From: an uncultured Clostridia bacterium
GTDB lineage: Bacteria > Bacillota > Clostridia > Christensenellales > Borkfalkiaceae
Assembly (NCBI GenBank): GCA_947624005.1
Contig: CANQHV010000011.1
Span: 1-35,234, forward strand
Length of the DNA stretch: 35,234 bases
Reading direction: 5' to 3'
The position numbers and the translations under genes were made by a program. The notes under the pieces were generated by a model. It saw nothing but the letters and a program-made list of their open reading frames with translations, made no database searches and had not been told where the DNA came from. Positions 1 through 35,234 of the stretch are shown here, piece after piece; the first letter of the stretch is position 1, and each line of letters starts with the position of its first letter.

Positions 1-111
1 TTCCTCTGTTTAAGAATTTTGTTTGCAAATCTATTCTAACACAGTTGATTTATATGAACTACTTTTTTACCCTCACCTGTTGCACTTGTTATGATAATTC
101 ACCAAAAATGT

Positions 112-151
112 GCGCGGCGCGCGGGCAAATTGCCCGCGCGCCGCGCTTTTT
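112..151. terminator. Perfect GC-rich palindrome, probable terminator
   Basis: Arms at 112-128 and 130-146 are perfectly complementary and are followed by five T on the plus strand; the minus side continues with a short T-run after a few bases. It lies 120 bp downstream of the end of the minus-strand surface-protein gene and is its most likely terminator, possibly working in both directions. Nothing else is recognisable in 1-273. Confidence 0.6.
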
Positions 152-273
152 GCGACACATTAAACGCATAATACGTTTATTATCCTTGCCTCTGTCGTAA
201 GTCACATTTTAATGTACAATATTTTTCCGCCGTCGCGTCGCAGAGCACGTTATATTCTAACATACAATTTACG

Positions 274-3200
274 TTACTTTTTGTCGTCCGCGTCGTCGTA
301 GAACCCGTCGCGGTCGGCGTTCACTTCGCGTATGATTTCGGGCTTTTTGCGCTTTATTGCTATAATCGCAACTATAATAGCCGCGATTATCAGAGCCGCG
401 CCCACGCCCACGATAAGCCATACCCACCAAGGTATGCCGTCTTTCCCGTCCGTCGTCTGCGGCGTCGTCTGCGGCTTTTCTTCCGCGGGCGGCTCGTCAG
501 CCGCGGGAGGTTCTTCGCTCGGTTCGTCGGGCACGGTCGCCGCTTCTACAATCTGCATTGTCGCCGTAATCGGCTGTATTGCGTTATAATTCTCGCTGTC
601 GCCCTCGAACTTCGCGGTAACCGTATACGACCCTATCTCTATCTTTCCGTTGCCCTCGTAGGTTACGCTTACGCCGTCGGGCAACGTCCCCGAAATCGTT
701 ATACTGTGCGCCTCGCCGTCGTACGTAAACACTTTGCCGACAAAACTTATCCCCGCCATATTATAACTGCCCTTGGCTACGGTGAATTTTATCGGTTCGG
801 ATGAAAGCTCCGTATAATTTTCCGACCCCTCTACTTCGGCTTTCATAAAGTACTCGCCCGCATTAACGGGTTTTTCCGCGCCGTATTCCCCGCTTTCGCT
901 TGCGGAATACGTAAACTTGACTTCGCCGAACTTCGCCTCGGCTGTGGGCGCGCCCGCCGCGCCGCCGTACGTCCAACCGTCTATCGCGGGTTCGCTATTC
1001 CAACCGTTGACCGCTTTCGAAACGGTATAGGTAGTATCGCCCTTAAAATCTATCTCATAGTTTGCATTCCCGCACTCCGCGGTTACGTTGTACGTCCCCG
1101 CGGGCATATCGCTTTGAAGCGCAGTATATACTTTGCCCTCGTCGGTGGAAAGCTTGTATTTATAGGTTATTAACTTCGAAATATCTCTGTCGCCGTCCGC
1201 GCCCCACCAATTCTTGCCGTCGTCGCGCGAGGGGGTTGCGGTGAGTTTGCTTTCAAGCCCCGTATCGCCGTATGTATGCCCCGCCGCCGAAAGCGTTACC
1301 GTTATTTTCCGCTTTACGACTTCAAAGCTCGGGCGTTTTGTTTCGCCGCTCGGCAACTTCCATTCGAACGTTATATAATTTTTTCTGTCGGCTTCGGCTA
1401 CTTCCTCGTCTATATATTCGAGGAACAGATAATACGTCTTGTCCGCGGCAAGCCGCTCTCCGTCGTCGGTCGCCGAAACGTCGTATCGCGTTCCCCCGCT
1501 TTCGCTGTCGCGGAAGTAAAATCTGAACTTTCCCGCTTCCGCCTCGCTTTCAAGCTTTTCTTTCAAGCCGCTTTTATCCGTTACGCTTCCGTCGGCGTTT
1601 GCCGCCTCTATCTTGTCTATCTTCTTTAACACTTCGCCAAGCAAACTGCCTTGCGTGTGCGAAACGTCGCCGTATTCGACTGTGGGCGGAGTATCGAAGT
1701 CCTCTTTAAGATATATGGTCAGTTTTTCGTTGTATATATGCACCGAAAAATACCCGTACAGCGTTTCGTGGTTGCCCTCGGGGTCCTCCGCCTTGAATAT
1801 TACGCAATAACCCAAGGGCTTGTTTACGTCAAAGTCCTGCTCCCCGCACTTTCCGTCTTTTGTGTACGCCGTCCATTCGCCCAGCGCGTTAAGTTCCGAC
1901 GGGTCGCCGCCGTTCGCTTTTTCGATTTTACCCTCGATTTCAGCCTTTTTCGCGTCGTGCCCGCTCTCTTCGTGAGTGTCTATTATATACGTCAGCGTTA
2001 TATCGTCCGCAGAAAGGCTACTCTTGCCCACAAGCGACAACGGAAACGTTCCCTCGTTAGCTTCGGGGAGTTTAAGAGCGTATTTATGCTCGTCCGCGTG
2101 ATATACGTACTCCTGTGTCTGCGAAAATTTCCCGCCCACGCCGAATTGCTCGCCTATTTTCGCTTTTTTTACGGTAAGCGTTACGGTCTTTTCGTCCGTT
2201 CCGCCGCCGTCGTTCCATTCAAGACCGTCGTTGGGCTTGAATTTCAGGGTGTACACGCCCGCGTCGGTAGCCTTAAATACCCCCGTCGCGGCGTCAAATT
2301 TACTTTTCAGCTCTCCCACGCCGTCTTTTGACGCCGCGACGAGCGTTACGTTGCAGTTTTTATAGTTTTCAAGCGTGAAATTCTGCTCGCTTCCGCTGTA
2401 CGTCAGCGTGCTTTGGCTCGCTTTGGGCAATTTTGCGCCCGCCGCTTTTGTCAGATTCAAATGTATCGCGGGGCGGACGAGGTACGAATAATTTACAAAG
2501 TCGACATTGCCGCCACCCGAAGCATTCAGATAGTATGCAGAGTAGGCATTGTTACTGTTGCCGGAGCGCAGCCAAGTATATTTCACGCCGCCCGTTGTTT
2601 CGGGGTTTCTTAAAGAGGCGTCTGTTTCCCACAGCCCGTTTTTAGTATCTGCGTCATCGTTGCCCGTTTCAGCAAGCGACGGTAGCCATATATAGTCCTC
2701 TTGCCACGCTTCGTACATCGTTTCGGGCTTACTGCTATCGCCTTTGCCTTTATAATTATATCTACCGCTTTGATACCAATTAGGATTGGCAGGGTCGCCG
2801 TATGCGTCGTTGGGGAAAGTATATGACGAAGTACTGTTACCGACGGCGTTTTCCGTTTCCTGATATGCTACGTTTTGGGGCTGTACAAGATATTCGCGCA
2901 CGCTTTCTTGGTCGGTTCCCTCTAATTCTTCCGCCGACATTGTAAAGCGGGCGTATTCGCTATTCTTATCTTTTTCGGTTTTTGCGGCGAGCGCCGTGCC
3001 CGAAGTTGACATATATCCGCCGTTATTCAGCGTTTGCACGCGAATAAGGCTTGTCGAGTACATATTGTGGGGGTAGTTTTCTGAATAGTTATCCATCGTC
3101 GGATTGCTTTCTCTGTTTGCCCACTTGCTTGCTTTGGCAACGTTATCCGCGGACTGCCAGAGGTCTAAAACAAGATTTTCCTCCGTTCTGTCCGTTGTAA

Positions 3201-3585
3201 GATAGACCACGTCCCACTTTTTGCCCGCAAACCACACCGAAACGTTTTTCGTGCCGCCTTGTTGGGTGCGGAAGTCCGCGCTTGTAAGGGCTTTATCGGG
3301 GTCGGTTTTTACCTTATTTTCAAGGTCGTCGTAGTTATCTACGCCCGCAAGCGCGGTATAAAGTTGTGATAAAAGTTCGCCGTTAAAAATATTATTACCG
3401 TCTATCCATAAATCGTCGTGACTTTCGTCACCCTTTTCGCCTATTACGGTAAATTTATCCTTCGCCCTATCGGCGTGCGCGGTTTTGCCCCACGAAAACA
3501 GCAGCGAAAACGCCGCCGTTAAGCATATGGCAAAGCACAATATAAGCGATATTAAAGCCGATAATTTGAATTTCGTCTTTCGCAT
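274..3585 (-). CDS. Large secreted surface protein with DUF6273-like and MBG-like domains and a C-terminal membrane anchor
   Basis: This 1103-aa protein starts at an ATG preceded by an AAGGGG ribosome site. Residues 1-38 form a signal peptide: basic MRKTKFK, a long hydrophobic core, then a probable cleavage after TAHA. Residues about 110-380 resemble DUF6273, with DYIWLPSLAETG, YTWLRSG and the closing SYLVRPAIHLNL. Further along are beta-sandwich, MBG-like repeats (HTYGDTGL, WTYGGAAGAPTAEA, KVFTYDGEAHSITISG) with phrases such as NAGEYFMKAEV and GSYTVTAKFEG, typical of Gram-positive surface proteins. A Pro/Glu-rich spacer leads to one transmembrane helix (WWVWLIVGVGAALIIAAIIVA), a KRKK stop-transfer and a short acidic cytoplasmic tail, with no LPxTG motif. 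The role is probably an adhesin or display protein; the ligand is unknown. Its 5' leader carries a structured RNA and terminator, so expression is probably set by attenuation. Confidence 0.85.
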   Translation of the reverse strand: MRKTKFKLSALISLILCFAICLTAAFSLLFSWGKTAHADRAKDKFTVIGEKGDESHDDLWIDGNNIFNGELLSQLYTALAGVDNYDDLENKVKTDPDKALTSADFRTQQGGTKNVSVWFAGKKWDVVYLTTDRTEENLVLDLWQSADNVAKASKWANRESNPTMDNYSENYPHNMYSTSLIRVQTLNNGGYMSTSGTALAAKTEKDKNSEYARFTMSAEELEGTDQESVREYLVQPQNVAYQETENAVGNSTSSYTFPNDAYGDPANPNWYQSGRYNYKGKGDSSKPETMYEAWQEDYIWLPSLAETGNDDADTKNGLWETDASLRNPETTGGVKYTWLRSGNSNNAYSAYYLNASGGGNVDFVNYSYLVRPAIHLNLTKAAGAKLPKASQSTLTYSGSEQNFTLENYKNCNVTLVAASKDGVGELKSKFDAATGVFKATDAGVYTLKFKPNDGLEWNDGGGTDEKTVTLTVKKAKIGEQFGVGGKFSQTQEYVYHADEHKYALKLPEANEGTFPLSLVGKSSLSADDITLTYIIDTHEESGHDAKKAEIEGKIEKANGGDPSELNALGEWTAYTKDGKCGEQDFDVNKPLGYCVIFKAEDPEGNHETLYGYFSVHIYNEKLTIYLKEDFDTPPTVEYGDVSHTQGSLLGEVLKKIDKIEAANADGSVTDKSGLKEKLESEAEAGKFRFYFRDSESGGTRYDVSATDDGERLAADKTYYLFLEYIDEEVAEADRKNYITFEWKLPSGETKRPSFEVVKRKITVTLSAAGHTYGDTGLESKLTATPSRDDGKNWWGADGDRDISKLITYKYKLSTDEGKVYTALQSDMPAGTYNVTAECGNANYEIDFKGDTTYTVSKAVNGWNSEPAIDGWTYGGAAGAPTAEAKFGEVKFTYSASESGEYGAEKPVNAGEYFMKAEVEGSENYTELSSEPIKFTVAKGSYNMAGISFVGKVFTYDGEAHSITISGTLPDGVSVTYEGNGKIEIGSYTVTAKFEGDSENYNAIQPITATMQIVEAATVPDEPSEEPPAADEPPAEEKPQTTPQTTDGKDGIPWWVWLIVGVGAALIIAAIIVAIIAIKRKKPEIIREVNADRDGFYDDADDKK

Positions 3586-3602
3586 ATTTTCCCCTTTTTT
3601 GC

Positions 3603-3774
3603 GGTAAAAAAATAAGGTGTACTCCCGAAAGAGTACACCGCATGGTATCTCTTACGGTTACCACACCTTTTTCCAATGATCACATAAAAGTAATTATTAT
3701 TGTAAAAGAGATACACAATGCCGAGATTGTGCAACTTTTACGTGATTTATTCAATTGGAAAAAAATGTGGTAGC
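3603..3774 (-). promoter_or_regulatory. Structured leader RNA with terminator (copy 1), riboswitch-like
   Basis: Read on the minus strand from the predicted start near 3772, the RNA opens with GCUACCACAU and forms a long stem with the stretch ending GUGUGGUAACC (arms 3753-3774 and 3656-3678). Inside are a second stem (CACGUAAAAGU with ACUUUUAUGUG) and a hairpin, CACAAUCU-CGGC-AUUGUG. Bases 3716-3724 (GUAUCUCUU) are exactly complementary to 3645-3653 (AAGAGAUAC), which lies outside the long stem, so a pseudoknot is possible. The end is a 9-bp hairpin with loop UUUCGG (3616-3639) followed by UUAUUUUUUU, directly before the ribosome-binding site of the surface-protein gene. A second copy lies at 11788-11961. 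I do not recognise it as a known riboswitch or T-box class. The ligand is unknown. Confidence 0.75.
3605..3639 (-). terminator. Intrinsic terminator in the surface-protein leader
   Basis: Perfect 9-bp stem (arms 3616-3624 and 3631-3639), six-base loop, then a U-rich tract on the minus strand at 3605-3614. It sits between the promoter and the start codon, so it must be read through or prevented for the gene to be expressed. Confidence 0.8.
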
Positions 3775-3777
3775 TTT

Positions 3778-3806
3778 ACTATACCATAAAGCGTTGAAAA
3801 TGTCAA
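3778..3806 (-). promoter_or_regulatory. Sigma-A promoter of the surface-protein leader
   Basis: On the minus strand: TTGACA (3801-3806), 17-bp spacer, TATAGT (3778-3783). The predicted start falls within the AAAGCUACC that begins the structured leader. Confidence 0.85.
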
Positions 3807-4171
3807 CGGTTAATTTTTACGGCATAGAGCAAGCTTTTTTCAATTTAATGCCGCGCCGCCGTAAAGTGTTTTTATAAAAACATTTAGAGATGTTCGGTTG
3901 CTCCGTTGCAACGGAGCAACCGCCCGCGGGCGGTTCTATAAAATATTTGTTTCAATAATTTTACCACACATTGCGCAACGTTTCAATACTTTTGCGAAAA
4001 ATTTTCGAAATTTCGCGAAAATTTTTCGCAAAATTTTATTCCTTTTATCAAATTTTTTCCTTATCCTCCCCTAAAACCTCGTTTCTTTTCCCCCAAATTT
4101 TCTATCCCCCCTTTCTAAATTCCCACCCGCCGCGCGTTTACCAACGCGCGGCGGGTGGGATATATATCTGC
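3807..4171. other. Intergenic region with three palindromes, no gene
   Basis: No convincing coding sequence is visible. It holds a perfect 28-bp palindrome at 3895-3922 centred on GTTGCAAC, followed by a short CGCCCGCGGGCG palindrome. An AT-rich inverted repeat lies at 3990-4033 with perfect 18-bp arms (3990-4007 and 4016-4033), and a GC-rich inverted repeat at 4121-4160 with perfect 18-bp arms and a 4-base loop. The last lies just upstream of the consensus promoter at 4172. Confidence 0.6.
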
Positions 4172-4200
4172 TTGACAATATTCGGCATAATTATTATAAT
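4172..4200 (+). promoter_or_regulatory. Perfect consensus promoter of the 34-codon ORF
   Basis: TTGACA (4172-4177), exactly 17 bp, TATAAT (4195-4200). Both hexamers match the sigma-A consensus fully. The predicted RNA start is near 4207, at the left arm of the repeat that frames the locus. Confidence 0.9.
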
Positions 4201-4237
4201 ATAAGTAAGCAACAAGGGTTTCCCGAAGGCGGTTAAT

Positions 4238-4257
4238 CACGCCCCGTAAAGGGGGTG
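4238..4257 (+). promoter_or_regulatory. Hairpin sequestering the ribosome-binding site of the 34-codon ORF
   Basis: CACGCCCC (4238-4245) can pair with the GGGGGTG (4251-4257) of the Shine-Dalgarno across a short GTAAA loop, with one bulge. The SD lies about 7 bases before the ATG at 4265, so the mRNA would by default be poorly translated, as is usual for type I toxin mRNAs. Confidence 0.6.
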
Positions 4258-4264
4258 AAATTTT

Positions 4265-4369
4265 ATGAGGACACAGCTTATACTCTTTTTATTGAGCTTG
4301 CTTGATAAAGGATACATAGCCTCCGTCCGCGTTACAAAAGATAAAATCTTTTTAACCATAAAAAAATAA
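4265..4369 (+). CDS. Small hydrophobic/basic peptide, candidate type I toxin
   Basis: ATG at 4265 follows a strong AGGGGGTG ribosome site and a consensus promoter. The peptide has 34 residues: MRTQ, a hydrophobic block LILFLLSLL, then DKGY, an alternating hydrophobic/basic stretch (IASVRVTKDK) and the end IFLTIKK. The stop codon lies inside the left arm of the shared terminator. The hydrophobic block is only nine residues, shorter than a normal membrane helix, so membrane insertion like Fst or TxpA toxins is uncertain. Coding status is supported by the promoter, the SD and the paired antisense transcription unit, not by homology. The alternative is that the locus is a pair of regulatory RNAs and the ORF is incidental. 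Confidence 0.6.
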   Translation: MRTQLILFLLSLLDKGYIASVRVTKDKIFLTIKK

Positions 4370-4405
4370 CCGCCAGTGTTTAGCAGACCGTGGTGGTTAT
4401 TTTTT
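4361..4405. terminator. Shared bidirectional terminator of the convergent pair
   Basis: A-rich AAAAATAACCGCCA (4362-4375) pairs with TGGTGGTTATTTTT (4391-4404), one G-T pair included, around a 15-base loop. The flanking A-run and T-run make it work from both sides, ending the plus-strand mRNA and the opposing minus-strand RNA. Confidence 0.85.
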
Positions 4406-4447
4406 ATAGCTGCACGGGGCTAACCGTTTAGGGTTTGCCCTTGTTGT
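4361..4447 (-). ncRNA. Predicted antisense RNA (candidate antitoxin)
   Basis: A perfect minus-strand promoter (4454-4482) predicts a start near 4447; the RNA runs through the shared terminator, giving about 85 nt. Its 5' end resembles that of the opposing mRNA: both carry AACAAGGG, then GGUUA, then GCCCCGU. Because GCCCC is the strand that masks the mRNA's SD, this RNA can pair with the GGGGG of the SD. It is fully complementary to the mRNA through the terminator region. The arrangement matches par/fst and TxpA-RatA type I modules, in which toxin mRNA and antitoxin RNA converge on a terminator. Confidence 0.6.
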
Positions 4448-4453
4448 GATTTT

Positions 4454-4482
4454 ATTATATGCCTTTTTTTGACGTTTGTCAA
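4454..4482 (-). promoter_or_regulatory. Perfect consensus promoter of the antisense RNA
   Basis: On the minus strand: TTGACA (4477-4482), 17 bp, TATAAT (4454-4459). It faces the equally perfect promoter at 4172-4200. Confidence 0.9.
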
Positions 4483-4947
4483 TAGTTTGATTTAAAAAAT
4501 CGCCGACAAGCGTAAGGCTTATGAGCGCGCCCGCAGTTTGCGGGCACACGCACTCAACTGCCTCTTACCATCCGCCGCGCGCGTTGCGCGCGGCGGATGG
4601 AAAAATTTTTATATTAAAATAATATACAACGTGAACTTAAACAGAAACGGCGCAAACCGAAGTTCGCGCCGCCTCTATATGATAAGGGGGAAAATGATGA
4701 GTGTGTTAGCAACTTTATGTAAACGTTCCGTTTACAGTTACAATTATATACAAAAAATCTTAAATGTAAAACTTTTTACAAATTTTTTTGCGGCGGGCGG
4801 TAATTTTTGTCACGCAAACAATTTTTGTTAGGTTTTATCATATTATCATTTTTGCCGCCTTTAACGCTACAAAACGGCGCGAAAAGTCGCAAAAAACGGA
4901 AGCTTTCGGCGTTTACTCAACTTAAAATGTACGAGCGCGGCATTATG
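4483..4947. other. Intergenic region with hairpins, no firm gene
   Basis: A perfect 15-bp hairpin sits at 4568-4600 followed by AAAAATTTTT, and a smaller one near 4650-4672. A 45-codon frame starts at ATG 4694 after AAGGGGG and ends at 4831, but its composition looks random, so it is not called. The rest is AT-rich and featureless. Confidence 0.5.
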
Positions 4948-4990
4948 GGCTCGGCGCGCGGGGAACCGTCCGTTCCCCGCGCGCCGAGCC
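4948..4990 (-). terminator. Terminator hairpin after the cysteine desulfurase gene
   Basis: Perfect 19-bp arms (4948-4966 and 4972-4990) begin immediately after the stop codon of the minus-strand gene. The T-run on the minus side is weak, so the hairpin may mainly protect the 3' end. Confidence 0.6.
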
Positions 4991-6103
4991 TTACCGTATT
5001 TTTTTTACCGCCCGTTTAAGCGCTTCAACGGCGTAATCCGCCTCGGCAAGCGTGTTGTATTTGCCGAACGAAAAGCGCACCGAGCTTTTTGCGCGCTCCG
5101 CGCTGTAAACCGATGTTAAAACGTGCGACGGTTTAGCCGCGCCCGCCGAGCACGCCGAGCCGACCGAAGCGCACACGCCTTCGAGGTCGAGGCAGAAGAG
5201 TATATTTTCGCCGTCGCACCCCTCGAAAAAGAGGTTTGCGTTACCGGGGAGGCGGTCGCCGCCGCCGTTTAAGGCTACGCCGTCGATTTCGGAAAGCGCG
5301 CGGGCTACAAACCTGTCGCGCACGGCCGAAACCGCCGCGTTGTTTTCGGTCATTTTTGCGCACGCCGCCGTCAAAGCCGCCGCGCAACCCACCGCGCCCG
5401 CGGTATCCGACGTGCCGCCGCGGAACGAACGCTCTTGCCCGCCGCCCGAGATAAGGCGGCTTATGCGCGACGCGTCTTTTAAAACAAGCGCGCCGAAGCC
5501 CTTGGGTCCGTAGAATTTATGCGCCGAAAAACACAGCGCGTCCGCTTCGGGGAAGGGCAGAACGCCCGCCGTCTGCACGCAGTCGCAAAAATAAAACACA
5601 CCCGCCGCCCTGCATATATCATAGATTTCCCCGACGGGCTGAATTGTGCCTATTTCGTTATTGGCGTGCATTACGGCGCACAGCACGGTGTCGGGGCGGA
5701 GCGCGCTTTTTACCGCTTCCGCGGTGATTACGCCGTTTTTATCGGGCTGTATAAAGGTAACGTCGAAGCCCGCCGCGCGCATATCGAGCGCGCTTTCGAT
5801 TACGGCGTGGTGTTCGATAGCCGAAACCGCCAGATGCCCGCCGCGCTTTACGTTTTTAAGGCACGCGCCCTTTACCGCGGTGTTGCAAGCTTCGCTCCCG
5901 CCCGAAGTAAAATAAATTTCGGACGGAGAACAGCCCGCCGCGCGCGCCGTTTCGTCGCGGGCGGAAAGCAGAGCGTTGGCGGCTTGTCTGCCCGCCGAGT
6001 GCTGGCTTGACGGGTTGCCGTAGACTTGCGAAAAGTACGGCTCCATCCGTTTTAAAACCGCCGCGTCCACGGGCGTGGTGGCGGCGTTATCGAGATATAT
6101 CAT
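4991..6103 (-). CDS. Cysteine desulfurase (NifS/IscS family)
   Basis: This PLP enzyme takes sulfur from L-cysteine to form a persulfide for Fe-S clusters, tRNA thiolation or cofactors, giving alanine. At 370 aa it is normal length. It begins MIYLDNAATTP, has the cofactor-site IEHHAV and HANNEIGTIQP, the PLP lysine in SAHKFYGPKG (K196), and the catalytic cysteine in the short loop GSACSAG (C318) typical of NifS-like members. The start overlaps the end of the upstream 303-aa gene by 17 bases, so translation is probably coupled. No IscU or ThiI partner is adjacent, so the sulfur acceptor cannot be told from context. Confidence 0.93.
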   Translation of the reverse strand: MIYLDNAATTPVDAAVLKRMEPYFSQVYGNPSSQHSAGRQAANALLSARDETARAAGCSPSEIYFTSGGSEACNTAVKGACLKNVKRGGHLAVSAIEHHAVIESALDMRAAGFDVTFIQPDKNGVITAEAVKSALRPDTVLCAVMHANNEIGTIQPVGEIYDICRAAGVFYFCDCVQTAGVLPFPEADALCFSAHKFYGPKGFGALVLKDASRISRLISGGGQERSFRGGTSDTAGAVGCAAALTAACAKMTENNAAVSAVRDRFVARALSEIDGVALNGGGDRLPGNANLFFEGCDGENILFCLDLEGVCASVGSACSAGAAKPSHVLTSVYSAERAKSSVRFSFGKYNTLAEADYAVEALKRAVKKIR

Positions 6104-6998
6104 CGTTTTTTACTTCGAATGAGCTTATTATCGCGCGCAGAGCGGCGACGTCGGAAGCTGTTTTATCGACCTGTCTGCCGAGTTTGGTCGAGCTGTTCTT
6201 TTCGTTCAGCGAAACCTTGGACTGCGCCGCCACAAGTTTTTTCACTGCGAAAAGCAATACGGCGAGCGTGACGAACGCGAGCGCGGAAAACACTATAAAA
6301 AGCGTGAGGTTAGTTATGCCGTCCACGGCGAAATACACGCACGCGAACGCTATCGCGAGCGCAAGAAAGAGCGCGAACGGCGATACGGTGAGGGCGAAAA
6401 ATTTCAAGGCGCGCCGTCTGTTTTCGGTAAACACCTCGCGCCGTTCGGATTTTTTCTGTTCGTTTTCGGCGGAAAGGCGGTTGTATTCGTCCTCGAACTC
6501 GGCGAGTTTGGCGCGTATGGGCGACGAAATTCCGTCGAGTTCGGCTTTTTCTTCGTCGGATGAGTAACGCTTTACCCCCTCGGACGCTTCGGCGCAGTCG
6601 TCCATAAGCGTATAGGCGTTGAAGTCGTGCGACAGCGCGCGCAGTTTAAGCGCCCACGCTTCGCCGTTTGCGCCGTCGGTTTCTATCGCCTCGGACGCGT
6701 CGTACAGCGCGGCGTCGAACTCGCCCGCCGCGATTTTTTCACGCGCGGCAAGCAAAAAGCCGTCAAGCTTTTTCTGTCTGGCTTCCTCTTCCTCCCGCCG
6801 CATTCTTTCGCGCGCGGCAAGCTGTTCGGGGGTTAAAACCGCCGCTTCTTCGTCGTCCTCGGCTACGTCGCGGACCTCGAATTCGGGCGTTTCTTCCTCT
6901 TCGTCGCCGTCTATATACAGCTCGTCCTCGCCGTCGGCGTTTTTGCGGATTTTGTACTTTCTGTCCTTGTCGTCGTCGATAAGTCTTTCCTCTGCCAT
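6087..6998 (-). CDS. Membrane protein with acidic N-terminus, coiled coil and two TM segments
   Basis: A 303-aa protein of unknown function, starting at an ATG after AAGGAG. Residues 1-60 are very acidic, 61-90 are Glu/Arg-rich and helical (ARERMRREEEEARQ), and 80-125 resemble a single TPR-like helical pair (AREKIAAGEFDAALYDASEAIETDGANGEA region). Residues 150-195 could be a coiled coil. Two membrane helices follow at about 198-220 and 228-250, and the last 50 residues are again polar. It lies between ispE (16 bp upstream) and the desulfurase (overlapping), in one operon. I do not recognise a family. Confidence 0.8.
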   Translation of the reverse strand: MAEERLIDDDKDRKYKIRKNADGEDELYIDGDEEEETPEFEVRDVAEDDEEAAVLTPEQLAARERMRREEEEARQKKLDGFLLAAREKIAAGEFDAALYDASEAIETDGANGEAWALKLRALSHDFNAYTLMDDCAEASEGVKRYSSDEEKAELDGISSPIRAKLAEFEDEYNRLSAENEQKKSERREVFTENRRRALKFFALTVSPFALFLALAIAFACVYFAVDGITNLTLFIVFSALAFVTLAVLLFAVKKLVAAQSKVSLNEKNSSTKLGRQVDKTASDVAALRAIISSFEVKNDDISR

Positions 6999-7014
6999 AT
7001 TTCTCCTTAAAATA

Positions 7015-7863
7015 TCAAGATATATTGTGACTTTTTAATATAAAGCACTTGAATTTGCCCTTATAACGGCTTGCCGCGTACTCGCAGAATTCGATATTTT
7101 CGAACATTGCGTACACGCCGCTTCCGCTTCCCGTCATACACACGCCCAACGGGTCGAATTGTTTTAATTCGTCAATCGCCGTGCCGACGTCGGGGTTAAT
7201 AGTGCGTGCGGGAACTTCGAGGGCGTTATATAAATTTTTGCCCAAAGCCCTTAAATCGCCGCGTTCCAAAGCGCGGGCGGCTTCGTCTGAATTGCCCGAA
7301 ACTCCGCCGTTATAAAGCCTGTAACATTCGGCGGTGCTTACGCCCTGCGGCGGCAAAAGCAGTAAAAAACAGGGCTTACCCGAAAACGACAGCTCTTCTA
7401 TCTGCGTTCCGCGGGCGCGGAGCCTTGCGCAACCGCCCGTAAGCATAAAGCCCGTATCGCTTCCAAGCTCGTCGGCGAGCTGTTTAAGCCCGCTTTCGTC
7501 GGCGACGGGGTAAAGGCGCGCCATAGCGCGAAGCACGCCCGCGACGTCTGCGGACGAACCGCCCAGCCCCGCCTGCATAGGTATATTTTTATATATTGTT
7601 ATGTCCGCCCCGCCGCAACCGTAGCGCGCGACGAATTTTTCCGCCGCCTTTACGGCGTTGTTTTCTTTGGGCGACAGCGCCTCGCTCCCTCTGCCGTACA
7701 TAGTGACGTTTATAAGGTTGTCGCGCTTTCTTTTTTCGGCTTTTATAAGGTCGAAAAGGTCCACGCTTAAAACAAGACTGTCAAGGTTGTGATAGCCGCC
7801 CTCTTCGCCCGTTATATGGAGCGTGAGATTGAGTTTTGCATATGCCTTGACGCGCGCGTTCAT
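7015..7863 (-). CDS. ispE: 4-(cytidine 5'-diphospho)-2-C-methyl-D-erythritol kinase
   Basis: A GHMP kinase of the MEP isoprenoid pathway that phosphorylates CDP-methylerythritol with ATP. It has 282 aa, the normal length. The N-terminal KAYAKLNLTLHITG contains the conserved lysine, and PMQAGLGGSSADVAG is the glycine-rich ATP loop followed by the catalytic-region aspartate. MTGSGSGVYAMF near the C-terminus is the third GHMP motif. Veg and a SipL-like gene lie upstream, echoing the veg-ispE neighbourhood of other Firmicutes. There is no ribosome-binding site before the ATG. Instead a TATAAT ends six bases upstream, so the transcript is predicted to start at the A of the ATG. Confidence 0.96.
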   Translation of the reverse strand: MNARVKAYAKLNLTLHITGEEGGYHNLDSLVLSVDLFDLIKAEKRKRDNLINVTMYGRGSEALSPKENNAVKAAEKFVARYGCGGADITIYKNIPMQAGLGGSSADVAGVLRAMARLYPVADESGLKQLADELGSDTGFMLTGGCARLRARGTQIEELSFSGKPCFLLLLPPQGVSTAECYRLYNGGVSGNSDEAARALERGDLRALGKNLYNALEVPARTINPDVGTAIDELKQFDPLGVCMTGSGSGVYAMFENIEFCEYAASRYKGKFKCFILKSHNIS

Positions 7864-7869
7864 AGGTAC

Positions 7870-7898
7870 ATTATAGCACGCTTTTTTTTACTTTTCAA
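7870..7898 (-). promoter_or_regulatory. Promoter placing the RNA start at the ispE start codon
   Basis: On the minus strand: TTGAAA (7893-7898), 17 bp, TATAAT (7870-7875), then six bases, then the ATG at 7863. With a normal discriminator length, +1 is the A of ATG, giving a leaderless mRNA. Confidence 0.7.
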
Positions 7899-7915
7899 TC
7901 TTTTGAATAAACTTT

Positions 7916-7948
7916 GCGCGCCGCGCGGTTATTTACCGCGCGGCGCGC
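7916..7948 (-). terminator. Hairpin after the SipL-like gene
   Basis: Perfect 14-bp arms (7916-7929 and 7935-7948). It separates the SipL-like gene from the ispE promoter. Confidence 0.65.
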
Positions 7949-7959
7949 CCTTTCGGTTT

Positions 7960-9420
7960 TCAGATTTTTCTGTAAACTACTATTCGTTCGTCGCCCGTGA
8001 GCGGAAAACTCATATCGGGGTTCGACTTTTCGATATCGGCGGGGTCGGACGAAAGTTTTTTCGCCGTTTCCCACAAGCCGTCGCCCGCCGTCGGAAGATA
8101 CACCGAAATCGCGGCGTTCCGACAGGGCTTTTCGTCGCCCTCCGACGCGTCCGAAATATACGAAATCTTTTTTACCTCGCGTTCCGCGGCGGTGATTTTA
8201 AGTACCGCTTCCGCCTCGCACTCGCCCTCGGCGCGCTGGCGTATGGCAAGCCCGCACGCGGCGACCGTGAGTTCAGCCGTCCGCACGTCGCACGAAAGTT
8301 CGACCGAAAACGGCAGACTTACCTCGGTCGCGCGTATTTCGCCGCTCTGCTCGTACACAAGTACGGCGTACAGCGCGCCCTCTATGCCCTTTTCGTTTGC
8401 CGACCAGTCGGCGCGCGGCAGAGCCGCCGCCAAAAACGTACAGCCGTAATCGAGCTTCGCCTTGGTCGCGCACAGCCCCGAAATCCTTTCGGAAAAGTTT
8501 TTAATGCCTGCGCAGGGCGCACATTCCTCTTCGGCAAAGGTCAAATTAAGCTCTTTTTCGGTGGAAAAGGCGTCGCTTACTACGGTTGTGACTTCTTCGT
8601 CGTAAAACAGCCCCTCGAACCTTATGCCTGCGGAAAAGTCCACGCCGCAACTGCCGCGTTCTTCGTCCACTTTGGCGTTTACCGTAAGTTCCTTTATTTC
8701 GGCGCGGCATAGAGCGGTACGCGCCAGCACCGCCTCGTCGCAGGCGATTTCGCATTTATACGTTATAATTCTGTCAAGCGCGACGGGATTCGAGGCGCGC
8801 AGGGCGAGCATCGAAAGATATATTTCGCCCGAAATTTCCACCGCGCCCGCTTTTGCTACGCACTCGGTGACAGCCGCGCTTGCCGAGGGGATAAGCACGT
8901 CGTTTGCGTTGCAGTCGAAGTCGTCCTCGACCTCGCTTTCGCCCGAAAAAAGCGTTGCGGTAAGCATTTTCGCCTGTTCGGTTTTGCAGATTGCGCCGTC
9001 GAGCGCGGTCGCAAAGCTTCTCGCCGCCGCGCCGAATACCTCTATAGACGCGCCCACGACTACCGCCACGGTATGCGAGGAGCCGTCTTTTTTAATCTGC
9101 GTGCGCTCGCATTTAAGGGCGCAAAGAGCGCGGTGGGCGGGGGCGAGTTCTTCACCGTCGGAATAATGGGAAAATTCCGCGCCTTTCTGCACGCGGCACA
9201 GTTTCCCGTCGCCGTCGGCATAGACGGCCGTGCATATAAGTCTGCCCGAATAATTTACTCTGCCCGACGATACTTCGCACGAATTAAGGCTGACCTGCGG
9301 AAACACCGCGAGAATTTCGCCCGCCTCGCTTGCGGAAAATTTTATTTCTACGATTGACTGCGACGTGAGCGCGCAGATTCTGCGCGTGTACGTCGCGCTG
9401 CCGAATTGGGTTTTCAACAT
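7960..9420 (-). CDS. SipL-like spore protein: DUF3794 repeats plus C-terminal LysM
   Basis: A 486-aa protein starting after GGAGG. Its body consists of repeated beta-rich units of about 130 residues with phrases such as ILAVFPQVSLNSCEVSSGRVNYSGRL and VEISGEIYLSMLALRA, matching DUF3794. The last 50 residues (ISVYLPTAGDGLWETAKKL ... PLTGDERIVVYRK) are a divergent LysM domain. This is the layout of SipL, the clostridial partner of SpoIVA in attaching the spore coat to the forespore. In known SipL the LysM domain contacts SpoIVA. The position beside veg and ispE agrees with this. SpoIVA itself is not in the window, so the sporulation role is inferred from architecture and context. Confidence 0.75.
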   Translation of the reverse strand: MLKTQFGSATYTRRICALTSQSIVEIKFSASEAGEILAVFPQVSLNSCEVSSGRVNYSGRLICTAVYADGDGKLCRVQKGAEFSHYSDGEELAPAHRALCALKCERTQIKKDGSSHTVAVVVGASIEVFGAAARSFATALDGAICKTEQAKMLTATLFSGESEVEDDFDCNANDVLIPSASAAVTECVAKAGAVEISGEIYLSMLALRASNPVALDRIITYKCEIACDEAVLARTALCRAEIKELTVNAKVDEERGSCGVDFSAGIRFEGLFYDEEVTTVVSDAFSTEKELNLTFAEEECAPCAGIKNFSERISGLCATKAKLDYGCTFLAAALPRADWSANEKGIEGALYAVLVYEQSGEIRATEVSLPFSVELSCDVRTAELTVAACGLAIRQRAEGECEAEAVLKITAAEREVKKISYISDASEGDEKPCRNAAISVYLPTAGDGLWETAKKLSSDPADIEKSNPDMSFPLTGDERIVVYRKI

Positions 9421-9474
9421 ACAAACCTCCGTTTTTACATTGTATTGTATGTCGGCTTTTCGGCGATTATTACG

Positions 9475-9723
9475 CTATTTTGCCAATCTTTCCTCGATTT
9501 TTACCCTGCCGCACAGAATTTCGGAATAGGAATACGCCGTTTTGCCCAAAAAATTTTTGTCGTCGGGCGCGACGGTGAAAAGCGACGGGTACACCCCGGA
9601 TATAAACGCGGGAAAGGTGACGAATTTGTTTCTGCCGAGGTTAAGCCTTACCGTAACGGGCTTTGAAAGCAACGCCGAAATTTTTTCTTTTACCGAATTA
9701 ATGGTGATATTCACTTTAATCAT
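9475..9723 (-). CDS. veg: Veg family protein (DUF1021)
   Basis: A small SH3-like protein, 82 aa from the chosen ATG at 9723 (MIKVNITINSVKEKISALL). A TTG 36 bases further upstream would add 12 unlikely residues. Features matching Veg are VTVRLNLGRNKFVTFPAFISGVYPSLFTV and the end TAYSYSEILCGRVKI. In Bacillus subtilis, Veg stimulates biofilm matrix genes, and veg lies close to ispE there too. It ends with TAG, showing that TAG is an ordinary stop codon in this genome. The SD (AAAAGG) is rather distant from the ATG. Confidence 0.85.
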   Translation of the reverse strand: MIKVNITINSVKEKISALLSKPVTVRLNLGRNKFVTFPAFISGVYPSLFTVAPDDKNFLGKTAYSYSEILCGRVKIEERLAK

Positions 9724-9760
9724 ACTATTATTTTTACCTTTTATGGAAAAAATATGCAAA

Positions 9761-9790
9761 GCGGCGCGGGCTTGAAAAAGCCCGCGCCGC
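9761..9790 (-). terminator. Terminator after the zinc-ribbon gene
   Basis: Perfect 13-bp stem (9761-9773 and 9778-9790) with a four-base loop, followed on the minus strand by a broken T-rich stretch. Confidence 0.6.
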
Positions 9791-9806
9791 GAAAAAAAAC
9801 GGTATT

Positions 9807-10316
9807 TTAAAACAGGTCGTCGTCCTCGTCGTCCTCATCGTCGTCTTCGTCGTCCTCATCGTCGTCGTCAAGACCGTCTACGTCGAGGTCGTCGAGTTCG
9901 TCGTCCAACTCGTCGCCGCCTTCGTAAATTTCGTCCTCTTCGTCCTTGTCGCCGAACTCTTCTTCGAGTTCTTCCGCGACCTCTTCGTCAACTTTAAGGT
10001 CGTCTTCGTCCTCGTCCTCGTCGAGGTAATTTTTCCATTCCTCGTCTTTGTCCATATCGACTTCTTCCTCTTCGTTGTACTCCTCGCGCTCCTTTTTGCA
10101 CGCCTCGCACATCGTGTCGCCGTAGGGCATCATATTGACGCCGCAGACGGGGCAAAGTTCTTCGTTTGCGTCAAGCTCTTCGTAGTCCTCTTCGTCGAGG
10201 TCGGCAAACTGCAATTTGCCGCCCTTCATTTCCGCAAGGCAGACGTCGCAATATTCCTGTTTGTCGCCGTCGATGTAGTTAAGCTCGCACCTCGGACATT
10301 TCACATATCTTACCAT
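9807..10316 (-). CDS. Zinc-ribbon protein with a long Asp/Glu tail
   Basis: About 169 aa from the internal start MVRYVKCPRCELNY, preferred because the zinc ribbon begins at once; an upstream ATG would add eight residues. Two CxxC pairs occur first (CPRC ... CDVC), then a second set (CPVC ... CEAC), consistent with two small zinc ribbons. From residue about 90 to the end the protein is almost entirely Asp and Glu, finishing with runs of D/E and LF. The DNA of the tail is a degenerate GAC/GAG/GAA triplet repeat. The tail may mimic nucleic acid or bind basic partners, but nothing proves it. The gene stands alone between two hairpins. Confidence 0.8.
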   Translation of the reverse strand: MVRYVKCPRCELNYIDGDKQEYCDVCLAEMKGGKLQFADLDEEDYEELDANEELCPVCGVNMMPYGDTMCEACKKEREEYNEEEEVDMDKDEEWKNYLDEDEDEDDLKVDEEVAEELEEEFGDKDEEDEIYEGGDELDDELDDLDVDGLDDDDEDDEDDDEDDEDDDLF

Positions 10317-10366
10317 ATATTCTCCCGCCCCGAAAGGCATTTTATCTATATATAATTTTTGCTAAC

Positions 10367-10395
10367 ATTATATTAATATTTATCCGATTTGTAAA
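10367..10395 (-). promoter_or_regulatory. Promoter of the zinc-ribbon gene
   Basis: On the minus strand: TTTACA (10390-10395), 17 bp, TATAAT (10367-10372), about 45 bp before the start codon. Confidence 0.75.
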
Positions 10396-10445
10396 CTGTT
10401 TTGACAAATAATTTGCGCGCCTTTTACAAATTTTTTGTATACTTT

Positions 10446-10503
10446 GCCGAAGCGGGTTAAAATACGGCGGCGCCTTACCCGTAAATCGGCGGTTTTTTTG
10501 TCT
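10446..10503 (+). other. Plus-strand structured segment ending in T7
   Basis: GCCGA (10446-10450) can pair with TCGGC (10486-10490), and CGGGT with ACCCG inside it; the segment then runs into GGTTTTTTT. A TATACT lies just upstream (10438-10443) but no good -35 box is at the right distance. It may be a small RNA or a leftover terminator; no plus-strand gene is nearby. Confidence 0.3.
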
Positions 10504-10513
10504 TTACGGCATT

Positions 10514-10551
10514 AAAAGCCGCCCCGCGCCTTTCGGCGCGGGGCGGCTTTT
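10514..10551 (-). terminator. Terminator after the BspA-like lipoprotein gene
   Basis: Perfect 17-bp stem (10514-10530 and 10535-10551) with A-run and T-run at the two ends and a TTTC loop. Confidence 0.8.
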
Positions 10552-10557
10552 AAAACG

Positions 10558-11769
10558 TTATCTCTTCCAGAAAAACCAACGGTATAAGCCCGACAGGTTT
10601 TCGGCGTTTTTCAAGGGGTCGGAAAGGGTTACGCGCTCGGAATACGACATATCGCCGTATTCCGAAACCTCCCACCCCTCGGCGTTTTCGAACACCGCCT
10701 CTTTAAGCGACGGACAGTACGAAAACGCGCCGTAGCCTATATCTTTCAAGCCGTAAGGCAGGGTTAAACTTTCAAGCGACACGCAGCCCCCGAACGCGCT
10801 TTCGCCTATTCGGGTTACGCCGCCCAAACCGACGTTTTTAAGATTTACGCAGTTCCAGAACGCGCAATCGCCTATTTCCGCCGCCTTGCCCATATTCACG
10901 CTTTTTACCGAAGTACAGCCGCAAAAGGCGAAATCCGCTATTTTTTCTACCCCGTCGGGTATTTCGAGCGCGCTTACAAGCTCGCCGCGAACGTACAGAT
11001 TGCCCGCATAGTACAGAGGATTGGAATATATGTCGCCGCGCCCGAAATTCATGCCGCACCACGCGGCGATATCGTTTATGTACACCCCGTCGAGCGACGT
11101 ACAGCCCCGAAACGCATCGGTGCCTGTTTTTGTCACGCTTTCGGGAACGGTCAGACTTACAAGCGACGTACAGTCCACGAACGCGCCGTCGCCTATCCGT
11201 TCCACCCTTTCGCCGCCTATTATGCCGGGGATTATAACCGCGCCCTTGTAAGGCGCGCCGTCGTTTACCGAGCCGTGCGAAAAGTCGAGGCTTTGCGCAA
11301 GAGTCAAACCGCACTCCGCGCACACGGGGAAGGCGGGGTCGGCGACGGTGTGCCCCGTCGCGGCAATAACCTCTCTTTCGGCTTTTCCGCACTCGCATAC
11401 CCGACTTTTTAATCCCGCCGTAAGGCAAGAGGGCGGCGAAACTTCCCACTCGCCGTATTCGCACCGGTGCTTTGCGCACACATAGACGCCGCCGTCTGTT
11501 TTCAGAACGTAGTTTTTAAGCGTGCCTACGGCGTTGCCGTCCGAAAAAAGCGTGACTTTTCCGCCGTCGTATGTAAGTTTTCCCGTCTTAAAGTTTGAAG
11601 ACGTAAACCCGTTCCCGTCAATCACAAAATAATCGTCCGCGACGTATTCGCCCGTTTCGGGCAGGTAGCGGCAGTATCTGCCCGAAAAATCTCCGCTTTT
11701 GCCGCAGGCGGCGAACGCGCATATACATAACGTAAGAATAAAAAGCGCAAGCGAGAACTTGCTTTTCAC
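10558..11769 (-). CDS. Lipoprotein with BspA-type (LRR_5) leucine-rich repeats
   Basis: The chosen start is the GTG at 11769, five bases after AAGGAG. The longer frame upstream runs through the leader's terminator hairpin and cannot be real. The protein is about 403 aa. The signal peptide KSKFSLALFILTLCICAFAAC ends in a lipobox cysteine. A cysteine-containing middle part (CEYGEWEVSPPSC ... CECGKAEREVIAATGHT) resembles small modules often found in gut Firmicute surface proteins. From about residue 180, BspA repeats follow: IGDGAFVDCTSLVSLTVPES, ADFAFCGCTSVKSVNMGKA, IGESAFGGCVSLESLTLP and IGYGAFSYCPSLKEAVF. Such repeats often bind host or matrix proteins. It shares its structured 5' leader type with the 1103-aa surface protein. 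Confidence 0.88.
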   Translation of the reverse strand: MKSKFSLALFILTLCICAFAACGKSGDFSGRYCRYLPETGEYVADDYFVIDGNGFTSSNFKTGKLTYDGGKVTLFSDGNAVGTLKNYVLKTDGGVYVCAKHRCEYGEWEVSPPSCLTAGLKSRVCECGKAEREVIAATGHTVADPAFPVCAECGLTLAQSLDFSHGSVNDGAPYKGAVIIPGIIGGERVERIGDGAFVDCTSLVSLTVPESVTKTGTDAFRGCTSLDGVYINDIAAWCGMNFGRGDIYSNPLYYAGNLYVRGELVSALEIPDGVEKIADFAFCGCTSVKSVNMGKAAEIGDCAFWNCVNLKNVGLGGVTRIGESAFGGCVSLESLTLPYGLKDIGYGAFSYCPSLKEAVFENAEGWEVSEYGDMSYSERVTLSDPLKNAENLSGLYRWFFWKR

Positions 11770-11787
11770 TCTTTCTCCTTCCGTGCG

Positions 11788-11961
11788 GTAAAAAAATAAG
11801 GTGTGTTCCCGAAAGAACACACCGCACAGTATCTCTCTCGGTTACCACACCACTACAACAATGAAAAACTTCTTGCTTGAAAAATTCAATTGTCAAGAGA
11901 TACACAATGCCAGATTGTGTATTTCCAAGCAATTTTATTCTTTTGTAGTAATGTGGTAGCT
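11788..11961 (-). promoter_or_regulatory. Structured leader RNA with terminator (copy 2), riboswitch-like
   Basis: On the minus strand the RNA starts near GCUACCACAU and again pairs this end with GUGUGGUAACC (11841-11851). The rest of the long stem differs in sequence from copy 1 but stays paired: ACUACAA with UUGUUGUAGU, and UUGCUUG with CAAGCAA. The hairpin CACAAUCU-GGC-AUUGUG is kept. GUAUCUCU (11896-11903) is complementary to AGAGAUAC (11829-11836) outside the stem. The terminator stem has compensatory changes relative to copy 1 (GUGUUC/GAACAC instead of GUACUC/GAGUAC). The changes that keep pairing argue for a functional RNA rather than a simple duplicated repeat. Confidence 0.75.
11790..11823 (-). 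terminator. Intrinsic terminator in the lipoprotein leader
   Basis: Nine-bp stem (11800-11808 and 11815-11823), loop UUUCGG, then UUAUUUUUUU on the minus strand, just before the AAGGAG of the lipoprotein gene. Confidence 0.8.
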
Positions 11962-11963
11962 AA

Positions 11964-11992
11964 AATATATCATAGCGGCGCGGAAATGTCAA
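11964..11992 (-). promoter_or_regulatory. Sigma-A promoter of the lipoprotein leader
   Basis: On the minus strand: TTGACA (11987-11992), 17 bp, TATATT (11964-11969); the start falls at the beginning of the structured leader, as in copy 1. Confidence 0.8.
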
Positions 11993-12032
11993 GGAATAAT
12001 CGGCTCGGGGCGGCGCGCGTTTTGCGGCGCAA

Positions 12033-12067
12033 AAAAATCGGCGGCGCTTTCTGCGCCGCCGATTTTT
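12033..12067 (-). terminator. Terminator after the 796-aa lipoprotein gene
   Basis: Perfect 15-bp stem (12033-12047 and 12053-12067) whose ends are A5 and T5, so it can act in both directions. Confidence 0.8.
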
Positions 12068-12075
12068 GTCGCTTT

Positions 12076-14466
12076 TTAATTTTTATCTTCCGTTCCGTCG
12101 TCTGCGGAAGTTTGCTCTTCTTCGGAAGCCTGCTCCGCACTTTCCTCGGGGGTTTGCTCCGCGGGTTGCTCCGCCTCTTCTTCGGCGGCTACGTCGCCGC
12201 CGTCGGCGTTTTCGGCGCTATCCGCGCTATCCGCGTCCATATCCGAGTAGACGTCGATATTTTTATCGTCGGTCGTATCGACGCGTATTCTGCGCACTCT
12301 TTGGGTGGGCGTGCTCTGCTTTTTATGAATTATAAGCCCCGCCGTCACGGCCGCCGCCGCGATTACTATAAGACCCGCGGCTATTATGCCTATTATAAAG
12401 CCCGCTTTCGCGCCCGAGGAAAGCCCCTCGAACCACGTGGGCTGTTTTTCGGGTTCGGTCGCCTTTTGCAGGTACGAGTCGGCTACGAAGTCCGCGTAAT
12501 CCTTTGCGTCCGCGTCGGACATTCTGCCGAGGGCGGTATAGTAATAATCGCGGGTATTTGCAAACACTTTTTCGCCGTTTATATCGCGGGTATCGTTAAA
12601 GTCTGCCCAATCGCCCGTGGCGGTTAAAAATTCGTTGTATTTTACGATTGTTTCGTCGGTGTAGCCCGAATCGCTTTCGGCGTAGTCCTCGACCCACTCT
12701 TTGAACTCTTCGTGGCGCGCCTTTATAAGCGTATCGTCCGCGCGGGTGACGTACGCGTACCTCAACGCCGTTTCGAGATTGCGGCAGGTTTCGGAATAGT
12801 CCTTTGAAAGTTCGGCGATTTTGCCGTCTTCGCCGTCGATTGAGTCGAAACGTTCGTTATAAGCTTTGAGTTCGGTGTTGTCCATAACCTTGCCCGACGA
12901 GTTGCGTAAATCGCACGCGCAGACGTAGGTGTATTGCGCGTCGTCGGAAATTTCGGTCGCATACAGCAGTTGACCGTCGAAAATTTCGGGAGAATACCAG
13001 CCGCTTGTCGCGTCTATGTCGAGAATAGCCGTCGCGATGTATTCGTTGCCCTCGTCGTCGGACGGCATACCCTGATAATCGCTTGCGCCGCCCTTATAAT
13101 TGACCCTTTTAATGCCGTCGCTTACAGAATAGTAAAGGTAATCGCCGTCAAGGGTCAGAACGGTTGCGCCCGTATCGCCCGTAATATAGTATTCGTGTTC
13201 GGGGTCGAGGTCGGCGTTGGACTGCGGGAGTTTGCCGCCCTCGGTTTTAAGATATTTTATGCCGTCGCTTTGCACCGAGAACACGCCCGAAAGCGCGCCC
13301 TCTTCCACAATATAGGTAAAGGACGACACGTCGGCGTCGCGGAGTATTCCGTTTTCGGTCGCGGGGTTGGGTTGAGCCGCGTCGGTAAAGCTTTCGTTCG
13401 CGAGCTTGTCCGCGGGAACCGAGGCGTCGCCCACCGACATAAGCACGGGGTGCGAATCGCCCGAGGACGTGCGCGTATAGAACAGCACGCCCGATTTATA
13501 AGCGCTTAAAGTATAAGTGTAGGGTTGGTTGCTTATGGGGTTTTCGGGGTCCGCGGGCAGGTTGAACTGCGTAAGTTCGCCCACGACCGCGCCTCTGCCG
13601 TCGAGTATAAGGTCGCCGCAGTTTAAATACACGGGGTCCTTTTCGGCGTCGTAACCGTCAACCTCGGAAAAGTCGTATTCGTTCTGAACGGTTTCGTCCG
13701 CGGTTACGCAGTAAACCTGATTATACGCGGTTTCTTCCCCGCCCTCGCTGAGTTTGGGTACGTTCATAGTGTAGTAAGCGCGGGCGTTCGAGCGGTTTTC
13801 GGTATCGAAAACAACCGACTGCACGTCGTAGGCAAGCAAGGTGTTTTCGCCCGTTTCGCAGTTTACCGAATGAAGGTTGCTTACGGACGTGCCCGTGCCG
13901 TAAAGGTCCTCGGACGTGGCGACGTACATAAGATATACCGTATCGCCCACCTCGGTAAAGGTATATTCGACCGAACTGTTTGTGCTGGTCGCTATGGGCG
14001 ACGAGGACGTGCCCGTGCCGTCGAGTTTTGTGCGGCGGAAGTCGAGCGACGTGCGGTTTACGTTACCGTCGGAGTCGCGCGTGGTCGAGGGTGAAGTGTA
14101 GTAAATATAGTCGCCGTATATGAACAGACCGCCGTTGCTGTTGCCCGAATACGCTATAAGGGGAACTACCGTCTGAACCGAGGAATAGTTGCGCGCGGCG
14201 AGGTCGGAACGGCTTATACGCATAATCGTGCCCTTTACGGGAACTCCCCAACTGTTGTCGGCGGTGTTTTCTTCGTCGCCGTTGATAAAGTAGATATAGT
14301 CGCCTTTACCTGCCGCAAAGCCGCCGTTCGAAGTTACCTCGCCCGAGGTATCGCCCGAAAGCGGGTCGGCTTTGAAATCTTTCGAACACGCCGAAACTAC
14401 GCACGCAAAGCATGCGAAAATTACTACGGCGATTAAGCATATAATTTTAGTGAAACCTTTGCGCAT
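12076..14466 (-). CDS. Two-ended lipoprotein: lipobox, beta-rich ectodomain, C-terminal TM and acidic tail
   Basis: A 796-aa protein. The signal peptide ends in the lipobox VVSAC (C27), predicting lipid anchoring. Residues 40-520 contain repeated short beta motifs such as GDYIYFINGDE, GDYIYYTSPS, GDYLYYSVSDGIKRVNYKGG and DGQLLYATEIS, like DUF5050-type propeller repeats. A helical stretch follows (about 540-660, many D, Y and E residues). A transmembrane helix (AGFIIGIIAAGLIVIAAAAV) is followed by basic residues and an 80-residue tail rich in Glu, Ala and Asp. A protein held at both ends is unusual; two other proteins in the window are similar. Function is unknown; a sensor or envelope scaffold is a guess. 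Confidence 0.8.
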   Translation of the reverse strand: MRKGFTKIICLIAVVIFACFACVVSACSKDFKADPLSGDTSGEVTSNGGFAAGKGDYIYFINGDEENTADNSWGVPVKGTIMRISRSDLAARNYSSVQTVVPLIAYSGNSNGGLFIYGDYIYYTSPSTTRDSDGNVNRTSLDFRRTKLDGTGTSSSPIATSTNSSVEYTFTEVGDTVYLMYVATSEDLYGTGTSVSNLHSVNCETGENTLLAYDVQSVVFDTENRSNARAYYTMNVPKLSEGGEETAYNQVYCVTADETVQNEYDFSEVDGYDAEKDPVYLNCGDLILDGRGAVVGELTQFNLPADPENPISNQPYTYTLSAYKSGVLFYTRTSSGDSHPVLMSVGDASVPADKLANESFTDAAQPNPATENGILRDADVSSFTYIVEEGALSGVFSVQSDGIKYLKTEGGKLPQSNADLDPEHEYYITGDTGATVLTLDGDYLYYSVSDGIKRVNYKGGASDYQGMPSDDEGNEYIATAILDIDATSGWYSPEIFDGQLLYATEISDDAQYTYVCACDLRNSSGKVMDNTELKAYNERFDSIDGEDGKIAELSKDYSETCRNLETALRYAYVTRADDTLIKARHEEFKEWVEDYAESDSGYTDETIVKYNEFLTATGDWADFNDTRDINGEKVFANTRDYYYTALGRMSDADAKDYADFVADSYLQKATEPEKQPTWFEGLSSGAKAGFIIGIIAAGLIVIAAAAVTAGLIIHKKQSTPTQRVRRIRVDTTDDKNIDVYSDMDADSADSAENADGGDVAAEEEAEQPAEQTPEESAEQASEEEQTSADDGTEDKN

Positions 14467-14487
14467 ATTTAAAAAACTCCGTTTTCA

Positions 14488-14516
14488 ATTATATACCAAA
14501 CGTAAACTTTAATCAA
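14488..14516 (-). promoter_or_regulatory. Promoter of the 796-aa lipoprotein gene
   Basis: On the minus strand: TTGATT (14511-14516), 17 bp, TATAAT (14488-14493), about 22 bp before the start codon. Confidence 0.8.
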
Positions 14517-14565
14517 TAAAAAACGCCTTTATTTTAGCAAAAAAATACGCAAGGAGGCAATTGCT

Positions 14566-14793
14566 ACGGAAAAATTCGCACTTTTGAATCTACTTAAAGC
14601 CATAGGCGCGCTCGGCGGCGGTACGGCGCAGGGCGACGGGCAAAGCCCGAACGCGGAAAAGACTGACTCTCCTCCCTCCTCCGCCCCGCCGTATTTCGAG
14701 CCGCAAACTCCCGCCGAAAACGGAAGTTACAATTTTATGCAGAAAATTTTAGAGCGGCACGAAGAGATTTCGAACAGAATAAAGCGGCGCTGA
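14566..14793 (+). CDS. Small plus-strand protein with an apparent ACG start
   Basis: A perfect AAGGAGG (14551-14557) is followed after eight bases by ACG GAA AAA TTC GCA, in frame with an open stretch to the TGA at 14791-14793. No ATG or GTG lies near, and the first TTG in frame (14584) is 26 bases from the SD. From ACG the protein has 75 residues: (M)EKFALLNLLKAIGALGGG, a Pro/Ser-rich middle (DSPPSSAPPYFEPQTP) and a helical basic end NFMQKILERHEEISNRIKRR. Either the gene uses ACG or an ATG was changed by mutation or read error. I do not recognise the function. Confidence 0.6.
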   Translation, partial: TEKFALLNLLKAIGALGGGTAQGDGQSPNAEKTDSPPSSAPPYFEPQTPAENGSYNFMQKILERHEEISNRIKRR

Positions 14794-14811
14794 AACGCGC
14801 GCAAAACAAAA

Positions 14812-14831
14812 CCCGCCGCGGTCGCGGCGGG
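14812..14831. terminator. Hairpin between the small plus-strand gene and the phosphofructokinase gene
   Basis: CCCGCCGCG pairs with CGCGGCGGG around two bases; on the minus strand it is followed by GGGTTTTGTTTT-like sequence. It can serve both converging genes. Confidence 0.65.
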
Positions 14832-14840
14832 CTTTCGGAA

Positions 14841-16082
14841 TTACTTTTTGATTGTCGATTTGACGTGCAGACGTATGTGTCTGGGAAGTCCGTCTACCCA
14901 AAGGGGCGAAATTTCGGACTGAATCAACGGGTGAATGTAATGCACAAGCTCGGGCTTTACGTTGGTGCCGTCGTCGGTTATCCATTCGAGAGGCACTTTC
15001 TTTTCGACGTTCGCGATAAAGTGTACGTCCGCAGGCTCGGTTATGCACATATAGGGGTCGTCCGAAACCCTTTTCAACGTGATACACTGACCCGTCTGTC
15101 CCTCGAACGCCGCCTTTACAGCCGCGCCGCCCGAGTTGTAAGCTTCGGTGACGTCTATGCGCGAGGTTATGTGCGCCGCGCAACGCTGCAAGCTCGAAAG
15201 CTCGATAGCCCTCGTCTTGACGCCGTACTTTTCGGCTACCTTGCCCGCAAGGAATCTCGCGGTGCCCGCAAGCTGTTTATGACCGAACGCGTCTACGTAG
15301 TCCACGTGGTCGGAAAGTTCGCATACGTATCTGCCGTCGGCGACTTTTACGCCCTCGGAAACGGCGACTACGACCGAGCGGTTCTGCTTTAACAAATCGC
15401 CCATCTGTTTAAGGAATTTATCCACGTCGAACACGACTTCGGGAAGATAAATCTGGTCTACGCCCTCGCAGTCCTCGCCCTTTGCAAGCGCGGTTGCGGC
15501 GGTAAGCCAGCCCGCGTTACGGCCCATTACTTCGATTACCGAAACTACGGGGTAGTCGTAAACAAGACCGTCGCGTATGATTTCTTTGGTGGTTGCGGCT
15601 ATGTACTTCGCCGCGCTGCCGTAGCCGGGAGTATGGTCGGTTATGGCAAGGTCGTTGTCGATGGTTTTGGGAACGCCCACAAAGCGTATGGGGCTGTTTA
15701 CCTGCGCGCCGTAGTCGGAAAGCTTTTTGATGGTGTCCATCGAATCGTTGCCGCCGATATAGAAGAACGCGTATATTTCGAGTTCTTTAAGGGTTGCGAA
15801 AATCTGCTCGTACGTCTTTTCGTTGCCGACGATATCGGGCAGTTTATAACGGCAGGACCCCAAAAACGATGAGGGAGTTCTTTTCAATAAGTCCATATCC
15901 AAATCGGTCTTGATGCGTTGAGAAAGGTCTACGACGTCCCTGTCGAGAAGTCCTTTGATGCCGTGCACCATTCCGTAAACAATGTCCGCGCCCCTGTCTT
16001 TTGCGGTTTTGAAAACGCCCAAAAGGCTGGAGTTGATTACGGAGGTGGGTCCGCCGGACTGTCCCACTATTACGTTTTTCAT
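14841..16082 (-). CDS. 6-phosphofructokinase, probably PPi-dependent type
   Basis: This 413-aa enzyme phosphorylates fructose 6-phosphate in glycolysis. The N-terminal VGQSGGPTSVINSSL is the phosphate-donor loop, PKTIDND (138-144) contains the catalytic aspartates, and MGRNAGWL is the substrate-binding motif. ATP enzymes carry GGDGS and PGTIDND; here the positions read GGNDS (110-114) and PKTIDND. The Asp and Lys at these places mark the PPi-using group, in which the reaction is reversible. The Asn in place of the first Asp of GGDDS is unusual. A promoter with TTGCTT-N17-TATAAT lies upstream and the gene is transcribed alone. Confidence 0.88.
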   Translation of the reverse strand: MKNVIVGQSGGPTSVINSSLLGVFKTAKDRGADIVYGMVHGIKGLLDRDVVDLSQRIKTDLDMDLLKRTPSSFLGSCRYKLPDIVGNEKTYEQIFATLKELEIYAFFYIGGNDSMDTIKKLSDYGAQVNSPIRFVGVPKTIDNDLAITDHTPGYGSAAKYIAATTKEIIRDGLVYDYPVVSVIEVMGRNAGWLTAATALAKGEDCEGVDQIYLPEVVFDVDKFLKQMGDLLKQNRSVVVAVSEGVKVADGRYVCELSDHVDYVDAFGHKQLAGTARFLAGKVAEKYGVKTRAIELSSLQRCAAHITSRIDVTEAYNSGGAAVKAAFEGQTGQCITLKRVSDDPYMCITEPADVHFIANVEKKVPLEWITDDGTNVKPELVHYIHPLIQSEISPLWVDGLPRHIRLHVKSTIKK

Positions 16083-16142
16083 AATTTAATCCCCTTAAAA
16101 ATGATTTTCGGTATATGCGGATTTTTACCCGCTTACTTTTTT

Positions 16143-16171
16143 ATTATAATATAAAACCGCCGAAAAAGCAA
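16143..16171 (-). promoter_or_regulatory. Promoter of the phosphofructokinase gene
   Basis: On the minus strand: TTGCTT (16166-16171), 17 bp, TATAAT (16143-16148). The leader is about 55 nt. Confidence 0.75.
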
Positions 16172-16266
16172 TAGCGCGGTGAAACTTTTTTTCGTATTCT
16201 GAAAAAATATTTCGCCTTTTTACGCACAATTTCCGCCAGAAAAGCCTTTTGGTAAACGTAAAAAGC

Positions 16267-16308
16267 AAAAAAATGCGGCAAGGCTAAATCGCCGCGCCGC
16301 ATTTTTTT
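16267..16308 (-). terminator. Terminator after the 167-aa membrane protein gene
   Basis: AAAAAAATGCGGC (16267-16279) pairs with GCCGCATTTTTTT (16296-16308); strong A/T runs at both ends. Confidence 0.75.
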
Positions 16309-16316
16309 GAATTTTT

Positions 16317-16820
16317 TTAAGCCTTTTTGGCAAGCAAACAACCCGCCGCCGAAGCGATTGCGGAAATAACCGAGAAAATTCCCGCGACTATTGCGCCCGC
16401 GCCCAAATCCAAAGCTTTTTTGAGTTCTTTTACCATTTCTTTGGAAGGTTCGCCCGCAAATACGACGCCCTGAACGGCACAGAAGAAAATTATGCCCGCC
16501 GCAAGATATGCAACCGCCCCTACGACGGAAACTACCTTTCCGCCCTTGCCGAGGATTGCCATAACCGAGCAAACCAAACCGACCAACGCCAGAATAAGGG
16601 GCAGGAAGTTTACGAACGAAAATTTGAACACTTCGGTTTCGATTGTCTGTCCGAGAACTTCCGACTTGTACTTCGCGCCGAAAATGGTGTTCAGACCCGT
16701 GTACTCCGTCTTCCCGACAACCGATTCGGAAACCGCCATGGGCGCAAACATCATAAGTATTGCAATCAAACCCAAAACAGCCGCCGCAACGGCGAGAATC
16801 TTACTTAAATTAAGCTTCAT
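16317..16820 (-). CDS. Four-TM membrane protein, paralogue of the next gene upstream
   Basis: A 167-aa protein with four predicted membrane helices: ILAVAAAVLGLIAILMMFAP, FSFVNFLPLILALVGLVCSVMAIL, VVGAVAYLAAGIIFFCAV and a C-terminal helix. It ends AIVAGIFSVISAIASAAGCLLAKKA. The 166-aa protein encoded just upstream has the same helix order and a nearly identical ending (AIVGGVFAIISAIASVV...FAKKA), so the two arose by duplication. Each gene has its own promoter and terminator. I do not recognise the family. Confidence 0.8.
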   Translation of the reverse strand: MKLNLSKILAVAAAVLGLIAILMMFAPMAVSESVVGKTEYTGLNTIFGAKYKSEVLGQTIETEVFKFSFVNFLPLILALVGLVCSVMAILGKGGKVVSVVGAVAYLAAGIIFFCAVQGVVFAGEPSKEMVKELKKALDLGAGAIVAGIFSVISAIASAAGCLLAKKA

Positions 16821-16884
16821 TTGTTTTTTTACTCTCCTTTTTTTTGTCCGAACGCGGGATTTTCTCCCCCGTTAAGCAAGACCT

Positions 16885-16913
16885 ATTATACCATTTAATA
16901 TTTAATAGGGCAA
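16885..16913 (-). promoter_or_regulatory. Promoter of the 167-aa membrane protein gene
   Basis: On the minus strand: TTGCCC (16908-16913), 17 bp, TATAAT (16885-16890). Confidence 0.7.
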
Positions 16914-17042
16914 CTTTATCATATATTTTTATGACAAAACGCAAATTTGTCATATTTTATCATTAAATGTTAGGGGATATTTCAACGGATAACGCAAAAC
17001 AGTATAAAAAGCCCCGTCCGAGCGGGCGGCGAGCGCAAAAAA

Positions 17043-17071
17043 CTGCGCCCCGCGCAAAACGCGGGGCGCAG
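17043..17071 (-). terminator. Hairpin after the 166-aa membrane protein gene
   Basis: Perfect 12-bp arms (17043-17054 and 17060-17071); only a weak T-run follows on the minus strand. Confidence 0.6.
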
Positions 17072-17087
17072 AATAAAGCTTAATTGA

Positions 17088-17588
17088 TTACGCTTTTTTC
17101 GCAAAGAAGAACGAAACAACCGAAGCGATTGCGGAAATAATCGCGAACACGCCGCCGACGATTGCGCCAGCGCCTATGTCGTTTGCTTTCTTCATCGCGT
17201 CGCGGAACACGTCCGCTTTGCCGCCGTAAAGCAAAATGGCTTGGTCTGTAGCGGTGACAAGTTCGGAAGGCAGGAAGAAGAAAATTCCGCCGACAATAAA
17301 CAGAACCGCCGCGATAATCGGCGCGATTTTGCCGACTTTACCCAATTTTCCCATTGCGCCGAAGATTGCGACAACCGCAAACGCCGCGCCCAAAAGAGTC
17401 AAAAGAAAAGCAAGTATGTACGCAGACGCCGCAAGTCCGAGCTTTTCGTTGCCGAAAGCTATATCCGAACCCTTTGTGGAAATATCGCCGATTTTCGTAA
17501 CGCTTGCGGGCGCGAAAATCATAAACGCCGCGATAAGTCCGAATACGACGGCTATGACGGGAATAATAACTTTAAGGTACTTTTTCAT
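17088..17588 (-). CDS. Four-TM membrane protein, paralogue of the downstream gene
   Basis: 166 aa, starting five bases after AGGAGG. Four helices: VIIPVIAVVFGLIAAFMIFAP, AASAYILAFLLTLLGAAFAVVAIFG, IAPIIAAVLFIVGGIFFFLP and the C-terminal AGAIVGGVFAIISAIASVVSFFF ending AKKA. The extracytoplasmic loop after helix 1 is short and polar. It matches the 167-aa neighbour in length, topology and C-terminus. The function is unknown. Confidence 0.8.
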   Translation of the reverse strand: MKKYLKVIIPVIAVVFGLIAAFMIFAPASVTKIGDISTKGSDIAFGNEKLGLAASAYILAFLLTLLGAAFAVVAIFGAMGKLGKVGKIAPIIAAVLFIVGGIFFFLPSELVTATDQAILLYGGKADVFRDAMKKANDIGAGAIVGGVFAIISAIASVVSFFFAKKA

Positions 17589-17911
17589 ATCATAACCTCC
17601 TTTATAAAGTCTTAAAAGCGGAACTCCGCTTCAAGCTTATATATCATATCACCCGCGGCGTATGCGGGCAAACGTTTTATGCGGCGGCGACAAAATGTGA
17701 CAAATTAAATTTTTATTCCCGATTATTTGCGCCGCATTGTCCCTAATTGTTATAAATAAACAACAAAATGATATATTTTGTCTGATTGCACCTTAAATTA
17801 ACTACACAAACCCGCATAAGCGGGGAATAACTTCCCTTTCAAGGCAAGCGGGCGCAAGACAATTTAATAAAGCGCGGGCGTCCTTTTCGGACGCCCGCGG
17901 CGGTTTTGCTT
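17589..17911. other. Intergenic region: one promoter, one hairpin, no gene
   Basis: A minus-strand promoter candidate TTGCCC-N17-TATGAT lies at 17643-17671 for the 166-aa gene. A perfect 10-bp hairpin at 17874-17898 is the likely terminator of the lipoprotein gene to the right. The rest, 17700-17870, shows nothing recognisable. Confidence 0.6.
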
Positions 17912-20847
17912 TTATTTTCGCCAAGGTGAGTACCAGAATGCAGGCAAGATATATAATTTGTTGGGTTTTGAAAGGAAAGTGCCGCCGACTTCTTCCGCGC
18001 GCGTTATTTGCTCCGCTTTATTGCTGTTGAGCTTTATTACGATAGCATAATACTTGTTGGCATATCTTGCTTGCCACCATCTGTATTCGCCGTCGTCTTT
18101 CGTCCAAGCTTTGAAAATAAATCCCGCTTCGGTAATTGTGCCCGTGAAGCCCGCAAGTTCGAGCTCTTCCTTCAACGTTCTGCCGTTCATTCTGCGCACG
18201 AACTCCTGAATTTGGTCGTCGGTGTAATTATAACCGTCACTATAAAACGCGTAATTATTGTAATAGCCCCAATATACGCCGACGAAATAAGGATATCTGA
18301 TTTGTTCAGACCACCACTTATTATTTTCTTCATATATATCTTTATCGGAGAGGAAAACATCTCTGTTTAATATATAGCTATAGGTGGTGGGATTTTCGTT
18401 CCATTTATAGGTTTTCTGCACCACGGCAAAATTACCTATTTTGCCTTCGTATTTCGAAGAATCGTCGTTAATAAGCTTTAAAAACGCGTCATACGAGTCG
18501 GCTGCCGATTTGAAAACGGAGTTATTGCTATCGCAACCGTAATAGAGGGCGATATTATCCAAAGCCCTTTCAACTGCGTTGGCAATGTTCAATCTCTGCG
18601 CGTAGCGGGTGCCGTACGCGCTTGTGCTGAAATTAAAGGTATACGAGCAAAGCTTATCGAAAACCGCCATAGGGTTTTGGTCGTTGGTCTTTGTCAGTTG
18701 AGCCATTACGTTGCGGTAGGTGCTGTTAAGCTGTTTAAACGAATCTTCAAAGCCCCTGTATGCGGGTTTGCCGTCTTTTTCGGCGGTCAGTACCGCCTGC
18801 ACGAGGTCGGAGGTGTACTCTTTCAAAGCCGCGGTCTGCTCCGCCGTCAAGCCGTCGTCTTTATATTTATATCTTACCGTGCTATCCTTTTCTTTGACCT
18901 GCAACTGTTTTAGCTCTGTTTCGCTTAAAGGGAACGCGTCCAAATTTAAAGACGAATCTTTGGCGGCGGTTGCAAGGAAGCCCGAAACTATGTTGTTAAG
19001 GGTGTTGAGGTTTGCAATCTGCGTATCGAACGAGGACAAATCGGAATCGTATATAGACCTTTGTATATCCTGCATAAGCGCGGATTGTCTGTTGAGCTGG
19101 TCTTGTATGGAATTTATTTTTTCGTTGACCTCTTTTAAAAGGGTGAGGGTCTGCGAGGTCTTGTTGGGCATAATTCCCGTTATGTCCAAAATGGTCAATA
19201 TCGCAGTTCCCGCCGAAGCCGCGCCCGAGGCGACGGCAGCTACCGTTCCCGCAGTGGTGTTGCCGAAACCGCCGACAATGTCTTTTAAAATTGCAACGTC
19301 GCCGCTTCCGAGCAAGGTGTATTTGCCCATACTGTCCTGCGAGTAATTGCGCGCGTTTTGAACGTCTTCCGTGGACGCGTCGCCCCACATATTTTTAAGC
19401 GCGCCCGCCTTTAAAATAACCGTGCCGTCGATATTCAAATCGTCTACGTCGGCGCCGTTTGCGGGAATTTTGAATTTAAGCTCGGCAGTGGAGTCGGTCG
19501 CGTTCGAAACCGCAGTATCGGTTGCGCCCGCAAAGCCGCCCGCAAAGCCGATATCGGTTGCGGCAAGACCGCTTTTGAACGCGCCCGAATGGGCGTACAG
19601 TTCGAGGGTAAATTCGAAGTTGTCGCCGCTTTTTGTTACGTAGTCGAACACGGGGTAGAACGAAGCGGGCGCGACGTTGGCGGTGAACCCGAAGTCGCCT
19701 ATCTTTACGGTTGTTCCGTTCAATGCGGCGGCGGCTTCGTTTCTGTCGTCTGCGCCCGTTATATTTAAGGTAAGCAGAGCTTGGGTATCTGTATCGCCGG
19801 GCTTCACGTCGGAAACGCCGATATCGGCAAGCCCTTCCACTACCTGCGCCGAATTTCCGTCGCCGCTGACGGTCGTTTTATAAAATTTTATATCTTCTTT
19901 ATTAAGCGTTTTTGCGGAAACTTCGCCGCAATCTATAAGCACGAGGGGCAGTGTGAATAAGCCGTTGCTGTCCTTTTTAAGCTGTTCGCCGATAAAATAC
20001 GCCGAAAGCGTTTCGACGGGAACTTGGGCGGAAACCGCCTCGTTGGCGTTTTTAATGGCGTTTGCCGAAAGGTATACAACGCCGTCCGTATATATGTTCG
20101 CCGTTTCGTCTTTTACAAGCTCGCCCGAAAGCTGTAAAGTGACGTTCGCGCCGTCCGATACGTTCGCGAAGGTCACATTGTCAACGTCCAAACCCTTGAA
20201 CGAGCCGTTAAGGGATACGTCGTCTTTGGTCAACGCCGTTATTTTGCCGTCCAACTTCAAGGTTATTTTAAAGTCGCTATCCGTCGAAAGCACGTACGGC
20301 GTTTCGCAAACAAGGGAATGTTCTTCAAATTCCACGTCAACGCTGCCCGCCAGCTTTTTGTTTTCTATGACGACGGTGTAGCCGTTCGTCATATTTTCGC
20401 CCGCGTCGGGGTCGGTGAACGATACCGACATTACAGAGGAAGTTGCCGAAAAATCGGTTATCTGAGCCTGTTTAGATTGAAGGTATTCGGAATAGTCCAC
20501 CCCCCCCCGTCGTCAGCGGGAATTTCGTCTACAACTTCGAGCTTGCCGGGTTCGGGGGCTGTGCTTTCGGTGATTTCTTCCGCCCCTGCGTTTTCGTCAA
20601 GCGCGGTTTGATAGCCTTGTTCGTCTAAAACGGTGTAATATACCTTTACGTCGTCCTTGGAAACGCCGGAAAAGTCCGCGCCCGTAACTTCGGTGGTGTA
20701 CTTGCCGTCGGCGCTGTACGCGACGGAAGTCGCGGAAATCTGCGTGTAGTCTTCGCTTTTATCTTTCTTCGAGCAACCGAACAGAGCGGTAAGCCCGACG
20801 GAACAAGCGATTAAAAGCGATACGAATGTCGTTAAAACTTTTTTCAC
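17912..20847 (-). CDS. Large surface lipoprotein, reading frame broken at a G9 tract
   Basis: Two adjoining frames form one gene. The first part starts at a GTG at 20847 after AAGGAAG and gives a signal peptide with lipobox LTALFGC. It runs to residue about 114 (EIPADDGGG) and then leaves frame at nine G (minus strand; C9 at 20500-20508 on plus). The second part (862 codons, continuing VDYSEYLQSKQAQITDF) runs to 17912. One extra G, or two fewer, would restore a single protein of about 975 aa. The ectodomain has repeated beta modules (DVEFEEHSLVCETPYVLSTD, TLKLDGKITALTKDDVSLNG) up to about residue 500. A helical segment follows (ILTILDITGIMPNKTSQTLTLLKEVNEKINSIQDQLN) and a C-terminal globular part. 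Either the assembly miscounts the run or the tract is a phase-variation switch. The function is unknown. Confidence 0.75.
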
Positions 20848-20922
20848 TTTTTATACTTCCTTTTGTTTGTCGTTATTTTATCGCCGCCTTTACCGCCGCA
20901 ATAAAATTTTTACGCTGAATTT

Positions 20923-20951
20923 ATTATAACACGGCAATACGGAAAAATCAA
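20923..20951 (-). promoter_or_regulatory. Promoter of the large surface lipoprotein gene
   Basis: On the minus strand: TTGATT (20946-20951), 17 bp, TATAAT (20923-20928). Confidence 0.75.
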
Positions 20952-21087
20952 AGATTTTATATATATACGGAAATATAACATATTCTTTCGAACGGCAAAA
21001 GGGCGGTCGGCGGGGCGGCGCGGCTTGCGGCGCGGTTGGCGAACGGCGAAAACAAAATCTGCGGCGCGGCAAAAGGCAAAAGGGCAT

Positions 21088-21115
21088 AAAAAAAGGACGG
21101 AGCAAAACTCCGTCC
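21088..21115 (-). terminator. Terminator after rpsI
   Basis: GGACGGAG pairs with CTCCGTCC around CAAAA (21095-21115); on the minus strand a run of T (21088-21094) follows. Confidence 0.85.
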
Positions 21116-21128
21116 GTATTTTTTAAGA

Positions 21129-21542
21129 TTATCTCTTCGAGAATTGGGGAGCGCGGCGAGCCTTTTTCAAGCCGTACTTCTTTCTTTCCTTTACGCGGGG
21201 GTCGCGGGTAAGGAAGCCTTCTTTTTTCAAAGCGGCGCGGCTGCCTTCTTCCGCCTGCAAAAGCGCGCGGGCGATGCCGAGGCGGATAGCGCCCGCCTGA
21301 CCGGTATAGCCGCCGCCGTAGACGTTTACTATTACGTCGTATTTAGCCTCGACGCCGAGAAGCGCGAGGGGCTGTTTTACGACGTACTGCAAAACGGACT
21401 GCGGGAAGTAATCTTCAAAAGCCCTTTCGTTAATCTGAATAACGCCCGTGCCTGCGGGAATAAGACGAACGCGTGCGATCGCCTTTTTACGTCTGCCGGT
21501 GCCCCAGAACTGTAACTTCTTTTTTATATTAGCCTTTGCCAT
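21129..21542 (-). CDS. rpsI: 30S ribosomal protein S9
   Basis: A 137-aa protein with the S9 hallmarks: [20 protein letters not shown] near the start, then [32 protein letters not shown], and the basic C-terminus [27 protein letters not shown] whose tail reaches the ribosomal P site. It follows rplM by 12 bp, the conserved bacterial pair. Confidence 0.98.
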
Positions 21543-21554
21543 ACCAAACCTCTT

Positions 21555-21986
21555 TTAAAATAATTTAAGCTCTTCGGGCTTCTGCGCCGCGTGGTTGTGT
21601 TCCGCGCCCTTGTATACGCGCAATTTTTTTATCATATCTCTGCCCAAAGAATTTTTGGGAAGCATTCCCCTGACCGCTTCATATACGGCGAGGTCGCTTT
21701 TTTCGGCGAGCATTTTTTTATAAGATATTTCTTTGAGCCCGCCGATATAACCGGTATGATATCTGTAAAACTTATCGTCAAGTTTTTTGCCCGTAAGCAC
21801 GACCTTGTCCGAATTTATAACGATAACGAAATCGCCCGTATCGACGTTCGGGGTGAACGTGGGCTTATTTTTGCCGCGGAGTACAGCGGCGACTTTAGAG
21901 GCAAGCCTGCCGAGGGGTATGCCCGCGGCGTCAACAACGTACCACTTTCTTTCAACACTTTCGGGCTTTGCCATGTAGGTTTTCAT
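21555..21986 (-). CDS. rplM: 50S ribosomal protein L13
   Basis: A 143-aa protein: [52 protein letters not shown] is the L13 core, with [14 protein letters not shown] and the late motif [28 protein letters not shown]. It is first in the rplM-rpsI operon. The SD AAGGAG is close to the ATG. The leader (21987-22050) contains a small hairpin, CGGAAATTCCG, which could be part of an L13-type autoregulatory leader, but this is not certain. Confidence 0.98.
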
Positions 21987-22055
21987 TGTCTTCTCCTTGT
22001 CCGGATTCTACTTAAATCAATCGGAATTTCCGTCCCGAACTTCTGATGTAAACTT

Positions 22056-22084
22056 ATTTTATTATTTTATAAAATTTCTGTCAA
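22056..22084 (-). promoter_or_regulatory. Promoter of rplM-rpsI
   Basis: On the minus strand: TTGACA (22079-22084), 17 bp, TAAAAT (22056-22061). Confidence 0.8.
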
Positions 22085-22151
22085 GCTGTTTTGTATTGCG
22101 TTTTCAAAGTTTTTTCAAAATTCGTTATTATTTTTAAAGGCGGCAAAAAAC

Positions 22152-22187
22152 GCGCCCATTTTGCCCGCTTTCGGGCAAAATGGGCGC
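22152..22187 (-). terminator. Terminator of the cysE-cysS-alaS operon
   Basis: Perfect 16-bp stem (22152-22167 and 22172-22187) followed on the minus strand by GTTTTTTG. Confidence 0.85.
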
Positions 22188-22215
22188 AAAATCGACGCTA
22201 TTTAATTAATTTCGG

Positions 22216-24018
22216 TCATTTTTTTATAAGCACCGCTTTTATTCTTTTCACTCCCGCGGAAACGTTTTCCTGCTTGACGATTTTGAATACGCCCAGCTCG
22301 CCCGTGCGCGCCGCGTGCGGGCCGCCGCATATCTCGCGCGAAAAGTCGCCTATCGAATAAGTTTTGACCCTTTCGCCGTACTTGCTTTCGAAAAGCCCCG
22401 TAAAGCCCTGCTTTTTCGCCTCGTCAAGGCTCATTTCTTCCATAACGACGGGCACGTCCGCCGCTATCTGACCGTTTACAAGATTTTCGACCTCCGCCAC
22501 TTCCTCGGGCGTAAGCTTGCGCGAAAAATTGAAGTCGAAACGCAGTCTTTCTTCGGTTATGTTGCTTCCGCGCTGTTCCACGTCGGGCGAGCATACTTTT
22601 TTGAGCGCGGCGTGCAAAAGGTGGGTCGCCGTGTGCAGTTTCGTGGTTTCCTCTTTATGGTCGGCAAGTCCGCAGGCGAACTTCTGTTCGCTCCCCGCCC
22701 TGCTCTTTTCCTGATGCTCGGCGTACGCCGCGTTATAACCCGCGACGTCTACCGAAAGCCCCTTTTCGCGCGCCATTTCGGCGGTGATTTCCACGGGGAA
22801 GCCGTAGGTGTCGTAAAGGTGGAAAGCCGTAACGCCGTCAATTACCTTTCCCGTAAGCGAGGCGGCGACTTTTTCGAACTCTTTCAAGCCCTCGCGGAGA
22901 GTGCGTGAAAATTTGTTTTCTTCCTTTTCGAGTTCGTCGTAAATTTTGTCTTCGTTCGCCTGCAATTCGGGGTAAACGTCCCTGTATTTTGCGACGATTG
23001 TGCGGGCTATGGTTTTAAGCCCGCCCTGAACAAGACCTATATTTCTGCCGTAGCGCACGGCGCGGCGGATAATTCTGCGCAGAATGTAGCCCTGGTCGGT
23101 GTTCGAGGGGGTGATTCCCCTTTGGTCGCCGAGCATAAACGTAGCGGTGCGGACGTGGTCCAATATCACCCTGAACGCCTTTTGCACCTCGCCGCCCTCC
23201 GAGTACTTTTTACCCGTAAGCCGCTCGATTTCGGCTATCGCGCCCTCGAAAATATCGGTTTCGTATACACTGTCTTTGCCGTTTAAAATGCACAGCGTGC
23301 GTTCAAGCCCCATTCCCGTATCGACGTTACGCTGTTTCAAAGGCTCGTACTTGCCCGCCTCGTTTTTGTTGTACTGCATAAACACGTCGTTCCAAATTTC
23401 GAGGAACACGCCCGCGGGCGCCTTGTCGAATTCGTCGCAAGAAAGCTTGTCCGCCTCGGTGCGGTTGCGGATTATATGCATTTCGGTATCGGGACCGCAC
23501 GGACCCGTAGTCCCCGCGGGTCCCCACCAATTGCCCGATTTGGGCAGGAAAAATATGTGATTTTCGGGTATGCCGCATTTTTTCCAAAGCTCCGCGCTCT
23601 GAAAGTCGCGGGGGCAGTCGTCGTCGCCCGCAAAACAGGTTATCGCTATATCTTCAACGGGTATGCCGAGGTATTTTTCGTCGGTGAGAAATTCGAACGA
23701 CCAAGGAATCATCTCTTCCTTGAAGTAATCGCCCAACGACCAATTGCCCAGCATTTCGAAGAAAGTACAGTGCGAGCTGTCGCCCACCTCGTCTATATCG
23801 CCCGTGCGCACGCATTTCTGCACGTCGCAAAGTCTTTTGCCCGCGGGGTGCTTTTCGCCGAGAAGATAGGGCACGAGCGGGTGCATTCCCGCCGTGGTGA
23901 ACAGCACCGTGGGGTCGTTTTCGGGTATGAGCGACGCGGACGGTATTACCGCGTGAGCTTTGCTTTCGAAAAAGTCGAGATACATCTTGCGTAAACTTTC
24001 GCTTGTAAGTTTTTTCAT
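22216..24018 (-). CDS. alaS: Alanyl-tRNA synthetase, short form without the C-terminal domain
   Basis: Charges tRNA-Ala. The class II catalytic core is clear: FFESKAHAVIPSASLIPENDPTVLFTTAGMHPLVPYL, TFFEMLGNWSLGDYF, TGPCGPDTEMH and WNDVFMQYNK. The recognition domain has DHVRTATFMLGDQRGITPSNTDQGYILRRIIRRAVRYGR. An editing-like domain keeps HTATHLLHAAL and CGGPHAART, with the usual CGGTH changed to CGGPH. At 600 aa it ends where the editing domain ends, so the DHHA1/C-Ala domain (about 250 residues in standard AlaS) is missing. The stop is followed by a normal terminator, so this is not an obvious truncation accident. It is third in a T-box-controlled cysE-cysS-alaS unit, 13 bp after cysS. Whether a full-length alaS exists elsewhere cannot be seen. 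Confidence 0.93.
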   Translation of the reverse strand: MKKLTSESLRKMYLDFFESKAHAVIPSASLIPENDPTVLFTTAGMHPLVPYLLGEKHPAGKRLCDVQKCVRTGDIDEVGDSSHCTFFEMLGNWSLGDYFKEEMIPWSFEFLTDEKYLGIPVEDIAITCFAGDDDCPRDFQSAELWKKCGIPENHIFFLPKSGNWWGPAGTTGPCGPDTEMHIIRNRTEADKLSCDEFDKAPAGVFLEIWNDVFMQYNKNEAGKYEPLKQRNVDTGMGLERTLCILNGKDSVYETDIFEGAIAEIERLTGKKYSEGGEVQKAFRVILDHVRTATFMLGDQRGITPSNTDQGYILRRIIRRAVRYGRNIGLVQGGLKTIARTIVAKYRDVYPELQANEDKIYDELEKEENKFSRTLREGLKEFEKVAASLTGKVIDGVTAFHLYDTYGFPVEITAEMAREKGLSVDVAGYNAAYAEHQEKSRAGSEQKFACGLADHKEETTKLHTATHLLHAALKKVCSPDVEQRGSNITEERLRFDFNFSRKLTPEEVAEVENLVNGQIAADVPVVMEEMSLDEAKKQGFTGLFESKYGERVKTYSIGDFSREICGGPHAARTGELGVFKIVKQENVSAGVKRIKAVLIKK

Positions 24019-24031
24019 ATTAACACCTTAT

Positions 24032-25423
24032 TTATTTTAAAGATATAGTATAGCCGTCTTTCGAATCTTTTACGGTATAGCCGAGCGCTTCGATTTCCGC
24101 GCGCAGGCTGTCGGCTTTCGCCCAATCTCTGTCTTTTTTCGCCTGCCACCTTTCTTCGGCGAGCTTTTTCACTCCGTCGGGCGCGGAAAAGGCGTTCTTT
24201 GCAGCCGTTTCGGCAAAATAGTCGTCCGCCTCCATTCTGAAAAGCCCCAAAAGCGAATAGGTTTTTCTTATCTGCATTATATCGTCGGCGCAGCTTTTGT
24301 CGCCCGCGTCCGCCTTTGCCGAAGCGGCTTTGAACAGCCCGAAAAGCCTTGAAAGCGCAAGCGCGGTATTGAAGTCGTCGGACATATCGGCGTTAAAGTC
24401 GTCGTCTATCTTTTTATTGCCCGCAACGCCCTTGCCGTAGCCGTCCTCCACCTTTTTTATCACGGCGTAGAAACTGCCGAGGTGCCTTTCGGCTTCGGGG
24501 AAGAGGTTGTCGGTTATGTTCACGTCGTTGCGGTAGTTGGTTTCGAGCAGCGCGAATTTTATCGCCTCGGCTGTGAATTTTTTAAGCAAGTCCTCCAATA
24601 AAAGGCTGTTGCCGAGGCTTTTTGACATCTTCTGCCCGTTGACTTTGATAAGCCCGTTGTGCGTCCAATACTTTGCGAACTGCTTACCCGTCAGACTTTC
24701 GGTCTGCGCGATTTCGTTTTCGTGGTGGGGGAATATAAGGTCGCGCCCGCCGCCGTGAATGTCTATCTGGTCGCCGAACGCCGCGCGGTTCATCGCCGAA
24801 CATTCTATATGCCAGCCGGGGCGGCCGTCGCCCCACGGCGAACGCCAGCTTATTTCGCCCTCTTTAGCCGCTTTCCACAGCGCGAAGTCGGCGGGGTTGC
24901 GCTTTTCGTCCGCGTTTTCGACGCGAACGCCGTCGAGCATATCTTCGACCGAGCGGTTCGAAAGCGCGCCGTACCTTTTAAAGGTATCGACCGCGAAATA
25001 CACGTTGCCCGAGGGCGCGGCGTACGCGTGACCCTTTTGTATAAGCTTTTGTATGAAGTCCTGTATGTTATCTATATTTTCGGTGGCTTTGAGCCAGAGG
25101 GTGGGGTCGTCCACGCCGAAGTCCGCCATTACCTTGTTTATATGCTTTATCATATCGGCGGCGTAAACGTCGGCGGGAACTCCCGCCTCGCGCGATTTCG
25201 CGATTATTTTGTCGTCAACGTCCGTATAATTGCGGGCGTAGGTCACGTCGTAACCCGACTTTTCGAGGAATTTGCGCATTATATCGTATATAAGCGCCTG
25301 AAATCCGTGACCTATATGCGGCTCGCCCGATACGGTTATGCCGCACGCGTACATTTTTACCTTTCCCTCTTCCCTCGGCGAAAATTCTTCCTTGCGCCTT
25401 GTAAGCGTATTATATATAAGCAT
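24032..25423 (-). CDS. cysS: Cysteinyl-tRNA synthetase
   Basis: A class I synthetase of 463 aa. The start region shows MYACGITVSGEPHIGHG, combining the zinc-ligand cysteine and the HIGH signature. WHIECSAM and FPHHENEIAQTES carry the other zinc ligands, and KMSKSLGN is the KMSKS loop. The C-terminal helical anticodon region ends ALGYTVKDSKDGYTISLK. The start codon overlaps the cysE stop (TAATG), so the two genes are translationally coupled. Upstream regulation is by the cysE T-box leader. Confidence 0.97.
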   Translation of the reverse strand: MLIYNTLTRRKEEFSPREEGKVKMYACGITVSGEPHIGHGFQALIYDIMRKFLEKSGYDVTYARNYTDVDDKIIAKSREAGVPADVYAADMIKHINKVMADFGVDDPTLWLKATENIDNIQDFIQKLIQKGHAYAAPSGNVYFAVDTFKRYGALSNRSVEDMLDGVRVENADEKRNPADFALWKAAKEGEISWRSPWGDGRPGWHIECSAMNRAAFGDQIDIHGGGRDLIFPHHENEIAQTESLTGKQFAKYWTHNGLIKVNGQKMSKSLGNSLLLEDLLKKFTAEAIKFALLETNYRNDVNITDNLFPEAERHLGSFYAVIKKVEDGYGKGVAGNKKIDDDFNADMSDDFNTALALSRLFGLFKAASAKADAGDKSCADDIMQIRKTYSLLGLFRMEADDYFAETAAKNAFSAPDGVKKLAEERWQAKKDRDWAKADSLRAEIEALGYTVKDSKDGYTISLK

Positions 25424-26088
25424 TATTTTTCTCCGTCCTCTTCCGCCGCCCTGCCGCTTTTAAGGTTTTCAACCTCGCTTTCGAGCGCGAACACGCGCTC
25501 GCGCAGAGCGCAGATTTCTTCAAGATAGGGGTCTTCCTTTTCCTGATAGAGGTCTACGCCCTCTTTACTGCCGTCTATGCGCACAACGCGCGCGGGCACG
25601 CCCACTACCGTGGCATAGGGCGGGACGTCGCGGAGCACTACCGCGCCCGCGCCCACTTTCGCGTGGTCGCCCACCTTGATATTGCCGAGGACTTTGGCTC
25701 CCGCCGAGATTACGCAGTATTCGCCCACGGTGGGGTGGCGTTTGCCCGTTTCTTTGCCCGTGCCGCCGAGGGTGCAACCCTGATACAGCACGGTGCCCGT
25801 GCCCACTTCCGCGGTTTCGCCTATGACTACGCCCTGTCCGTGGTCGATAAACACCCCGGGGGCGATTTTCGCCGCGGGATGAATTTCGATGCCCGTGCGG
25901 AATTTCGCCCACTGCGAAGCCATTCTCGCAAGCAGTTTTAAGTGCATTTTATAAAGCCTGCTTGCGAAACGGTGCCACGAAAGAGCGCGCACGCCCGAGT
26001 ATGTCAGCCATATCTCGAATTTATTCCGCGCGGCGGGGTCATACTTTTTAGCCGCCGCTATGTCCATTCTCAATCTTTTGAAAAACAT
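25423..26088 (-). CDS. cysE: Serine O-acetyltransferase
   Basis: Makes O-acetylserine from serine and acetyl-CoA, the first step to cysteine. The 221-aa protein begins MFFKRLRMDIAAAKKYDPAARN and has the left-handed beta-helix of hexapeptide repeats (IHPAAKIAPGVFIDHGQGVVIG, TVLYQGCTLGGTG, HPTVGEYCVISAGAKVLG), with the catalytic DHG. The C-terminal 40 residues are acidic and helical. The ATG comes right after the terminator U-run of the leader and has no clear SD, so a start at the second Met (residue 8) is possible but less like other CysE proteins. Confidence 0.95.
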   Translation of the reverse strand: MFFKRLRMDIAAAKKYDPAARNKFEIWLTYSGVRALSWHRFASRLYKMHLKLLARMASQWAKFRTGIEIHPAAKIAPGVFIDHGQGVVIGETAEVGTGTVLYQGCTLGGTGKETGKRHPTVGEYCVISAGAKVLGNIKVGDHAKVGAGAVVLRDVPPYATVVGVPARVVRIDGSKEGVDLYQEKEDPYLEEICALRERVFALESEVENLKSGRAAEEDGEK

Positions 26089-26325
26089 AATAAAAACCGC
26101 GCGCCGCCTTTACAGCAACTGTAAAGGCGGCGCGAACCGCTGTTCCACTTTACTTCGTCCTTTCGGACCTCGTTTATATCCTACGGGGATACGCCGCGGG
26201 GATTAACCCGTGCCTTGATTTCTCGGGCGGCGCATACCTTATTCCGTCCCGCGCGCTTTCCACCGCCGCGCGCTCTCTGTAAGTCCGAAAATAAGTTTTT
26301 CCGCCATTCGGCATTGAATTTTTAA
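26089..26325 (-). promoter_or_regulatory. T-box leader, probably tRNA-Cys responsive
   Basis: On the minus strand the leader opens with AGAGAGCGCGC. A hairpin follows with GGCGGUGGAAA between GCGCGC arms, typical of the Stem I distal loop. UAUGCGCC then contains a UGC cysteine codon (26232-26234) at the specifier place. The T-box-like AGUGGAACAGCGG is at 26138-26150, and the terminator stem GCCGCCUUUACAG with CUGUAAAGGCGGC plus a U-run lies just before cysE. Uncharged tRNA-Cys would favour read-through and so raise cysE, cysS and alaS. The T-box core deviates from the common GGUGGNACCGCG. Confidence 0.75.
26101..26133 (-). terminator. Terminator of the T-box leader
   Basis: GCGCCGCCTTTACAG (26101-26115) pairs with CTGTAAAGGCGGCGC (26119-26133) around a three-base loop; GGTTTTTATT follows on the minus strand. 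Confidence 0.85.
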
Positions 26326-26327
26326 CT

Positions 26328-26356
26328 ATTATATACGATAACTTGCCAAAACGCAA
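26328..26356 (-). promoter_or_regulatory. Promoter of the T-box operon
   Basis: On the minus strand: TTGCGT (26351-26356), 17 bp, TATAAT (26328-26333); the -35 box is weak. Confidence 0.6.
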
Positions 26357-26363
26357 CCGAAAA

Positions 26364-27005
26364 TCAGGGGATTTTGTAAATATCGTTGCTTTTGCCTATC
26401 ACCCAGATTATATCGCCCGCTTTGAATTTGTAATCGGGCATAGGGTCGGGATTAAGCGCTTCGCCGCTTTTTACGGCTATTACGTTTATTTTGAACTGCC
26501 GCCTTACGCCTATTTCTTCTATCGTCTTGCCCACCCAATCGGGATTGACGGGAAGTTCGAAAATCGCAAACCCGTCCGTAAGCCCGATATAGTCCAGAAC
26601 TTTGTCGGAATTATGCCTTACCGCAAGCCTGTCTGCGATTTCGCCGTCCGAATAGATAATTTCGTCCGCGCCGATTTTGGTAAGCAGGTCGAACTGTATT
26701 TCGTCCCTCGCCCTCGCCGCGACGTATTTCGCGCCCAGCTTTTTCAAAAGGCTTGTGCATATCATACTCGCCTCGAAGTCGCTGCCTATCGTTACAAAGC
26801 AGATATCGAACGAGGGTATGTCAAGACAGCGCAACACCTCTTCGCTCGAATAATCGCAGCTCGACGCCTTGGGGAAGCGCGCGCGGTATTTGTTTATGCG
26901 CTGGGGGTTTATATCGAGCAGCGTGACGTCGTTGCCGAGGTATCTCATTCTTTCGGCAAGGTGTCCGCCCAGCCGTCCTATACCGATAATCAGAACGCTT
27001 TTCAT
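26364..27005 (-). CDS. ktrA: Ktr/Trk potassium-uptake regulatory subunit (RCK protein)
   Basis: A 213-aa cytoplasmic gating subunit of K+ transporters. The N-terminal Rossmann fold carries GIGRLGGHLA, the nucleotide-binding glycine motif, and the acidic end of strand 2 (LLDINPQRINKY). The TrkA-C domain from about residue 135 ends AGDIIWVIGKSNDIYKIP. No membrane subunit (KtrB/TrkH) is next to it. A promoter TTGCTT-N17-TATAAT (27026-27054) lies upstream and the SD GGGGAGGGGAG is very strong. It is divergent from a DeoR regulator. Confidence 0.9.
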   Translation of the reverse strand: MKSVLIIGIGRLGGHLAERMRYLGNDVTLLDINPQRINKYRARFPKASSCDYSSEEVLRCLDIPSFDICFVTIGSDFEASMICTSLLKKLGAKYVAARARDEIQFDLLTKIGADEIIYSDGEIADRLAVRHNSDKVLDYIGLTDGFAIFELPVNPDWVGKTIEEIGVRRQFKINVIAVKSGEALNPDPMPDYKFKAGDIIWVIGKSNDIYKIP

Positions 27006-27025
27006 ATTCTCTCCCCTCCCCGTTT

Positions 27026-27054
27026 ATTATATAGTATAGACCGAAAAAAAGCAA
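27026..27054 (-). promoter_or_regulatory. Promoter of ktrA
   Basis: On the minus strand: TTGCTT (27049-27054), 17 bp, TATAAT (27026-27031). Confidence 0.7.
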
Positions 27055-27154
27055 TTAAATTTTCAAAGGCGGTCGCCGAGGGCGCGAGATATTGATTTTT
27101 TTGTAATTTTTTCACAAATCGACGGAGAATTTGTTAAAATCTGTAATAAAATGT

Positions 27155-27183
27155 TTGACAAACCTGTTATATTATATTACAAT
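27155..27183 (+). promoter_or_regulatory. Promoter of the DeoR-family regulator gene
   Basis: TTGACA (27155-27160), 17 bp, TACAAT (27178-27183); the start is near 27190 and the leader is about 45 nt. An overlapping AT-rich TATATTATATTA stretch could offer a second -10. Confidence 0.7.
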
Positions 27184-27234
27184 AAATGCGATACCATTTC
27201 ATTGTGTTAAAAATTCACACGGGGGTTTTATGTT

Positions 27235-27993
27235 ATGAAGAGGGAAAGAATAGAAGAAATTGCCGAAATACTCGACAAACGCGGCAAAATGACCCTTGAA
27301 CAGCTTGAAGAAGTATTCCCGAGCGTATCGCAGATGACGCTTCGCCGCGACCTTTTTCAGCTTGAAGAGGACGGAAGAATAATAAGAATACGCGGCGGCG
27401 CAATGTCGGTTAAAGAGGTGCAGAAGGTTTCGGGCGAAGCCTACACCAAAAAGACCACAATAAACACCGACGCGAAGATAGTGATAGCGCAGAAAGCGGC
27501 GAACCTTATCGACGAGGGTTCGAGCGTGTTTATAGACGGCGGCACGACCGCAATGTATCTTTCGAAAGAACTGCCCGATATCAAGTGCAACATCTTCACA
27601 AACGGCATCGCGGTAGCTATGGAACTCGCCCAGAAAAAGCACCCCGACATAACCGTAGTCGGCGGACAGCTTATGAAAGACAACCTTTCGACCTCCTCGC
27701 CCGCCTCGAAAGATTACTTCGAACTTACCAACTTCGAAATAGCGATAGTTTCGGCGACGGCGTTTACCATAGAACAGGGCTTTTCCTGCAACAGTATGGT
27801 CGAAAGCGACCTTTTGAAAAGCGTTTTCAAAAAGGCGCGCAACGTATATATGATGCTCGACAGCTCGAAGATAGGCAAGATAAACCCCTACACTTTCGCC
27901 CGCCTCGACGACATAGACGTGCTTATAACCGACGACCACTTCCCCAAGGAATACAAAGAGCTGTTCGAAAAGAACAACATTGTGGTTATGTAA
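27235..27993 (+). CDS. DeoR/GlpR-family transcriptional regulator
   Basis: A 252-aa protein with the DeoR N-terminal winged helix (RIEEIAEILDKRGKMTLEQL, then SQMTLRRDLFQLEEDGRIIRIRGGA) and a DeoRC sugar-phosphate-sensing domain. That domain carries IDEGSSVFIDGGTTAMYLS, FTNGIAVAMELA, TVVGGQL and a final LDDIDVLITDD. Such proteins usually repress sugar or nucleoside catabolic operons and respond to a phosphorylated sugar. No sugar operon is adjacent, so the target is unknown; ktrA is divergent 229 bp away. Confidence 0.92.
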   Translation: MKRERIEEIAEILDKRGKMTLEQLEEVFPSVSQMTLRRDLFQLEEDGRIIRIRGGAMSVKEVQKVSGEAYTKKTTINTDAKIVIAQKAANLIDEGSSVFIDGGTTAMYLSKELPDIKCNIFTNGIAVAMELAQKKHPDITVVGGQLMKDNLSTSSPASKDYFELTNFEIAIVSATAFTIEQGFSCNSMVESDLLKSVFKKARNVYMMLDSSKIGKINPYTFARLDDIDVLITDDHFPKEYKELFEKNNIVVM

Positions 27994-28005
27994 CTTAAAA
28001 ATTTT

Positions 28006-28036
28006 ACCGCCGCGGCAAACTGCCGCGGCGGTTTTT
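28006..28036. terminator. Bidirectional terminator between the converging DeoR and 66-aa genes
   Basis: ACCGCCGCGGCA (28006-28017) pairs with TGCCGCGGCGGT (28021-28032), with AAAATTTT before and TTTTT after, so it serves both converging genes. Confidence 0.85.
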
Positions 28037-28040
28037 CAAT

Positions 28041-28241
28041 TCAGTCCGACCACTTGTGTTTTTCAAGCGTGCGGTCCTTTACGTCGTCGTAAAATTCGAA
28101 GTACTTTTTTCTGATTGTTTCGGGGGTATCCCCCTCTTCTATGCGCCCGAGAAGGAGCGAAAGTTCTTCGGGCGAAAAGTCGGCGGGGTCGAACTCGCCG
28201 TCGAACGCTTCGGAAAGTTTCATAAGTTCGAGTTTTGACAT
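28041..28241 (-). CDS. Small acidic protein, function unknown
   Basis: A 66-aa protein (MSKLELMKLSEAFDGEFDPADF ... EKHKWSD), helical and acidic. Its start is 7 bp past the TAG stop of the HdeD-like gene, with GTAGGTG as SD overlapping that stop, so the two are co-transcribed. No family is recognised; the central ADFSPEELSLLLGRIEEGDTPETIRKK reads like a small helix pair. Confidence 0.7.
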   Translation of the reverse strand: MSKLELMKLSEAFDGEFDPADFSPEELSLLLGRIEEGDTPETIRKKYFEFYDDVKDRTLEKHKWSD

Positions 28242-28248
28242 TGTTCAC

Positions 28249-29019
28249 CTACTTCATTGCAAGGAAAGCTTTTACGGGCGGTATCATCGTAACCGCGTCG
28301 AATATAAGCTGCGCGCCGAAAACTATAATATGCATTTCGTGCGCGGCGGCGTCGGCGGGGTCCCAAAGCAGATAGAACGCGACTATGCACTCGATAATGC
28401 CTTTTACAAGGTAGTATACGCACCGCTCGCCGTTCGAAATTCTTTTAAGCGCGTGGTTGAAAGCGTGCGCACCCTCGAAAAGTCCCAGAATACCCCAGAC
28501 TATCGAAATAAAGATTATCGGGTCGTTGTTCGGGTCGATTTTCTGGACAAGCAGCATAACGCCCAAAGCGGCGACTATAAGCGAGGTCGCCGTGCGGTTG
28601 GTTTTAAGCGTGCGGTACTCGCGCTTCGAAAGGGCGAGTATAAAGCGCACCACGCCTATTATTATCATCATTCCCGCGACGATATACGGCAGATAATCTA
28701 TGACTTGGTGGGTAACAGCCACGCACAGAACCCCGACTACCGCGTAAATCACGACGAAAGCGTAGGTTACGACCGACGCGGGTATGCGCGTGAACTTCGC
28801 AAGCTTGGGCATAGTGGTTTCGGCGGAAAATTCCTCGACTATGTAATCCCCGAACGCCGTCGGTTTTTCCTCTTCGGCGGCCGCCGCGCCGTCGTCCGCA
28901 TACGATGTGTACGAATACTCTTCGTCGTCGCCGCCGTAGGTTATTTCGTGTTCTTCCGTTATAAGCTTTTCGGTGCCCGCGGCGTATTTTTTATAGGAAT
29001 ATTCCTCGTCGTCTTCCAT
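28249..29019 (-). CDS. HdeD-like (DUF308) membrane protein with an acidic cytoplasmic N-terminus
   Basis: 256 aa. Residues 1-75 are acidic with repeated EEYSY(K/T)xYA phrases (two copies), then about six membrane helices from residue 85: VVTYAFVVIYAVVGVLCVAV, YLPYIVAGMMIIIGVVRFILAL, TSLIVAALGVMLLVQKI, IIFISIVWGILGLFEGAHAF, VYYLVKGIIECIVAFYLLW and IIVFGAQLIFDAVTMI. Paired helices of this sort with WGILGLFEG are typical of DUF308/HdeD proteins. The Tyr/Glu-rich N-terminal extension is unusual. It ends with TAG, followed at once by the 66-aa gene. The promoter TTGACA-N17-TAAAAT is clear. Confidence 0.8.
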   Translation of the reverse strand: MEDDEEYSYKKYAAGTEKLITEEHEITYGGDDEEYSYTSYADDGAAAAEEEKPTAFGDYIVEEFSAETTMPKLAKFTRIPASVVTYAFVVIYAVVGVLCVAVTHQVIDYLPYIVAGMMIIIGVVRFILALSKREYRTLKTNRTATSLIVAALGVMLLVQKIDPNNDPIIFISIVWGILGLFEGAHAFNHALKRISNGERCVYYLVKGIIECIVAFYLLWDPADAAAHEMHIIVFGAQLIFDAVTMIPPVKAFLAMK

Positions 29020-29040
29020 ATTCCTTTCCCCCTTTCGGAT

Positions 29041-29069
29041 ATTTTAACAGAATACGCCCGCGTTGTCAA
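29041..29069 (-). promoter_or_regulatory. Promoter of the HdeD-like gene
   Basis: On the minus strand: TTGACA (29064-29069), 17 bp, TAAAAT (29041-29046). Confidence 0.8.
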
Positions 29070-29111
29070 CAGCGAATTATATACGCGCGCGGCGCGCTTT
29101 TTCTTAAAATA

Positions 29112-29143
29112 CGCGCCCGCGGGTCGGCCGACCCGCGGGCGCG
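29112..29143 (-). terminator. Long palindrome after the 445-aa lipoprotein gene
   Basis: Perfect 15-bp arms (29112-29126 and 29129-29143) around GC; the minus side goes on with TATTTTAAG. Confidence 0.6.
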
Positions 29144-29157
29144 TTGATTACGTTGTA

Positions 29158-30495
29158 TTATTCTTCCGAGCCGTCCTTTTTATCGGGAGATTGCGGCATT
29201 TCTTCGACCGCTTCGACCTCTTCAACCTCTTCGGTTGTTTCGGCGGAGTTTTCCGCCGCCGCAGCTTTAAGCTTTTTCTTCTTTTTCGCGCGGGGAATGA
29301 ATACGCACATAAGCGTTACGCCCGCTACCAGAACGGGACCTACCGTAAGCCCTACTATGAACAGCGTTTTTTCAAGCTTTGTAAGGGTATAGAACCACGT
29401 TATGTCGCCCGCGTCTTTTACGTTTTTATTATTCCACTTCACGATTTCGGTAACGTCCGTATCCGAGTCCGCATAGCTGTATTTAACCACTGTTACGCTG
29501 TCTACCGAACCCGAAAAGCCGCTTATTTTGCCTTTCCAGCTTTCGTCTATCGTGTACTCCTTCATAAGTCCGTTCGCCCAGACCGTAAAGTCTATTTTAA
29601 GCCCCGTATCGTCGCCGTCCGCTTTCCACTTGCAGTCGCCCGAACTGTTGGCGTTGCGCAGCATTTTAAGCGAAGCTTCGTCCGCGTTCGCAACCTCGTT
29701 GTCTATTACCATAGTAACCGAATACGAACCGTCGGTATTTTCGGTTATTTCGGCGCTTTTTACTATATTTTCGGCGAGCGTGTTTATATTGCCGTGAATG
29801 GTTACGTTGTTGTTATTGTCCTTGCCTATTACCGATTCGCCGATATCTTCCTCTATTCCTTCGAGCGTGGGGATTTCCTCGGATTTGACCATTTTATTGT
29901 CCTCTTCCACTTTGCCCCAATCTTCGCCCTCGTGCCAGTCCACCGTAAGGATACCGTCTTCGCCCATCTTTATATCCTTGTCGTCGCCTCTGTAACGGTA
30001 GAATACGTTGGTATCAACCGAAACGCGCAAGGTAGCGTCCTCGAACGCCGATTTGAGCCCCGCGAGAATACCCGTCATACTTTCCACTTCTTTTATGGTG
30101 TAATGATAGCGGTAGCCGCAGTGGTCGCTTGTTTCGTTCCAACGGAGATAATATTCCTGCTTTATCGCGTGCGAGTCGCCGCCGCCTACTTTCGTGGTGC
30201 CGTCCTGGTCGAGAAAATAGCAGAACTTTTCGAGGTATCTTTCGTTATAGCAAGCGAGCGCCCAAAGTTTGCCCGCCGTTTCGGGGGCTTTTGCTCCGTC
30301 CGCTTTCCACTCCGCAATCGCCGCGGCGGAAAGGTCTTCGTAATAAGCTTCCTGAACGGGAGCGGTATTGTATGCGTCGGTTTTACCTTTCAGGAAATTG
30401 GTTTGCAGTTTTGTACAAGCCGCGGAAAAAGCGGCTGCGCCGCCGAGGACCGCCGTTGCGACCCCCAAAGTCAGCGCTTTGATAAATTTTTTCAT
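29158..30495 (-). CDS. Two-ended lipoprotein with C-terminal TM and acidic tail
   Basis: 445 aa. The signal peptide ends in a lipobox, FSAAC (C27). The ectodomain (30-375) has no recognised domain; it contains SDHCGYRYHYTIKEVESMTG and several Asp/Asn-rich turns. A transmembrane segment (LFIVGLTVGPVLVAGVTLMCVFI) is followed by RAKKKKKLK and a 35-residue Glu-rich tail. This matches the architecture of the 796-aa protein at 12076-14466. It is transcribed from its own promoter, which lies inside the terminator hairpin of the preceding operon. The role is unknown. Confidence 0.78.
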   Translation of the reverse strand: MKKFIKALTLGVATAVLGGAAAFSAACTKLQTNFLKGKTDAYNTAPVQEAYYEDLSAAAIAEWKADGAKAPETAGKLWALACYNERYLEKFCYFLDQDGTTKVGGGDSHAIKQEYYLRWNETSDHCGYRYHYTIKEVESMTGILAGLKSAFEDATLRVSVDTNVFYRYRGDDKDIKMGEDGILTVDWHEGEDWGKVEEDNKMVKSEEIPTLEGIEEDIGESVIGKDNNNNVTIHGNINTLAENIVKSAEITENTDGSYSVTMVIDNEVANADEASLKMLRNANSSGDCKWKADGDDTGLKIDFTVWANGLMKEYTIDESWKGKISGFSGSVDSVTVVKYSYADSDTDVTEIVKWNNKNVKDAGDITWFYTLTKLEKTLFIVGLTVGPVLVAGVTLMCVFIPRAKKKKKLKAAAAENSAETTEEVEEVEAVEEMPQSPDKKDGSEE

Positions 30496-30516
30496 AATTG
30501 CTTCCTCTCTTCGCCC

Positions 30517-30545
30517 ATTATAGCATAAAAATCGCCCCTATGCAA
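30517..30545 (-). promoter_or_regulatory. Promoter of the 445-aa lipoprotein gene, overlapping a terminator
   Basis: On the minus strand: TTGCAT (30540-30545), 17 bp, TATAAT (30517-30522). The -35 lies in the loop of the hairpin at 30528-30562. Confidence 0.7.
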
Positions 30546-30562
30546 TCAAACGGGGCGATTTT
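30528..30562 (-). terminator. Terminator of the asparaginase-GH30 operon
   Basis: AAAATCGCCCC (30528-30538) pairs with GGGGCGATTTT (30552-30562); the loop carries the next gene's -35 box. Confidence 0.75.
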
Positions 30563-30607
30563 GTAATAATTTTTTATGACAAAATACAGTTTTTTACCGT
30601 GCGGGCA

Positions 30608-32155
30608 TTACTCTTTTACAAGCCGCAACGATAAAACGCAGTTTGCGGGAATTTTCAGATTCTGCGCGGAAAGGTCGGCGAGATTGCGGTCGGCGTCGGT
30701 TACGGAAGCTTCGGCTATGCGAAAGCCTTTGGGAAGTTTTAGTTTCCGCGTGCGCGAACGGTGGTTTATAAGCACTACCGAAACGCTTTTGTCGGGCTTT
30801 TCGAAAGCGCAGACCTCCATTCCGTCAAGACCGTTGATATCGTTCGTCCGCGCCTTTATGCGCACGTCGCCCGCCGAGATATAGCGGGTGAACTGCGACA
30901 GAGTAAAATAGCGTTTGGTGGTAAAAAACGAGTACCCGTCGTCCGCGGTATAGTACAAAAGACCGTCTTCGTACCAACCGCCGTTGCCCTCGCCGCAGGT
31001 CGCCGCGCCCAGCCACCAGCACCACTGCGAGGCGGAAATCATCGTAAGGTCTTTCATCATCACGCCCGCGGTGTATATGCCCATATCTATACTTTCGTCC
31101 AGCCCGCCCTGCATAACGCAGTATTCGCTCATATGCACTTTAAGATCGGGCAGGCGGGTCTTCATATAGGTGTTGAACTGACTTCGGTAAAGTCTGCCGT
31201 TGTTCGCGCCGTAGGAATGAACCGACAGATGCCCGAGTTCGGAAAAGAAATCGTAGCGCGAAAATTCGGCAATATATTCGGCAAAATGCGACTTCGAAAG
31301 CCCCGTCACGCCGTAATTTCCGCTTTCGAAAAAGTCGGGCTTTATATCCGCGCCCGTTTCTTTGTTGTAGGCGCAAAGCCGCGTGTAGAACACGTCGTAA
31401 AATTCGGCGAGTTCGGCGGGCTCGAAATGGCAACCCTCCTGAGTGGCGTATTCGCCTCCCCACTTCCACTGCGGCTCGTTTACGGGGCTTATGTAAATTT
31501 CGGGCGGATTTTCAAGCGCCGAGAATTTTTCGCGGAAAAAATCGGCGATTATCAGCATATAGTCCGCAAAAGCCGAATAATTTTCGCGCAGAAGGTTGCT
31601 TTCGTATTCTCTGTCCGCGTTGCCCTTTTTGTTGCGCGTCAAAAGATAGTGCGGCGAATTTGCAAACAGCACCACCGTTCGGACGTTTCCCGTATCGAGG
31701 CACTTGTCAAGCACGTTCAACGCGGCGGCGTCGCGCGTGAAATCGTAATTTTCGGGGTCGGAAAAGGACGCGGGCGAATTATAGTTTTCGGCTATAAAAA
31801 AACTTTCGGTCGCGCGGGTCGCGCCGTCCTCGTAGCCGTTTTCAAGCTCTTTCGTGCCCGCGCCGACGTTGTAGCGCACCACGTCGAGCCTCATACCGTC
31901 GTCGCCGTAAAGCTTTTCGGCGAACCCTACCGCGGCGGCGTCGTCTTTGCCTATGTCCTGAAAGGTCCAGGCTCCGCTCATTCCGAAGCCCTCCATCGTC
32001 TAAAACCTGACCGACGGGTCGATTTTAAGCGATACGGGCGCAAATTCCACCCCGACGGCGTAAGCCGACAGAATAAAACAGGCGGCAAAAACAAGGCTTG
32101 CCGCCACCAGCGCAACCCGCCGCCAACCCGTGATTTTACGCTTTGCTTTTTGCAT
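30608..32155 (-). CDS. Glycoside hydrolase family 30-like enzyme with an in-frame amber codon
   Basis: The catalytic part (462 aa from the ATG at 31996) begins EGFGMSGAW, keeps the likely acid/base Glu in SPVNEPQWKWG (E174) and nucleophile in KVHMSEYC (E291), and ends in a small beta domain. This resembles GH30 enzymes such as beta-1,6-galactanases. Upstream in the same frame, an ATG at 32155 with SD GGAGG encodes a signal sequence (RRVALVAASLVFAACFILSA) and then SLKIDPSVRF, a TAG at 32000-32002, and TMEGFGMSG. GH30 proteins often have a residue pair like QT before the EGFG, and TAG differs from CAG (Gln) by one base. So a nonsense change probably split an exported enzyme, leaving a catalytic domain with no signal peptide and no SD at its own ATG. 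Confidence 0.8.
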
Positions 32156-32171
32156 CGGTTCCCTCCGCATA

Positions 32172-33182
32172 TCAGCGTATTTTTTCGAAAAACGTATTTT
32201 CGGAAAGGGCTTCGGCTATATCCCTGCCGTCGCCGAGAGCAAGCATAACTTTGGCGACGGTAACGCCGAAACTCATATCCTGCGCGGCAAGACACGCGGA
32301 AAAAGCGCCGTCCGCCGATTTATAGACGTTTGCAAAGCTGTCCAAAGGTCCGACGATAAGTGGCACGCCGCGCGCTTTACATTCGTCGGAAAGCGCCGAA
32401 AAACCGCCGTCGCCGACCGTGCATACCGTGCCGCTGTGATACAGCTTTAAAAGCACTGCCCGCGCGCCCGCCGCCGTGGGCGCGATTTTTGAAAAATTCA
32501 TAAACGGGCGGGCTGAAAGTACGCATATATCCGCGCAGATTTTGCCACAGAAGCCCTTTTTAACGCTATTGGCGATTTCCGCGGGCGAGGGGTTAGGGGG
32601 ACAATCGCGGTAAACGAACGCACCGTTTTTTACCTCGCCGAAAGGAACGCCGCCGAAAGAATACATACAGCCCGAATAGTCCACGGCGCACGCGCGCGAG
32701 GAAAGGTGAATTTGCGCATATTCCTCCCCGGGGTTACAGTAAGCGACATAAACGCCGCGTATGCCCGCCGCAATGAAGTCCACTGCTGCGGCGAAGTTTT
32801 TATATCCGTTGTTGCGTTCGTCGTCGAGGGGGTAAAGCGAAGAAACGAGAACGACGGGCAGCGGATAGTCCGCAAACACCTGCGAAAGCACGTTTGCCGT
32901 AAACGACAACGTGTCCGTGCCGTGCGTAATTATAACGCCGTCGTAACTTGCCGCGTCCACGGCGCGCAGGGCGGCGATTATCGCCTGCAAATCGCTTTCC
33001 GAAATATTTTCGCTTAACATATCGACGGGGTTCGAGGTATCGAAAGAAATCCCTTCCCCCCTCTCCCTTGCAAACCCCTCCAAAAGTTTGAAGCGGTTGC
33101 GCCCGTCGGTGGCGACGAAGCCGTCCTTTACGGAAGACCCTATGGTACCGCCCGTAAAAATAACGAAAATTTTATTTTTCAT
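32172..33182 (-). CDS. L-asparaginase
   Basis: Hydrolyses asparagine to aspartate and ammonia. 336 aa without a signal peptide, so cytoplasmic. The first catalytic threonine is in IFTGGTIGSS (T10) and the second site is ITHGTDTLSFTANVL (HGTD 87-90), both standard for the asparaginase/glutaminase family. It follows the V4R gene by 9 bp, and the GH30 signal-sequence start is 16 bp downstream, so it is the third gene of a likely four-gene operon. Whether it is type I or II is not settled by sequence alone. Confidence 0.93.
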   Translation of the reverse strand: MKNKIFVIFTGGTIGSSVKDGFVATDGRNRFKLLEGFARERGEGISFDTSNPVDMLSENISESDLQAIIAALRAVDAASYDGVIITHGTDTLSFTANVLSQVFADYPLPVVLVSSLYPLDDERNNGYKNFAAAVDFIAAGIRGVYVAYCNPGEEYAQIHLSSRACAVDYSGCMYSFGGVPFGEVKNGAFVYRDCPPNPSPAEIANSVKKGFCGKICADICVLSARPFMNFSKIAPTAAGARAVLLKLYHSGTVCTVGDGGFSALSDECKARGVPLIVGPLDSFANVYKSADGAFSACLAAQDMSFGVTVAKVMLALGDGRDIAEALSENTFFEKIR

Positions 33183-33191
33183 TTTTCACCG

Positions 33192-33890
33192 TCAGTTGAT
33201 TTTTAAAATACAGTCCCTGCCGCCGAAATTTTTGGGGCACTTGTCCTGCGAGGCGCAGGTTACTTCCTGCGCGGGATTATGTAGAATAAAGCCGAGCACG
33301 CCCGATATATAGCCTCTGAAAAAAGAACAGTTCAGGGGGTATTCGTCCGTGCGCTCGTTGGGTTTGGTCTGAAAATTGTTGGTTATCTTAACCGCCCTTT
33401 CGGCGTGGTCGTACGAAAGCTTTCCCCACCCCACGAACGAGTCGAATTCGCACCATTCCTTTATTACCTCTTCGGGCGGGAGCGCGCCCTTGTACCTTTC
33501 GAGATAGGTCGCGAAATTTCTGCCGAACTCCTTGCCGCATTTTTTGCCCGCGGCGAAAAATATGCCGTCGGTCTGCTCGACGGTAAGCCCCGCGTCGCGC
33601 ACGCTTTTTGTTATGCTGTCGAAAATAAGGTTTATCGTGTCCACCCTGAAAGAAATGTTGGGCGAATTGTCGCTGTTAATCATAGCGCCCGTCGTCTTGT
33701 CCACAAGGAACATCTTTATAAGGTACTTTTCGTTGCCCTTTATGTTGTCCTCGAGCTTCGAAATTACGCCGCGCAGATTTTGGTTGGACGGCGCCCTTTC
33801 GCTTTTGCGGACAAGCTCGCCGAAGCTGTCGATTACCTCGTCCTCGTTTATGTTACGCTCTTTGTCGCCGTCGTAACGGAGTATTGCCAT
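33192..33890 (-). CDS. V4R-domain protein
   Basis: 232 aa. The C-terminal third, LNCSFFRGYISGVLGFILHNPAQEVTCASQDKCPKNFGGRDCILKIN, has the pattern of V4R domains: a Cys at the start of an RGY/F-xxG helix, then conserved Cys residues and a final C-hydrophobic-x-hydrophobic end. V4R domains bind small hydrophobic ligands or metal in regulators and in the Trs33/Bet3 fold. The N-terminal 100 residues are helical, with a short beta region FLVDKTTGAMINSD. There is no DNA-binding domain. Its ATG directly abuts the stop codon of the coiled-coil membrane gene upstream, so they probably act together. Confidence 0.75.
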   Translation of the reverse strand: MAILRYDGDKERNINEDEVIDSFGELVRKSERAPSNQNLRGVISKLEDNIKGNEKYLIKMFLVDKTTGAMINSDNSPNISFRVDTINLIFDSITKSVRDAGLTVEQTDGIFFAAGKKCGKEFGRNFATYLERYKGALPPEEVIKEWCEFDSFVGWGKLSYDHAERAVKITNNFQTKPNERTDEYPLNCSFFRGYISGVLGFILHNPAQEVTCASQDKCPKNFGGRDCILKIN

Positions 33891-34466
33891 TTACTTTGTC
33901 CCCCTTTCGTTTGAAAATAATTTACTTTGTATGTCCACTATATGTTGCTGCATTACGGTTGAAAAATTCAAGTTGCGCTCTTCGAACGCTTCGATTTTTG
34001 CGACTATCGAATCGAATTGGGAACTCCTCGGCTTTTCCGCTATGTAAAAGCTTTGCAATTCTTCGTAGATTTTCAATACGTCGTCGCAGTAGTTTGAAAT
34101 CTTCTGTTTCAATTCGCCGCCGTTTTCGTCTATCGTGGTTATCTTTGTGCAAAGGTGAAAGGCGGTTGACCTGACCTGCTCGCACTCCTCCTGCAAAACG
34201 CCGAGCACTTCCCCGTCGCCCCGCTCGCTCTTTTTGGACTCCACGGCGAGGTTTACGCTTTTTTCCAGATGCTCTTTCGCGGTTTGCAGAACAAGTTTGT
34301 CGCTTAACGAAATTATATCGTTCCAGACTGCGATTCTGAACTCCATAACGTGTTCGGTAATCATATTCTGCGAAGCGTTTTTCAGATTTTCTCTGTTGGT
34401 GAAATAACTTATGATTATCGTCGCAAGGCTCACCAGCACCGCGACGAGCGAGATTATCCAATCCAT
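33891..34466 (-). CDS. Membrane-anchored coiled-coil protein
   Basis: 191 aa. One N-terminal membrane helix (WIISLVAVLVSLATIIISYF) followed by a long helical cytoplasmic part with heptad-like patterns (HLEKSVNLAVESKKSERGDG, then LQEECEQVRSTAFHLCTKI and DDVLKIYEELQSFYIAEK). It has no recognised enzymatic domain. It is first in the operon with the V4R gene (TAA then ATG without a gap), after a promoter TTGACC-N17-TATAAT. A membrane-tethered partner of the V4R protein is the simplest reading. Confidence 0.72.
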   Translation of the reverse strand: MDWIISLVAVLVSLATIIISYFTNRENLKNASQNMITEHVMEFRIAVWNDIISLSDKLVLQTAKEHLEKSVNLAVESKKSERGDGEVLGVLQEECEQVRSTAFHLCTKITTIDENGGELKQKISNYCDDVLKIYEELQSFYIAEKPRSSQFDSIVAKIEAFEERNLNFSTVMQQHIVDIQSKLFSNERGTK

Positions 34467-34489
34467 ACCTTACCTCTTTCCCGTAATCT

Positions 34490-34518
34490 ATTATACATAA
34501 AAAAACGCGCTCGGTCAA
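34490..34518 (-). promoter_or_regulatory. Promoter of the coiled-coil/V4R/asparaginase/GH30 operon
   Basis: On the minus strand: TTGACC (34513-34518), 17 bp, TATAAT (34490-34495), about 24 bp before the first start codon. Confidence 0.75.
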
Positions 34519-34534
34519 TAACTTTGAAAAATTT

Positions 34535-34587
34535 GCGCGCCGCGGAATTTAAAAGCCGCGGCGCGCATAAACGCGCCCGCGGCTTTA
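34535..34587. repeat. Two overlapping, mutually exclusive hairpins
   Basis: GCGCGCCGCGG (34535-34545) is complementary to CCGCGGCGCGC (34556-34566). The latter also belongs to AAAGCCGCGGCGCG (34552-34565), which pairs, with one bulge, to CGCGCCCGCGGCTTT (34572-34586). Only one of the two can form at a time. Confidence 0.6.
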
Positions 34588-34880
34588 TCACTCGCCAAGC
34601 CTTTTTCAACCGACGGCAACCCGAAGCGGAACTACGCCGCCGCCCGCTCTGCGGGCGGCGGCGTAGTTTTGATTGACCGCTCGAAGCCCCTTACCCCTCT
34701 CGGAAGAAAGGATATAAATCGAAAACGCCGCGCTTGTTTTTGCGAGCGGAACTTTCAATCTATCAGATACACAAAAAAACGTAACCGAATTTTCGGCAAC
34801 TTCTGTCTTGGGCGGACCTCGGGCGTTGCGGCTTAACAAAAGGTGTAAAGCCGCGGCGCGCATAAATGCGCTTGCGGCTT
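34552..34880. repeat. Direct repeat flanking the region before 5S rRNA
   Basis: A 20-base sequence beginning AAAGCCGCGG and ending GCATAAA occurs at 34552-34571 and again at 34847-34866; each is followed by a similar CGCG/TGCG...GCGGCTT half. Two such copies about 295 bp apart in non-coding DNA suggest a duplicated spacer or a hairpin repeat family. Confidence 0.65.
34631..34670 (+). terminator. Perfect 17-bp hairpin with T-run
   Basis: Arms 34631-34647 and 34651-34667 with a TCT loop, followed by TTT on the plus strand. No plus-strand gene is evident upstream. The remaining bases of 34671-34846 show nothing I can name. Confidence 0.5.
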
Positions 34881-34882
34881 GC

Positions 34883-34900
34883 CACAGAAGTTAAGCTCTG
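34883..34900 (+). repeat. 18-nt copy of a 5S rRNA segment, opposite orientation
   Basis: CACAGAAGTTAAGCTCTG on the plus strand is identical to the 5S sequence encoded on the minus strand at 35008-35025. Read on the minus strand it is an exact antisense of 18 nt of the 5S gene, and it lies just after the 5S terminator. Confidence 0.85.
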
Positions 34901-34911
34901 TCTGAATATAT

Positions 34912-34949
34912 AAAAACAGACGGTTCGCGAAAGCGAACCGTCTGTTTTT
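34912..34949 (-). terminator. Terminator of the rRNA operon
   Basis: CAGACGGTTCGC (34917-34928) pairs with GCGAACCGTCTG (34933-34944) around a GAAA loop (TTTC on the minus strand); T-runs occur on both sides. Confidence 0.9.
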
Positions 34950-34953
34950 GAAA

Positions 34954-35070
34954 TCCGGCAACTCCTTATCCTTGCGAGCGGTGTCCCGCTAACTACTTTC
35001 AGCAACTCAGAGCTTAACTTCTGTGTTCGGAATGAGAACAGGTGGGTCCTCTGCTTTATCGTCACCGGAA
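34954..35070 (-). rRNA. rrf: 5S ribosomal RNA
   Basis: The reverse complement begins TTCCGGTGACGATAAAGC, has the conserved CCACCTGTTCTCATTCCGAAC, CAGAAGTTAAGCTCTGAG and the late GCGGGACACCGCTCGC, and ends TGCCGGAT, which pairs with the 5' end. Length about 117 nt. It is the last gene of an rRNA operon whose 23S gene must lie beyond the right edge. Confidence 0.95.
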
Positions 35071-35234
35071 TGGTTATATAAACGGCAAAATTGCCGAATA
35101 TATGCTTGTTTTTCGTCCGAAGACTGAAAACTGCACAGTCAATCAAAGAAAATACTTAAAGGTTACAGCCTCGTTAATTATAGCCTTTCTCTAATTTGGA
35201 TTCGTAAATTCTTCTTTTCTCAACCCTTGGTTGA
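35071..35234 (-). other. 23S-5S spacer (right end of window)
   Basis: AT-rich sequence upstream of 5S in the direction of transcription. TCAACCAAGGGTTGA at the very end is a near-perfect inverted repeat and may be part of the processing stem around 23S rRNA. No tRNA is visible. Confidence 0.6.

Follow-up and report, generated by a model that had tools for sequence, protein, structure and literature searches.

A compact convergent locus in a Clostridia genome

What does a locus do when it holds two perfect promoters that face each other, with one short open reading frame (ORF) and one terminator between them? We study such a locus at positions 4172 to 4482 of the window, by which we mean the whole stretch of DNA analysed, 35,234 nucleotides from an uncultured Clostridia bacterium. 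An earlier note made from the letters alone had suggested a new type I toxin-antitoxin module, or else an RNA pair that controls a small peptide. The features of the locus are as follows.

4172-4200, + strand: RNA1 promoter, TTGACA-17-TATAAT, 12/12 consensus matches
4207-4405, + strand: RNA1, putative peptide mRNA, with ends placed by promoter and terminator
4211-4247, + strand: RNA1 leader with blocks in common sense with RNA2, by sequence match
4238-4257, + strand: hairpin masking the Shine-Dalgarno (SD) sequence, in predicted folds
4265-4369, + strand: ORF of a 34-aa peptide, family F1, by translation, selection and AlphaFold2 model
4360-4406, both strands: predicted shared bidirectional terminator, overlapping the ORF stop
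4360-4449, - strand: RNA2, putative antisense antitoxin RNA of ~90 nt, by covariance model and promoter
4417-4440, - strand: RNA2 5' hairpin GGGC.A.AACC/GGUU.A.GCCC, predicted and paired in the alignment
4482-4454, - strand: RNA2 promoter, TTGACA-17-TATAAT, 12/12 consensus matches
4215-4221 and 4430-4436, + strand: AGGGTTT direct repeat, present in the window copy, not conserved

The basic layout described earlier is borne out. Both promoters match the consensus at every position and their -10 elements are separated by 253 bp; a 2 kb scan finds 9 promoter-like sites where shuffles give 2.9. The 34-codon ORF (4265-4369), which encodes MRTQLILFLLSLLDKGYIASVRVTKDKIFLTIKK, and its strong SD (GGGGGTG, 4251-4257) hold as well, and in predicted folds of the window RNA only, the SD is covered by CACGCCCC at 4238-4245. 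The terminator does overlap the ORF stop: its 5' arm codes for the last codons (Lys-Lys-stop), its loop is very variable among copies, and the 83-nt stretch around it folds with z = -5.77. On the other strand, RNA2 scores 73.7 bits with our covariance model R1, in whose training set it was included. At the sequence level, the locus has the two parts that make a type I system, a peptide gene and an antisense RNA gene that overlaps it and has a promoter of its own.

A selected peptide with no family match above cut-off

The F1 ORF is under purifying selection. Over 13 close loci pN/pS is 0.22, compared to 1.07 and 2.22 in the out-of-frame controls, and the differences fall on the three codon positions as 383/192/702; pooled over the 37 members of 34 residues, pN/pS is 0.54. 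The AlphaFold2 model (46 sequences; mean pLDDT 91.5, pTM 0.54) consists of a helix at residues 3-15 and a hairpin formed by residues 20-23 and 28-31. In hydropathy, the window peptide reaches a best 17-residue mean of 1.76; the F1 family spans 0.96-2.32 and 30 wider partners of RNA2 span 1.64-3.51.

That the peptide may represent a new family, as had been proposed, agrees with our searches: 15 F1 members compared to Pfam, NCBIfam, PHROGs and PADLOC gave no family above cut-off, with only weak single-member rows in Pfam and NCBIfam (best E 0.0088), and the window peptide matches no Pfam family at E up to 1, including the Fst/Ldr hydrophobic domain and Hol_Tox (PF16935). One candidate origin, ribosomal protein uS8, is not supported, the likeness being at the level of fold and not significant. 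For residues ~28-67 of uS8 the best Foldseek E is 0.78, with none significant, and the profile probability is 35%; a PDB sequence search returned no ribosomal chain, and nine uS8 proteins rank from 3 to 202 among 705 scored ORFs. Because a uS8 search of the window's own genome gave no match, these comparisons use the proteins of relatives (8 in the alignment, 9 in the ranking). The likeness is probably just a common small motif.

RNA2, a putative antisense RNA, is conserved and absent from Rfam 15

How widely does this unit occur? The genome that holds the window has the whole unit with F1 three more times, twice as a tandem pair, which makes four F1 copies in total, and one further copy with a different peptide (F2). 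Long GC-rich palindromes, seen as self-matches at 4121-4160 and 4565-4603, flank the module in the window, and a similar palindrome adjoins another copy in the same genome (C5). Of the 93 genus genomes, 27 have matches to a profile of 15 F1 peptides and the other 66 (some of them incomplete) have none; in the order, 6 of 297 sampled genomes have matches. The F1 loci used for the promoter count number 59, from 64 sites minus 2 spurious long ORFs, 2 fragments and 1 site cut by a contig end. When the best site in the flank is taken, with no fixed position, every one of the 59 loci has an RNA2 promoter that agrees with the consensus at 11 or 12 positions, and 57 have a sense promoter with a score of at least 9. 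RNA2 itself ends at most 30 nt from the stop at all 58 F1 peptide matches in the genus, a few of which are fragments; most of these 58 RNA2s were in the training set of the model, so that the promoters give the more independent count.

The model R1 was built from 50 F1-locus RNA2s with the terminator as its sole helix. Across 50 sequences the two helices of the 5' hairpin are paired in 92.5% and 87.8% of cells, and the terminator in 98%, where slid controls give 26-53%. Nine of 18 base pairs change on both sides, 6 of those in the terminator. R1 has matches in 30 of the 93 genus genomes and in 20 of the 297 order genomes (13 of 125 genera). A wider covariance model adds RNA2s opposite other peptides. 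With a limit of E <= 0.001 for each genome, it has matches in 94 of 391 class, 22 of 297 order and 31 of 398 phylum genomes, in samples that partly overlap and contain training genomes. Rfam has no family at gathering score at this locus (BsrG reaches 19.3 bits with 55 needed), a permissive threshold returned chance-level rows alone, and 19 other loci matched RNase P and a tRNA and nothing else. The RNA2 family is absent from Rfam 15, and it occurs in sampled genomes of Clostridia and other Bacillota.

With a broader DNA pattern, the records named are Clostridia or Clostridiales MAGs (28 stretches). The window copy has no match in phages nor, for one pattern, in viral contigs; compared to plasmids it gave 3 short matches, and the 2 inspected both have RNA2. 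The record named Monoglobus pectinilyticus plasmid 18 carries four RNA2s in tandem, and the Lachnospira eligens ATCC 27750 plasmid carries one; the gene table for these two records, which is incomplete, has no entries at the RNA2 places. Four to five RNA2 matches follow one another in tandem at L281 1113-2273, G525 C1 2362169-2363733 and G1118 C1 1811041-1812139.

Different peptides stand opposite RNA2

Although R1 was trained on RNA2s of F1 loci alone, it also found RNA2 opposite peptides of three other kinds, which we call F2, F3 and F4. For these non-F1 partners, whose RNA2s were outside the training set, the usual distance between the stop and the end of RNA2 is 6 nt. F2, with 15 intact members in the genus, is a Leu-rich helix with the typical ending IEYIAIKRxKK, modelled by AlphaFold2 as a single helix (pLDDT 93.8). 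Three F2 peptides have no match above cut-off in Pfam (including Hol_Tox, PF16935) or NCBIfam, and the sense promoter scores below 10 in 4 of the 15 intact loci. A relation between F1 and F2 was considered and dropped, as profile comparison gave no match, and for this reason we treat them as separate families, which is not proof that they are. Two broken F2 copies, L092 580-668 (G043 C39) with a frameshift and L168 744-831 (G126 C17) with a stop, retain both promoters and RNA2.

F3 partners, for example MVTYESLFLIGTFIVAVISLVIEITKKK, score above the Pfam cut-off for Hol_Tox: three distinct peptides reach 31.9, 33.1 and 24.5 bits, the cut-off being 23.3. F4 comprises single hydrophobic helices of 22-25 aa, with the inner ATG chosen wherever the script gave a longer start. 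Among the 20 R1-positive order genomes, 13 have an SD-led ORF opposite RNA2, one of them (G242) identified by eye after the script had missed it. The matches in the other seven (G053, G068, G208, G268, G295, G304, G350; R1 E 6.7e-5 to 9e-4) are probably false or decayed. Of 43 loci read from the class and phylum searches, 30 carry an SD-led ORF with a distance of 3-6 nt between its stop and the end of RNA2; the script gave 31, of which L248, with its stop at 23, is spurious, and L240, L241 and L268 were kept out of the 43 because coordinates near contig ends are unsafe. Two modules read in the Monoglobus record encode MEYVYIIIFMIVFITLIESIKK. At L140 1501-1585 (G154) a partner unlike a membrane peptide, MTEIEKLAEILAEYLLKIYEAICNLDKK, faces an RNA2 match.

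The endings of these peptides call for care. Among the class and phylum loci, endings in K or R are partly selected, as the ORF script favoured ORFs that end in K or R. Most F1 and F2 peptides close with Lys-Lys, probably because the U-tract of the antitoxin reads AAA AAA TAA on the other strand.

The peptide side appears to be lost while RNA2 is retained

Which side of the unit is found without the other? The genus has 96 RNA2 rows, 58 paired with an F1 match and 38 not. The 38 comprise 4 opposite-strand shadows, 15 intact F2 loci, 15 loci where the peptide side is lost, 2 cut by contig ends and 2 that are probably false. Loss in the 15 peptide-less loci is by deletion, frameshift or stop, often with just the last codons left; of the 13 that were scored, 12 keep 11 or 12 matches in the RNA2 promoter. 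(One peptide-less locus, G032 C195, has an N run upstream, although an in-frame stop closes its remnant too.) In the opposite direction, the F1-profile search of the genus, with 58 matches, found no F1 peptide without RNA2. Decay looks one-sided, with the peptide lost and RNA2 retained, a pattern that one would predict for a peptide that does harm unless RNA2 is there. The earlier note had held that related genomes with promoters and terminator but no ORF would leave only an RNA pair; that arrangement does occur, in 15 loci, but what they hold are ORF remnants.

These data bear on the alternative that survives best, namely that an antisense RNA pair controls a small functional peptide that is not toxic, such as a regulator or a stress peptide. 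Purifying selection on F1, its confidently predicted helix and hairpin, and the lack of a toxin family match for F1 speak for such a peptide. A toxin fits better with the loss of the peptide side where RNA2 is kept, with the several and tandem copies and patchy spread (27/93), and with the Hol_Tox peptides found on the same RNA2, so that we regard a harmless peptide as unlikely.

Leaders, terminator loops and pairing

How might the two RNAs recognize each other? The earlier note had reported matching 5' blocks in both RNAs and concluded that the antisense RNA carries the strand that pairs with the SD. The blocks are there: RNA1 (+) has AACAAGGG at 4211-4218, GGTTA at 4231-4235 and GCCCCGT at 4241-4247, and RNA2 (-) has AACAAGGG at 4445-4438, GGTTA at 4425-4421 and GCCCCGT at 4420-4414. 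The pairing does not follow from them, for the 5' leaders are identical in sense and not complementary. A same-sense leader match of at least 8 nt is found in 50 of 56 F1 loci (3% in shuffles) and in 41 of 44 other ORF-bearing loci (7% in shuffles), the ORFs of the 44 being picked by hand, with a fixed stretch upstream of the terminator as the RNA1 side; these shuffle tests leave relatedness among loci in place. The leader sequence itself varies between loci, and leaders of the same locus are more alike than others (mean rank 0.871, 0 of 20000 permutations, kinship not removed). Candidate explanations for the same-sense leader are strand-swapped hairpins, a common binding partner, gene conversion or pairing with a terminator arm. 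As a source of specificity, pairing between leader and RNA2 was rejected: RNA1 leaders are predicted to pair with their own RNA2 no better than with those of other loci (mean ranks 0.54 and 0.585 over 55 loci).

The earlier note had also pointed out a direct repeat like those of par loci. AGGGTTT is indeed repeated in the window, with the second copy at 4430-4436 and the first corrected to 4215-4221, but over the 56 F1 loci the longest direct match is at shuffle level (mean 5.66 nt vs 5.47), and par-type direct repeats are at that level in the 44 other loci as well.

The leader motif CGGUUA is complementary to UAACCG, the 5' arm of the terminator in RNA2, and the two could pair in 94.8% of cells (slid controls 14-56%). 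One would look for such pairing if the locus were a protein-coding gene under attenuator control, in which promoter-like DNA and a symmetric terminator yield the antisense transcript as a side effect. The pairing shows no two-sided change, however, RNA2 itself possesses a separate 5' hairpin, and its promoter has 11 or 12 matches in 59/59 F1 loci and in 12/13 peptide-less loci, all of which makes an attenuator very improbable. Least credible of all is a mobile or selfish MITE-like repeat, with promoters in inverted ends and an incidental ORF, since, for all that several copies per genome, some in tandem, and ends similar in inverted orientation recall one, the ends have only short blocks in common at variable spacing, the F1 ORF is selected, and the layout is kept although copies differ widely.

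Full complementarity between RNA1 and RNA2 is confined to the terminator and stop region, and this draws attention to the terminator loop. In 12 close loci, the loop has an identity of 0.56, compared to 0.72 at third codon positions and 0.88-1.00 in the terminator arms, in the leader of RNA1 and in the 5' domain of RNA2; because the RNA2 spacer outside the RNA1 overlap is equally variable (0.49), the variability of the loop may be mere lack of constraint. The U-turn motif YUNR is present in 45 of 50 RNA1 loops (33.5 in shuffles) and in 41 of 50 RNA2 loops (30.2 in shuffles). From loops that are variable and rich in U-turns we infer kissing at the loops as the probable first contact. On the RNA1 side, the longest U run of the terminator is at most 4 in 25 of 56 loci, and for this reason RNA1 may end elsewhere.

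Comparison with known systems

TxpA/RatA and BsrG/SR4 of Bacillus subtilis are pairs of convergent RNAs that overlap at their 3' ends. The RNAs predicted here overlap in the same way, and a relative has Hol_Tox peptides on the same type of RNA2. The locus differs in that it has no Rfam match at gathering score and in that the window peptide is not a Hol_Tox.

The likeness to par of pAD1 and the Fst-Ldr systems extends further. These (PMC7472228) share with the locus convergent promoters, a peptide of 33-34 aa, a bidirectional terminator with complementary loops, a U-turn motif and an SD-masking stem, the terminator and the stem being predicted here; in par, pairing starts by kissing at the terminator loops (PMC7472228). 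They also have direct repeats, DRa and DRb, which give complementary 5' regions (PMC7472228) and which are not conserved here, where the two leaders are instead identical in sense and the window peptide has no Pfam family. Because the direct repeats are not conserved, we call the locus par-like in layout and not a member of par.

For the sharing of one antitoxin among toxins, the closest likeness is the Panacea domain, a single antitoxin unit joined to many different toxins (PMC8832971). Panacea is a protein (PMC8832971), whereas in the present case an RNA gene that overlaps the putative toxin gene would play the shared part. In the open-access titles and abstract openings searched, no RNA2 family and no exchange of toxins on one RNA antitoxin is described.

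A probable type I module with a shared RNA antitoxin

Taken together, we judge the locus to be a chromosomal type I toxin-antitoxin module, with a probability of roughly 0.8. The type I layout put forward in the earlier note gains support from selection on the ORF, RNA2 at 58/58 F1 matches, the Hol_Tox partners and the loss of peptides where RNA2 is kept. From the sequence comparisons, the best reading of RNA2 is an antitoxin family whose toxins have been exchanged, here with a non-classical peptide. In such a module RNA1 would code for the 34-aa peptide with its ribosome site held in a hairpin, and RNA2, made from the facing promoter, would act as the antitoxin. Pairing would probably start between the two terminator loops, whose locus-specific sequences may limit cross-talk, and RNA2 would then block translation of RNA1 or mark it for decay. 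Elsewhere, RNA2 is mostly partnered by membrane peptides that belong to known type I toxins or are typical of such toxins; within the genus, the RNA2 unit carries F1 (predicted helix and hairpin) and F2 (predicted amphipathic helix).

A bolder version is tentative, and we would not yet bet on it: RNA2 may be a promiscuous antisense RNA chassis across Bacillota that has recombined with unrelated toxins, with F1 and F2 acting on an intracellular target and the same-sense 5' leaders held by selection, for example for strand-swapped hairpins or a common binding partner, as a regulatory principle that sets them apart from par with its complementary repeats.

Searches for type I toxins usually start from their hydrophobic peptide. 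Here it is the putative antitoxin RNA that can be searched for, and through it one reaches peptides without a family model in many Clostridia and on the Monoglobus and Lachnospira plasmid records. This raises two testable questions, how an RNA antitoxin changes its toxin and whether such type I toxins act other than at the membrane.

Neighbouring features in the window

Two further features lie outside the module. Two long ORFs, of 1103 aa and 420 aa, are each preceded by a leader-like stretch, at 3588-3814 (-) and 11772-12000 (-); the two window copies are 71% identical, and the stretch occurs at 10 places in the genome, the query itself included. For the first copy (3588-3814), Rfam returned nothing with E up to 0.1, and the stretch is possibly an uncatalogued leader RNA. 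Near the end of the window, a 5S rRNA gene is found at 34953-35069 (-).
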